A stretch of DNA of 49,907 nt from Methanoculleus frigidifontis (GTDB lineage: Archaea > Halobacteriota > Methanomicrobia > Methanomicrobiales > Methanoculleaceae): assembly GCF_030464345.1 (NCBI RefSeq), contig NZ_VCYH01000013.1, positions 1-49,907 on the forward strand, in the 5' to 3' direction. This document shows, in pieces, positions 1-49,907 of the stretch (position 1 is the stretch's first letter; every line of letters starts with the position of its first letter). The position numbers and the translations under genes were made by a program. The notes below the pieces were generated by a model that saw only the letters and a program-made list of their open reading frames with translations, was not told the DNA's origin and ran no database searches.

Positions 1-2
1 AG

Positions 3-122
3 CACATGACTGCCACGATTGCACAGGCATTTGAGAAACTGGCGACGAAGAGAACCTATTGGGAGAAATGGGTGAAGAAATTTATGAGTCCGAAGTATGC
101 TTCAAAGCTGTTGAGCGAGTAA
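3..122 (+). CDS. C-terminal end of an unidentified protein (partial)
   Basis: An open frame enters from the left edge and stops at TAA 120-122. The visible end is about 39 residues, lysine-rich and amphipathic (it includes YWEKWVKKFMSPKYASKLL). It could equally be a complete short peptide starting at the ATG at position 6, but no ribosome binding site can be seen so close to the edge. The family is not recognised. The gene lies 54 bases upstream of the arylsulfatase on the same strand, but TATA-like sequences between them (123-129 and 138-145) suggest the sulfatase has its own promoter. Confidence 0.45.
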   Translation, partial: HMTATIAQAFEKLATKRTYWEKWVKKFMSPKYASKLLSE

Positions 123-176
123 CTATAATAATGTGTGAATATAATCCACGTCGCACTTCCGAATGGGGGGAAGAGC

Positions 177-2528
177 ATGCCGAAGGAATTTCATGGAGTC
201 GTCAACGTCGATGCCCGGGACTCGGTTCCGGACTGGACGCCGTATAAAGAGCCGAAAGCACCCGAAGGTGCCCCGAATGTCCTGATGATCGTCCTCGACG
301 ATGTCGGGTACTCAGCCATGTCCTGCTACGGCGGGTTGATCGAAACCCCGAATATCGACCGCCTGGCAGAAAACGGGCTGCTGTACACCCAGTGGCACAC
401 GACGGCACTCTGCTCGCCGACCAGGGCCTGCCTGCTCACCGGCAGAAACCACACCACCGTCGGGATGGCCTGCATCGCCGAGGCAACCACCGGGTTCCCG
501 AACTCGAACGGCCACATCCCGTTCGAGTGCGCCACCCTCGCAGAGGTGCTGCTCGAGCAGGGCTACAACACCTACATGCTGGGGAAGTGGCACCTCTGCC
601 CGCAGGAAGAGATGCACATGGCTTCGACCAAACGAAACTGGCCGGGCGGCCGGGGATTCGAGCAGTATTACGGATTCCTCGGAGGCGAGACCAACCAGTG
701 GTACCCGGCCCTGGTCTCCGATAACCACCCGGTGGCGCAGCCGAAGACTCCCGAAGAAGGCTACCACCTGACCGAGGACCTGACCGACAGAGCGATCGAA
801 TTCATCCAGGACGCCAAACAGATCAATCCGGACAAACCCTTCTTTATGTACTACTGCCCCGGGGCAACGCACGCTCCGCACCATGCTCCGAAGGACTGGA
901 TTGAAAAGTACCGGGGCAGATTCGACATGGGCTACGAGCGCTGCCGGGAGATGGTGCTCGAGCGGCAGAAACAGATGGGCATCGTTCCCGAGAATACCGA
1001 GCTGCCGCCGCTCAACCCCATCGGCACACCGGAGACGAGGAGCGGTCCCGAAGGAGAGCCATACCCGGAACTCGACACCGTCAGGCCCTGGGACTCTCTC
1101 AAGGAGGACGAAAAGAACCTCTTCTGCCGCATGGCCGAGGTCTACGCCGGGTTCCTCGCCCACACCGATGCCCAGATCGGCCGGCTCATCGACTTCCTGG
1201 AGGAGAGCGGCGAACTGGAGAATACCCTGATCGTGCTCGTCTCCGACAACGGCGCCAGTGCCGAAGGCGGGCCGAACGGCTCGGTCAATGAGAACAAATT
1301 CTTCAACGGCATTCCCGATTCTCTCGAAGAAAACCTGAAAATGCTGGACGACCTCGGAAGCCCGAAGACCTACAACCACTACTGTTCGGGGTGGGCGATG
1401 GCGTTCAACACCCCGTTCAAGATGTGGAAGCGCTACTGCTACGCCGGCGGCATCTCCGACGCCTGCATCTTCCACTGGCCGCGGGGGATCCGGGCAAAAG
1501 GGGAGAAGCGCCATCAGTATCACCATGCCATCGACGTCGCGCCCACGATCCTCGAGTGCATCGGCATCACGATGCCCGATGAGGTAAAAGGATACACCCA
1601 GTGGCCCTTCGAAGGGATCAGTATGGGCTACTCATTCGGGGAACGCGATGCACCGACCCGGAAGACGACTCAGTTCTATTCCATGCTCGGATCCCGGGGT
1701 TCCTGGCACAATGGCTGGAAGGCAGTCACCACCCATCCGACCATCGCCGGGTGGGGGCACTTCACCGAGGATACCTGGGAGCTCTACCATGTCGAAGAAG
1801 ATCGCTCGGAGATCCGGAATCTGGCCGAACAGCACCCGCACAAGCTCCTCGAACTGATCGCACGCTGGTGGCACGAGGCAGGGAAGTACAAGGGGCTGCC
1901 GCTCGAAGATCGCACGCCGCCGGAGGTTCTGACCCTGCCGCGGCCTCAACCCGCGCCGGAGCGCAACCTCTTCGTCTACTACCCGAAAACCGCCCCGGTT
2001 CCCGAAGGGGTGGCGGTGAACATCCGCAACCGGTCCTATACCATCGCCGCCGACGTCGACGTACCGGAGGGGGGCGGCGAAGGAGTCCTCCTCGCTCTCG
2101 GGAGCAGGTTCGGGGGCCATGCTCTCTACGTCAAGGAGAACCGCCTGCATTACGTGTACAACTTCGTGGGGATCATCGAGCAGCACGTCGTCTCGGAGGC
2201 TATGGTTCCGGCCGGCAGGAGCATCCTCTCCGCCTCGTTCGTCAAAGACAGCGAAGAACCGCGAGGGACTGCTCACGGGACCCTGACGCTCTATATCAAC
2301 GACATACAAGTCGGCGAAGCAAGGATCAAGACCCAGCCGGGGTACTTCGATCTCGCCGGCAAAGGGCTTTCCATCGGGCGCCACCTGGGCGAAGCAGTGA
2401 CCGACGACTACCCCGGCGAACCACCCTGGGCGTTCACCGGGACGATCCACAAGGTCATGGTGGACGTCACCGGCGAGCCGTACGTCCACCTCGAGAAAGA
2501 GGCGGCCGCGATGATGGCCCGGGAGTAA
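177..2528 (+). CDS. Arylsulfatase, cysteine-type sulfatase family
   Basis: Hydrolyses sulfate esters (family knowledge). The N-terminal two-thirds is an alkaline-phosphatase-fold sulfatase domain. It has the metal-binding pair DD at residues 41-42 (IVLDDVG) and the sulfatase signature CSPTR with the nucleophile Cys79, which must be oxidised to formylglycine. A further conserved block, VSDNGAS, lies near residue 360. The C-terminal part (about 640-780) looks like a beta-sandwich, perhaps lectin-like. There is no signal peptide, so the enzyme should be cytoplasmic, unlike most bacterial homologues of this 780-residue class. The ATG at 177 was chosen because a purine-rich GGGGGGAAG run sits just ahead of it; an in-frame GTG at 135 would add 14 residues. 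No formylglycine-generating enzyme is recognised in the window, so maturation would depend on a gene elsewhere. The substrate is unknown. Sporadic occurrence in methanogens suggests transfer (inference). Confidence 0.9.
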   Translation: MPKEFHGVVNVDARDSVPDWTPYKEPKAPEGAPNVLMIVLDDVGYSAMSCYGGLIETPNIDRLAENGLLYTQWHTTALCSPTRACLLTGRNHTTVGMACIAEATTGFPNSNGHIPFECATLAEVLLEQGYNTYMLGKWHLCPQEEMHMASTKRNWPGGRGFEQYYGFLGGETNQWYPALVSDNHPVAQPKTPEEGYHLTEDLTDRAIEFIQDAKQINPDKPFFMYYCPGATHAPHHAPKDWIEKYRGRFDMGYERCREMVLERQKQMGIVPENTELPPLNPIGTPETRSGPEGEPYPELDTVRPWDSLKEDEKNLFCRMAEVYAGFLAHTDAQIGRLIDFLEESGELENTLIVLVSDNGASAEGGPNGSVNENKFFNGIPDSLEENLKMLDDLGSPKTYNHYCSGWAMAFNTPFKMWKRYCYAGGISDACIFHWPRGIRAKGEKRHQYHHAIDVAPTILECIGITMPDEVKGYTQWPFEGISMGYSFGERDAPTRKTTQFYSMLGSRGSWHNGWKAVTTHPTIAGWGHFTEDTWELYHVEEDRSEIRNLAEQHPHKLLELIARWWHEAGKYKGLPLEDRTPPEVLTLPRPQPAPERNLFVYYPKTAPVPEGVAVNIRNRSYTIAADVDVPEGGGEGVLLALGSRFGGHALYVKENRLHYVYNFVGIIEQHVVSEAMVPAGRSILSASFVKDSEEPRGTAHGTLTLYINDIQVGEARIKTQPGYFDLAGKGLSIGRHLGEAVTDDYPGEPPWAFTGTIHKVMVDVTGEPYVHLEKEAAAMMARE

Positions 2529-2579
2529 GAGTGGCGGCAGCGGGGGGTGTCTCCACCCCCCACAACCGCCGCTCCGCTG

Positions 2580-3173
2580 TTACGCCGGATTCGTCGCCTG
2601 TTCGGGAACGGCTCCGAGTTTTTCGAGCGCCCGCTCGATGGGCGTCTCCGATGGGTGGAAGGTCATCCGGGTGATGCAGTCGAGGACGGCAAATTCCGCC
2701 CGGTCGAGAAACTCCTCGGGCGGGGAGGACCTCCCCGGAACCCACACACACTCAAACCCGCCCCGGCGAAGCGCTTCCCTGAGGGGGGCGACTGCCCGCA
2801 CATCTCCGATCTCTCCGAGCGCCCAGGCCGCGATCCAGACGAAATCGTCGCAGGCACTCGAGAGCGCCCCGATGAGCGGTTCGACCGCCCGCGGATCTCT
2901 GAGCCTCCCGAGTGCCCAGGCAGCAACCATATGCAGCGTAAATGCATCTTCTCCCGAAGCGTACGGCCGCGAGAAGTCCAGCAAAGCGATCAGGGGATCG
3001 ACTGCACGGGCGTCTTTGAGGCTGCCGAGTGCCCATGCCGCTTTCCAGCGTATTTTGGGATCGTCATCGCCCAGTCTCGCGATAAAAAACGCTACCGGGT
3101 CACCGCCGGGGTCGGGGAACGCTTCCCGCCAGTCCCAGCAGCTTTCTCCAGGTTCTTCCGGTGAGGGGCTCAT
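2580..3173 (-). CDS. HEAT-repeat (PBS-lyase type) protein
   Basis: A protein of about 197 residues built of HEAT/PBS-lyase repeats. The blocks KAAWALGSL, VAAWALGRL and IAAWALGEI recur, each followed by a D-R-A-V segment, giving at least three helical repeats. Such repeats act as protein-binding scaffolds; the partner is unknown. The ATG at 3173 was chosen because an ATATAT element lies about 26 bases upstream on the - strand, the distance expected for a leaderless archaeal transcript starting at this ATG. Longer forms starting at ATG 3302 or TTG 3365 are possible but have no well-spaced ribosome binding site. The gene converges on the arylsulfatase with a 51-base gap and is divergent from the LURP-one-related gene. 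Confidence 0.75.
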   Translation of the reverse strand: MSPSPEEPGESCWDWREAFPDPGGDPVAFFIARLGDDDPKIRWKAAWALGSLKDARAVDPLIALLDFSRPYASGEDAFTLHMVAAWALGRLRDPRAVEPLIGALSSACDDFVWIAAWALGEIGDVRAVAPLREALRRGGFECVWVPGRSSPPEEFLDRAEFAVLDCITRMTFHPSETPIERALEKLGAVPEQATNPA

Positions 3174-3494
3174 GCCCGTGGATAGGCTGCACCGGCATAT
3201 ATGGTTAGCCGCGTCGTGCGCGAGCCGGAATGAGATCTCCGTTGTCCTCTGCTCATGGGCGCCGGCAGCCTGCAGGGCTCCGTTCGCCGGGCATTTCGGC
3301 ATCTTTCCGGCGCGGTTTGCCGATTCCGCCGCTCTGACCCCGGCGTTGTTTCCGTTCACCGACAATTATAATTGCTTCACGATAGAACTGGCGCCGGCAG
3401 CTGGTCGTCCCGGCGTATCACACCTGCTCGATCACCGGGCCTGTGGCGAGGCGAAACGGGGACGGCGGCTCAACGGTCTGTGGAGTGATCTGCA

Positions 3495-4034
3495 ATGATG
3501 CGAAGAAGAGCGGAGGGCGGCCTGCGGGGCCGCGAAGAGGCCGGCGGCACGCATCGCTACAAGATGCGGGAGAAACTCGTCTCCATCGGAGACGACTACT
3601 GGATCGAGAACGCAGCGGGGGAGCGGGCGTTCAAGGTGGACGGCAAAGCCCTCCGGGTGCGGAACACGCTGGTGATCCAGAACCGGGAGGGGCAGGATCT
3701 CTACAGAATCCAGGAGCGGATGCTCCGGATCAAGGACACCATGGAGATCGAGAAGGGCGAGGGCGGGACAGCAGCGACGATCAAGAAGGCGCTGATCGCG
3801 CCGCTCCGTGACCGGTGGACGGTGAGCATCCCCGGCGGGGAGGACTGGGACGTGCAGGGCAACATCCTCGACCACGAGTACCGTATTGACGCCGGGCGGC
3901 AAAGCCGGGTTGCGGAGGTCTCAAAGAAATGGTTCCGGATCCGGGATACCTACGGCGTGGAGGTGGAGCCGGGGCACGACGACGCGCTCGTCCTCGCCGT
4001 GGCGGCGGCGATCGACCAGATGGCGCACGATTAG
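3495..4034 (+). CDS. LURP-one-related (LOR) family protein
   Basis: A 179-residue protein of the LURP-one-related / tubby-like C-terminal fold. The family pattern of alternating short beta strands is visible, with KYKMREKLVSIGDDY-like, YWIENAAGERAFKVDG and YRIQERMLRIKDTM segments, followed by VAEVSKKWFRIRDTYGVEV and the helix DDALVLAVAAAID near the end. The family may bind membranes or lipids; its function in archaea is not established. A GGAGTGATC ribosome binding site precedes the paired ATG codons at 3495 and 3498, so either may be used. The first 20 or so residues are arginine- and glycine-rich and may not be conserved. The 3' end of this gene is repeated in decayed form near 5.3 kb. Confidence 0.8.
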   Translation: MMRRRAEGGLRGREEAGGTHRYKMREKLVSIGDDYWIENAAGERAFKVDGKALRVRNTLVIQNREGQDLYRIQERMLRIKDTMEIEKGEGGTAATIKKALIAPLRDRWTVSIPGGEDWDVQGNILDHEYRIDAGRQSRVAEVSKKWFRIRDTYGVEVEPGHDDALVLAVAAAIDQMAHD

Positions 4035-4156
4035 GCTGCCCCTGGAGAAGACGCGTGCCTGCCCGCGTATTCGTCGTGCGACGGGCGACGGATCCTGGCG
4101 TGCGGGCACGGCCGGTCTTCATGCTGCGCTCACCGGGGAGAAGAGGGTAAAAACGT

Positions 4157-5065
4157 ATGGTAGAAACCGCATCGTTCACGGTCTTTCTCGAGACGATAGG
4201 TGTTCTCGCGGTCGTGATCTTCGTGCTCTCGAGCATGCTCGGCATGGGATTTTCCCTGACCCTGCGCGAGATCGCCGAATCACTCAAAAACCTGCGGCTG
4301 GTCGTCCTCGCCCTGGTGGCGAACTTCGTCCTGGTACCGCTGCTCGCGCTTGTGCTGCTCCTGATCTTCCCGCTCTCCGAAGGGCTCTCTATCGGCCTGT
4401 TCGTCCTCGGTGCTGCCGCAGGAGCGCCCTTCCTGCCGAAACTCGCGCAGGTGGCGAAGGGGAACATGGCTTTTGCCATGGGGCTGATGGTGCTCCTGAT
4501 GGTGGTGACGATCGCCTACATGCCGATCGTCCTGCCGCTGCTGCTCCCCGGTATCGCGATCGATCCTTGGGCAATCGCCCGATCGCTCGTCCTGCTGATG
4601 CTCATACCGCTCGCAATCGCCCTCCTCGTCAGGGCGCGGTACGAGCGCGTGGCGACGGGTCTCCTGCCCCTGATGAACCAGGCAGCGAATCTCTCACTGC
4701 TCACGCTGATCGTGGCGTTCTTCGTGGTCTACTTCGACGACATCGGGGGCGTCGTCGGCACCACCGCAGTCCTCGCAACGATCATCTTCGTGCTGGTCTC
4801 GTTTGCAATCGGCTACCTCCTCGGCGGCCCGGACGGCGGCACAAAACGGGTGCTCGGCGTCGGGACGGCACAGCGAAACATCTCGGCGGCGCTGGCGATT
4901 GCCGCCCTCAACTTCACCGACCCGGATGTGATGGTCATGATCCTGGTAGTCGGGCTGGCGGGTCTCGTGCTGCTGATGCTCCTCGGCGGAGAGAGGGGCA
5001 GGCGGGCCGAGGCGGCATCCGGGACTGCCCGCCAGGAGAGGTCTGCAAAGAGATCGCAGGGATGA
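4157..5065 (+). CDS. Bile acid:sodium symporter (BASS) family transporter
   Basis: A 302-residue integral membrane protein with about nine hydrophobic helices, typical of the BASS / sodium-dependent organic anion carriers. Family features visible are the long glycine-rich helix with GAAAGAPFLPKLA (about residue 85-97), the NQAANLSLLTL helix and the GTAQRNISAALAIAALNF segment, which corresponds to the conserved sodium- and substrate-binding crossover region. The last 25 residues are basic and hydrophilic (cytoplasmic tail). A GAAGAGGGT ribosome binding site lies ahead of the ATG. It starts 122 bases after the LOR gene and may be co-transcribed with it. The substrate cannot be told from sequence; archaeal members are mostly uncharacterised. 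Confidence 0.85.
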   Translation: MVETASFTVFLETIGVLAVVIFVLSSMLGMGFSLTLREIAESLKNLRLVVLALVANFVLVPLLALVLLLIFPLSEGLSIGLFVLGAAAGAPFLPKLAQVAKGNMAFAMGLMVLLMVVTIAYMPIVLPLLLPGIAIDPWAIARSLVLLMLIPLAIALLVRARYERVATGLLPLMNQAANLSLLTLIVAFFVVYFDDIGGVVGTTAVLATIIFVLVSFAIGYLLGGPDGGTKRVLGVGTAQRNISAALAIAALNFTDPDVMVMILVVGLAGLVLLMLLGGERGRRAEAASGTARQERSAKRSQG

Positions 5066-5249
5066 AGGGAACAGAGAGACACTCCACTTTTCACGGCCGG
5101 AGGTGAGGCACCCCATACTCGTTCCTATCTTTTCGTCCGTGCGGCGTTTGACGGCTGCCCGGATGCGAGCGCGAGAGGGAGTGCCATCCCTCCTGCAGGT
5201 ACTCCCCTTCGCAAGACAAGGCGCGGGGGTGTTAATCCCGCATGATCCA

Positions 5250-5444
5250 GGCAGCCGCTTCCGCATCATGGTCGACAGAATGCTCGGCGCCGGAACCGTT
5301 ATCGGATACAACGACGCGCTCGTCCTCGCCGTGGCGGCGGCGATCGGCAGGATGGGATCTCCGGACGGCACAACGCCTGATTGGGGAGGAATGGCTCCAA
5401 AATCAGGAAGTATCAAGATATTCGGGCACACAGAGATTATATAA
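5250..5444 (+). pseudogene. Decayed partial copy of the LOR gene 3' end
   Basis: Bases 5311-5346 match 3979-4014 of the LOR gene exactly (36 of 36) and in the same reading frame, encoding DALVLAVAAAI. Upstream the likeness falls off to scattered residues (RFRI against WFRI), and downstream the frame runs on into unrelated sequence to a stop at 5442-5444. No full LOR domain is present. The open frame could be followed back to 5103, but that upstream part has no recognisable family and no clear ribosome binding site. It is best read as the relic of a tandem duplication that left the transporter gene between the two copies. Confidence 0.6.
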
Positions 5445-5458
5445 ATAATTATTTATAT
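5439..5458. promoter_or_regulatory. Perfect 20-base AT palindrome, TATA-like
   Basis: The block TATAAATAATTATTTATA (5440-5457), extended by one A/T pair on each side, is a perfect palindrome of A and T only in a GC-rich setting. It reads as a TATA box on both strands. The nearest downstream gene on the + strand starts at 5623, which would imply a 5' leader of about 130-150 bases; nothing obvious is served on the - strand. The wider gap 5066-5622 otherwise holds only the LOR relic. Confidence 0.5.
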
Positions 5459-5622
5459 TTTATGCCCCATCATGGTTCGAACCCGCCGCCAGACTGCACA
5501 CTGCCGGAGAGAGAGAAAGACTATGGACAGCGGCGCTCTGCTCTCTGATCCGTCGGCACGAGGGCAATGGATCACGGTGCGCGGGCAGGCAACTCACCAG
5601 AAAGTCAAAGGGGAAATAAAAA

Positions 5623-6189
5623 ATGGCTGAAGTAATGTATGGACCGATGCACCTCCTGGTCATCGGATTCGAGAACCCGGACTTCCACGGCCAGATCCGC
5701 CGGGCGCTCGGGTCGGCGATGGAGAAGGGTGTCGTCAGGCTGATCGATCTCCGGTTCGTCTGGAAAGACGCGGACGGCAACGTCACCGCAATGGAGGCGA
5801 CGCAGCTCGACGAAGAAGAGCGGCAGCGTTTCGGCGCCGCCGTCGGCGCGCTCATCGGCCTCGGGGCCGGGGGCATGGAGGGGGCACGGCGGGGTGCCGA
5901 GATGGGCGCCATGGCGGCGGCCGAGAAGAATTACGGCATGGATCAGGACGACGTCCGTGAGGAAGTCATCGCTGCCATCCCAAACAACAGTGCCGCCGCC
6001 GTCCTCCTCATCGAACACCTCTGGGCAAAGGACCTCAAAGGGGCCCTCCGCGATGCGCACGGCTCCCTCATCGCCCAGGGGATCATCGAGCCCGAAGCCC
6101 TCGTGATGGCCGGGGCGGCGCTCCGGGAGGCGGTCGAGGCTGCGGAAGAGGAGGAAGGAAAGACGCTGGTGGCAGCGTCGGTGCGCTGA
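5623..6189 (+). CDS. DUF1269/DUF6325-like protein with glycine-rich helix
   Basis: A 188-residue protein beginning with a ferredoxin-like alpha-beta segment (MYGPMHLLVIGFENPDF, then IRRALGSAMEKGVVRLIDL), a helical linker, a glycine/alanine-rich segment (GAAVGALIGLGAGGMEGARRG, about 67-88) and a second alpha-beta segment around IPNNSAAAVLLIEHLWAKDL. This layout matches the DUF1269/DUF6325 group, proteins thought to associate with membranes through the glycine-rich helix and often linked to stress; no biochemical role is known. The tail is acidic and alanine-rich. The ATG follows an AAAGGGGAA ribosome binding site. An AT palindrome 165 bases upstream may be its promoter. Confidence 0.65.
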   Translation: MAEVMYGPMHLLVIGFENPDFHGQIRRALGSAMEKGVVRLIDLRFVWKDADGNVTAMEATQLDEEERQRFGAAVGALIGLGAGGMEGARRGAEMGAMAAAEKNYGMDQDDVREEVIAAIPNNSAAAVLLIEHLWAKDLKGALRDAHGSLIAQGIIEPEALVMAGAALREAVEAAEEEEGKTLVAASVR

Positions 6190-6284
6190 ACCGGCGTTCC
6201 GGCCGGCCTCGCTCTCATTTTTATCGGCGTATCCCGATACGGAGAGCCGGGGCGAGGATTCGTGTTTCACCTGAAAGGAAGAGG

Positions 6285-8177
6285 ATGAGCGTGGCGCCAC
6301 ACCCGAAAGGCGGATTTCTGCCTCTGGAAGACTACGGGCTGATAGGCAACAGGCACACGGCGGCGCTCGTGAACAGCGCCGGCTCGATCGACTGGCTCTG
6401 CTGGCCAAGGTTCGACTCACCGTCGATATTTGCAGGGATCCTGGATCCCGATCGCGGCGGGGACTGGATCATCCGGCCGACCTGCACCTTCACGAGCCGC
6501 CATCGCTACCTGAAGGATACAAACATCTTGCAGACGATCTTCGAGTGCTCCCCAGGAAAGGCTGCCCTGCTCGACTTCATGGACATGACCTGGGCCGAAC
6601 AGGACATGGAAGGCGGTCCGCCGGGAAAGCTGATCCGGATCGTACGGGGCCTTGAGGGCAACGTTGAGATGACGAGCGTCTGCCGCCCCAGACCGAACTA
6701 TGCCCGCGACGCCCCGGCGATCACGCTGAACGGTAATGAAGCGGACATCGGTCCGTTCGTGATCACCGGCCCTCAGGGGTGGCTCAAGGACGGAAGCGAC
6801 ATGTCGCTCTCGCAGACATTCGTCGTCCGTCCGGGCGAGCAGTTCTTCTTCACCCTTGCCGGCGACCGGGACAAGAGCCCTCTGGCCTCCATCTCCGCCG
6901 CAATGCAGTCGACCTTGAGCTACTGGAGGACCTGGGCCGGGAAGTGCACCTACCGGGGGCCGTACCGGGATATGGTCATACGGAGCGCTCTTGTCCTGCA
7001 GCTGATGACCTATGCGCCGTCGGGAGCCATCGTCGCGGCGCCGACGACCTCGCTGCCGGAGGAGGTCGGAGGCGAAAGGAACTGGGACTATCGGTTCACC
7101 TGGGTCCGCGACGGCTCACTGACGCTCTTCGCCCTGCTTCTTACCGGCTATCACGACTTCGGGGAGAGCTACGCCGGGTGGATCTACAACACGGTGAACC
7201 CGGACGATGTCAAGATTCTCTATCCGATTACACCCGAAGGTCAGACGACTGAAGAGATTTTAGACCACCTGAGCGGATATCGAAACTCCAGGCCCGTCCG
7301 TATCGGGAACGGCGCGGCAGACCAGCTGCAGCTCGACGTGATCGGGGAGGCGATGGGTGCGGCCCGGTTCGCATGGCGTGCGGGACTCTGGAAACCTCCC
7401 GGGGAAGGAAGAAGAATCCGCATGATGCTCGACTGGCTCATCGAACGCCGACATGAGCCGGACAGCGGGATATGGGAGGTCCGGGGGGGGCTCCGGCACT
7501 TTGTGTACGGAAAAGCGATGATCTGGTACGCGCTCGATGCCGCAATCGAGATCTTTGAAGGGCTCAATCTAAAAGGCGATCTCGAGCGCTGGCGGGAAGA
7601 GCGGGACGCCATCCGCGAGGAGATCATGACCCGGGGCTGGAGCACCAGGCTCAGCGCCTTCAAACAGTCCTATGAGGACGATCTTCTCGATGCAGCCAAT
7701 CTCATGCTTCCCATCATCGGCTTCATCGACGGCAGGGATCCTCGCATGCTCTCGACGCTCGACGCGACGATGAAAGACCTGGTCGTCGACGGCCTCTGCT
7801 ACCGCTACATCGACGCTCCCGAGGGCCTCCGCGGGAAGGAGGCGACATTTATCCTCTGCACCTTCTGGCTGGTCAGTGCCCTGGTTCTGGCCGGCCGGAC
7901 CGAAGAGGCGCGTGAGATATATGAGAACCTGCTCTCAAAGGCCAGCCCTCTCGGCCTGTTTGCGGAGGAGATCGATCCGGTCACGGGGGAGCAGATCGGC
8001 AACTTCCCGCAGGCGTTCTCGCACATCGGGGTAATCCATGCCGCGGTGACGCTCGCGTACTTCGCAGGCGTCGGGAACGTCGATCTTGAAGACTGGGAGG
8101 CAGCCGCCAGGAAGCACCGGGCCCGGGGTCAGAGAAGCGATCAGACCAGGGAGCATGTGGTTAGGGCATCAAAATGA
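6285..8177 (+). CDS. Glycoside hydrolase family 15 enzyme (glucoamylase or trehalase type)
   Basis: A 630-residue GH15 protein in the prokaryotic two-domain form: an N-terminal beta-sandwich (LEDYGLIGNRHTAALV, IDWLCWPRFDSPSIF) and an (alpha/alpha)6 barrel from about residue 220. Barrel landmarks are GGERNWDYRFTWVRDG (about 263), GIWEVRGG with the presumed catalytic acid Glu, and FAEEIDPVTGEQIGNFPQAFSH with the presumed catalytic base Glu. GH15 enzymes release glucose from alpha-glucans or, in several archaea, from trehalose; sequence alone does not separate these. There is no signal peptide, so it acts on an internal substrate. It leads a cluster with a sugar porter and glucose dehydrogenase, consistent with internal release, transport and oxidation of glucose. 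Its stop overlaps the next ATG (ATGA at 8174-8177). Confidence 0.9.
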   Translation: MSVAPHPKGGFLPLEDYGLIGNRHTAALVNSAGSIDWLCWPRFDSPSIFAGILDPDRGGDWIIRPTCTFTSRHRYLKDTNILQTIFECSPGKAALLDFMDMTWAEQDMEGGPPGKLIRIVRGLEGNVEMTSVCRPRPNYARDAPAITLNGNEADIGPFVITGPQGWLKDGSDMSLSQTFVVRPGEQFFFTLAGDRDKSPLASISAAMQSTLSYWRTWAGKCTYRGPYRDMVIRSALVLQLMTYAPSGAIVAAPTTSLPEEVGGERNWDYRFTWVRDGSLTLFALLLTGYHDFGESYAGWIYNTVNPDDVKILYPITPEGQTTEEILDHLSGYRNSRPVRIGNGAADQLQLDVIGEAMGAARFAWRAGLWKPPGEGRRIRMMLDWLIERRHEPDSGIWEVRGGLRHFVYGKAMIWYALDAAIEIFEGLNLKGDLERWREERDAIREEIMTRGWSTRLSAFKQSYEDDLLDAANLMLPIIGFIDGRDPRMLSTLDATMKDLVVDGLCYRYIDAPEGLRGKEATFILCTFWLVSALVLAGRTEEAREIYENLLSKASPLGLFAEEIDPVTGEQIGNFPQAFSHIGVIHAAVTLAYFAGVGNVDLEDWEAAARKHRARGQRSDQTREHVVRASK

Positions 8178-8242
8178 AAGCGATCACTCTCGAACCGATG
8201 GAAACAGGAACCGCACAACCGGAGGAACCCGATGGCGTCTAA
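8174..8242 (+). CDS. 22-codon ORF matching the start of the downstream glucose dehydrogenase
   Basis: A short frame starting MKAITLEPMETGTA overlaps the GH15 stop (ATGA) and ends at TAA 8240-8242, inside the first codons of the sugar porter (ATG 8232). Its first 43 bases match the start of the glucose dehydrogenase gene at 9646 in 38 positions (MKAITVEPMKAGTA there). It is either a relic left when the porter gene was inserted between two copies of the dehydrogenase 5' end, or a short translated leader that couples GH15 translation to the porter. The porter ribosome binding site (GGAGGAACCC) lies within it. Confidence 0.6.
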   Translation: MKAITLEPMETGTAQPEEPDGV

Positions 8243-9632
8243 ACCCGACCGGATCACGGGTTTTGTTCTCGTCGTCGCCGCAGTTGCCGCCGTCGCCGGG
8301 ATCCTCTTCGGATTCGATACCGGCGTCATCTCCGGGGCGATCCTCTTCATCAACGAGGATTTCAGCTTAACGAGCGCCACGACCGAGGTGGCGGTGAGCT
8401 CCGTGCTGATGGGCGCGATCATCGGGGCGCTCTTCGGCGGCCCGCTCTCGGACAGGGTGGGGCGCCGCAGCTCCATCCTCTCTGCAGCGGCGATCTTCCT
8501 CGTGGGTACGGTCGTGGTCGTTCTTTCCCCAATCTTCTCGATCTTCATCATCGGCAGGATCCTGATCGGGATCGCGATCGGCGTCGCATCGTTCGTCGCT
8601 CCCCTCTACATCTCCGAGATTGCGCCGGAAAATATCCGGGGCGCCCTTGTATCGCTCAATCAGCTCCTGATCACGATAGGCATCCTGATCGCCTACGGTG
8701 TGAACTACTATTTTGCGGCGGAGGGCGCCTGGCGGGCGATGTTCCTCGCAGGCTTGATCCCGGGCACGGTTCTCCTGGTCGGCATGTTCCTGATGCCCAG
8801 AAGCCCCCGGTGGCTGATGTTCATGAACCGCCCCGGCGACGCCGAAAAAGTCCTCCGGAAGATCCGCGGCACCCCCGATGTATCGGATGAACTCGGCGAG
8901 ATTGAGAAGAGCATGCGGACGGAAGGGGCGGGAACGTGGTCGGATCTCTTCGCACCCGGCGTCAGGCTCCCGCTGCTCCTGGGTGTCGGGCTCGCGGTTC
9001 TCCAGCAGGCGACCGGGATCAACACCGTCATCTACTACGCCCCGACCATCTTCCAGTTTGCCGGCCTTGCGGAGGCGACCGCCTCGATCGCCGCGACGGT
9101 CGGGATCGGCATCGTGAACGTCCTGGTGACCCTGGTGGCCATCTGGCTCGTCGACCGGGCAGGACGCAGGCCGCTGCTCCTCGGGAGCCTTGCCGGCATG
9201 GGCATCGCCATGCTGCTCCTCGGGATCGGGTTTGCCTTCGAGGGCGGCGGCGGAGGGGCGGCGGTCTCGCTCGGGCAGGTCACCGCGGTAAGCCTCATCA
9301 TCTACGTCGCCGCCTTCGCGCTGGGCCTCGGGCCGATATTCTGGCTGATCATCTCCGAGATCTACCCGCTCAGCGTACGGGGACTTGCTATGAGCCTCGC
9401 GACGGTGACGAACTGGGCCGCAAACTTCATCATTGCAGCGACGTTCCTCTCGCTGGTGGACCTCATCGGGGAGTCCGGCGTCTTCCTCCTCTACGCCCTG
9501 ATTGCAGCGCTCGCGTGGCTCTTCGTCTTCAAGCTCGTGCCCGAGACCAAAGGGCTGTCTCTGGAGCAGATCGAGGCGTACTTCCGGTCCCGTGGCCGGG
9601 TCGGAGAAGAGACGAGACCAAGAAATATGTGA
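8232..9632 (+). CDS. MFS sugar porter family transporter
   Basis: A 466-residue, 12-helix major facilitator of the sugar porter family. Diagnostic motifs are GFDTGVISGA in helix 1, DRVGRR between helices 2 and 3, RSPRWL ahead of the central loop, QQATGINTVIYYAP in helix 7, DRAGRRPLLL between helices 8 and 9 and VPETKG after helix 12. Homologues import monosaccharides, often by proton symport. The ATG has GGAGGAACCC directly ahead, within the overlapping 22-codon ORF. It sits between GH15 and glucose dehydrogenase in a tight + strand cluster, so glucose or a close relative is the natural guess for its substrate (inference). Such porters are unusual in methanogens, which do not normally grow on sugars. 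Confidence 0.9.
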   Translation: MASKPDRITGFVLVVAAVAAVAGILFGFDTGVISGAILFINEDFSLTSATTEVAVSSVLMGAIIGALFGGPLSDRVGRRSSILSAAAIFLVGTVVVVLSPIFSIFIIGRILIGIAIGVASFVAPLYISEIAPENIRGALVSLNQLLITIGILIAYGVNYYFAAEGAWRAMFLAGLIPGTVLLVGMFLMPRSPRWLMFMNRPGDAEKVLRKIRGTPDVSDELGEIEKSMRTEGAGTWSDLFAPGVRLPLLLGVGLAVLQQATGINTVIYYAPTIFQFAGLAEATASIAATVGIGIVNVLVTLVAIWLVDRAGRRPLLLGSLAGMGIAMLLLGIGFAFEGGGGGAAVSLGQVTAVSLIIYVAAFALGLGPIFWLIISEIYPLSVRGLAMSLATVTNWAANFIIAATFLSLVDLIGESGVFLLYALIAALAWLFVFKLVPETKGLSLEQIEAYFRSRGRVGEETRPRNM

Positions 9633-9645
9633 TTGAGGTAGCGCG

Positions 9646-10695
9646 ATGAAAGCGATCACTGTTGAACCGATGAAAGCGGGAACCGCACGGTTGGAGAATG
9701 TTCCCGAACCGGATATCCGGGACGGCTCGGCGCTTGTGGAAGCCATCGCCGTCGGAGTATGCGGAACCGATGCCGAAATTGTTGCAGGAAAATACGGATG
9801 GGCGCCTCCGGGGAGAACACGACTTGTTCTGGGGCACGAATCGCTCGGCCGGGTGATCGATCCCGGACCGGCATCAGGGTTACACGTTGGGGATCTCGTC
9901 GTGGGCATTGTCCGGCGCCCCGACCCGGTTCCTTGCGCGAACTGTGCGGTAGGGGAGTGGGATATGTGCACCAACGGGCTGTACACCGAGCGCGGCATCA
10001 AAGAGCTTGACGGTTTCATGTCCGAGCGGTGGAGGATTGAACCCGAGTACGCGATGAAAGTGGATCCCACGCTCGGGATCCTCGGCGTGCTCCTCGAGCC
10101 GATGACGGTTCTCGCGAAAGCCTGGGAGATGGTAAGAGCAATCGGCCAGCGCTCGTTCTGGGAGCCGGAGAATGCGCTCATAACCGGCGCAGGGCCCGTC
10201 GGCCTTCTCGCGGCTCTTATCGGTATGCAGGAAGGGCTGGATGTCCATGTCTTTGATCGGAATGCATCGGGTCCCAAGCCCGAAGCGGTCAGGGCTCTCG
10301 GAGCGACGTATCACTCGACATCCGTATCAGACGTAGGCTTCGAACCGGACATCATCATCGAGTGTACCGGTGTCGGGCAGGTCATCGCCGAATCCATTCA
10401 CCAGGTGGGAGCCGGCGGCGTCATCTGCCTCACGGGTGTCGGTAAGGGAGGCCCACTTCCTGCAACGCCCACGGCGGATACCGCCGCGGCGGCGGTGCTC
10501 CGAAATGTTGCCATCGTTGGAAGCGTGAATGCCAACAAGCGGCACTGGTACAAGGCCTCCAGAGCCCTGGTCCGCGCCGATCCAACATGGCTCGAGCGCC
10601 TCATTACACGGCGGGAAAGACCGGAAAACTTCCAGGAGGCCCTGGTGCGGCAACCCGGAGACATCAAGGTCATCGTTCAGTTCTCCGAGATCTGA
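9646..10695 (+). CDS. gdh: Glucose 1-dehydrogenase, archaeal zinc MDR type
   Basis: A 349-residue medium-chain dehydrogenase resembling the archaeal glucose 1-dehydrogenases. The N-terminal GroES-like domain has GVCGTDAEIV (catalytic zinc Cys), GHESLG (His-Glu) and the structural-zinc loop CANCAVGEWDMC. The Rossmann domain carries ITGAGPVGLLAA (about residue 180). VNANKRHWYKA (about 290) matches the substrate and cofactor region of Gdh enzymes. It oxidises glucose to gluconolactone with NAD(P). It starts 13 bases after the porter stop, with GAGGTAGCG as ribosome binding site. Its first 14 codons are echoed upstream of the porter. GH15, porter and Gdh together suggest a glucose-oxidising route. 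Confidence 0.88.
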   Translation: MKAITVEPMKAGTARLENVPEPDIRDGSALVEAIAVGVCGTDAEIVAGKYGWAPPGRTRLVLGHESLGRVIDPGPASGLHVGDLVVGIVRRPDPVPCANCAVGEWDMCTNGLYTERGIKELDGFMSERWRIEPEYAMKVDPTLGILGVLLEPMTVLAKAWEMVRAIGQRSFWEPENALITGAGPVGLLAALIGMQEGLDVHVFDRNASGPKPEAVRALGATYHSTSVSDVGFEPDIIIECTGVGQVIAESIHQVGAGGVICLTGVGKGGPLPATPTADTAAAAVLRNVAIVGSVNANKRHWYKASRALVRADPTWLERLITRRERPENFQEALVRQPGDIKVIVQFSEI

Positions 10696-10738
10696 CGTGG
10701 GGGGAGCTCTGCAGCACATCACATGAGGGGAGAATACG

Positions 10739-11398
10739 ATGGCTTCAGACTGGATCGACGTTTCGGTAACGCTGAAAACCGGCATGGTCACCTGGCCGGG
10801 TGACCCGCCGGTCAGGATCAGCCATGCCCAGAGCATGGAGCGGGGCGATGCGAGCACGGTATCGCTCCTCGAGATGGGCGCCCATACCGGCACCCACATG
10901 GATGCCCCTGCGCACTTTGTCCGCGGCGGCACCGGGATCGGCGACATCCCGCTGGATGCGAGCATCGGTCCGGCGCGGGTCATCCCCATCCGTGACCGCA
11001 CGTCCATCGAACCCGACGAGCTGGAGGGGCATTCCATCCGGCGCGGCGAGCGGGTCCTCTTCAAGACCCACAACTCCGATCACGTCTGGGATACCGACAG
11101 GTTCGTCGAGGAGTTCGTGTACATCTCGGAAGCGGCGGCCCAATACCTCGCCGAGCGGCAGGTGCGGCTGGTCGGCGCGGACTACCTCTCCGTCGGCGGT
11201 TTCCACGCGGACGGCGTGAAGATTCACCAGACCCTGCTCAATGCCGGCATCTGGATCATCGAGGGGCTGAACCTGAAACAGGTGCCGCCGGGCGAGGTAG
11301 ACCTGGTCTGCCTGCCGCTGAAGATCCTCGGCGGCGACGGTGCTCCGGCCCGGGCGCTCGTGCGTCCTTTGGACCGGGCGGCCGGAGAGGTGCGGTGA
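10739..11398 (+). CDS. Cyclase-family metal hydrolase (kynurenine formamidase-like)
   Basis: A 219-residue member of the cyclase / kynurenine-formamidase family. The metal site HTGTHMDAPAHF is at about residues 57-68, and the family start SVTLKTGMVTWPGDPP and later VGADYLSVGG are present. Characterised members hydrolyse amides, lactones or formyl groups; tryptophan breakdown is not implied, because no other pathway genes lie nearby. A lactonase role acting on the Gdh product is conceivable from position alone (inference). It lies 43 bases after gdh, with a GGGGAGAAT ribosome binding site. A paralogue sits at 36440-37048; the two share the metal motif but clearly differ elsewhere. Confidence 0.82.
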   Translation: MASDWIDVSVTLKTGMVTWPGDPPVRISHAQSMERGDASTVSLLEMGAHTGTHMDAPAHFVRGGTGIGDIPLDASIGPARVIPIRDRTSIEPDELEGHSIRRGERVLFKTHNSDHVWDTDRFVEEFVYISEAAAQYLAERQVRLVGADYLSVGGFHADGVKIHQTLLNAGIWIIEGLNLKQVPPGEVDLVCLPLKILGGDGAPARALVRPLDRAAGEVR

Positions 11399-11419
11399 GA
11401 GAAAAATGGAGAAGGTTGT

Positions 11420-13196
11420 ATGAAAGTCATTATCGTCGGTGGAGTGGCCGGCGGGGCGTCGTGTGCAGCGCGCCTGCGCAGGCTGGATGAGAACGTTGAG
11501 ATCCTCATGGTGGAACGCGGGCCGTACGTCTCGTACGCGAACTGCGGGCTGCCCTACCATGTCGGGGACGTGATTGAGAAAGAATCGAGCCTGCTCGTGG
11601 CCAACGAGGAGCTCTTCCGCGCACATTTCGCAGTCGATGTGCGGACCAACTGCGAGGCCGTTGCGGTCTCGCCGGAGAAGAAAACCGTGGACCTGCGCGA
11701 TCTGGTGACCGGGGAGGTCACCACGCACTCGTACGACAAACTGGTGCTCTCCCCCGGAGCCGCCGCCGTCCACCCGCCGCTGCCGGGGATAGACCTTCCC
11801 GGGCATCTTCCACGTCAAGACCGTGCCGGATGCCAGGGCTATCCACGAGTGGCTTGAGAAGGGCACCGCATTCCTCTCCGGCATGGACCGGTACTCGGGG
11901 TTCCAGACCCTCAGGCCCAAAACCCGGGCCGTGGTGGTCGGTGGGGGGTTCATCGGCCTTGAGATGGCGGAAAACCTGATCCAGCGCGGCTTTGAAGTGA
12001 CCCTGCTGCAGAAGCCGGATCAGGTCTTACGGCCGCTCGACCGGGAATTTGCGCAGGTCGTCGAGGCCTTTATGGAGAGTCACGGGGTCCGCGTGATGCA
12101 CGGCGACAGGGTGGTCGGGTTCAAGCAGGCCGAGCATGGCGCCATCAGCGTGGAGACCAGCTCAGGCAGGACCTACCTCGGCGACGTGGTGATCCTCGCT
12201 ATCGGTGTGCGCCCGGAGACCGCCCTGGCGAAGATGGCCGGATTAGAGATCGGCGACCTTGGAGGGATACGTGTCGACGACCATATGCGCACGAGCAATC
12301 CTGATATCTTCGCCGTCGGCGACGCTGTCGAGGTGAAGGATTTCGTCACCGGCGAGTGGAGCCTGATCCCGCTGGCGGGCCCGGCCAACCGGCAGGGCCG
12401 CATCGCGGCCGATGTCATCGCGGGGCGCGACTCCCGGTACCGCGGCACCCAGGGCACCTCGATCATCGGGCTCTTCGGCGCGGCCGTTGCCTGGACGGGG
12501 CCCAGCGAAAAGATGCTGAAAGAGCTCGGTGATACCGATTACGAAAAGATCTACATCTACCCGAACTCGCACGCAGGCTACTACCCGGGAGCCGGCCCGA
12601 TCGCGATGAAGGTCCTCTTCCGGAGATCCGACGGACGCCTGCTGAGCGTGCAGGCGCTCGGCAAGGAGGGCGTGGACAAGCGGGTGAGTGTTCTTGCGGC
12701 GATGATCCAGATGGGCGCTACGGTATACGACCTTGAGGAATCTGAGCTCTGCTACGCGCCCCAGTTTGGCAGCGCAAAAGATCCGGTGAACTTTGCCGGG
12801 ATGGTGACGGCCGACGTCCTTCGGGGCGATATGCCGCTCAGCCAATGGGATACCGCTCTGACCGGATTCCTTCTGGATGTGCGCGAACCGATGGAACTCG
12901 CCGTGGAAAGCGTGCCCGAAGCGCACAACATCCCGCTTGGAGAGCTCCGGGAGCGGCTCGGCGAACTCCCCCGCGACCGCGAGATCCACGTCTTCTGCCG
13001 TTCCAGCCAGCGGGCTTATTATGCGACGCGGATTCTTGTGCAGAACGGATTCAACGCGAAAACCGTATCCGGAGGAATGCTTTCGCTTGCGCACAATTAC
13101 CTCTTTGGTACGGGCGCGGGCGCGGAACCGGGGGAAGCAGTCGAACCGGTCGAAGCGAAGGAGGAGAAGAAGCCGATGGTCGCCCCGGCACGCTGA
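11420..13196 (+). pseudogene. CoA-disulfide reductase / rhodanese fusion, frameshifted
   Basis: Two overlapping frames make up one protein. The first (11420-11857) has the FAD motif VGGVAGGASCAARLRR and the redox Cys in SYANCGLPYHVGD typical of CoA-disulfide reductases. The second (open from 11823) carries the NAD motif VVVGGGFIGLEMAEN, the FAD-binding VGDAVEV, the dimerisation domain and a C-terminal rhodanese domain with LDVREPMEL and the active Cys in VFCRSSQRA. Homology breaks at 11797-11803 (CCCGGG), where removing one C restores GIFHVKTVPDARAIHEWL. This is either a real one-base insertion or a sequence error; the rest of both frames is well preserved, so decay is recent if real. The intact family reduces CoA disulfides or polysulfide, the rhodanese part handling sulfane sulfur. 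The upstream gene ends 21 bases before it. Confidence 0.82.
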
Positions 13197-13294
13197 GCCG
13201 GTGCCGGGACCGGCGTGCTTTCGCGTGAGCAGCAGTACCTCTTTGATACGGGGGAGGAGTGTGTGCATGATTCATGCCAGCGTGCAGGTGAGGG

Positions 13295-13936
13295 GTGGTG
13301 GCGTCCCGCAGTGATGATAGCCCGAAGAGGTCCGGTGAAAACCGCCTGACCGCCTTTCTCCCCGCCGATAGGCTGCGTGCATTTGCCGACGGGGTCTTCG
13401 CGATCGTCATCACGCTGCTCGTCCTCGAACTCCCCGTGCCGGAAGCCACCGATGACCTGCTGTGGGCGCTTCTCGAAGCGTGGCCCGATTTCCTCGCCTA
13501 TGTCATCAGTTTCGTGTTTATCGGCGGGTTCTGGATCACCCACTCGTCCATCACCCGGCTGACGGAGCATGAAGACGGCGTTACGTTCCGGATGACGCTC
13601 GTGATGCTCTTCTTCGTCTCCCTGCTCCCGTTCTCCACGAGCCTGATGGTCAAGCATCTCGTCGGACCTGGTTCCCGGCTGTCGGTCTTCATCTACGGGC
13701 TGGATCTGCTCTTCGCATCATTCATGCTCGATCGGATCATGCGCTACCTTGCCCGGCGCCCGGAGCTCCTCGTCGACGGCCTCGCAGTCGATGACCATCG
13801 TCCCCGGAAGATCGGCCGCGAAGCGCCCGAGCGGGTGTCCGGCCGCAGGGATGCACTCCACGAAGCCGGCCGACGGTGCCGTATCTCCCGATCGTCTCGA
13901 GCAGCCACTCCCGCCGGGCGGCCCGGCCCTCCCTGA
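13295..13936 (+). CDS. TMEM175-family potassium channel, apparently truncated
   Basis: The N-terminal 150 residues match the TMEM175 (DUF1211) channel family. The filter-helix motif RLRAFADGVFAIVITLLVLELPVP is followed by helices around YVISFVFIGGFWITH, MTLVMLFFVSLLPFS and SVFIYGLDLLFASFML. The family normally has six helices per chain; here the frame leaves the family after the fourth, at about residue 155 (RPELLVD). It then continues as an arginine-rich tail read from the antisense strand of another broken gene (see 13740-14031). The channel is therefore probably cut off and may be non-functional. Start is GTG at 13295 or 13298, preceded by AGGTGAG. Confidence 0.65.
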   Translation: MVASRSDDSPKRSGENRLTAFLPADRLRAFADGVFAIVITLLVLELPVPEATDDLLWALLEAWPDFLAYVISFVFIGGFWITHSSITRLTEHEDGVTFRMTLVMLFFVSLLPFSTSLMVKHLVGPGSRLSVFIYGLDLLFASFMLDRIMRYLARRPELLVDGLAVDDHRPRKIGREAPERVSGRRDALHEAGRRCRISRSSRAATPAGRPGPP

Positions 13937-14031
13937 AGCGGGGGTCTCTGTCGATGCCCGGCATGTTGCCGCAGACGCTCATCAGGTCGTCGACGTTTTT
14001 CTTCGGTGATGTCTTCGAACGTGAATTCCAT
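13740..14031 (-). pseudogene. Inverted remnant of an unidentified gene, two frameshifts
   Basis: Reading leftward from ATG 14031, coding-like sequence can be followed in three successive frames: MEFTFEDITEE, then (after a shift in the A-run at 13996-14000) NVDDLMSVCGNMPGIDR through RREWLLETIGRYG, then (after a second shift near 13870-13880) GFVECIPAAGHPLGRFAADL. The sequence then runs into the 3' part of the channel gene on the opposite strand. The start resembles the beginning of GNAT acetyltransferases, but the family is not secure. It is a 5' gene fragment joined tail-to-tail with the truncated channel gene. Confidence 0.5.
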
Positions 14032-14842
14032 GGTATCAGATCCGGCAATAGTCTCTCGGGCGACGGCCGTGATAAGGCTGCCGCCGTGAAACCGTCCGAT
14101 ACCGCCCGGACGGCGATATGCGACGGAACGAACCGTTCTTCCCCGGATGTGAGGATTGCGAGGGACGTGCACTCGCCGCAGTCCTGCGGAGGGCGGCGGG
14201 ACCGACCCCGGCCCGCCCCGAAACAAGCCCGTATATCGCGTATTTTCCTCCGGTTTCGGGGGTCGTGGAGGAGGGAGGTGGGAAACGCGGCGTATGCACT
14301 CCGATGGCGAAAATACCGGAATATCATGGACCTATAACGACGATATGACGGGCAGTAATTTTTGGGAGGGTGCTGAGTATGGGCGGGGCAGAGATCGGCC
14401 GTCTGCGGGCGTCTGTGCGGGTGGTTTTTTCGGCGGATTTTTGGCCGGATTTGCGGGTATTTAGCGTTTGCTGAACGTGGCGGGGCGGCAGGAGGGTTGA
14501 CCAGGGTTCTGCGGACGACCGTCCGGCGGTAGGAGAACTGGTTCTTCGGTTGACGCCGAGGGATTCCGGATACCGGCGATTCGGCCGGAGGAGGATAGGG
14601 TTTCCCGTTGTCGCCGGGGGGAGTTGCGACCGGTGTGGCCGGGTGAACTCGGGCGGCGGGGTAGTTACGATAATGAGAAGGCGATCTGCCGCTCACGTGG
14701 GGTGCAGGTGGAGAACTACGAGGAGTGATATGCACGACCGGGGCGGTGTCACCGATCTTGCTGGAGTGTCCCGGGCGGGAATATTTTGTTATGCCAGAAT
14801 ATTTACCGGATGAAACAATTCTGGCTACGCAACAAACCACCA
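14032..14842. other. Non-coding stretch beside the leader-distal end of the CRISPR array
   Basis: About 810 bases with no reading frame that looks coding. Long open frames exist on the - strand but have low-complexity arginine- and proline-rich translations without family likeness. The left part is the upstream region of the remnant gene; the right end carries a hairpin next to the array. No leader-like features are expected here, because the array is transcribed leftward from its other end. Confidence 0.6.
14787..14835 (-). repeat. Inverted repeat just beyond the array's distal end
   Basis: GCCAGAAT (14793-14800) and ATTCTGGC (14818-14825) form a perfect 8-bp stem with a 17-base loop. Flanking TTGTT and AACAA can extend it with an internal bulge. 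It lies 18 bases beyond the degenerate last repeat, in the position where a leftward pre-crRNA transcript would end. There is no long T-run after it on the - strand, so a role as terminator is only a suggestion. Confidence 0.45.
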
Positions 14843-16609
14843 ATTCCGATCCACACGCCCGCGAGGGGTGTGACCAACGCAGGTTATCCTCGACCGCACC
14901 CTGTAATATTTCAATCCACACACCCGCGAGGGGTGTGACGTGGAGCGACGAGAGGTTGGTGTGGGTTGCCCGTTCTATTTCAATCCACACACCCGCGAGG
15001 GGTGTGACAATTTGGCGATGTTCTCATCGACGGCGTGTTGGAGATTTCAATCCACACACCCGCGAGGGGTGTGACCTCGTGCCCTCGTACTTCTTGACAA
15101 TGGTATCGAGATTTCAATCCACACACCCGCGAGGGGTGTGACGCTCCCGGATCAGATCGTCGCGGAGGTCTTGCTGATTTCAATCCACACACCCGCGAGG
15201 GGTGTGACTCGCTCTTGGCATCGATATCGGCATCGGTCTTATAATTTCAATCCACACACCCGCGAGGGGTGTGACGGCGGACCGGGCGACGGTATCACGG
15301 TAGCGTATACATTTCAATCCACACACCCGCGAGGGGTGTGACTATCGTTCGTCGATCGCCTGGTAGGGATCGCAGGTATTTCAATCCACACACCCGCGAG
15401 GGGTGTGACTCTCGTTCTGTTCGTATATAGATGCAAGTTCTGCATATTTCAATCCACACACCCGCGAGGGGTGTGACATGCACGGAACGATTACATCTCG
15501 TTTGAATCGTATATTTCAATCCACACACCCGCGAGGGGTGTGACACCTCCGCACCGTCAACAAGGCGATCCCGTTTAAATTTCAATCCACACACCCGCGA
15601 GGGGTGTGACTCGGGACACATGGGGCACATGGGGCACGTAGTACAATTTCAATCCACACACCCGCGAGGGGTGTGACCCGGCATGGTGGAAACAGTGCAG
15701 CACCAACGCCGAATTTCAATCCACACACCCGCGAGGGGTGTGACTCTGTCTTCTGTAGTATGCTCTTCTGGCTCATTATTTCAATCCACACACCCGCGAG
15801 GGGTGTGACTCCCACACGGTACGGCGGTTGCGTCCTGCTGGAATTTCAATCCACACACCCGCGAGGGGTGTGACAAGCAGGCGGCAACCGCCGGCACCTA
15901 CCCGTCGATATTTCAATCCACACACCCGCGAGGGGTGTGACGTCGTCGAGCTCCAGGGTAAACGGGTGTGATACCCATTTCAATCCACACACCCGCGAGG
16001 GGTGTGACTTTTTCACTCCTTGAAATTAGACCGCTCCCGGGAATTTCAATCCACACACCCGCGAGGGGTGTGACAAAACGGACACGGCCAGGAATCAGTC
16101 TGATAAAAAATTTCAATCCACACACCCGCGAGGGGTGTGACTTCGTTGGTTTCCGTCATAATTCATTCACCTCATATTTCAATCCACACACCCGCGAGGG
16201 GTGTGACCCGAGCCAGATCTCCGAGCCGTTCGGGAGCGTGAAATTTCAATCCACACACCCGCGAGGGGTGTGACAATCCCCTTCGGGCAAACCGGTCTGA
16301 CCATCTCCAATTTCAATCCACACACCCGCGAGGGGTGTGACAACGACTCCTGCCGCTTGCACTCGACGCCGTACGGATTTCAATCCACACACCCGCGAGG
16401 GGTGTGACTTGCCGTCGATCAGCGAGTATCCGCACATCTGCTGATTTCAATCCACACACCCGCGAGGGGTGTGACGATGCATTCTGCTGCTTTGCCTTCC
16501 ACCGCTCGTTATTTCAATCCACACACCCGCGAGGGGTGTGACTAGACCCCGTGAGGGAGTCTCATGCCAAAAAAACCATTTCAATCCACACACCCGCGAG
16601 GGGTGTGAC

Positions 16610-16644
16610 GAGGCAACCGGATTAACACCGGGTGCCGCCGTCCG
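16610..16644 (-). repeat. Duplicated spacer, copy 1 (35 bases)
   Basis: This spacer carries the same 34 bases as the spacer at 16875-16908, plus one extra G at its low-coordinate side, which is the 3' side in crRNA sense. Three other spacers separate the two copies. The shared end is the one next to the PAM-derived side. Confidence 0.9.
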
Positions 16645-16874
16645 ATTTCAATCCACACACCCGCGAGGGGTGTGACTTTCAGATAAGCAGCATACCCGTG
16701 CCTGGCTGATATTTCAATCCACACACCCGCGAGGGGTGTGACAAACTGGACGGTCGTATAATCGGCATTCTCTTTATTTCAATCCACACACCCGCGAGGG
16801 GTGTGACGCGGCAGCCGGATCAGGTCGCGGGCGACGTTCAGGATTTCAATCCACACACCCGCGAGGGGTGTGAC

Positions 16875-16908
16875 AGGCAACCGGATTAACACCGGGTGCC
16901 GCCGTCCG
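16875..16908 (-). repeat. Duplicated spacer, copy 2 (34 bases)
   Basis: Identical to bases 16611-16644 but one base shorter. It lies four repeat units closer to the leader, so it was added later if the array order is undisturbed. See the paired entry at 16610-16644. Confidence 0.9.
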
Positions 16909-19900
16909 ATTTCAATCCACACACCCGCGAGGGGTGTGACAAAGTGCCGCCTCGGGTAACCATCAGGCCGCACGGATTTCAATCCACACACCCGCGAGGG
17001 GTGTGACTTGCGCAGGCCGAAACCCTTATCGACAAAATCACATTTCAATCCACACACCCGCGAGGGGTGTGACTCTATGGGGAGGGGACCCCGAATGTCA
17101 TCATTTGCATTTCAATCCACACACCCGCGAGGGGTGTGACTCTACTGGAAACGTCTCAGCTAGTATTGCTGCAATTTCAATCCACACACCCGCGAGGGGT
17201 GTGACTTACAATCTCCCGGAGTGCGTCGTTTCGCTCTGGATTTCAATCCACACACCCGCGAGGGGTGTGACCATCGAGCCCGATACCCTCGGCGTCGATG
17301 TAGTTAAATTTCAATCCACACACCCGCGAGGGGTGTGACGTGACCACAAAAACAAGAGCCTCGAGCGGGAATTATTTCAATCCACACACCCGCGAGGGGT
17401 GTGACCAAACTCACACAGGGCATTATGGCTGCAATCAAGATTTCAATCCACACACCCGCGAGGGGTGTGACGGCGCCATCCGGCACGTTCACGTCCACCG
17501 CCAGGAATTTCAATCCACACACCCGCGAGGGGTGTGACTCAGGCCCGGTTCCAGGGCATGCTGGAGATCCTGATTTCAATCCACACACCCGCGAGGGGTG
17601 TGACCTGACGGCGCGGGGCCAGGAACTCCTGGCCGAATTTCAATCCACACACCCGCGAGGGGTGTGACCACGCAGCCGGGGCGACCCTCGACGCCTGCAC
17701 GGTATTTCAATCCACACACCCGCGAGGGGTGTGACAGATCAACAACCTCGCCCGGCTCTACTGGCTCAAATTTCAATCCACACACCCGCGAGGGGTGTGA
17801 CTCTCGGGTTCAAGACAGGGCAGAGCAAGTTCAAGATTTCAATCCACACACCCGCGAGGGGTGTGACTCTGTGGTGAGTGTCAGGAAGACCGCCGAAGAA
17901 TAATTTCAATCCACACACCCGCGAGGGGTGTGACCGCGTGATTACGATACGGAGTGGTACTATCATCTTATTTCAATCCACACACCCGCGAGGGGTGTGA
18001 CTCGAGCGGAACAGATTTTATGTTCCAACTTAGGAATTTCAATCCACACACCCGCGAGGGGTGTGACACAGTCCCAGGTAGAGGAACCAGAGGATGGCGA
18101 AATTTCAATCCACACACCCGCGAGGGGTGTGACGACTGGTACTGCCCGGAGTGCCACAGGCAGCGAATTTCAATCCACACACCCGCGAGGGGTGTGACCC
18201 TTTGGGAGCTCGATGTATGACCGCTCCGGATGATTTCAATCCACACACCCGCGAGGGGTGTGACTCTGATCTCTCGGTGCCGGGGGATCGGCAGACTCAT
18301 TTCAATCCACACACCCGCGAGGGGTGTGACCCGAGCTCGACCGCATAACCCGGTATCAGGCAGAATTTCAATCCACACACCCGCGAGGGGTGTGACAATC
18401 CCGCAAGGGTGATCTATCGAAGTTAATTGAGATTTCAATCCACACACCCGCGAGGGGTGTGACCTCTGCCTATCTCGCCATGGCAAAATCCCGGAGGATT
18501 TCAATCCACACACCCGCGAGGGGTGTGACTATGTGCCTCAAATTGTTCCCGGTAAAGTGGAGAATTTCAATCCACACACCCGCGAGGGGTGTGACCCGAC
18601 TGGTGCGCCGTACTGCCCTCTGATCGGAATTTCAATCCACACACCCGCGAGGGGTGTGACACCCTGCAGGACGTCTACGCATCGGGCGAGGCAACGATTT
18701 CAATCCACACACCCGCGAGGGGTGTGACGTGGCCTGGGAACCGATATACAACAGCCTGCTCATTTCAATCCACACACCCGCGAGGGGTGTGACTGTGCGT
18801 CGGCAAAATCCTTTAGAGTAACACTCAATTTCAATCCACACACCCGCGAGGGGTGTGACTCACCCGACCATCTGGGTCTACGAGGACAACCGGATTTCAA
18901 TCCACACACCCGCGAGGGGTGTGACGAGCCATGGAGTACATCGGCCCTGCCGTCGAGGTCCTATTTCAATCCACACACCCGCGAGGGGTGTGACTGGGGG
19001 GGAGCCCCTGTGAGATATACATCTTGGATTTCAATCCACACACCCGCGAGGGGTGTGACGCAGCAGAGGGGGCGACCGCATGATCTACCGACGGATTTCA
19101 ATCCACACACCCGCGAGGGGTGTGACTATATATTGTATAATACACCAATATCACATAGATATTTCAATCCACACACCCGCGAGGGGTGTGACTCAAGGCT
19201 GCCGCGCGAGTATGGCGGGTTCATATTTCAATCCACACACCCGCGAGGGGTGTGACTCCTGGAGACGATTGCCGATGTCCAGGATGACGAATTTCAATCC
19301 ACACACCCGCGAGGGGTGTGACCGTCATCTTCTACTCAAACTCGTTCAAGTACTCAATTTCAATCCACACACCCGCGAGGGGTGTGACCCGTCCGTAGAA
19401 GTATGGCCGATAACCTATTATCATTTCAATCCACACACCCGCGAGGGGTGTGACGTCTCGCTCAAGGCATCACTCGAGATCCGGATCATTTCAATCCACA
19501 CACCCGCGAGGGGTGTGACAGTGAGTATGGGTTGTCGGTGTGGTCGTCGAACAAATTTCAATCCACACACCCGCGAGGGGTGTGACTTCGGTTGACATGT
19601 ATCTGTGGTGAAGGACTCCGAATTTCAATCCACACACCCGCGAGGGGTGTGACGCAGAGCTCGGACGCCGCCCGCAGCCGCAGCGGGATTTCAATCCACA
19701 CACCCGCGAGGGGTGTGACTTCGAGGATTCCGGCTTCCTCATGCCGTTCCAGATTTCAATCCACACACCCGCGAGGGGTGTGACGTCGATCCGGCGGAAA
19801 AAATACCGGCCGAACACAATTTCAATCCACACACCCGCGAGGGGTGTGACGGATCTCAAGCACCTCTCTCCCCACTCGGCTGCGGTATTTCAATCCACAC

Positions 19901-20919
19901 ACCCGCGAGGGGTGTGACTTGGTGAAAGTGTTATGACCACAACAAGACAAACAGAAATTTCAATCCACACACCCGCGAGGGGTGTGACTTCTTGTGAGCG
20001 TCGTTGAACCGGACGGTGTAAGATTTCAATCCACACACCCGCGAGGGGTGTGACGTTCCGATCGACATGACGAACGCGACATCGTTTGATATTTCAATCC
20101 ACACACCCGCGAGGGGTGTGACTCTGTCCTGCCGTTTTGTCGAGCACGATCTGAAATATTTCAATCCACACACCCGCGAGGGGTGTGACACCGCAAAGCG
20201 AAAGGCAACACTTGAGAAATGGAATTTCAATCCACACACCCGCGAGGGGTGTGACCCCATCCGATCGCTGCGGATGCAACCGCCGTCAGATTTCAATCCA
20301 CACACCCGCGAGGGGTGTGACTACACTCCCGACGAGAAGCCCTGCAATCAGCAGATTTCAATCCACACACCCGCGAGGGGTGTGACTATGACGGCATCTA
20401 CGAACAGGAGATCGAAGTATATTTCAATCCACACACCCGCGAGGGGTGTGACTTGAGGTCTAATGCCGGTTCATAGTGCTTTTCGAGATTTCAATCCACA
20501 CACCCGCGAGGGGTGTGACTCGGCAGGTGCCGCACCCCGACGCTCCGGGAGCATATTTCAATCCACACACCCGCGAGGGGTGTGACTGCGGCCATGCTCG
20601 ATGCCGATCAGGCCCTGCAAATTTCAATCCACACACCCGCGAGGGGTGTGACCTTTGGTCTGCGGGGAGGTGGATAATGCCTCGGATTTCAATCCACACA
20701 CCCGCGAGGGGTGTGACGCCTGGCTCGAGCGCAATGCAGGAGGGTCGTCGGATTTCAATCCACACACCCGCGAGGGGTGTGACGCCCGTCCGTTCATCCT
20801 CGATGCTCTCATCGAAAAGATTTCAATCCACACACCCGCGAGGGGTGTGACGCGTGCTGGTCTACGGCATCCGGTCGACCGGGGCAGATTTCAATCCACA
20901 CACCCGCGAGGGGTGTGAC

Positions 20920-21214
20920 CGCAAAAACGATCCGGATCAACACTTCATCCATCGCTGAAGGACGAGTGCCTATCGAACCAATTGGTATTCAATCAGCAGA
21001 CAGATAAATCTTATTTTCAGGAGATTTCGTAGGTCGACATCTATCAAAGTTTGGTTATAATACCGCACACATACAATTCTTCAAAATGGCATCCCGGTTC
21101 GGGACTGGCGCTCGTATCACGAACCGGACGGCTGTACCACAAGAATCATATAGCATTTTGAAAAAATCTCCGCGAACCACCCGGGGAATTTATGCTCACT
21201 AGGGGTTCGCAGAG
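20920..21214 (-). promoter_or_regulatory. CRISPR leader between cas2 and the array
   Basis: About 295 AT-rich bases with no gene between the first repeat and the cas2 stop. Read on the - strand it holds TATA-like sequences (rc of 21055-21063 and of 21003-21012) suited to driving the array, and the palindrome GATCCGGATC ten bases before the first repeat. Two inverted repeats stand out: CCGGTTCG/CGAACCGG (21094-21127) and GCGAACC/GGTTCGC (21172-21210). The second lies directly after the cas2 stop and could end the cas transcript. Which of these takes part in spacer integration cannot be told from sequence. Confidence 0.8.
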
Positions 21215-21505
21215 TCACGCAACTAATAAACCCTCCGGATCATACCCTTCCTTTGCACCGAAATGTTCGACCCGGTTCTTCCAATTTTTTCCTAGGTAAT
21301 AGAACCGGAGACTATCCTTCTCTTCATCGATCAATCCACATAGAGAATGTTTAAGCTTTGCAAACTGGGCAGGATCGACAAGACACTCAAAAACAGAGTT
21401 CTGCACCCGCTGTCCGTAGTTTACGCACTCCTTCGCAACTCTGCGAAGTCTTTTCCTCCCCTCCGGGGTTTCCGTATTGACATCATATGTGACCAGAACC
21501 ATCAT
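21215..21505 (-). CDS. cas2: Cas2, type I-C CRISPR adaptation protein
   Basis: A 96-residue Cas2 with the ferredoxin-like start MMVLVTYDV (conserved Asp of the first strand), then RRLRRVAKECVNYGQRVQNSVFE, highly typical of type I-C Cas2. It forms the central dimer of the Cas1-Cas2 integrase that inserts spacers. The ATG at 21505 was chosen because GAGGTG lies six bases upstream; an upstream in-frame GTG at 21514 is part of that ribosome binding site. It is the last gene of the cas operon, starting 10 bases after the cas1 stop, and is followed by the leader. Confidence 0.97.
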   Translation of the reverse strand: MMVLVTYDVNTETPEGRKRLRRVAKECVNYGQRVQNSVFECLVDPAQFAKLKHSLCGLIDEEKDSLRFYYLGKNWKNRVEHFGAKEGYDPEGLLVA

Positions 21506-21515
21506 CACAAACACC

Positions 21516-22547
21516 TCAATTCATAAAGAACGGCGGATAGCCGTCGATATCTCCCCGCAGGAAACGAGCCATCAGCATTGCCTGCACATACGGAAGCAGC
21601 CCGACGGGTATCTTCTCGTTCAGGTACGGATGCGTAATTGTATCCTGCTTGCGTTTCTGCCAGGCCCCAATGATCTCTTTCCGTCCGGTTTCAGTCAGGA
21701 TAACCCCCCCGTTCTCCTTTTTCAGAAAGTCGTCCCTATCGATCTGCTTCAGGTTTACAAGGTTTAGTGCAAGGCGGTCGGCCATAAATGGCCGCAGCTC
21801 TTCCATCATATCGAGTGCCAGACTTGCCCGTCCGGGCCGGTCGGTGTGGAAGAACCCGACATACGGGTCGAGCCCGACCGTTTCCAGAGCAGACTCGACG
21901 TCGTGAGCAAGGAGCGTGTACAAAAAGGAGAGCTGCGCGTTCATGTTGTCCAGCGGCGGCCTCCGGTTCCGCTCTTCTAAGTAAAAGTCGTCCTTCTGTT
22001 TGAGGATCAGCTCGTCAAGGGTGACAAAATAGAACTTTGCGCAGTTCCCTTCGATTCCCCGGAGCGTATCGGCGGAGTCACAACCCTCGATCTTCAGCAG
22101 GTTCTCGATCAGCAGAGCATCCACCGCTCGCACCCTGCCACTGTCAATAACAGCTGCGTGATCGCGGAGCCCTCGTCCGAGAACCGTCCGGCAGTTTACG
22201 ATCTTGCCGATAATGAAGGACTTTGCAATCTCCAACGATTCTTGAGGATTATCCGCTTTCCGATACTGCGTCCGCCGCAGCAGCACGTTGCCTCTGACCC
22301 GCCCGTTCACCCGCGCCAGGAACTTCCCGGATGGCGTTAAAAACGATAGACCAACATTGTTATCTGAACAGAGCCGCATCAGATGCGGGCTCGCCCCCAT
22401 GTAACCGAAGCAGACGATGCCCTCGAGGTTGTGGACGGGAATCCGGAACTTTTCCTCGCCGTCGACCCTGACAACGACGTTCTCACCGTCGCGGGTAAGG
22501 TACGACTCCGGGGTGGTCACGTATAACGTGTTCAGCAGTTTTCTCAT
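21516..22547 (-). CDS. cas1: Cas1, CRISPR integrase, type I-C
   Basis: A 343-residue Cas1 of the I-C subfamily, starting MRKLLNTLYVTTPESYLTRDGENVVV. It has the N-terminal beta domain and the helical catalytic domain. Candidate metal ligands are Glu in the GIEGNCAKFYF segment, His in VGFFHTDRPGR and Glu/Asp in ALDMMEELRPF, matching the conserved Glu-His-Glu/Asp set. It integrates prespacers at the leader end of the array with Cas2. It lies 61 bases downstream of cas4, the largest gap in the operon, and ends 10 bases before cas2 begins. Confidence 0.98.
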   Translation of the reverse strand: MRKLLNTLYVTTPESYLTRDGENVVVRVDGEEKFRIPVHNLEGIVCFGYMGASPHLMRLCSDNNVGLSFLTPSGKFLARVNGRVRGNVLLRRTQYRKADNPQESLEIAKSFIIGKIVNCRTVLGRGLRDHAAVIDSGRVRAVDALLIENLLKIEGCDSADTLRGIEGNCAKFYFVTLDELILKQKDDFYLEERNRRPPLDNMNAQLSFLYTLLAHDVESALETVGLDPYVGFFHTDRPGRASLALDMMEELRPFMADRLALNLVNLKQIDRDDFLKKENGGVILTETGRKEIIGAWQKRKQDTITHPYLNEKIPVGLLPYVQAMLMARFLRGDIDGYPPFFMN

Positions 22548-22608
22548 GCGGTGCGTCCTGATGGAAGGGATGCGTATACGGGACGTTGCTGGAGTAACCC
22601 CTCAACGC

Positions 22609-23295
22609 TCAAACATCCTCAACACAGGCCTCCGTCATGTGTTTCCGCACGTACCTGCGGACGGAAGGACTTTTCTTCGTCAGTTTCGGCATACAGATGT
22701 TCTGAAGAGAACAGAGGCTGCAGTTCCGGGAGGTCTCGGCAGGAGGCGTGATCCCCTTCGCAAAGATATCATGCATCTCGTCCGATAATGAGTAGACCCG
22801 GTCTCTCAGTTCGTCGGAGAACCGAAGCGGCACCCGTCTCCGGATCTCGTTGTAGTAGAAATCGCCCCGGCCCACATGGATATCAAACATCTCCTCGATG
22901 CAGATTGCCTGGGCGCAGAGCTGAACCTCGTCACGTTCGTCGATCTTCGGTTTCCCCCGTTTGTACTCTACCGGCCGCATCATCCAGGACCCTTCATGAC
23001 CCGGAAGGGATACGCCGTTTTCGGATCGGATATACTCGATGATATCCGCCACACCGTAGAAACCGAGAGAATACGAGACAAGGGGGAACGCCCGCGATAT
23101 GACAACGTCGCCGCGGCTCTCAATGAAGAACGGGTCATCCACCCGTTTGTGGATCAGGTGGCCTTCTGCCGTCCGGAGATTCTCCTCCCACTGGCGCTCG
23201 ACGTGGATCAGCGCCCACTGCCGCCTGCAAAAGCAGAAGTGCTGGATGCCCGACAGAGCAAGCAGCTCTTCGTCGGTATACCGCGCCGCACTCAT
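22609..23295 (-). CDS. cas4: Cas4, RecB-like exonuclease of CRISPR adaptation
   Basis: A 228-residue Cas4 with the iron-sulfur cysteines in FCFCRRQW (near residue 20-23) and CSLCSLQNIC (near residue 195-204). The RecB-type nuclease core is visible as PVEYKRGKP, with the catalytic Glu-x-Lys, followed by QLCAQAICIEEMF. In type I-C, Cas4 processes prespacers and checks the PAM together with Cas1-Cas2. Its ATG overlaps the cas7 stop (ATGA at 23295-23292), so the two are translationally coupled. Confidence 0.97.
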   Translation of the reverse strand: MSAARYTDEELLALSGIQHFCFCRRQWALIHVERQWEENLRTAEGHLIHKRVDDPFFIESRGDVVISRAFPLVSYSLGFYGVADIIEYIRSENGVSLPGHEGSWMMRPVEYKRGKPKIDERDEVQLCAQAICIEEMFDIHVGRGDFYYNEIRRRVPLRFSDELRDRVYSLSDEMHDIFAKGITPPAETSRNCSLCSLQNICMPKLTKKSPSVRRYVRKHMTEACVEDV

Positions 23296-24143
23296 AACTT
23301 TTCGATAACCTCAACGCCGCTGGGCACGTCTTTGGCGACAGTGACCTCGTAATCCCCGAATGAACGCGGAGGCAGATCCCCGGAGATGCGTTCTACCGTG
23401 ACCTTGTCAAACAGGACATGGGACTGGCAGCACCCGAGCGGCGTGTCGTGCCTGAAGATGACGAGCTTCCGGGCGGAGAGTTTGCCCCGCGATGCCGAGT
23501 GGTCGTGCTCGAACATATTGACAAGGCCGTCCCAGAAGAGGTCGAGATCTTCCTCGGAGAAACCCGTCGTCTTCTGAGCCAGGTGTGCGGAGATGTAGCC
23601 CTCGGCGCGGTACAGTGCGTACGGGACGATCTGCTTCTTCCCCATCGTCTGCCCTTTCTCACGGTCTCGCTCATTGGCGACTGCCTGGCGGGTGATGGTG
23701 ATCTCCTGCTGGAAGATCGGATCGATGCTGCGGGCGAAATTGAGCTGCACCGGGCCGCGGACCTGGCCGCAGTTCACCTCTGTCGTCATCACGGCACCGA
23801 ACGTCCGGATATCGAAGAAGTTGTTGCACATAAACTTGGTCAGCTCGCCGTCCTTCGGCTTTTTGCTGTCGGGGTCGATGCCGAGATAGTCATACGCCTT
23901 CTTGTGCTGCTCGTTGAGAACCACGCCGGATTTGACGTAGATGTCATAGCCGGGAACGTCGCCTTTCACCAGCTCGACGTAGTCCCGCACTTTCCGCTTG
24001 AGGCAGACGTCGGTGACGATACCGTGGCCGGTCTGTGGGTCGACCCGCGGCATGTTCCCCATATCGGGATCGCCATTCGGGTTCCCGTTCTCAACATCGA
24101 ACAACAGTACAAACTCATATCGGTTTTTGATGGGTTCACTCAT
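23292..24143 (-). CDS. cas7c: Cas7 (Csd2), backbone of the type I-C Cascade
   Basis: A protein of about 283 residues with the Cas7/Csd2 signature near the N-terminus, FDVENGNPNGDPDMGNMPR, followed by GIVTDVCLKRKVRDYV and later GQVRGPVQLNFARSIDPI. Several copies line the crRNA in the interference complex. The ATG at 24143 was chosen because GAGGGTGAG lies just upstream; the GTG at 24149 lies within the purine-rich tract and is less likely. The cas8c stop is two bases upstream, so translation is tightly linked. It overlaps cas4 by four bases. Confidence 0.97.
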   Translation of the reverse strand: MSEPIKNRYEFVLLFDVENGNPNGDPDMGNMPRVDPQTGHGIVTDVCLKRKVRDYVELVKGDVPGYDIYVKSGVVLNEQHKKAYDYLGIDPDSKKPKDGELTKFMCNNFFDIRTFGAVMTTEVNCGQVRGPVQLNFARSIDPIFQQEITITRQAVANERDREKGQTMGKKQIVPYALYRAEGYISAHLAQKTTGFSEEDLDLFWDGLVNMFEHDHSASRGKLSARKLVIFRHDTPLGCCQSHVLFDKVTVERISGDLPPRSFGDYEVTVAKDVPSGVEVIEKL

Positions 24144-24145
24144 AA

Positions 24146-26035
24146 TCACTCACCCTCGCCTGCAACTTCCTCTTTCTTCTTGTAGAACGCCTTTCGCTGG
24201 TGGTAATAGCCGAGCATGAACATGCCCTGCTCCTCCAGGTTCAGGTACGCCGGGAACTCGTCCACGCCTGCCAGCGTTTCTTCGACATCCTGCGTCGTCT
24301 TGAATCCCCAGTCTGACTTGGCTATGTGGTGCTGTGCAAGTTTCAGCAGAACAGGGAAGACCACCGCCGGCGTCGTCGACGCACTGCTGAAGTACTTGCT
24401 GTTGATCGTGCTCTTCATCTCACGGTTCGTATCCGTCTGCGCCTTCTCGAGCACTGCGAACAATCTTCCAAGGCGATACGGCACATTCGGGTTTTCTTCG
24501 TTTAAACTCACGGTAATCATCTCCTCCTGTAAATTCGTCAGGCCGGCTCTCGCAAGCCGGAGCAGGTAGGCTTTGATGAAGCCAGCCCTGACAGCGTTCA
24601 CCGACCGCTCAACCTTCGCCCGGTTGATCATCGCGGTGTACATCTGAACCGGATACGGCGTGCCGTTCAGGATCGACCGCAAGAGAAGGCCACCGAGGAG
24701 TGGGGAGGCGGCCTTGTTATCGGAACCCGCTGCAACGGTTTGCTCCAGCAGGCGATACATCGACACGTATCGCGGATCGTAGTCACCCCTGACGATCTCC
24801 ATATCCAGGTGATGGCGTGCAGCCCGCTCGATGAAGTTGCCAAAACTGCCAACGTGCCAGAAGCGCACTGCAAGCCTTGCGTTGTTCGGAGCAAGGCCGA
24901 GCATATAGAAATTTGTTTCCGGATCCGCCCCGACATCCTCGGTGTGGATCTTCCGTCCTTTTCTGACCTTCTCGAGGATCCCTCCGATCAGTTCGATCTT
25001 CCGCCAGTCCTGCACCCTCTCCGGATCAGTGGGATCTTTGCTGCTATCCCTGTCAACAGTCTCCGGGGGAGCGAAGAAGAGACTTGCAAGGTTCTCACAG
25101 GCGGTGCCGCTCGTCTCCGCCCAGTACACCACCGTTGTATCGGCTATTCTCTGCCGGTACTCCGTGTGTGCAAGGAGATAGTTCAGGGCGGTGGTGTATT
25201 TGAACATCGCCGATTCGCTAATAGGGGCATTAAAGCTCTGCTTTTTCCCGTAGGAGCAGAATGAGTCGTCGTTGAAACTGACGAGCGACGCACCGGACAT
25301 TTGAGCACCGGCAACGCCCTTGAGGTTCTGGTGGATACGGGCTACTGCACCCACCTTCCCGGTCACGAGGCACTGGGCGGCAACGGCGGCGCTACTTTCA
25401 TTGTTTCCGCAATAGTGTTCCCACGCACCCTTCACAGAAGGTTTCCTGTGCAGGAAGACTCCGTCACACTCAAAAACACAACTCCCACCGGCGAGAAGGT
25501 CATCCAGGTACTCCGCTATCTTCGGATGCCTGCAGAACTCCTCAGGTTTCCAGGAATCTAAGAACGTGAATAGTGCCCGGACTCCTGGGTCATCGAGGGT
25601 GTCGAACACCTCATGCTGGCGCATTTTGAAGGCCTCAAAGCAGTCCCGCGAACGCTGGTGGACTACCACGACCTCTTTTTCGTTCTCGGCGAGTATCGTG
25701 TAATCGGGAGAATTACCCTTACCTGAAGGTTTCAGAAACTTCTTCTCGAAATCACCTCTTTTGAACTTCTCAACGCCAAAGACGTACTTTGCGTTGTCGC
25801 AGAGGACGTATGGTACTATGCTCACCGCACGGGATGTCTGCAGAGGCACGTCCATAACCTTGGGACGCGGTTTCTTGTCATCGCTCCTGAGATCGACGAT
25901 GTACGACAACTCGCCCCCGGGACCGAGAACCAACCCAAACGATACTTTCGCACTGCTGTAGCCCGGCCGGGCGATTGCTGCATCCTCATCACCTGCCAGG
26001 ATGTCGTAGTAGCGGCAGAGGGACTGGATGATCAT
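24146..26035 (-). CDS. cas8c: Cas8c (Csd1), large subunit of the type I-C Cascade
   Basis: A 629-residue Csd1/Cas8c protein beginning MIIQSLCRYYDILAG, with the family block ARPGYSSAKVSFGLVLGPGGEL near residue 22 and, further on, NLKGVAGAQMSGASLVSFN and GLAPNNARLAVRFWHVG. It recognises the PAM and contacts Cas3. In some type I-C systems an internal start within cas8c yields the small subunit Cas11; this was not resolved here. The ATG at 26035 overlaps the cas5c stop (ATGA), which settles the start; upstream in-frame codons lie inside cas5c. Confidence 0.97.
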   Translation of the reverse strand: MIIQSLCRYYDILAGDEDAAIARPGYSSAKVSFGLVLGPGGELSYIVDLRSDDKKPRPKVMDVPLQTSRAVSIVPYVLCDNAKYVFGVEKFKRGDFEKKFLKPSGKGNSPDYTILAENEKEVVVVHQRSRDCFEAFKMRQHEVFDTLDDPGVRALFTFLDSWKPEEFCRHPKIAEYLDDLLAGGSCVFECDGVFLHRKPSVKGAWEHYCGNNESSAAVAAQCLVTGKVGAVARIHQNLKGVAGAQMSGASLVSFNDDSFCSYGKKQSFNAPISESAMFKYTTALNYLLAHTEYRQRIADTTVVYWAETSGTACENLASLFFAPPETVDRDSSKDPTDPERVQDWRKIELIGGILEKVRKGRKIHTEDVGADPETNFYMLGLAPNNARLAVRFWHVGSFGNFIERAARHHLDMEIVRGDYDPRYVSMYRLLEQTVAAGSDNKAASPLLGGLLLRSILNGTPYPVQMYTAMINRAKVERSVNAVRAGFIKAYLLRLARAGLTNLQEEMITVSLNEENPNVPYRLGRLFAVLEKAQTDTNREMKSTINSKYFSSASTTPAVVFPVLLKLAQHHIAKSDWGFKTTQDVEETLAGVDEFPAYLNLEEQGMFMLGYYHQRKAFYKKKEEVAGEGE

Positions 26036-26700
26036 GAAACGCCCCCGAAGCCGAGGCACCGCTGCACATCGATGACACCGTCCACCATGACCGCCCTGTA
26101 GAAGATGGCTTTCATCTCGTCGGCAAAATCGATGTCGTAGAGCATAAACCCGAGGTCTTTCTCTCCGGTGCAGCAGGACGCCGGCATCTCCCCTTCAACA
26201 AGCTCGAACTGAACCGGAAACTCGCGGCAACCGAAATAGGGGTGGTGGAAACACTGCCCCTTTCTCATCCTGCGGAGTGCAATATTGTAGTGCTTCTCGA
26301 CGGTGTCTTCCGGGCCTGCCTCGCCGGTTAACTCGAAGTGCGCCTCGATGCCGTAACAGACGTCACGCAGCACCAGAGAAGCCCGTTGAACAGCATCTTC
26401 TGCCGGATCCTGAAAGAGTGTTACATCGCCTCCGCGGAGTGCGGTTTTTACTTTCCCTGCAGGGATCTTCCCCGACCGTTCGTTCCTCCGGATGTTATCG
26501 AACTTTATCGGGTTCAAAACGTGAATCCTGTCGATCTTCCAGCAGATCGCAGGTTTCCAGTGGATCGCCTCGAGAATACCCCGTGCTGCCGACGGGGTCA
26601 TCACATCGTAGCTCACCCGCTCCGTCTTCATCTCGGGCCGCGTGAAACAGGCGTAATCACCCCAGACCTTCAGTCGTATTCCGTATCCTATCGTTGTCAC
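26032..26700 (-). CDS. cas5c: Cas5c (Cas5d), crRNA-processing subunit of type I-C
   Basis: A 222-residue Cas5c with the family start YGIRLKVWGDYACFTRPEMK, then VSYDVMTPSAARGILEAIHWKPAI and the C-terminal GEMPASCCTGEKDLGFMLYD. In type I-C, which has no Cas6, Cas5c cuts the repeats of pre-crRNA and then stays on the 5' handle. The only standard start codon is GTG at 26700, but this GTG is the end of the ribosome binding site GGGAGGTG. A rare start a few codons later (ACG or ATA) is therefore possible, and homologues usually begin close to the YGIRLKVWG block. It starts four bases after the cas3 stop. Confidence 0.95.
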   Translation of the reverse strand: MTTIGYGIRLKVWGDYACFTRPEMKTERVSYDVMTPSAARGILEAIHWKPAICWKIDRIHVLNPIKFDNIRRNERSGKIPAGKVKTALRGGDVTLFQDPAEDAVQRASLVLRDVCYGIEAHFELTGEAGPEDTVEKHYNIALRRMRKGQCFHHPYFGCREFPVQFELVEGEMPASCCTGEKDLGFMLYDIDFADEMKAIFYRAVMVDGVIDVQRCLGFGGVS

Positions 26701-26704
26701 CTCC

Positions 26705-28885
26705 CTAAATAATCAGTAGTGACCCCTCCCCTCCATTATCTTTTCTGTTTATAAGGCCGGTTTCCTCCGAGTATTTGTTGATATCGTTCAGCACGTAGAA
26801 TCTATCGCCAAAAAGGTCGATCCCATTTGCGCGTTCAAGATCTTTGAACTCGTTGGGGTAGATGGCGATCGTATACCCCTGCAGGCGCCGTGCATACCTC
26901 CACGGGGTCTCGCTGGTTCGGAGTTCATCGAGGAGCGAGCGGGCATTGTCATCGTAGGGGATGACAATGTCCTTTGTGCCTTGGTCGATGATGCTGAACT
27001 TCCAGCCGACATCTTCGAACGGAAATGCAAGACTGCCACAATTCTTCTCAAATAGCGGCAGTATCTCTTTCCGGTCGAGCCCCCCGTCTCCCTTGTAAGA
27101 GTAGAGTTTCTGAAAGTAGTCCTCAACGGCCGGGAGGGAGAGCGGGTCGTCGTGCCCGTCCAGAACCATCCTGCCGATCTCCGCCGTAAGGCGTTGCCAG
27201 CTGGTAGCCTGACCATAGTGCTCGGTCGACCGGAAGACGCAGACCTCTCCCCGCTCGGCCTTCCCTTCGCGGTTGCACCGCCCGGCGGCCTGGGCGATCG
27301 AGTCGATGCCGGCTGCCGCCCGGTAGACAACGGGGAAGTCGATATCCACGCCGGCCTCGATCAGCTGCGTCGAGACGACCCGGCAGTCGGCACCCTCTTT
27401 CAGCAGATCCTTAATCTCTTGCAGGTGCTTTCTCCGGTGGACGGGACACATCCGGGCACTCAGATGATAGCAGGTGCCGTGCTCCGCGAGTGCATCGTGC
27501 AGGTGCTGTGCATGTTTTCGGGTATTGACGATGCACAGAACCTGCTTATGCTCTTGCAGCCTCGCAGAGAGCTCTTCGTCGCTCAGCGATCCAAGATCGT
27601 TCACGTTCACCCGCCGAAACGCTTCGTAAAGGTTCGCAGGCGAGCGCATGATCTCGGTCGGCCGAAGACTCTCGTCCAGAAGATCCCCAATCTTCGGCTG
27701 GGTTGCCGTACAGATGACAACTGTTGAGCCATAATTTTGAACAAGCTCGGAGAGCGCCTGGAGACAGGGTTTCAGGTAGTCCGTCGGCAGCATCTGGGCT
27801 TCATCGAGTATGATCACACTCCCGGCAAGGTTATGGATCTTCCGGCACCGTGACCGTTTGTTTGCGAAGAGCGATTCAAAGAACTGGACGTTTGTCGTCA
27901 CGACGATCGGCATATCCCAGTTCTCGGCCGAGAGTTTGAGGAGGTGATCCAGCGAATCAAAGTCGTCAGAGGGCAGAGTTTTCGGATCGAAGTTGCTGTG
28001 GTGCTCCAGTACGTTCCGCCCCCCGAAGACGTCCCTGAATTTTGCGGCATTCTGCTCGATGATGCTCGTGTAGGGTATGACGTAGAAGATTCGCTTCAAG
28101 CCATGCTGCTTGAGGTGTTCAAGAGCAAACGCCATGGACGAGAGTGTCTTCCCACCGCCGGTCGGGACGGTCAGGGTAAACATCTGCGGCGGGAGTGCTG
28201 CCATCTCTCTGCACTGTTCATAGATCTCTCTCCGCCGCCTATTGATCGGAGTATCATCGGCGCTCGAGAGGAATCCGGCCATGTAGTCATCGAATTTCCG
28301 GGAGAGGAGTTCGAGCGATTCATACCGGCCCCTGATAGAGGAGGCATTGGGATCGGTAAACGCCTCAGTGTCGAGGGAGTCGGCATCGACAAGGCATGAG
28401 TAGAGCATCCGGGTGAAGAAAGCTATCGAAAAACCCAATCGGTTCCGGACGGGCTGGAATCTCGGGCGGAACCCCGTGAGATCGGGGGGCGCTATCTCAT
28501 CCCGGTATGCCGAATAATCCGGGAGGAATTTGTTGCCCAGACGCTCTTCAAGTCCGCTCTCGCTGGTTCCGTAATCCAAGAGACCGCCGTGATGCCCGGT
28601 GATGATATACTCGAGAACGCGGCTCAGGTGCCTGGGATACAGCGCTCGCGCTTCCCGTGCACCGGCGGTCGAGTGATCGACCCGGATGGCAGCACCCTCA
28701 AGGCGGCGCTGGAACTCGGGCGAATACTTTCCGATGTCGTGCAGCAGGCCTCCGGCATAGGCAAGCTCACCGGCGTTAAAATCGCCTGCGAATGTCGATG
28801 CAATATCGGCTACGTTTTGTAGATGTTCTTGGAGGGTTTGCCAGTCATGCTTCCCGGGATCGTCCGTAGAATGGGCATAATACAT
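26705..28885 (-). CDS. cas3: Cas3, HD nuclease-helicase of type I CRISPR interference
   Basis: A 726-residue Cas3. The N-terminal HD nuclease domain shows the HDWQTLQEHL, GLLHDIGKYS, VDHSTAG and TGHHGGLLDYG motifs in order. The helicase follows with Walker A VPTGGGKTLSS (about residue 235), DEAQM for Walker B, CTATQPK and the motif VI region AAGRCNREGKAERG. It is recruited by Cascade and degrades target DNA. It is the first gene of the operon; a TATA-like box and a symmetric element lie upstream (28922-28953). The length fits I-C Cas3. Confidence 0.97.
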   Translation of the reverse strand: MYYAHSTDDPGKHDWQTLQEHLQNVADIASTFAGDFNAGELAYAGGLLHDIGKYSPEFQRRLEGAAIRVDHSTAGAREARALYPRHLSRVLEYIITGHHGGLLDYGTSESGLEERLGNKFLPDYSAYRDEIAPPDLTGFRPRFQPVRNRLGFSIAFFTRMLYSCLVDADSLDTEAFTDPNASSIRGRYESLELLSRKFDDYMAGFLSSADDTPINRRRREIYEQCREMAALPPQMFTLTVPTGGGKTLSSMAFALEHLKQHGLKRIFYVIPYTSIIEQNAAKFRDVFGGRNVLEHHSNFDPKTLPSDDFDSLDHLLKLSAENWDMPIVVTTNVQFFESLFANKRSRCRKIHNLAGSVIILDEAQMLPTDYLKPCLQALSELVQNYGSTVVICTATQPKIGDLLDESLRPTEIMRSPANLYEAFRRVNVNDLGSLSDEELSARLQEHKQVLCIVNTRKHAQHLHDALAEHGTCYHLSARMCPVHRRKHLQEIKDLLKEGADCRVVSTQLIEAGVDIDFPVVYRAAAGIDSIAQAAGRCNREGKAERGEVCVFRSTEHYGQATSWQRLTAEIGRMVLDGHDDPLSLPAVEDYFQKLYSYKGDGGLDRKEILPLFEKNCGSLAFPFEDVGWKFSIIDQGTKDIVIPYDDNARSLLDELRTSETPWRYARRLQGYTIAIYPNEFKDLERANGIDLFGDRFYVLNDINKYSEETGLINRKDNGGEGSLLII

Positions 28886-28921
28886 AGAGATTTCACAGAT
28901 CTAACAATTCGATGAAGGGAT

Positions 28922-28953
28922 GATAAATGTGGCCATTTCGTATTTGACCACAT
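28922..28953 (-). promoter_or_regulatory. Putative cas operon promoter with overlapping dyad
   Basis: On the - strand, CATTTATC (28922-28929) is a TATA-like box placed about 40 bases before the cas3 ATG. It is overlapped by the dyad ATGTGG (28927-28932) and CCACAT (28948-28953), 15 bases apart. This arrangement fits an operator at which a regulator would block or assist promoter recognition, but no regulator gene is present in the locus. Confidence 0.5.
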
Positions 28954-29201
28954 GCTAGAGGTTTCCTGCAGAAAGACGATCTGAAGCCTGGTGACGAACG
29001 GTTACATAGGGGTTCACTCACTGGAACCGGGCAGTCCGGCTCTCTGACAACCGGCTCATCTGCCATACCGGCCAGACGCCAAAACCATGATATGGCAGTG
29101 CGATGAGAGTATAGTTAGACTCTCCGGCCACCTGGAGACTTTCGACAGATACGGCGACCCGGGGTGGAGGGGTGCTTCCTTCCGGGGCAGTAAGAGAAAG
29201 A

Positions 29202-29410
29202 GAGTTCCCCACGTACGTGGGGATGAACCGGTAACGGCCGAAGGCTGGCTCATACTCGAAGAGAGTTCCCCACACGTGTGGGGATCAACCGAAGGTCATC
29301 GTGTTCTGTTGCTGCTGCGACCTGAGCTCCCCACCATGTGGGAATGAACCGTCCAGTACCTCGTCCAGTGTCCCCTCACCGGTGAGTTCCCCACCCCGTG
29401 GGGATCACCA
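29202..29410 (+). CRISPR. Orphan four-repeat CRISPR array of type I-E character
   Basis: Four units begin at 29202, 29263, 29324 and 29384, a period of 61, 61 and 60 bases, the spacing typical of type I-E. The first two repeats are 29 bases (GAGTTCCCCAC, variable centre, GTGGGGAT, AACCG). The third has a C for T and lacks one base; the fourth is degraded at its 3' end. Spacers are 32 bases each (29231-29262, 29292-29323, 29352-29383). The repeat is unrelated to the type I-C repeat. The centre varies (CGTACG, ACGTGT, CATG, CCCG) while the stem stays paired, suggesting compensated decay. No type I-E cas genes are in the window. The sequence to its left (28954-29201) has no gene and may include an old leader. 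Confidence 0.75.
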
Positions 29411-29995
29411 CATCTTCTCCCAGAAACCCGTCTTCTTCAGCGCAAAGAAACACCGCATGCAGGCCTCCGCATCGCCGGCCGCCCGGTGAACCTCCGCATA
29501 CGGAACGCCGAAGAGCGTCCGGTGAAGTTCGGCAAGCGTCGGCCACTTGTACCCGTTCCCTCGCCGGATCCCGCAGAGCGACGCCGTCGTCTCCATCGTG
29601 CAGACGCCGGGCAGCGCGGCGAGCGGGTCCTGAACGCCGGTGCACCTGCACTCACCCGCGATGACGGCGCGGTCGAACCTGAGGTTGTGTGCGACGACCG
29701 TCAATCGCGCACCCGCAGCCAGGGCAAGAGCGTCGAGCGCATCCCGGAGCGGCACACCGGCCTGCCGGGCGTGGGCGGTGGTGATCCCATGAACCCGGGC
29801 GGCGCTTGCCGGGATCAGAAACCCATCCGGGCGGACGATCCGGCCGCCTCTCTCCACAACCTCTCCCGTGCCGTCGCAGACCAGCCAGGCAACCTCGACG
29901 AGGCGGGGCGGCGGGCTGCCCGCCCGGAACATTCCGGTCGTCTCCGTATCGAGGAACAGGTACTCCGGGGCGTTCCCGGAAAATTCCGGCACCAT
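29405..29995 (-). CDS. DEDDh 3'-5' exonuclease (DnaQ / RNase T-like)
   Basis: A protein of about 196 residues with the complete DEDDh set: LFLDTETTG (Asp and Glu of ExoI), HNLRFDRAVI (ExoII Asp), and HRAAGDAEA (ExoIII His and Asp). Such domains trim DNA or RNA 3' ends; the family includes the polymerase III epsilon subunit and the DnaQ-like domains that trim prespacers in some type I-E systems. The ATG at 29995 was chosen over an upstream one at 30091 because a TATATC box (30020-30025) lies about 27 bases ahead, as expected for a leaderless transcript. Its stop codon falls within the last repeat of the orphan array. A CRISPR role is only suggested by position. Confidence 0.85.
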   Translation of the reverse strand: MVPEFSGNAPEYLFLDTETTGMFRAGSPPPRLVEVAWLVCDGTGEVVERGGRIVRPDGFLIPASAARVHGITTAHARQAGVPLRDALDALALAAGARLTVVAHNLRFDRAVIAGECRCTGVQDPLAALPGVCTMETTASLCGIRRGNGYKWPTLAELHRTLFGVPYAEVHRAAGDAEACMRCFFALKKTGFWEKMW

Positions 29996-30488
29996 AGCGT
30001 GAGAAACGACGACCGGAACGATATACCTTTTCACATGGCGGAACCGCGCGCAGGGAGCAATGAAGAGCGGAATCCCCCGCGCCTCTCTCAAAGATACCGG
30101 GCAGAATCGTCAGGGTCGGTCCGCGCCGGTTTCGGAACACCGCGGTGCGAGCCGGCCTCGCGTTCGCTCTGCGACGGGACGGCCTCTGTCAGGGCCGACC
30201 GCCTGCCGGACACGGCGCCGCTTTTCAGGGATGGAAAGACCCGCCCGGGCGTGCAGCAGTAACCTGCCGGCAGGGCGCCGGGGAATGCTTTATCACCAGA
30301 AGAGCGCAAGACTCAGCTGACCTGCAGAGCCCTGGTTCCATCACGTGCCCGCCTTGTCTGCCGAAATAAACAGGGGCAGCCGTCTTCCTGCACACTATGC
30401 CTGCGCACACACCATCCCCGGTCTCCACGCCGCGCCGGTACCGCCGCACGCCGGCCGTAGAGATGCATCTCTTTTTGGGAGGATAGCC
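29996..30488. other. Non-coding region with a palindrome before the histidine kinase
   Basis: About 490 bases between the leftward exonuclease gene and the rightward kinase gene. No convincing gene is seen. It holds the exonuclease TATA box (30020-30025) and a perfect 14-base palindrome AGAGATGCATCTCT (30459-30472). The palindrome is followed by five T residues and then by the kinase ribosome binding site GGGAGGA. The palindrome could be an operator for the kinase gene or a terminator-like element. Confidence 0.5.
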
Positions 30489-31484
30489 GTGAACAGAGAA
30501 CTCCGGTCTACCAGCATGGCTCTGGCGCTTGGAAAGGTCGCCGCGATCACGCTCCTCTTAATGAGCCTCTTTCAGTTCGGCAAGACGTTCTTCTACCCGG
30601 ACATCTCCATCATGGAGACGCATATCACGACCGTGGCGTTCACGACGCTCCTGGCCGTCTCCGCCGCGTTCTTCGTCTTCCGCAGCCAGCAGAAACTCCT
30701 CACCGCGATGACGATCGAGGTGCGCGAACGAAAAGCGGCGGAAGAGGCGCTCAAACGGCATACCGACGAGCTCGCCCGGCTTCACCGCGAACTCGAGGAG
30801 GCGCACCGGGAGTCGAACCTCTACCTCGACATCCTGACGCACGATATCCGCAACACCGAGAACGTCTCGAACCTGTATGCCGAGCTCCTGATCGACGCCG
30901 TCGACGGCGATGCGGCAGGATACGTAGAAAAGCTGCAGCGCAGCATCCAAAAGAGCATCGAGATCCTGGGCACGGTCTCCACCATCCGCCGGATCCATCA
31001 GGCGTCCTCCGGGCTCAAAGCGGTGGATCTCAGCGGCGTGATCCGGCGGGAGATCGAGCAGTTTCCCGACACCGCCATCCGGTACGACGGCTCTTCCTGC
31101 CGGGTGTACGCCGACGACCTCCTCTCCGAAGTCTTTGCAAACCTCATCGGCAACGCCGTCAAATACGGCGGAACGGACGTCGGGATCACCATCCGGGTCG
31201 GCGAAGAAGACGGCGAGGCGCTGGTCTCGGTCGAGGACACCGGGCCGGGCATCCCGGACGCCGACAAGCAGGCGATCTTCCACCGCTACGAACAGAAGCG
31301 GCGGGGCGTCGGCGAAGGCCTCGGGCTGTACCTGGTGCAGATCCTGGTGGAGCGCTACGGCGGCCGCATCTGGGCCGACGATCGGGCGTGCGGCCGGCCG
31401 GAAGAAGGGGCGGCGTTCCGGTTCACCCTCCGGCAGGCCCGGCCGGAACCCGGGGAGAAGGGAGACCGGCAGACCGAAACCTGA
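30489..31484 (+). CDS. Membrane-bound sensor histidine kinase
   Basis: A 331-residue kinase. Two membrane helices (about residues 11-33 and 49-66) enclose a short external loop, followed by a coiled coil (about 75-110). The phosphoacceptor His is His118 in LDILTHDIRN, followed by the HATPase domain with N-box FANLIGNAVKYGG, G1 VEDTGPGIPD and G2 GEGLGLYLVQ. No sensory PAS or GAF domain is present, so sensing is through the membrane part or a partner. The GTG at 30489 was chosen because GGGAGGAT lies five bases upstream; the open frame extends further but without a start signal. No response regulator gene is adjacent, which is common for archaeal kinases. Confidence 0.88.
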   Translation: MNRELRSTSMALALGKVAAITLLLMSLFQFGKTFFYPDISIMETHITTVAFTTLLAVSAAFFVFRSQQKLLTAMTIEVRERKAAEEALKRHTDELARLHRELEEAHRESNLYLDILTHDIRNTENVSNLYAELLIDAVDGDAAGYVEKLQRSIQKSIEILGTVSTIRRIHQASSGLKAVDLSGVIRREIEQFPDTAIRYDGSSCRVYADDLLSEVFANLIGNAVKYGGTDVGITIRVGEEDGEALVSVEDTGPGIPDADKQAIFHRYEQKRRGVGEGLGLYLVQILVERYGGRIWADDRACGRPEEGAAFRFTLRQARPEPGEKGDRQTET

Positions 31485-31741
31485 AGGGACGGCGCCGGCG
31501 AAGCGTGCGGTCCGCAGGAAAATGGCCGGCACCAATCCCGCCGGAAGCGCCCGCCAAAAAAAACGCGCGATTGTCATTGCAGCTGTATGCCGATCGGCTT
31601 TTTCCTCCCGGAGCGGGCGGATCTCACCGCGACACAGATCGATGGAGAGCGCCCACCGCTACACCCGTCCACCCAATGGAATGCTAATCATTATGTAGTC
31701 TCAGTGCACGCGGAGGGGATCGTCAACGGAGGTCGAGAACA

Positions 31742-32398
31742 ATGGCAAAGGCAACGTTTAAGACAAATCCGGCTACGGTAGAGAAGTATCTCTCCGGCGT
31801 CGATTATCCTGCAAGCAGGAAAGACCTGCTCAGTCGGGCGAAGAAGAACAACGCTAGCAAGGATATCATCGACACCATCAGCAATCTTCCGGACACGACG
31901 TTCAACTCGCCGATCGACATCAGCAAGGCGATGAGCAAGGGGCATGTCGAGTCCACCGGGGCATCCCGGGGTGAAGATATCGGCCTCGCGGCCGCATCGG
32001 AGGAGACACGCGAACGCGTGGCACGGGCCGGCGGCGAGGCGCCCCACGAGAAGCGCGGCCTACAGGCGGCATCCCAGGAGACCCGCGAACGCGTAGCACA
32101 CGCAGGCGGCGCGGCGCCGCACGAGGAGCGGGGTCTGCAGGCGGCATCCCAGGAGACCCGCGAACGGGTCAGCCACATGGGCGGCGAGGCGGCGGTGAGC
32201 ACCAAAACCGCCGTCAGTGCGGCCGAGGTGCAGAAGTTCCTCAAGGGCATGGACTACCCGGCCGGCAAACAGGACGTCATCAGCCAGGCAAAGAAGAACA
32301 AAGCACCCGATGACGTCATCGACGTCCTGAACAGGATGCAGGATCGGCAGTTCACCAGCGCGGCCGATCTGAGCAAGGCTCTCGGCGACGTGATGTAA
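31742..32398 (+). CDS. DUF2795 protein with KGG-type stress repeats between two DUF2795 domains
   Basis: A 218-residue protein in three parts. Residues 7-60 are a DUF2795 domain (VEKYLSGVDYPASRKDLL, then AKKNNASKDIIDTI). The middle (about 72-150) is a run of three near-identical hydrophilic units with the pattern ASQETRERVAHAGG, similar to the KGG/GsiB-type stress-induced repeats. Residues 158-218 are a second DUF2795 domain (VQKFLKGMDYPAGKQDVI, KALGDVM at the end). Both parts occur in stress-related and LEA-like proteins, so protection during desiccation or osmotic stress is plausible (inference). Ribosome binding site GGAGGTCG lies nine bases before the ATG. The gap of 257 bases before it has no recognised gene. 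Confidence 0.8.
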   Translation: MAKATFKTNPATVEKYLSGVDYPASRKDLLSRAKKNNASKDIIDTISNLPDTTFNSPIDISKAMSKGHVESTGASRGEDIGLAAASEETRERVARAGGEAPHEKRGLQAASQETRERVAHAGGAAPHEERGLQAASQETRERVSHMGGEAAVSTKTAVSAAEVQKFLKGMDYPAGKQDVISQAKKNKAPDDVIDVLNRMQDRQFTSAADLSKALGDVM

Positions 32399-32512
32399 CC
32401 ACAACCCCACCACTGTTTTTTGACCGAGTGCTCCTCCACCACGGCCCCGCCCTCTGCCGGCCGGGCACGCTTATGTACCGGGACGACACCATGCTCCGTG
32501 AGGTGACGCGTG

Positions 32513-33007
32513 ATGGGCATACTCATTGTATACTACTCCTGGCAGGGCCACACCGAAACCGTGGCGCGGGAACTTGCCGGGCGGATCGACGGAGAACTCG
32601 AGAAGATCGAACCCGTATCTGAGTCGGGGATGTTCGGGAAGGTCATGCGGGCGGGACTCGGGATGAAGGCCGCCATACGCCCAGCCAGAACCGACCTTAC
32701 CGATGTCGACCACCTCGTCATCGCGAGCCCGGTCTGGGCGCAGAAGGTGCCGCCCTACATCACCGAGTACATCGCCGAAGTTTCGAACGCTGCGGGCAAA
32801 CCGTTCTCGGTCATCGTGGAGATGAAAGGGTCGGGAGCAGAGAACGCCATTGCTATCGTCAGAAGGAAACTCGAGGAGAAAGGGATGCAGTACGTCTCCT
32901 CTGCCTACACCCTGGAGGACGACGTCGAGGCCGGCAGAATCGGCGAGAAGATCGCCGAATTCGCAGCGACGATCCACCGCGCCGCGGCCGCCGCCCCGAT
33001 GCCGTAA
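32513..33007 (+). CDS. Flavodoxin family protein
   Basis: A 164-residue flavodoxin-fold protein. The FMN phosphate-binding loop is at the N-terminus (ILIVYYSWQGHTETVARELA), and the second flavin loop is at SPVWAQKVPPYITEYI. It probably acts as an electron carrier or quinone/flavin reductase in the cytoplasm; the partner is unknown. The ATG at 32513 was chosen because GAGGTGA lies six bases upstream; the GTG one codon earlier is less likely. It converges on ablB with only two bases between the stops. Confidence 0.85.
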   Translation: MGILIVYYSWQGHTETVARELAGRIDGELEKIEPVSESGMFGKVMRAGLGMKAAIRPARTDLTDVDHLVIASPVWAQKVPPYITEYIAEVSNAAGKPFSVIVEMKGSGAENAIAIVRRKLEEKGMQYVSSAYTLEDDVEAGRIGEKIAEFAATIHRAAAAAPMP

Positions 33008-33009
33008 CA

Positions 33010-33849
33010 TCACGCCAGGGGTTTGTACCAGACGTTCATGCTCTCGAAGGAGCCGCAGATGTTGGTGTTCTTCACCAGGGTTCCGGCGTAGGCGTAGCCC
33101 GCCCGGGCGAAGGTGATGTTGACCGGGTAGGACGCGGCGCGGCAGATCGTGAACGCCGTCTTCATCCCCGCATCCTGCATCGCGTTCTCCATCACCGCGA
33201 GGAGTCGGGCGGCGAAACCGTAACCGCGGAAGGCCGGATGGGTGGCGAAGTCGGTCATCTCGACGTTCTCCGCCTCCGCATCCATCTCGGATGAGGAGAC
33301 CGCAACGATCCGGTCGTGCGAGCGGACACAGACGTAGCGGAAGTTCTCCTCCATCGTCCGGGCGATGTACGCGGGGTCGTGGATCGGGAACGGGTAGGTT
33401 GCAAAGACCTCACGGTACAGGCCTGCGATCGCCGGAGCGTCCGCCGGCGTCGCCGGCGAAGAGGAGAAACCCTCCGGGAGATCGGCGGGCGGATCGCAGG
33501 CGGCCTTCTTTCGTGCGGCGGCGAGCACGTCGCCGAGCCCCGCCTCGGCCAGTCTCCGGGCAGGGTCGAAGTACTTTGCCAGAAAGCAGCCGTCCTCCCG
33601 CCCCTGGAAGAACCGCGGCACGCAGGCCTCCGTGACGTAGCCGCGGGCGGCGAAGAGGCCCTGCGCCGACGCCGGAACCTTCGCAAAGATCTTCCCGTAG
33701 CCCTTCTCCTCCGCGAGGGCGTCGAGCCGGTCGGGGAGCCCGGGAAGATCGCCCGCATCGAGGTGCATCAGGTAGATGCGGTCGTTCAGCGGCCCGTGCT
33801 GCACCGTGCTGCCGCCGAGGGTCGTAACCGTATCAGTCGTCGTCGTCAT
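33010..33849 (-). CDS. ablB: Beta-lysine N-acetyltransferase
   Basis: A 279-residue acetyltransferase that converts beta-lysine to N-epsilon-acetyl-beta-lysine, a compatible solute of methanogens. The C-terminal half is a GNAT domain with the acetyl-CoA loop region [19 protein letters not shown], and the end has the AblB-typical [40 protein letters not shown] pattern. The N-terminal half is specific to AblB. The ATG at 33849 overlaps the end of ablA by 17 bases and has GGAG just ahead, indicating translational coupling within an ablAB operon. Expression in relatives is salt-induced (family knowledge). Confidence 0.93.
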
Positions 33850-35149
33850 GTCTCCGGTCGAACCGTTCCGTGTTCTCGGGGACCAGCGAGATAGACTCGT
33901 CGTTTGAGAGGAGGCGGGCAATGCCGACCGCTTTGGACTCGTCGGCGTCGTCGAGCTTCAGCTGCAGGCGGCAGGTGTCGCACTTCCGGTCGCAGTAGAC
34001 CGGCTCGTAGGAGTCGGGCTCCTGGTAGGTCGTGATCACGCCCTCGTAGTTCCGGAGAACGACCTTGTTGGTCGACCAGGAGATGAGGTAATTGGGCATC
34101 ACCGGGATCTTCCCGCCGCCGCCCGGGGCGTCGATGACGTAGGTCGGGACCGCAAACCCGCTCGTGTGGCCGATGAGATTTTCGATGATCTCGATCCCCT
34201 TCGAGACCGGCGTCCGGAAGTGGGCGAGCCCCTCGGAGAGATCGCACTGGTAGAGGTAGTAGGGCCGGACACGGTTCTGGACGAGTTTGTGCATCAGCGT
34301 CTTCATGATCCGCGGGCAGTCGTTCACCCCGGCGAGGAGCACCGACTGGTTGCCGAGCGGAATGCCGGCATCGGCGAGCCGGCGGAGCGCCTCACGCGAG
34401 GACGCGGTGATCTCCGCCGGGTGGTTGAAGTGCGTGTTCACCCAGAGGGGGTGATGCTTCTTCAGCATCGCGGTGAACTTCTCGGTGATCCGGTAGGGAA
34501 GGACAACCGGTGTCCGGGTGCCGATCCGCACCACCTCGACGTGCGGGATGTCCGCTAGCTCGGTGAGGATCCAGTCGAGCCGGCTGTCCGAGAGCATGAA
34601 CGGGTCGCCGCCGGAGAGGAGAACGTCGCGGATGCAGGGGTTCTCCCGGATATACGCGATCCCTGCGAGGATCTCGGCCTCGTCCGGGATCGAGTCGACG
34701 TCGCCGACCCGGCGCTTCCGGGTGCAGTGGCGGCAGTACATGGCGCAGACGTTGCTGACCAGGAAGAGCACCCGGTCCGGGTAGCGGTGGGTGATGCAGG
34801 GCGCCGGGCTGTCGGTGTCTTCCGCGAGCGGGTCGGCCATGTCGCAGGCTTCGACCTGCAGCTCCGCAGGCTGCGGGAAGCACTGCATAAAGACGGGGTC
34901 GTTCCAGTAGTCGTCCGCGTCGATCAGGGAGAGATAGTAGGGCGTAATCCGAAGGGGGAACTTCCGGATCGTCTCTTCCAGGGCTTCGCGCTCGTCCTCC
35001 GGGAATTCGATGCCGAGCAGCCGCTCGAACGTGGAGATATCGGTGACGGCGTGCTTGACCTGCCACCGCCAGTCCTTCCACCGGTCGATCGCGGTGTCGG
35101 CATCGATCCTGTTGGCAATAGCCTGTTGATTCGGTGAAAAAATAACCAT
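33833..35149 (-). CDS. ablA: Lysine 2,3-aminomutase
   Basis: A 438-residue radical SAM enzyme converting L-alpha-lysine to beta-lysine, the first step of N-epsilon-acetyl-beta-lysine synthesis. The SAM cluster motif is CAMYCRHC (Cys135, Cys139, Cys142). The PLP lysine lies in [15 protein letters not shown], and three zinc-type cysteines appear near the end ([11 protein letters not shown]). The start at 35149 is fixed by the ribosome binding site GAGGAGGAACC directly upstream. A TATA box (rc of 35184-35193) lies about 38 bases before the ATG, placing the transcript start just ahead of that site. It is followed by overlapping ablB. Confidence 0.96.
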
Positions 35150-35183
35150 AGGTTCCTCCTCGGGTCTTACGTATATCGCCAAG

Positions 35184-35193
35184 AATATATAAT
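35184..35193 (-). promoter_or_regulatory. ablA: ablAB promoter TATA box
   Basis: On the - strand ATTATATATTC forms a strong archaeal TATA element. Its centre is about 27 bases ahead of the ablA ribosome binding site, so the transcript would begin near 35161 with a very short leader. It is in the 177-base divergent region shared with the radical SAM/HhH gene. Confidence 0.7.
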
Positions 35194-35326
35194 GGGTTTG
35201 GATATCCTTTATAAAGAGCCGGATTGGCGAAACCGTTCTCCAAAGAGGCATTTTGGCACGGAGGGGCACTCACTTTCGCCCTGCACATCGTGCTCTTATC
35301 ATCTCCGGCGCGGAGGTACGTGCATT

Positions 35327-36409
35327 ATGTCCCTGCGCGAACAGAAACTCCGGAACCTGACATCGGCGGGCAGATACGACGTCTGCTCCCCGGGCGAGTG
35401 CATGCAGTACCTCACCGAAGCGCCCTGCATCACGTATGCCCCGCGCCGCGGCGGCTGCGGCCGGATGCTCCGGGTGCTGATGCACGGGGACTGCGCCTAC
35501 GACTGCGCCTACTGCCCTATCCGGGTGGCACGCGAGGGGTTCTCGTTTACGCCGGCCGAACTTGCGGAGACGTTCCTCCGCCTGCACCGCGAAGGGATGG
35601 CGGACGGGCTTTTTCTGAGCTCAGGGATTGCCCGGGACGTGGATACGGTGATGCACGACATCGTGGAGACCGGCGAGCGTCTCCGGCGGGCCGGGTATGC
35701 CGGCTACCTGCACCTGAAGGTGCTGCCGGGCGCCGCCAGGTCCGACATCCGCGACGCCGCCCGGGTGGCGGACCGGATCAGCATCAACATCGAGGCACCC
35801 TCGGCGGATCGGCTCGGCAGCGTCGCCGGCGTGAAGGACTACCGGATCGACATCAAAAAGCGCCAGGACTGGGTGGCCGAGGCCATGCCGGACCGCCACA
35901 CGACGCAGCTCGTCGTCGGGGTCGCCGACGAGACCGACCGGGAGATCTTTGCCTGCGTGCAGGAGCAGTACCGGCGGGTCAGGCCGACGCGGATCTACTA
36001 CTCGGCCTTCCGGGCGCTTGCAGGAACGCCGCTTGCCGACCAGCCCGACACACCGGCATGGCGGGCACACCGGTGGTACCAGCTTGACCACCTCCTCCGG
36101 GAATACCGGATCGATCCGGGTGAACTCGACCGGATCTTCGATGCGGCGGGCAGCCTCGCCAACCGCGACCCGAAGGTGATCCTCGCGGAGGGGATGGGGG
36201 TCGTGGACGTCAACACCGCGTCGCGGTACGACCTTCTGCGGGTGCCGGGGATCGGGCCGGCCGGCGCCGACCGGATCCTGCGGGAGCGAAAGACACGGCA
36301 CTTCGAAAGTCTCCGCGACTTAAAAGCGATCGGCATCCGGACGCGGTGGGCGGCAGGCTACCTCGCCTTCCCGCGGGAGCGGACGGTGCAGACCCTTCTA
36401 CCGGTCTGA
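35327..36409 (+). CDS. Radical SAM protein with C-terminal helix-hairpin-helix (putative DNA modification/repair)
   Basis: A 360-residue radical SAM protein. The cluster motif is CAYDCAYC (Cys56, Cys60, Cys63), preceded by extra cysteines in YDVCSPGECMQYL and GGCGRML. From about residue 285 a helix-hairpin-helix region reads VVDVNTASRYDLLRVPGIGPAGADRIL, a DNA-binding fold. The family is widely annotated as putative DNA modification/repair radical SAM protein, but its reaction is not known. The ATG at 35327 was chosen for the GGAGGTA eight bases upstream; the frame is open back to 35192 but that stretch overlaps the ablA promoter. It is divergent from ablA. Confidence 0.88.
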   Translation: MSLREQKLRNLTSAGRYDVCSPGECMQYLTEAPCITYAPRRGGCGRMLRVLMHGDCAYDCAYCPIRVAREGFSFTPAELAETFLRLHREGMADGLFLSSGIARDVDTVMHDIVETGERLRRAGYAGYLHLKVLPGAARSDIRDAARVADRISINIEAPSADRLGSVAGVKDYRIDIKKRQDWVAEAMPDRHTTQLVVGVADETDREIFACVQEQYRRVRPTRIYYSAFRALAGTPLADQPDTPAWRAHRWYQLDHLLREYRIDPGELDRIFDAAGSLANRDPKVILAEGMGVVDVNTASRYDLLRVPGIGPAGADRILRERKTRHFESLRDLKAIGIRTRWAAGYLAFPRERTVQTLLPV

Positions 36410-36439
36410 CTATTTAACCCGGGGAGGCGAAGGATCTCT

Positions 36440-37048
36440 ATGCAGATCATCGATGTGACCAGGCCCCTTGCGCCCGGCATGCCCGCCATACCCGGCGTGA
36501 CGCAGCCGGTCTTCCGGCAGCGGGATACCGGGCAGTACCGTATCAGCGACGTCCTCCTCTCCACCCACGGCGGCACCCATATCGACGCCCCGGCGCACTA
36601 CCTGGAAGGCGGAGCGGTCGTCGACGCCCTTCCCCTCGACCACCTCGTCGGCCCCTGCCGGGTGCTCGACCTCGGCGGGGTCGCGGGCGCGATCACGTCC
36701 GAAGACCTGGAGGGGCGGCTATGCGGCGCCCGCCGCCTTCTCCTGAAGACCGGGTACGCCATGGCCGACCCCTTCAGCCCCGATTTTGCGCACCTCGACA
36801 CCGACGCCGCCCGGCTCCTCGTCCGGGAGGGTGTTGCCTGCGTCGGGATCGACACCCCGTCGATCGAGGCCATCCCGTGCGACGGGGCGGTGCACCGCGC
36901 GCTCCTGGGGAGCGGCTGCGCTATCATCGAGATGCTCGACCTTGCAGCGGCGGCGGAGGGGGAGTACACCCTGCTCGCCCTGCCGCTCCCGCTCGCCGGC
37001 CTCGACGGGTCGCCGGCGCGGGTGGTGCTCTGCAGGGAAGAGGAGTGA
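36440..37048 (+). CDS. Cyclase-family metal hydrolase, second copy
   Basis: A 202-residue member of the cyclase / kynurenine-formamidase family. It starts MQIIDVTRPLAPGMPAIPG and carries the metal site HGGTHIDAPAHYL at about residues 47-59, later VGIDTPSIEAIPCDG and HRALLGSGCAIIEML. It is shorter than the copy at 10739-11398 and only distantly similar, so they probably have different substrates. A TATA-like TATTTAA lies about 27 bases upstream and GGGGAGG precedes the ATG. It converges with the next gene (four bases between stops). Confidence 0.82.
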   Translation: MQIIDVTRPLAPGMPAIPGVTQPVFRQRDTGQYRISDVLLSTHGGTHIDAPAHYLEGGAVVDALPLDHLVGPCRVLDLGGVAGAITSEDLEGRLCGARRLLLKTGYAMADPFSPDFAHLDTDAARLLVREGVACVGIDTPSIEAIPCDGAVHRALLGSGCAIIEMLDLAAAAEGEYTLLALPLPLAGLDGSPARVVLCREEE

Positions 37049-37052
37049 GGCC

Positions 37053-38366
37053 TTACTCCCGTGTGCCGTAGTAGCGGAAGAGGAGCCCGGTCGCCGCCCG
37101 GATGTCCGCACCTTGCGTCCGCGCTTCGCCGAGGTAGGTGTTGTAGACCTCGTCGGTGACGAGCCGCATCTGCGGCCGGAACATATCGGCGTGCATCATC
37201 AGGTCGAAGCAGCGTGCTTCGCTCTCGGTCAGGTGCAGCGGCCGGTACTCGCCGGTATGCGGCACAAACGCCGGGTTCTTCTCCCGGGGCGTCGTGAGCA
37301 CCAGGTCGGCGAGCGGTGTCCTCGGGATGGGCTCGGCGCTGCTCACGAAGACGTCGTCGAGGCAGAGGGACGCGATCAGGTCTTTCGTCTTTTCGTAGTC
37401 TTTTTCGGTCTCGCCGGGGTAGCCGACGATGAAACTTCCTGCAACTTTCAGCCCGTGCTCCCGGCACGCGGCGACCGCGTCCTCCACCTGCCGCACCTTC
37501 GCGCCCTTCCCCATCAGCCGCAGAACCCGGTCGCTCCCGGACTCGACCCCGAAGAAGACCCAGCCAATGGTGTACCGCCGGATCGCCTCGAGCACCTCAT
37601 CGGTGATGCAGTCGACCCGGATGTCCGGCGACGAGATGTTCCGCGGCCCCATCACCTCGGCCATCCGGGCGAGGAGCTCGACGAACGCCCCGGCGTTGAC
37701 GGTGCCGTCGCGGGAGGCGTAGAGCGAGCCCGTGCCGCCGCTGACCGAGAGGCGGGTCGCCCCCATCTCCTTGAAGGCCTTCACCTCGGCGATGACGTCG
37801 TCGAGGCTGCGGCTCCGGATCGTGCGGCCGAAGAACCGGGGCACCTGGCAGAAGGTGCAGCCCCCGATGCAGCCCCGGTGCGTCTCGATGTAGGCGCTCG
37901 CTCCGCGGATGCTCTGGCTTCCGATATCGGGCGGGATGAGTGGGAGCGGCCGGTCAAGCGATGCCGGGGGCGCCGGATCGGTCACGACCACCGTATCGTC
38001 GTCACGGTATGCGATCCCGGGGAGCCCCGGCGAGACGCCCTCGTCGACGAGGCGGAGGATCGTCTCTTCCCCCTCGCCGACCACGACCGCGTCGGGCGCA
38101 AGCTCGCCGATCACCATCTCCGGCGCCGCAGAGACCGGCCCGCCAACGTAGACGACGCCGCCCGATGCCCGGTGCGTCCGCACGAGATCGCGGATAGCCG
38201 GATCGAGGAGATGCTGCGTCGAGAAGAGGCTGAGCAGCAGAACCTCGCCCGCGGACGCCTCCGCCGCCCTGCTGATGGCCACCTCGTGGCCTGCAGCACG
38301 GAGGACGCCGCCGATCAGCATGGCACCGTAGGTGTAGATGCCCGGGGAGACGATTCCAATATGCAT
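37053..38366 (-). CDS. Cobalamin-type radical SAM protein (archaeal)
   Basis: A 437-residue protein with an N-terminal B12-binding-like Rossmann domain (starting MHIGIVSPGIYTYGAMLIGG, with VVYVGGPVSAAPE) and a radical SAM core with HRGCIGGCTFCQVPRFFGR as the CxxxCxxC cluster site. SGGTGSLY, GVESGSDRVL and SFIVGYPGETEKDYE follow as standard core strands. It belongs to the archaeal B12-binding/radical SAM families related to methanogen methyltransferases. A role in methylating methyl-coenzyme M reductase is conceivable because relatives do so, but I cannot assign it to that subfamily. It is not clearly in an operon. Confidence 0.82.
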   Translation of the reverse strand: MHIGIVSPGIYTYGAMLIGGVLRAAGHEVAISRAAEASAGEVLLLSLFSTQHLLDPAIRDLVRTHRASGGVVYVGGPVSAAPEMVIGELAPDAVVVGEGEETILRLVDEGVSPGLPGIAYRDDDTVVVTDPAPPASLDRPLPLIPPDIGSQSIRGASAYIETHRGCIGGCTFCQVPRFFGRTIRSRSLDDVIAEVKAFKEMGATRLSVSGGTGSLYASRDGTVNAGAFVELLARMAEVMGPRNISSPDIRVDCITDEVLEAIRRYTIGWVFFGVESGSDRVLRLMGKGAKVRQVEDAVAACREHGLKVAGSFIVGYPGETEKDYEKTKDLIASLCLDDVFVSSAEPIPRTPLADLVLTTPREKNPAFVPHTGEYRPLHLTESEARCFDLMMHADMFRPQMRLVTDEVYNTYLGEARTQGADIRAATGLLFRYYGTRE

Positions 38367-38415
38367 GATAGATATCAGCGGGTCAAGGTATACAAAGGGT
38401 AACCATCCGGCGGCG

Positions 38416-39093
38416 TCACCGCGGAGAGAGCCCCCGCAGCCGCCGCACCTCGTCGATGCTGTGGCAGCCCCGATCGGCCCGCTCGATCAGCCGTTTCTGG
38501 TAGCCGAGGATGTCGGCGATGAGCGGTTCGGGATGCCGCGTCAGTGCCTCCTCCGCCGTCGTGCGGGCGTCACGGAGTTTCCCGGCACGCCGCAGGAGGT
38601 CGACCAGGATGGCATCGTCGCCGCCGTCCTGCGTCGCAAGCAGGTCGCCCTCGCGCCGGGCCTGCTTCATGAGCGCGGCGGCACGCTTCCGGCAGAGCCG
38701 GGCGGCGACGTCGTTTTCCTGATCGTCACAGACCCAGGCCGCGTGAATGCACGCCCATGCAGCCCGGCCGCGCTTTCCGGCATCCTCCTGGATGAGCGAC
38801 CAGCAGAGGAACGTATTCGCCAGGTCCGGGAAGGTGCGGTTCCCGAGCTGCTCCCGGTAGCGGGGGAGCCGGACGGTCTCGGCCGCACCCGGGACCCGCT
38901 TCCCGACGTCGGGAGCGGCGTAGCCGCAGGCCGGGCAGCGCTGCACCCAGGCGTAGATCGTCGACCGGAGGGGGTCGGACGGCCGGGTATCGAGGTCGCG
39001 GGAACCGACCGCGCCGGCCTGCCCCGGATGTGAGAAGCGGCACTGCTCTCCGCAGACTGCACAGAAGGTCTTGAGGTATTGCTGCCGGTGCAT
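38416..39093 (-). CDS. DUF2225-like zinc-ribbon protein
   Basis: A 225-residue protein with two cysteine pairs near the N-terminus, CAVCGEQC (Cys11, Cys14, Cys18) and CPACGY (Cys53, Cys56), a zinc-ribbon layout. The remainder is alpha-helical with TPR-like character (TFLCWSLIQEDAGKRGRAAWACIHAAW, DLLRRAGKLRDARTTAEEAL). This resembles DUF2225 proteins, whose function is unknown. A TATA-like TATATTC lies about 27 bases ahead of the ATG on the - strand, suggesting a near-leaderless transcript. Neighbours give no functional clue. Confidence 0.65.
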   Translation of the reverse strand: MHRQQYLKTFCAVCGEQCRFSHPGQAGAVGSRDLDTRPSDPLRSTIYAWVQRCPACGYAAPDVGKRVPGAAETVRLPRYREQLGNRTFPDLANTFLCWSLIQEDAGKRGRAAWACIHAAWVCDDQENDVAARLCRKRAAALMKQARREGDLLATQDGGDDAILVDLLRRAGKLRDARTTAEEALTRHPEPLIADILGYQKRLIERADRGCHSIDEVRRLRGLSPR

Positions 39094-39264
39094 TGATCAG
39101 GGCTGCATAGCCCGATCCAGAATATAATCTTTTCCCGGACAGCAAAATCCGCGGCAATGCGGCACCGGTTCGGGGTAAAAGCAAAGGTAACGGCATCTTG
39201 CGGGAAGGCAGCGGCGGAGCCGGATCGTTTTCGCACGTTTGTGCGGTCTATGAAAGTTCTGCTT

Positions 39265-40347
39265 TCATCCGCCGGTCTGCTGGAGATCCGCCACGCGGCG
39301 GGCGTAGGCGGTCGTCGCCCAGGCAAGCAGCCCTGTCGCCAGCAGGACGATGCCGAGCATCACCCAGTGAGCCGCCCCTGCGGTATCCACCGAAAGCCGG
39401 ACGATCAGGTTGAGCGGATTGTAGGGCACCGCCATGGCGAAGAGGACGACCACCACCAGCGCTGTCGAGAAGACGAACTGTGCACTGGTGCGCTCCCGGT
39501 AATGGAGCGCCACGAGCGTCCCGAGGAGGATCAGCCCAAGGCCGCCCGCCGCGACGTGGAGGAGGATCTCGGGTGCGTGGTCGATGGCGATCCCGTTCGC
39601 CGCCAGCAGGACGAGCCAGATCCCCGCCTGCAGGGGTATCAGCACCTCGCAGACCAGGATCTTGCCCCAGATCATCTCCAGGAAGGTGACCGGCGTCGAA
39701 AGGAGGGTCTCGAGCGTCTGGCGCTGGTACTCCTCGGTGATGAGATCGATGATCAGCGCCGCCGAGATGATCGCCGGCATGAAGACGAGCAGCGGGATTA
39801 GGAGGCCGTACACGAACTCGAAGAAGTCGGTCCCGCCGATCCCCTCCGGGAAGTTCAGCCGGACCGGGAACGACTCCAGCCGATCGGAGCGGACCTCGCG
39901 GAGCTCCGCCTCGTAGCCGAGGAGAACGTCCTTCATCTTCACGTTGATGAGGCTCGACTGCAGGTCGTTCTGCAGGAGGTAGAGCGTGAGCTTGACCGGC
40001 TCGGCAGCATCCGGCGGCGTATCGGGAGCGTAGACGACCGCCGCGAGTTTCCGCTCCTTCAGGGCGGCGACGCCCTCGGCAAGGTCGACGCGGTAGAGCC
40101 GGAGGTCGTCCCGTTTTGCAAACTCCGCCACAAGGGGCGAGTCCTCCCCGGCGTAGCCGACGGCGTACTCGACCGTCGAGTAGCCGGCCATCGTCTCGGG
40201 GTCGTACATGCTGGCAAGCCCGACCAGCAGGAACGACGAGAACATGGCGATGAAGAGCTGCAGCAGCACGGCAAAGAGGATCGTCTTCTCCGCATACAGC
40301 CCGGAGAACTCTTTTCTGGCAATGATGCCGATATTCCGTCCGTTCAT
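39265..40347 (-). CDS. ABC-2 type exporter permease
   Basis: A 360-residue ABC-2 type permease. One helix near the N-terminus (about residues 21-45) is followed by a large extracytoplasmic domain (about 50-180), then five helices. The block LITEEYQRQTLETLLSTPVTFLEMIWGKIL before the third helix is the coupling region typical of NatB/YhaP-like exporters. It overlaps the other permease by four bases (ATGA) and would pair with it and the ATPase across the divergent promoter. The substrate is unknown. Confidence 0.85.
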   Translation of the reverse strand: MNGRNIGIIARKEFSGLYAEKTILFAVLLQLFIAMFSSFLLVGLASMYDPETMAGYSTVEYAVGYAGEDSPLVAEFAKRDDLRLYRVDLAEGVAALKERKLAAVVYAPDTPPDAAEPVKLTLYLLQNDLQSSLINVKMKDVLLGYEAELREVRSDRLESFPVRLNFPEGIGGTDFFEFVYGLLIPLLVFMPAIISAALIIDLITEEYQRQTLETLLSTPVTFLEMIWGKILVCEVLIPLQAGIWLVLLAANGIAIDHAPEILLHVAAGGLGLILLGTLVALHYRERTSAQFVFSTALVVVVLFAMAVPYNPLNLIVRLSVDTAGAAHWVMLGIVLLATGLLAWATTAYARRVADLQQTGG

Positions 40348-42146
40348 AGAAGGCCTCCCATGAAGTAGAGGTTATATGCGGCGTGCACCATCGTCGCGGT
40401 CAGGAGCCCGACGCCCCAGAAGCGGCTGCCCCCGATCTTCAGGTAGAGGGCAACGATCAGCACCCCGGCGAAGTGGAGGAGGAGCGGCATCCAGAGCACC
40501 TGGAGCGAGAGGAAGAGGATCTCGCCGAAGACCGACTCGGTGATCTGTGAGAGCGTCGCGAGCAGCAGAACCTTCTCACCGACGAGGAATCCGAGCGCGA
40601 TCAGGAGCGCACCGGCCACAAGATTTTTGACCGTCAGGAAGCCCGGCCGGCTCCGGACGAGGGCATAGAGCCCTATCGACTTGGCGAACTCCTCGATGAA
40701 CGCCGACGCCCCGATGAGCAGGATCAGGGAGAGGGGCATCGGCATGTTGAAGAAGAGGACGAGGCACATCATCTGCACCATGAAGACGAACGGCACCGAG
40801 AAGGCGGCAAGGAGACCGAGGGAGAGGAGCGGGCGGCTCGCGGAGATGCCGCTTGCCACAAACTCCATCAGCCGCGGCAGCAGGCGTTCCTGCGAAAAGA
40901 GCCGTTCTTCGGTGAAGTTCGTCACCCCCGCGTAGAAGAGGACGAGGCTGGTTGCGAAGAAGAGGGAGGTCGAGTAGAGGTACTCGGCGGCGGTGAACCC
41001 GTCGCCCTGCAGCTGCAGCACGACCAGGGTGAGCGGGGAGATGATGCTGACGATGTGGACATTCGCAAAGACCGTCGGGAAGAAGAGGTATGAGGTGACC
41101 AGGGTCGAGAAGAAGATCGAGAGGAAACTGAGCTCCTTGAAGCTGCGTGCCGCCATCCCGATGATCAGGGCGCTTGCCATGAAGAAAAGGATCACCGGAA
41201 AGAGCGGGAGGAGGATCAGCAGCGACGCACCGTTCATCAGGGTGATGACGGCGGCGATCAGCAGCATGATAGCGAGGTACGGCAGGGATTTGCCGAGCAG
41301 GATCGCCCCCGGCCGGACGGGCGTCGAGAGGAGGGCCTCGCCGACGCGGCCGAGCCGCTCGTTCATGATGCTCATCATGAAGAACTGGGCGGTGAAGTAG
41401 AGCGGGAAGATGAAGACGAAGATGAGGATGATCGAGTCGAAGGGGAGCGGCGGCGAGAGCTGCGACGGGGTCTTGAAGGTCTCCATCCCGGTATCGGCGG
41501 TGAGGATATCGGTGTAGCGGGTGAAAGGGGTATCCGCGGTATCGGTCGCCAGGTGCCGGCGGAGATCGTCGGGCGAGAACGCGACGGCGGACGAGGGGGG
41601 CGTCATCGCCGCCACCGGGCCTTCGGGCACCGGAGGCGATGCTGACCGCGGGGGAGCCCCGACCTGCCGGCCGCTCTCTGTGGCCGCGAAGTCGAGTTCG
41701 CTCTGGACGTATTCCATATTGATCCAGAGCGGGTAGGCGGCGAAGAGGTCGGGCTGGCCGGTCGCCACCCATGAGACGTAGCCGGAATAGTCGCGCTCCA
41801 GCGCCTTGAGCGCGGACCGCCCCTTCCCGTCGTCGGCGGCGTAGACCTCGCCGCCGATCACGATGACGTCATAGGCGTAGCGGTTCTGCCAGAGGCCGGG
41901 GGCAGAGTCCTGGAAGACCGTGAACCGGTCGTCGCCGGCGACGATCCGGGCGACGTCCGGATCGTCGACGCCGAGCCGGTACATCCCGTCCTGGAGATGG
42001 ATCCCCTGCTCTGCGGCAAACCCGGTCACCAGGACGAGCAGGATCAGAAGCCCGACCGCCAGGGGCAGCACGTTCCTGCCCATGGAAGTCATCGACTTCT
42101 TCAGCTCCCATACGGCTATTGTCAGGACGGAGGAAAGGTGACTCAT
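40344..42146 (-). CDS. ABC-2 permease fused to a PrsW-like intramembrane protease domain
   Basis: A 600-residue membrane protein in two parts. Residues 1 to about 410 are an ABC-2 permease: helix, large external domain, then helices with MMSIMNERLGRVGEALLSTPVRPGAILLGKSL as coupling block. Residues about 430-600 are a second helical bundle with AFIEEFAKSIGLYAL (EExxK near residue 485), GFLVGEK (about 522), LLLHFAG (about 557) and MVHAAYN (about 587). These match the Glu-Glu, second Glu and His motifs of PrsW / CPBP-type intramembrane proteases. The joined frame is continuous. It suggests an exporter that processes its substrate or partner in the membrane (inference). It starts at ATG 42146, divergent from the ATPase gene, and is followed by the second permease with a four-base overlap. 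Confidence 0.82.
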   Translation of the reverse strand: MSHLSSVLTIAVWELKKSMTSMGRNVLPLAVGLLILLVLVTGFAAEQGIHLQDGMYRLGVDDPDVARIVAGDDRFTVFQDSAPGLWQNRYAYDVIVIGGEVYAADDGKGRSALKALERDYSGYVSWVATGQPDLFAAYPLWINMEYVQSELDFAATESGRQVGAPPRSASPPVPEGPVAAMTPPSSAVAFSPDDLRRHLATDTADTPFTRYTDILTADTGMETFKTPSQLSPPLPFDSIILIFVFIFPLYFTAQFFMMSIMNERLGRVGEALLSTPVRPGAILLGKSLPYLAIMLLIAAVITLMNGASLLILLPLFPVILFFMASALIIGMAARSFKELSFLSIFFSTLVTSYLFFPTVFANVHIVSIISPLTLVVLQLQGDGFTAAEYLYSTSLFFATSLVLFYAGVTNFTEERLFSQERLLPRLMEFVASGISASRPLLSLGLLAAFSVPFVFMVQMMCLVLFFNMPMPLSLILLIGASAFIEEFAKSIGLYALVRSRPGFLTVKNLVAGALLIALGFLVGEKVLLLATLSQITESVFGEILFLSLQVLWMPLLLHFAGVLIVALYLKIGGSRFWGVGLLTATMVHAAYNLYFMGGLL

Positions 42147-42227
42147 GATTATCCCGCTCGGCTCCAGAGGAGTGATGTCTGTTTACAGTAATCTATATTA
42201 TGCATTTGGTAAAAAAGGGGTGATACG

Positions 42228-43115
42228 ATGATACGCGCTCGCGACCTGGTCAAGTACTACAACGACTTCCCCGCCCTCGACGGCATCTCCTTCGACCTTG
42301 AGGACGGCGCCATCCTCGGGATCATCGGCCACAACGGCGCCGGGAAGACCACGCTTCTCAAGATCCTGGCGGGCCTGATCCGCCCGACCTCCGGGACGCT
42401 TACCGTCGACGGCATCGACGTGGTCCGCCGGCCGATCGACCTGAAGCGGCAGCTCGGCTACCTCCCCGAAGAGTCCCGCCTCTACGAGACGATGACCGTT
42501 GACGCCTACCTCTCCTTCTTCGGCGAGATCTACGGCATGGATGCGGCGGCCATCCGGAGGCGGCGGGACGAACTCCTCGACTCGCTCGCCCTCGACGCAG
42601 AGGGCAAGAAGCTCGGGGAGCTCTCGAAGGGGATGAAGCGCAAAGTCGCGATAGCGCGGTCGCTGATCCACGACCCGGCGCTCCTCATCTACGACGAGCC
42701 GACCTCCGGGCTCGACCCCATGACCTCCCGGTTCGTCATCGACTATATCAGAGACCTGCGCTCGCAGGGCAAGACGGTCCTCTTCTCGGGCCACAACCTC
42801 TACCAGGTCGAGGAGGTCTGCGACGCCGTGATGATCCTGCGGCGGGGAAAGACCGTCGCCTCGGGCAGCATGCACGACCTGCGCGAGATGTTCGGTTCGA
42901 TCACCTACCAGATCCACTTCATCGTCCCGGACGGCGCACCCTTTACGACCGAGGTCGCGCACACCGAGCACGACGGGCTGTACCTGGCGACGGCACGGAC
43001 GGTCGAGGAGCTGAACCGGATCACCGCCACGCTCACCGCCGAAGGCGCCGCGATCGAGCGGATCGAGTCGCAGTACCCGACGCTCGAAGAGATGCTGGTG
43101 AAGATCGGGAAGTAA
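42228..43115 (+). CDS. ABC transporter ATP-binding protein
   Basis: A 295-residue ATPase with Walker A GHNGAGKTT (about residues 36-44), the Q-loop region GYLPEESRLYE, signature LSKGMKRKVAIAR, Walker B LLIYDEPTSGLD and switch His in FSGHNLYQVEEV. The C-terminal 70 residues form the extra domain common in exporters of the CcmA/NatA type. It is transcribed divergently from the two permeases across an 81-base region with TATA-like sequences at 42190-42197, so all three genes probably serve one exporter. Ribosome binding site GGGGTGAT lies five bases before the ATG. Confidence 0.93.
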   Translation: MIRARDLVKYYNDFPALDGISFDLEDGAILGIIGHNGAGKTTLLKILAGLIRPTSGTLTVDGIDVVRRPIDLKRQLGYLPEESRLYETMTVDAYLSFFGEIYGMDAAAIRRRRDELLDSLALDAEGKKLGELSKGMKRKVAIARSLIHDPALLIYDEPTSGLDPMTSRFVIDYIRDLRSQGKTVLFSGHNLYQVEEVCDAVMILRRGKTVASGSMHDLREMFGSITYQIHFIVPDGAPFTTEVAHTEHDGLYLATARTVEELNRITATLTAEGAAIERIESQYPTLEEMLVKIGK

Positions 43116-43137
43116 AACGCAAATATGGGCGGTTCAA

Positions 43138-43803
43138 GTGAAAGAGGAGTATTTCACCCCCGAAACGATCGATGCCATTGCCGGAGAGATGCTCGGGGGC
43201 GTCATCCACCTCCGGAACCGCCATCCCGTCCGATGCACCCCTGAGCGCTCGGCACTGCTCGTCATCGACATGCAGCGCTACTTCCTGGATGAGGGATCGC
43301 ATGCATACGTCCCGGGCAGCCGCGCGATCCTGCCGAAGATTCGCGCCCTGATCGACGGGTTCGCCCGCGCAGGCGGGCAGGTGATCTTCACGCGGCACGT
43401 CAACACGCCCGCGGACGCCGGCAGCATGGCCGTCTGGTGGAGAGGGATGATCACCGATGAGGCCGGTGCGGCAGACCTCGCGCCCGGCCTCGACCGCCGG
43501 GAGTTCCCGGTCGTGGTGAAGTCGCAGTACGATGCATTCTACGGAACGAGCCTCGAGGCGATGCTCCGCGACTCCGGCGTCGAGCAGGTTGCGGTCGCCG
43601 GCGTCATGACCCACCTCTGCTGCGAGACGACCGCACGGTCCGCGTTCGTGCGGGGGTTCTCCGTCCTCTTTCCCGTCGACGGGACGGCTACGTATACGGC
43701 GGAACTGCACCGGGCGTCGCTCTGCACCCTCGCACACGGATTTGCGGTTCCCCTGCTCGTCTCCGAACTTCTGGAGCTGGTGCATGAAGCAGGCACGGGA
43801 TAG
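43138..43803 (+). CDS. Isochorismatase-family cysteine hydrolase
   Basis: A 221-residue cysteine hydrolase. The catalytic triad is visible as Asp in ALLVIDMQRYF, Lys in VVVKSQYDAFYG and Cys in MTHLCCETTARSA. The family includes isochorismatases, nicotinamidases and carbamoyl hydrolases; the exact substrate is not clear. The start is GTG at 43138, 22 bases after the ATPase stop, with only GGGCGG as a weak ribosome binding site. It leads a coupled three-gene operon, overlapping the next gene by 20 bases. Confidence 0.87.
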   Translation: MKEEYFTPETIDAIAGEMLGGVIHLRNRHPVRCTPERSALLVIDMQRYFLDEGSHAYVPGSRAILPKIRALIDGFARAGGQVIFTRHVNTPADAGSMAVWWRGMITDEAGAADLAPGLDRREFPVVVKSQYDAFYGTSLEAMLRDSGVEQVAVAGVMTHLCCETTARSAFVRGFSVLFPVDGTATYTAELHRASLCTLAHGFAVPLLVSELLELVHEAGTG

Positions 43804-44683
43804 TGAGCGGGTGGCCGTCATCGGGGCCGGCCCCGCCGGGATCGCGGCCGCGGTCCAGCTGCAGCGATCCGGCCATCGTCCGCTCGTCTTCGAGAAAGGA
43901 ACGCCCGGCGGCCTGATCCGCGAGGCGAACAACGTCGAGAACTACCCCGGGTTTCCGGACGGAATACCCGGCTTTGCACTCGCCGATCGCCTGGCGAGCC
44001 ACCTGGAACGGCTCGGCGTCCGCCTCGTCATGGGCGAAGTTCTCCGGCTCGATTATACGGGCGCGGAGTTTGTGATCGAGACGGCGGGAGACGTCTACCG
44101 GGCATCGAACGTCATCGTAGCGCCGGGGACGAAGCCGCGGCGATGGGAGGGCGCGGACGTCTCTCGGGATGCAGAACACCGGATCGTCTCGGGCATCATT
44201 CCGCTCCGGGATCTGCGCGAAAGCACCGTCGCCGTCCTCGGCGGAGGAGACGCTGCGTTCGACTACGCCCTGCACCTCTCCCGCGCAAACGACGTCGTGA
44301 TCGTCAACCGGAGCAGACGGACACGGTGCCTCCCGCTGCTCCGTGAACGTGCGCGGGCTTGTGCACGCATCACCTGCCTGGACGATACCCGGATCGAAGC
44401 GGTAACGCGCGGGGGCAGGGGACTCGTCCTCCGGTGCAGGACGGGGGAATATATCCGGGACTGTGAAGCCGACTACCTTCTCACCGCCATCGGCAGGGAA
44501 CCGGCTCTCGACTTTATGAGTGAAGACCTGAAATATAATCTGGACGCGCTGCGGGCGGAGAGACGGATATGGATCGTCGGAGACGCGACGGCCGGCGTCT
44601 TCCGGCAGACCGCCGTCGCCGCGGGAACGGGGATGAGAGCCGCAATGGAACTTGACCGAAGGCTGAGAGGTGACAGGGAATGA
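43784..44683 (+). CDS. FAD/NAD(P)-binding oxidoreductase, thioredoxin reductase-like
   Basis: A 299-residue flavoprotein with the FAD motif VAVIGAGPAGIAAAVQL (about residue 10), GTPGGLIREANNVENYPGFPDGI as in thioredoxin reductases, the NAD(P) motif VAVLGGGDAAFDYAL (about 148) and the FAD-binding IWIVGDATAG near the end. The redox CxxC of thioredoxin reductases, normally just ahead of the second glycine motif, is absent, so it is not a dithiol reductase and may pass electrons to another partner. The neighbouring radical SAM enzyme, which needs a reductant, is an attractive candidate (inference). The ATG at 43784 overlaps the hydrolase end; the radical SAM gene overlaps its stop (ATGA). Confidence 0.85.
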   Translation: MKQARDSERVAVIGAGPAGIAAAVQLQRSGHRPLVFEKGTPGGLIREANNVENYPGFPDGIPGFALADRLASHLERLGVRLVMGEVLRLDYTGAEFVIETAGDVYRASNVIVAPGTKPRRWEGADVSRDAEHRIVSGIIPLRDLRESTVAVLGGGDAAFDYALHLSRANDVVIVNRSRRTRCLPLLRERARACARITCLDDTRIEAVTRGGRGLVLRCRTGEYIRDCEADYLLTAIGREPALDFMSEDLKYNLDALRAERRIWIVGDATAGVFRQTAVAAGTGMRAAMELDRRLRGDRE

Positions 44684-45624
44684 GAGTGCTGGCCCAGACG
44701 GGATGCGACGATATCGCGAGGGTATACATCATGGGAACCGCGGCAGGGAGGAGGATCGAGTGCGTGGAATCCGTTCAGCCCCCGCTTTCGCGCGAGGAGA
44801 AGTGGGTGCTGATCGTCTCGACGCTGCACGGATGCCCCGTCGGGTGCTCCTTCTGCGACGCAGGGACGGAATACCACGGGAAGCTCACGGCCGAAGAGCT
44901 CCTCTTCCAGATCGACCACCTCGTCAGGAAACGGTACCCCGACGGCACCGTTCCTGCGAAAAAATTCAAGATCCAGTTCGCACGGATGGGCGAACCGGCC
45001 TTCAACCCGGCGGTCATCGACGTACTCGAAGTTCTTCCCCGGCGCTACAGAGCGCCCGGCCTCATCCCGTCCCTGTCAACGGTCGCTCCGCACGGAACGG
45101 ATCGGTTCTTCGAAGACCTGCTCGCTGTGAAGGAAAGACACTACCGCGGCAGATTCCAGCTCCAGTTCTCTCTGCACACCACCGACGAGCAGGTCAGGAG
45201 AACACTGGTACCGATCCGGACCTGGGACGTATCCCGGATGGCTCGCTACGGAGAGCTTTTCCATGAAGAAGGAGATCGAAAGATCGTGCTGAATTTTGCC
45301 CTCGCAGAGGGGGCACCGATAGACCCGGACATTCTGCTGCGGCATTTTTCTCCGGAGATCTTCCTGATCAAGATCACTCCGATCAATCCGACGTATGCCG
45401 CGATCAGGAACAATCTCTCGTCCTATATCCGGCCGGACAAGACAGAGTACAAACGGGTGCATGACCTGAAAGCAGCCGGTTTCGAGGTCATCGTCAGTAT
45501 CGGGGAACGTGAAGAGAACGCTATCGGGAGTAACTGCGGCCAGTACGTGCTCACCCATCAGCGATCACAGCAGCCGCTGAAGACCGGATATACCTATGAC
45601 ATCTCGCAGGAGACGCTTCTCTGA
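44680..45624 (+). CDS. RlmN/Cfr-like radical SAM enzyme
   Basis: A 314-residue radical SAM protein with CPVGCSFCD (Cys52, Cys56, Cys59) and FARMGEPAFNP, the same arrangement as the MGMGEPLxN block of RlmN. QFSLHTTDEQVRRTLVP and a C-terminal SNCGQYV (Cys at about residue 286) follow, equivalent to the methyl-carrying Cys in RlmN/Cfr (xxCGQL). It is shorter at the N-terminus than RlmN. The conserved pair of functional cysteine sites suggests a methyl-transfer mechanism of the RlmN kind on an unknown target. It is translationally coupled to the flavoprotein. Confidence 0.83.
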   Translation: MRVLAQTGCDDIARVYIMGTAAGRRIECVESVQPPLSREEKWVLIVSTLHGCPVGCSFCDAGTEYHGKLTAEELLFQIDHLVRKRYPDGTVPAKKFKIQFARMGEPAFNPAVIDVLEVLPRRYRAPGLIPSLSTVAPHGTDRFFEDLLAVKERHYRGRFQLQFSLHTTDEQVRRTLVPIRTWDVSRMARYGELFHEEGDRKIVLNFALAEGAPIDPDILLRHFSPEIFLIKITPINPTYAAIRNNLSSYIRPDKTEYKRVHDLKAAGFEVIVSIGEREENAIGSNCGQYVLTHQRSQQPLKTGYTYDISQETLL

Positions 45625-45694
45625 CCCGGCGAGGGGAATCGGTGAGGTAACCTCATGGAGCACTTTTTTGGGGAAATTGCCGCGATGAGCATAC

Positions 45695-45702
45695 TTTAAA
45701 TA
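45695..45702 (+). promoter_or_regulatory. Isolated TATA box with no assigned gene
   Basis: TTTAAATA stands in the 264-base gap after the radical SAM gene, shortly after the T-run at 45664-45669 that may end the operon. A transcript would begin near 45728 and run toward the tRNA gene on the opposite strand. No reading frame of note lies downstream; a small RNA is possible. Confidence 0.3.
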
Positions 45703-45888
45703 GGATCGGCATATACCTGACCTCCGGCGACCACCGCACAGACGCCCATATGCCGATGAACCTCCGACCGTCTCCGAAGCACCCGCTCCATGAGAAGAAC
45801 GGGCTTTACCCGGGCGGGGCTCTCCATGCATCACAACGGCAGAAAAACAGAGCAGTGCAGAGATCAGAAGCGTGCAAGGAAAGAATAC

Positions 45889-45960
45889 GGGCCTGAAGGG
45901 ACTTGAACCCCTGGCCTACGGATTAAGAGTCCGTCGCTCTGCCAACTAAGCTACAGGCCC
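45889..45960 (-). tRNA. tRNA-Lys (anticodon CTT)
   Basis: A 72-base cloverleaf on the - strand with a perfect 7-bp acceptor stem (GGGCCTG/CAGGCCC) and D arm GCTT-AGTTGGCA-GAGC. The anticodon stem is ACGGA/TCCGT around the loop CTCTTAA (anticodon CTT), and the T arm is AGGGG-TTCAAGT-CCCTT. No intron is present, and CCA is not encoded after the acceptor stem. Confidence 0.97.
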
Positions 45961-46073
45961 ATTCACTTGACTTAACAGAATAGAACGGGAGCGGAAATAA
46001 ATCTTCCGGATTCCTCCCGAAAATCGGCCTCATCGTATCCCTTAATAAGATGAGAAGTTACACCATTGTACGC

Positions 46074-47540
46074 ATGCCTGAGGCGGTTCAGAACGTATCG
46101 AAAGAGCGAATCAAATATATCATACTCGGGTGCGGGAGCACGGGATATAACGTCGCCGAAGAACTTGTCCAGGAGAATGAAGACCTCATCATCGTCGACG
46201 GCGACGAAAAAAGGGTCGAAGACCTCCGCGACAGGAAGTACGAGGCGCTCGTCCGGGACATCCGCGACCCCCACCTCCTCGACGGACTGCCGGTGCCGGA
46301 AATCGCCTTTATTTTAAGCAACGACAAGGACGCCAACATAGCAGCTCTTCGAAGCGTCAAGAACCGGTACCCCGCCACCTATGTGATCGCCCGTGCGGTC
46401 GACCCGGTGAGCGTCGATATGCTGCAGGAGGAAGGGGCGGACATCGTCCTCTACCCCCAGGAAGTCGTCGCAAAGACGGCCATCCACCACATCAGAAAGC
46501 TCCACTCGTCCCGGCTCGCGATGCGGCTCTACGACCTCCTTGCAGGGTGGGAAGGGACACTCGGGATCGTGACCCACATCAACCCCGACCCCGACGCCAT
46601 CTCGAGCGCCATGGCGCTCTCGATGATCGCACGCCACGCCAGCCACAATAAGCTCGCCTGCCGGATCCTCTACGAGGGGAATATCGGGCACCAGGAGAAC
46701 CGGGCGTTCATCAACCTTCTCGAGATCAAGATGGAGCGGCTCACGCCCCAGGTCCTCGGAGAGTGCGACTACCTGGCACTCGTCGACTCGGCCGCTCCCG
46801 GTGTCAACAACGAGCTCTCTCGTAGCACCCGGGTCAATATCATCGTCGACCACCACAAGAACGGCGAACCGCCGAGCGCCATCGCCGACTTCATCGATAT
46901 CAGGCCGGGTGTCGGCGCGACGGCCAGCATCATGACCCAGTACCTGATGGAACTGGACATCCCGGTGAGCAAGACCGTGGCCACCGCCCTTCTCTACGGC
47001 ATCAGGGCCGACACCCGGGACTTCAAGCGGAACGTCACCCCGCAGGACCTGAGCTACGCCGCGTTCCTCCTGCCCCTGACCGACTCGGACCTGCTCGGCA
47101 AGATCACCTCCCCCTCCATGTCGCAGGAGACGCTCGATATCCTGGGGACCGCCGTCCGGAACCGGAAGATCAAGAGCGGCTACCTCTTCTCGAACGTCGG
47201 CTACGTCCGGAACCGCGATGCGCTCCCCCAGGCGGCCGACCTCCTGATCCAGCTCGAAGGGGTGAACACGGCGATCGTCTACGGCATCGGCGACCAGCAG
47301 ATCATCATCTCCGGCCGGAACAAGGACATCCGCCTCCACCTCGGCAACGTCATGGGCGAGGCGTTCGGAACGATCGGCGAGGCCGGAGGGCACGCGACCA
47401 TGGCGGCGGCGAGTATCCCCTTAAACTACTTCACGATGGTGAAGGACAAAGAGGAGCTGCTCCAGCTCATCATCGACCCCGTCCTGAAGCAGTTCACCAA
47501 CCTGGTCGGCCTGGACGGCGAGGATAAAGATGAAATTTGA
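46074..47540 (+). CDS. DHH phosphoesterase with N-terminal TrkA-N domain
   Basis: A protein of about 488 residues. The N-terminal 120 residues are a TrkA-N Rossmann domain (KYIILGCGSTGYNVAEELV, then LIIVDGDEKRVEDL), which binds NAD or nucleotides. Residues from about 155 are a DHH phosphoesterase: THINPDPDAISSAMAL, ALVDSAAP, and VDHHKNGEP as the DHH motif. The C-terminal DHHA1 part has the GEAGGHATMAAASIP motif. Archaeal proteins of this layout are probably nucleotide or cyclic-dinucleotide hydrolases, though the substrate is not proven. The ATG at 46074 lies about 29 bases after a TTAATAAG box, fitting a leaderless start; ATG 46050 would add eight residues. It overlaps mptE by 11 bases. Confidence 0.9.
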   Translation: MPEAVQNVSKERIKYIILGCGSTGYNVAEELVQENEDLIIVDGDEKRVEDLRDRKYEALVRDIRDPHLLDGLPVPEIAFILSNDKDANIAALRSVKNRYPATYVIARAVDPVSVDMLQEEGADIVLYPQEVVAKTAIHHIRKLHSSRLAMRLYDLLAGWEGTLGIVTHINPDPDAISSAMALSMIARHASHNKLACRILYEGNIGHQENRAFINLLEIKMERLTPQVLGECDYLALVDSAAPGVNNELSRSTRVNIIVDHHKNGEPPSAIADFIDIRPGVGATASIMTQYLMELDIPVSKTVATALLYGIRADTRDFKRNVTPQDLSYAAFLLPLTDSDLLGKITSPSMSQETLDILGTAVRNRKIKSGYLFSNVGYVRNRDALPQAADLLIQLEGVNTAIVYGIGDQQIIISGRNKDIRLHLGNVMGEAFGTIGEAGGHATMAAASIPLNYFTMVKDKEELLQLIIDPVLKQFTNLVGLDGEDKDEI

Positions 47541-48150
47541 GGATTGGGAGCCGCACTACACCGCAATTCTCGACTATTTCTGCTTCGAGCGCACGGACGA
47601 CGAAGAGGCGGCCCGCATCCTTGCGGATCTCGCGGACCGGGACGATATCGATCTGCTCCGCTCGCTCTGCAGCGGCAGGACCGTGACGGTCTGCGGGAAC
47701 GCGCCCGGACTTGCCGGCGAGCTCGACCGGGTAGAGGGCATGGTCTTCGCCGCCGACGCCGCCGCAGAAGTGCTCCACAATCACGGCATCCACCCCGACG
47801 CGATCTTCACCGACCTCGACGGCGCAACCGACATCTTCATCGACGTGAACCGGGCGGGGACAGTCATGGTGGTGCACGCCCACGGCGACAACATCCCGCT
47901 CCTCCGCCACTGGGTGCCCCGGTTTCCGGGCCCGCTCGTCCGCACCACCCAGGCATCTCCGCTCCCCCGCGTCCACAACTTCGGCGGGTTCACCGACGGC
48001 GACCGTGCCGTCTTTGCCGCCGAAGACCTCGGGGCGAAGGAGGTCAGGATCATCGGCTTTGACCTCGACGACCGGTCGGTCGACCCGGTCAAACGGGGAA
48101 AACTCTTCTGGGCACGCAGGCTCCTGCACCTGATCGGCCATGACCTCTGA
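47530..48150 (+). CDS. mptE: 6-hydroxymethyl-7,8-dihydropterin diphosphokinase
   Basis: A 206-residue member of the archaeal MptE family (DUF115), which transfers diphosphate to 6-hydroxymethyl-7,8-dihydropterin in tetrahydromethanopterin synthesis. Visible family landmarks are TVTVCGNAPGLAGEL (about residue 50), the metal-type FTDLDGATD (about 95) and VHAHGDNIP, then NFGGFTDGDRAVFAAEDLGAKEVRIIGFDLD at the C-terminal part. It overlaps the preceding phosphoesterase by 11 bases and the following radical SAM gene by 11 bases, so all three are coupled. This gene is a strong sign of a methanogen or related archaeon. Confidence 0.93.
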   Translation: MKFEDWEPHYTAILDYFCFERTDDEEAARILADLADRDDIDLLRSLCSGRTVTVCGNAPGLAGELDRVEGMVFAADAAAEVLHNHGIHPDAIFTDLDGATDIFIDVNRAGTVMVVHAHGDNIPLLRHWVPRFPGPLVRTTQASPLPRVHNFGGFTDGDRAVFAAEDLGAKEVRIIGFDLDDRSVDPVKRGKLFWARRLLHLIGHDL

Positions 48151-49786
48151 CGCAGTCATCGTCGACGCCTACGTCGACGAACCCGCCTGTCTCGGCGTCT
48201 CGCCCTACATCTCCCCCTATATCCGCTCGGTCGCAGGCGCCCTCACCGAACACGGCTACCGGCCGGGCTACGTCACCATCGACCAGCTCCGTGCCGACCC
48301 CGGGCGGACGCTCGCCCTCGGCGAGGCGCGGCTCGTCGTCATGATAGCGGGCATCACCGTCCCGGGCACATACATCGGCGGCACCCCGGCGAGCCTCACC
48401 GAGATCCAGCAGCTCGGCACCCTGCTGCGGAAACCGACGACGGCGATCGGCGGCCCGATCACCTTCGGCTACGCCCCGGAGGGCGGGAAGAAGGCAATCC
48501 GGCAGGCGATCGCCGGGTTCGACGTCACCCTCAGCGGCCACCCTGCGGTTGCGCTCGACGCCTGGCTCCGCGGCCGCGAGCCTGCCGGCACCGTCGACTA
48601 CGCCCGGCTCGACCCCTGGATGGCGGCGGGGAGCGGGATCGTTGCGGAGCACCCGGCCTTCCCCTACGTTATCTGCGAGCTCGAGACGGCCACCGGGTGC
48701 TCCCGCGCCGTCACCGGGGGCTGCTCCTTCTGCACCGAGCCGTTCTACGGGCTGCCGCAGTACCGCTCGATCGAGGGGGTCGTCGCCGAGGTCGCGGCGC
48801 TCCACGCCGCCGGCGCCCGCCACTTCCGGCTCGGCCGCCAGCCCGACCTCCTCGCCTACGGTACTGGCGGCGGCGGCGAGTTCCCGACGCCCCGCCCGGA
48901 CGTTCTCGAGGAGCTCTTCACCGGCATCCGGGAGGCGGCGCCGGCCTTGCGGACGCTCCATATCGACAACATCAACCCGGGGACGATCGCCCGCCACCCT
49001 GACGCCGCCCGTGCCGCCCTCGAAGCGATCGTCCGCGGCCACACCCCGGGCGACGTCGCGGCGTTCGGGATGGAGACGGCGGATCCGGCGGTCGTCGCGG
49101 CGAACAACCTGAAAGCGCAGCCGGACGACGTCTTCCGGGCGATCGAGATCGTCAACGAGGTCGGACGAGTCCGCCGGAACGGTGTTCCGGAACTGCTGCC
49201 GGGGCTGAACTTCGTGATCGGGCTTGCGGGGGAGACGCCGGCGACCTTCGACGCCAACCGGGCGTTCCTTGCGCGGGTGCTCGACGCCGGGCTCCTCGTG
49301 CGGCGGGTGAACATCCGGCAGGTGATGCCGTTTGAGGGGACGGCCGCCTACGAGGCAAACACCCTCGGGCAGCATGATAAAGAGTTTCGGGCGTTCAAGG
49401 AGTGGACGCGGGGAACGTTCGACGAACCGATGCTCCGCCGCGTCTTCCCGGTCGGCACGACTCTTTCGGAAGTGATCGTCGAGGCGTCGGGAAACCCGTC
49501 CTTCGGGCGGCAGCTGGGGTCGTATCCCATCCTGGTCGGGATCCCGCTGACCCTTCCGACACGAAGCGTGCTCGATGCGGTCGTCGTCGACTTCGGGATG
49601 CGGTCGCTCACCGCCCTCCCGTCGCCGGTGCCGGTCAACACCCTGCCGATGAGTGCGCTCCGCTGGATACCGGGCATCGGGAAGAAACGGGCGGCGCAGA
49701 TAGCGGCCCGACGGCCGTTCAAAAATATCGGGGAGTTCCGCACGATCGCCGGAGCGACGCCGATAGATGATATGCTGGTGTTTTAG
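48140..49786 (+). CDS. Radical SAM protein with C-terminal helix-hairpin-helix (COG1031 type)
   Basis: A 548-residue archaeal radical SAM protein. The N-terminal 180 residues form a B12-binding-like Rossmann domain (ADPGRTLALGEARLVVMIAG, TTAIGGPITFGY). The cluster motif is unusual: CSRAVTGGCSFC, with three cysteines spaced C-x7-C-x2-C (about residues 191-202). Core strands include FRLGRQPDLLAY and NFVIGLAGETPATFDANRAF. The C-terminal 60 residues are a helix-hairpin-helix (LPMSALRWIPGIGKKRAAQIAARR), suggesting nucleic acid binding. The function is unknown. It overlaps mptE by 11 bases and ends the operon. Confidence 0.87.
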   Translation: MTSDAVIVDAYVDEPACLGVSPYISPYIRSVAGALTEHGYRPGYVTIDQLRADPGRTLALGEARLVVMIAGITVPGTYIGGTPASLTEIQQLGTLLRKPTTAIGGPITFGYAPEGGKKAIRQAIAGFDVTLSGHPAVALDAWLRGREPAGTVDYARLDPWMAAGSGIVAEHPAFPYVICELETATGCSRAVTGGCSFCTEPFYGLPQYRSIEGVVAEVAALHAAGARHFRLGRQPDLLAYGTGGGGEFPTPRPDVLEELFTGIREAAPALRTLHIDNINPGTIARHPDAARAALEAIVRGHTPGDVAAFGMETADPAVVAANNLKAQPDDVFRAIEIVNEVGRVRRNGVPELLPGLNFVIGLAGETPATFDANRAFLARVLDAGLLVRRVNIRQVMPFEGTAAYEANTLGQHDKEFRAFKEWTRGTFDEPMLRRVFPVGTTLSEVIVEASGNPSFGRQLGSYPILVGIPLTLPTRSVLDAVVVDFGMRSLTALPSPVPVNTLPMSALRWIPGIGKKRAAQIAARRPFKNIGEFRTIAGATPIDDMLVF

Positions 49787-49907
49787 TCGATTGGCAGGAT
49801 GATTTTTCAGGCCTTTGTAACTGGAGGCCGCCTCCCCAAATCCCGATCCTCCGGACCGTAGGGGCAATCGCAACGGGGGAGGGGTATCAGGGGAGGGGGC
49901 AGGCCCC
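49787..49907. other. Non-coding right edge
   Basis: No gene is seen in the last 121 bases. A short T-rich stretch (TTTTTCAGG near 49803) follows the last stop and may end the transcript. Confidence 0.4.

Follow-up and report, generated by a model that had tools for sequence, protein, structure and literature searches.

In Firmicutes, the coupling of intramembrane cleavage and export is known from separate proteins: the ABC transporter EcsAB and the intramembrane protease RasP or Eep act together on membrane peptides (PMC7157817, PMC2996298). In S. aureus, both Eep and EcsAB are needed for the processing and export of lipoprotein-leader peptides (PMC7157817), and loss of EcsAB inhibits RasP and RasP-dependent cleavage (PMC2996298). 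In the TMcin pathway, the site-2 protease TmcP cuts a transmembrane peptide, which is secreted by the ABC pump TmcBC (PMC13252029). For the locus described here, these precedents are functional and not homologous; the protease that works with EcsAB is a separate, unfused zinc site-2 protease of another clan, and no homology between the proteases is claimed.

A fusion of an ABC permease and an intramembrane protease has been catalogued in bacteria as NF041647 (NCBIfam; model length 636), with a NatB-like permease and a CPBP protease. The PrsW family (PF13367, MEROPS M82), which includes PrsW of B. subtilis, has a published pattern of EExxK, a later His and HxxxD, while HxxxN is found in CAAX proteases (PMC4602095). 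In reviews of membrane proteases in archaea, PrsW-like proteins figure only as proteins without a known function or substrate (PMC9263693, PMC4343526). Little is known in general of how archaeal cells dispose of membrane peptides, including the remnants of signal peptides.

We analyzed a stretch of 49,907 nucleotides from Methanoculleus frigidifontis (contig NZ_VCYH01000013.1, positions 1 to 49,907; hereafter the window), which contains a gene joining an ABC-2 permease to a predicted PrsW-type domain (FUS), together with a second permease gene (PERM2) and a divergent ATPase gene. The features are as follows.

39265..40347, minus strand: PERM2, second ABC-2 permease, 360 aa (ABC2_membrane_3 at 2e-16; adjacency; co-absence)
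40344..42146, minus strand: FUS, fusion protein, 600 aa (single frame; ABC2_membrane_3 over the cut-off; orthologues phylum-wide)
40347..40841, minus strand: predicted PrsW-type domain of FUS, residues 436-600 (PF13367 in homologues; invariant motif columns; AlphaFold model)
40917..42146, minus strand: ABC-2 permease part of FUS, residues 1-410 (Pfam; hydropathy; AlphaFold helices; partial NosY match)
42228..43115, plus strand: ABC ATPase of the DrrA/NatA type, 295 aa (ABC_tran at 1.2e-32; motifs; conserved neighbour)

The FUS frame runs on the minus strand from an ATG at 42146 to a stop codon at 40344 and encodes 600 residues without a break. A reading made beforehand from the letters alone (the sequence-only reading) had given these coordinates correctly, leaving the strand unstated, and had described an ABC-2 permease joined in one frame to a domain with EExxK, a second Glu and His motifs; the frame, the Pfam match and the conservation of the motifs confirm this description. 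The N-terminal part matched ABC2_membrane_3 (PF12698) with an E-value of 5.5e-8, above the curated cut-off. Hydropathy and the AlphaFold model agree on a first transmembrane helix at about residues 26-44, a large acidic loop at 45-235 and further transmembrane helices up to about 408; after a short polar linker, another helical domain starts near residue 436. The C-terminal part carries the motifs EEFAK (485-489), GFLVGEK (E524), LLLH (H558) and HAAYN (H588, N592). Read-through or an assembly artefact was ruled out as an explanation of the fusion, because the orthologous frame is complete and free of stop codons in well over 100 genomes. A fold search with full-length FUS returned weak matches, mostly to other transporters, including a partial match to NosY, and a sequence search of the PDB with the C-terminal and full-length profiles gave no matches.

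The ATG of PERM2 overlaps the stop codon of FUS (ATGA), suggesting translational coupling of the two permease genes. The ATPase gene is divergent from FUS, their start codons lying 81 bp apart; its product matched the drrA model below that model's curated cut-off and retains an intact Walker A (GHNGAGKT), signature (LSKGM), Walker B (LLIYDE) and H-loop. With PF12698 in both permeases, a cognate DrrA-type ATPase and a conserved locus, the unit has the genes expected of an ABC-2 type exporter. It resembles the NosDFY, DrrAB and NatAB exporters in its DrrA-type ATPase and in the partial structural match to NosY, but differs from them in having two unlike permeases, one of which bears a protease domain.

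PERM2, FUS and the ATPase adjoin one another in nearly all loci with enough flanking sequence, at 29-82% identity to the proteins of the window. In several distant loci the ATPase gene is turned so that the three genes form a co-directional run, as in Haladaptatus, where the FUS copy (WP_227356692.1), lying beside its ATPase and PERM2, bears no annotation beyond “ABC transporter permease subunit”. The three-gene locus is kept from Methanomicrobiales to haloarchaea. Among good-quality genomes of the order that lack FUS, PERM2 was also absent in 15 of 15, and both genes were present in all five controls with FUS. This adjacency across the phylum and the joint loss of FUS and PERM2 bear out the proposal that the divergent ATPase, the second permease and the fusion constitute one unit.

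FUS was found in all 26 good-quality genomes searched of the same family, usually as a single copy, and in 116 of 135 good-quality genomes from the order; a phylum-wide sample contained it in 185 of 321 good genomes from many families. Named matches belong to Methanomicrobiales, for example Methanoculleus, Methanoregula, Methanospirillum, Methanocalculus and Methanomicrobium. FUS is missing from the listed members of genus g21, whose genomes measure about 1.1-2.0 Mb, and from scattered other genomes; FUS and PERM2 were both missing in the eight members tested for both, and the genus offers a natural comparison set for genes lost together with the unit. In two families whose genomes measure about 1.5-2.6 Mb the frames are somewhat shorter and still reach the C-terminal end. 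Among the matches listed, there was no split version of the fusion, and no permease half occurred without the protease half except as contig-end fragments or broken frames.

To what family the C-terminal domain belongs was judged mainly from its homologues, because the copy in the window matched neither PF13367 nor any other protease family. PF13367 matched 41 of 71 homologous C-terminal domains (best E 3.5e-8) and 22 of 41 in A3, an alignment of 41 homologues sampled across the phylum (best E 3.3e-9); no other Pfam family matched the domain in A3 at 0.01. In a six-frame search many orthologues exceeded the curated cut-off of PF13367, reaching up to 31 bits against 23.5, and these matches fall inside orthologue frames of about 600 aa. 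NF033739 was also matched in FUS homologues. When the FUS domain was compared by hhalign with stand-alone PrsW of these genomes and of related ones, the alignment had an E-value of 6.4e-6 and a probability of 85, placing EExxK on EExxK, the GE glutamate on the LEN glutamate and HxxxN on HxxxN, with the middle His one column off beside a gap. Like FUS, the stand-alone PrsW proteins of these genomes have HxxxN as their last motif. FUS has EExxK, the second Glu, the later His and HxxxN in common with PrsW, while differing in its fusion to an ABC permease and in forming a divergent subfamily.

Through its relatives, the C-terminal domain of FUS is therefore assigned as a predicted PrsW-type intramembrane protease domain; the matches to PF13367 and the motif register support the PrsW-like identity that the sequence-only reading had proposed. 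Membership of the CPBP/Rce1 family (PF02517) was rejected, as the FUS motif is EExxK and not EExxxR and the profile matches were few and weak (four of 71 C-terminal domains, best 0.0085, with A3 giving none at 0.01). On the invariant residues and the PF13367 matches, we also rejected the alternative that this part is not a protease domain but simply another permease domain of the ordinary kind.

Many FUS-bearing genomes also carry an ordinary stand-alone PrsW. The genome of M. frigidifontis itself encodes one at 168622-169155, outside the window, as well as four Rce1-like (CPBP) matches, so that FUS is, by prediction, one of several genes for Glu-type intramembrane proteases in this genome.

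Compared with NF041647, FUS has the same general layout of an ABC-2 permease followed by a C-terminal Glu-type intramembrane protease of the same broad superfamily. The protease of NF041647 is a CPBP, whereas that of FUS is predicted to be of the PrsW type with EExxK; the NF041647 permease part resembles PERM2 (E 2e-11) and not FUS, and the arrangement of partners differs. FUS was rejected as a member of NF041647, with no match at E<=1, and the curated cut-off of the model (435 bits) was passed by none of the 148 genomes searched in the phylum. The two architectures suggest that ABC-2 permeases and Glu-type intramembrane proteases were fused on more than one occasion, and such repetition argues for a real functional link. 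The sequence-only reading had not recognised the unit as described, which holds in part: we found no description of an archaeal ABC-PrsW fusion in the open-access papers searched, although subscription papers may report the architecture, and the bacterial permease/CPBP fusion was already catalogued.

We further analyzed the conservation of the predicted active site. Residues E485, E486, K489, E524, H558, H588 and N592 were identical in 83 of 83 full-length homologues aligned. Only 11 columns are invariant in the C-terminal domain in A3 (P452, E485, E486, K489, F520, E524, K525, P554, H558, H588 and N592), and they include the whole of the active site expected for such a protease. A second alignment of 33 full-length sequences (median pairwise identity 32%), built separately from sequences that overlap those of A3, gave the same invariant C-terminal set. 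The motifs are also kept in 25 distant orthologues, with one partial exception (L164) whose last motif reads HAGVN and retains the H and N. Such invariance of the predicted active-site residues is far beyond chance, and no homologue without the Glu and His residues was found among those examined, an outcome that favours the sequence-only reading.

The AlphaFold model of the domain alone is confident (pLDDT 92.8, pTM 0.88), with EExxK lying within the helix 472-499 and the motif residues on those core helices where published PrsW, APH-1 and Rce1 would place them. This placement bears indirectly on whether the Glu and His residues lie close together, as the sequence-only reading requires. Its best match in the PDB was APH-1, with a probability of 0.84, a TM-score of 0.49 and a statistically weak E-value of 0.73; Rce1 was not listed, and LptF and a cytochrome c maturation ABC permease were also among the matches. 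APH-1, a subunit of gamma-secretase, is a recognised distant relative of Rce1 and PrsW, and the curators of ECOD note that ABCG/ABCA-type domains share a topology with APH-1 and CAAX proteases (PMC6588880). By itself the structural match is not decisive, given its weak E-value and a topology found in part in ABC exporter domains too; the sequence evidence of invariant residues and PF13367 matches is what decides the probable family of the domain.

These matches also bear on whether the domain still cuts. As APH-1 keeps several of the residues and yet acts as a scaffold, conservation is no proof of cleavage, and the PrsW-like domain might have lost proteolysis and might now contribute only structure to an otherwise ordinary ABC-2 exporter, much as APH-1 does in gamma-secretase. 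The position of APH-1 as the top structural match, the presence of LptF and the cytochrome c maturation permease in the same list, and the six-helix topology common to CAAX-like folds and ABC-2 domains (cf. PMC6588880) would all fit such a role. However, the full E-E-K/E/H/H/N set is invariant in FUS, while APH-1 has QExxR and no double Glu (PMC6588880), and PF13367 recognises the domain in relatives of FUS but gives no match in PERM2. We consider a purely structural role improbable.

To examine what the unit might act on, we compared all neighbouring frames against one another across 37 loci. No fourth gene was common across the phylum, the remaining large clusters being shadow frames of the three genes, and no conserved gene for a small secreted protein or lipoprotein was found near the locus. 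Because no fourth gene is shared, the cargo is not encoded by a conserved neighbour. The idea of a self-contained export-and-processing unit consequently stands for the machine and fails for its cargo. Archaeosortase A was considered as a linked gene and proved uninformative, being present in 30 of 30 genomes with or without the fusion.

In bacteria, bacteriocin loci come with ABC transporters and CAAX-like proteases. FUS could by analogy belong to a defence pump that gives resistance or immunity by clearing and cutting antimicrobial peptides that attack the membrane, archaeocins for example, and PrsW has indeed been linked to antimicrobial peptide resistance (PMC4602095). Such a role seems very improbable here: no bacteriocin-like or immunity gene neighbours the locus, and the single copy in most members of the order is unlike the patchy occurrence of defence genes.

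A unit that is single-copy, widely conserved and free of a cargo gene would suit a housekeeping role, for instance in signalling or quality control, where the ABC part would sense or extract a membrane protein, through ATP-driven force or through occupancy, and the PrsW domain would cut it for degradation or release of a regulator, with no exported product. To our knowledge, archaea lack sigma/anti-sigma pairs of the bacterial type, which counts against this reading, as does the two-permease ABC-2 architecture, typical of exporters and extractors and not of pure sensors. In its favour, PrsW of B. subtilis carries out site-1 cleavage of RsiW, an anti-sigma factor (PMC9263693, PMC4602095). On this evidence we regard a signalling or quality-control role as unlikely, though less so than the scaffold and the defence pump.

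Our preferred reading, to which we give even credence, is that of a heteromeric ABC-2 machine whose PrsW domain cleaves a peptide anchored in the membrane and whose ABC part extracts or exports a product. The complex would consist of the two unlike permeases and probably two copies of the one ATPase. The PrsW domain would receive from the bilayer a peptide that spans the membrane or is anchored in it, and would cut it at the paired-glutamate/histidine site, and the ABC part, driven by ATP, would pull the cleavage product from the membrane, most simply to the outside. Both parts would thus work on the same substrate, the protease making a fragment and the pump removing it. Remnants of signal peptides, leaders of lipoproteins and proteins with a single helix, with genes at other sites in the genome, are candidates for the substrate. 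Proteolysis and ATP-driven transport would be expected from what is known of the families, and we infer the class of substrate, the order of events and the direction of transport only indirectly. We counted the fusion, the invariant site with its PrsW/CAAX motif pattern, the conservation of the locus, the co-loss, the lack of intact permease halves without the protease half among the matches listed, the intact ATPase motifs and the functional precedents in favour of cutting and export, and against it the lack of a conserved substrate gene nearby, the scaffold role of APH-1, the weak structural matches and the absence of a PF13367 score for the domain in the window.

More tentatively, and with less than even confidence, we propose that the unit is an ancient archaeal pump in which an ABC extractor and a covalently attached PrsW site serve the same transmembrane substrates, so that one complex would couple intramembrane proteolysis to ATP-driven extraction, with the clearance of signal peptides or leaders, or peptide signalling, as a housekeeping function at the level of the phylum. 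As protease and pump are joined covalently in a single-copy, three-gene unit, the suspected coupling of cleavage and export is directly testable.

Several further features of the surroundings were observed. A 225-aa Cys-containing protein without a Pfam match (window 38416-39093) adjoins the locus in Methanoculleus-like genomes, and a TrkA_N domain fused to a DHH/DHHA1 phosphoesterase (46050-47540) is a frequent neighbour within the order and was unseen outside it. Radical SAM genes are dense around the locus (33836-38366 and 44680-45621) and include lysine-2,3-aminomutase-like, radical SAM-HhH and B12-binding radical SAM proteins; another frame in these stretches has a CxxxCxxC-like motif (CPVGCSFCDAG) and no Pfam match. 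Finally, some distant copies of the haloarchaeal type (L157, L165, L168, L170-L172) have longer open frames of about 700-950 aa, in which the loop that follows the first FUS helix seems to contain additional sequence.
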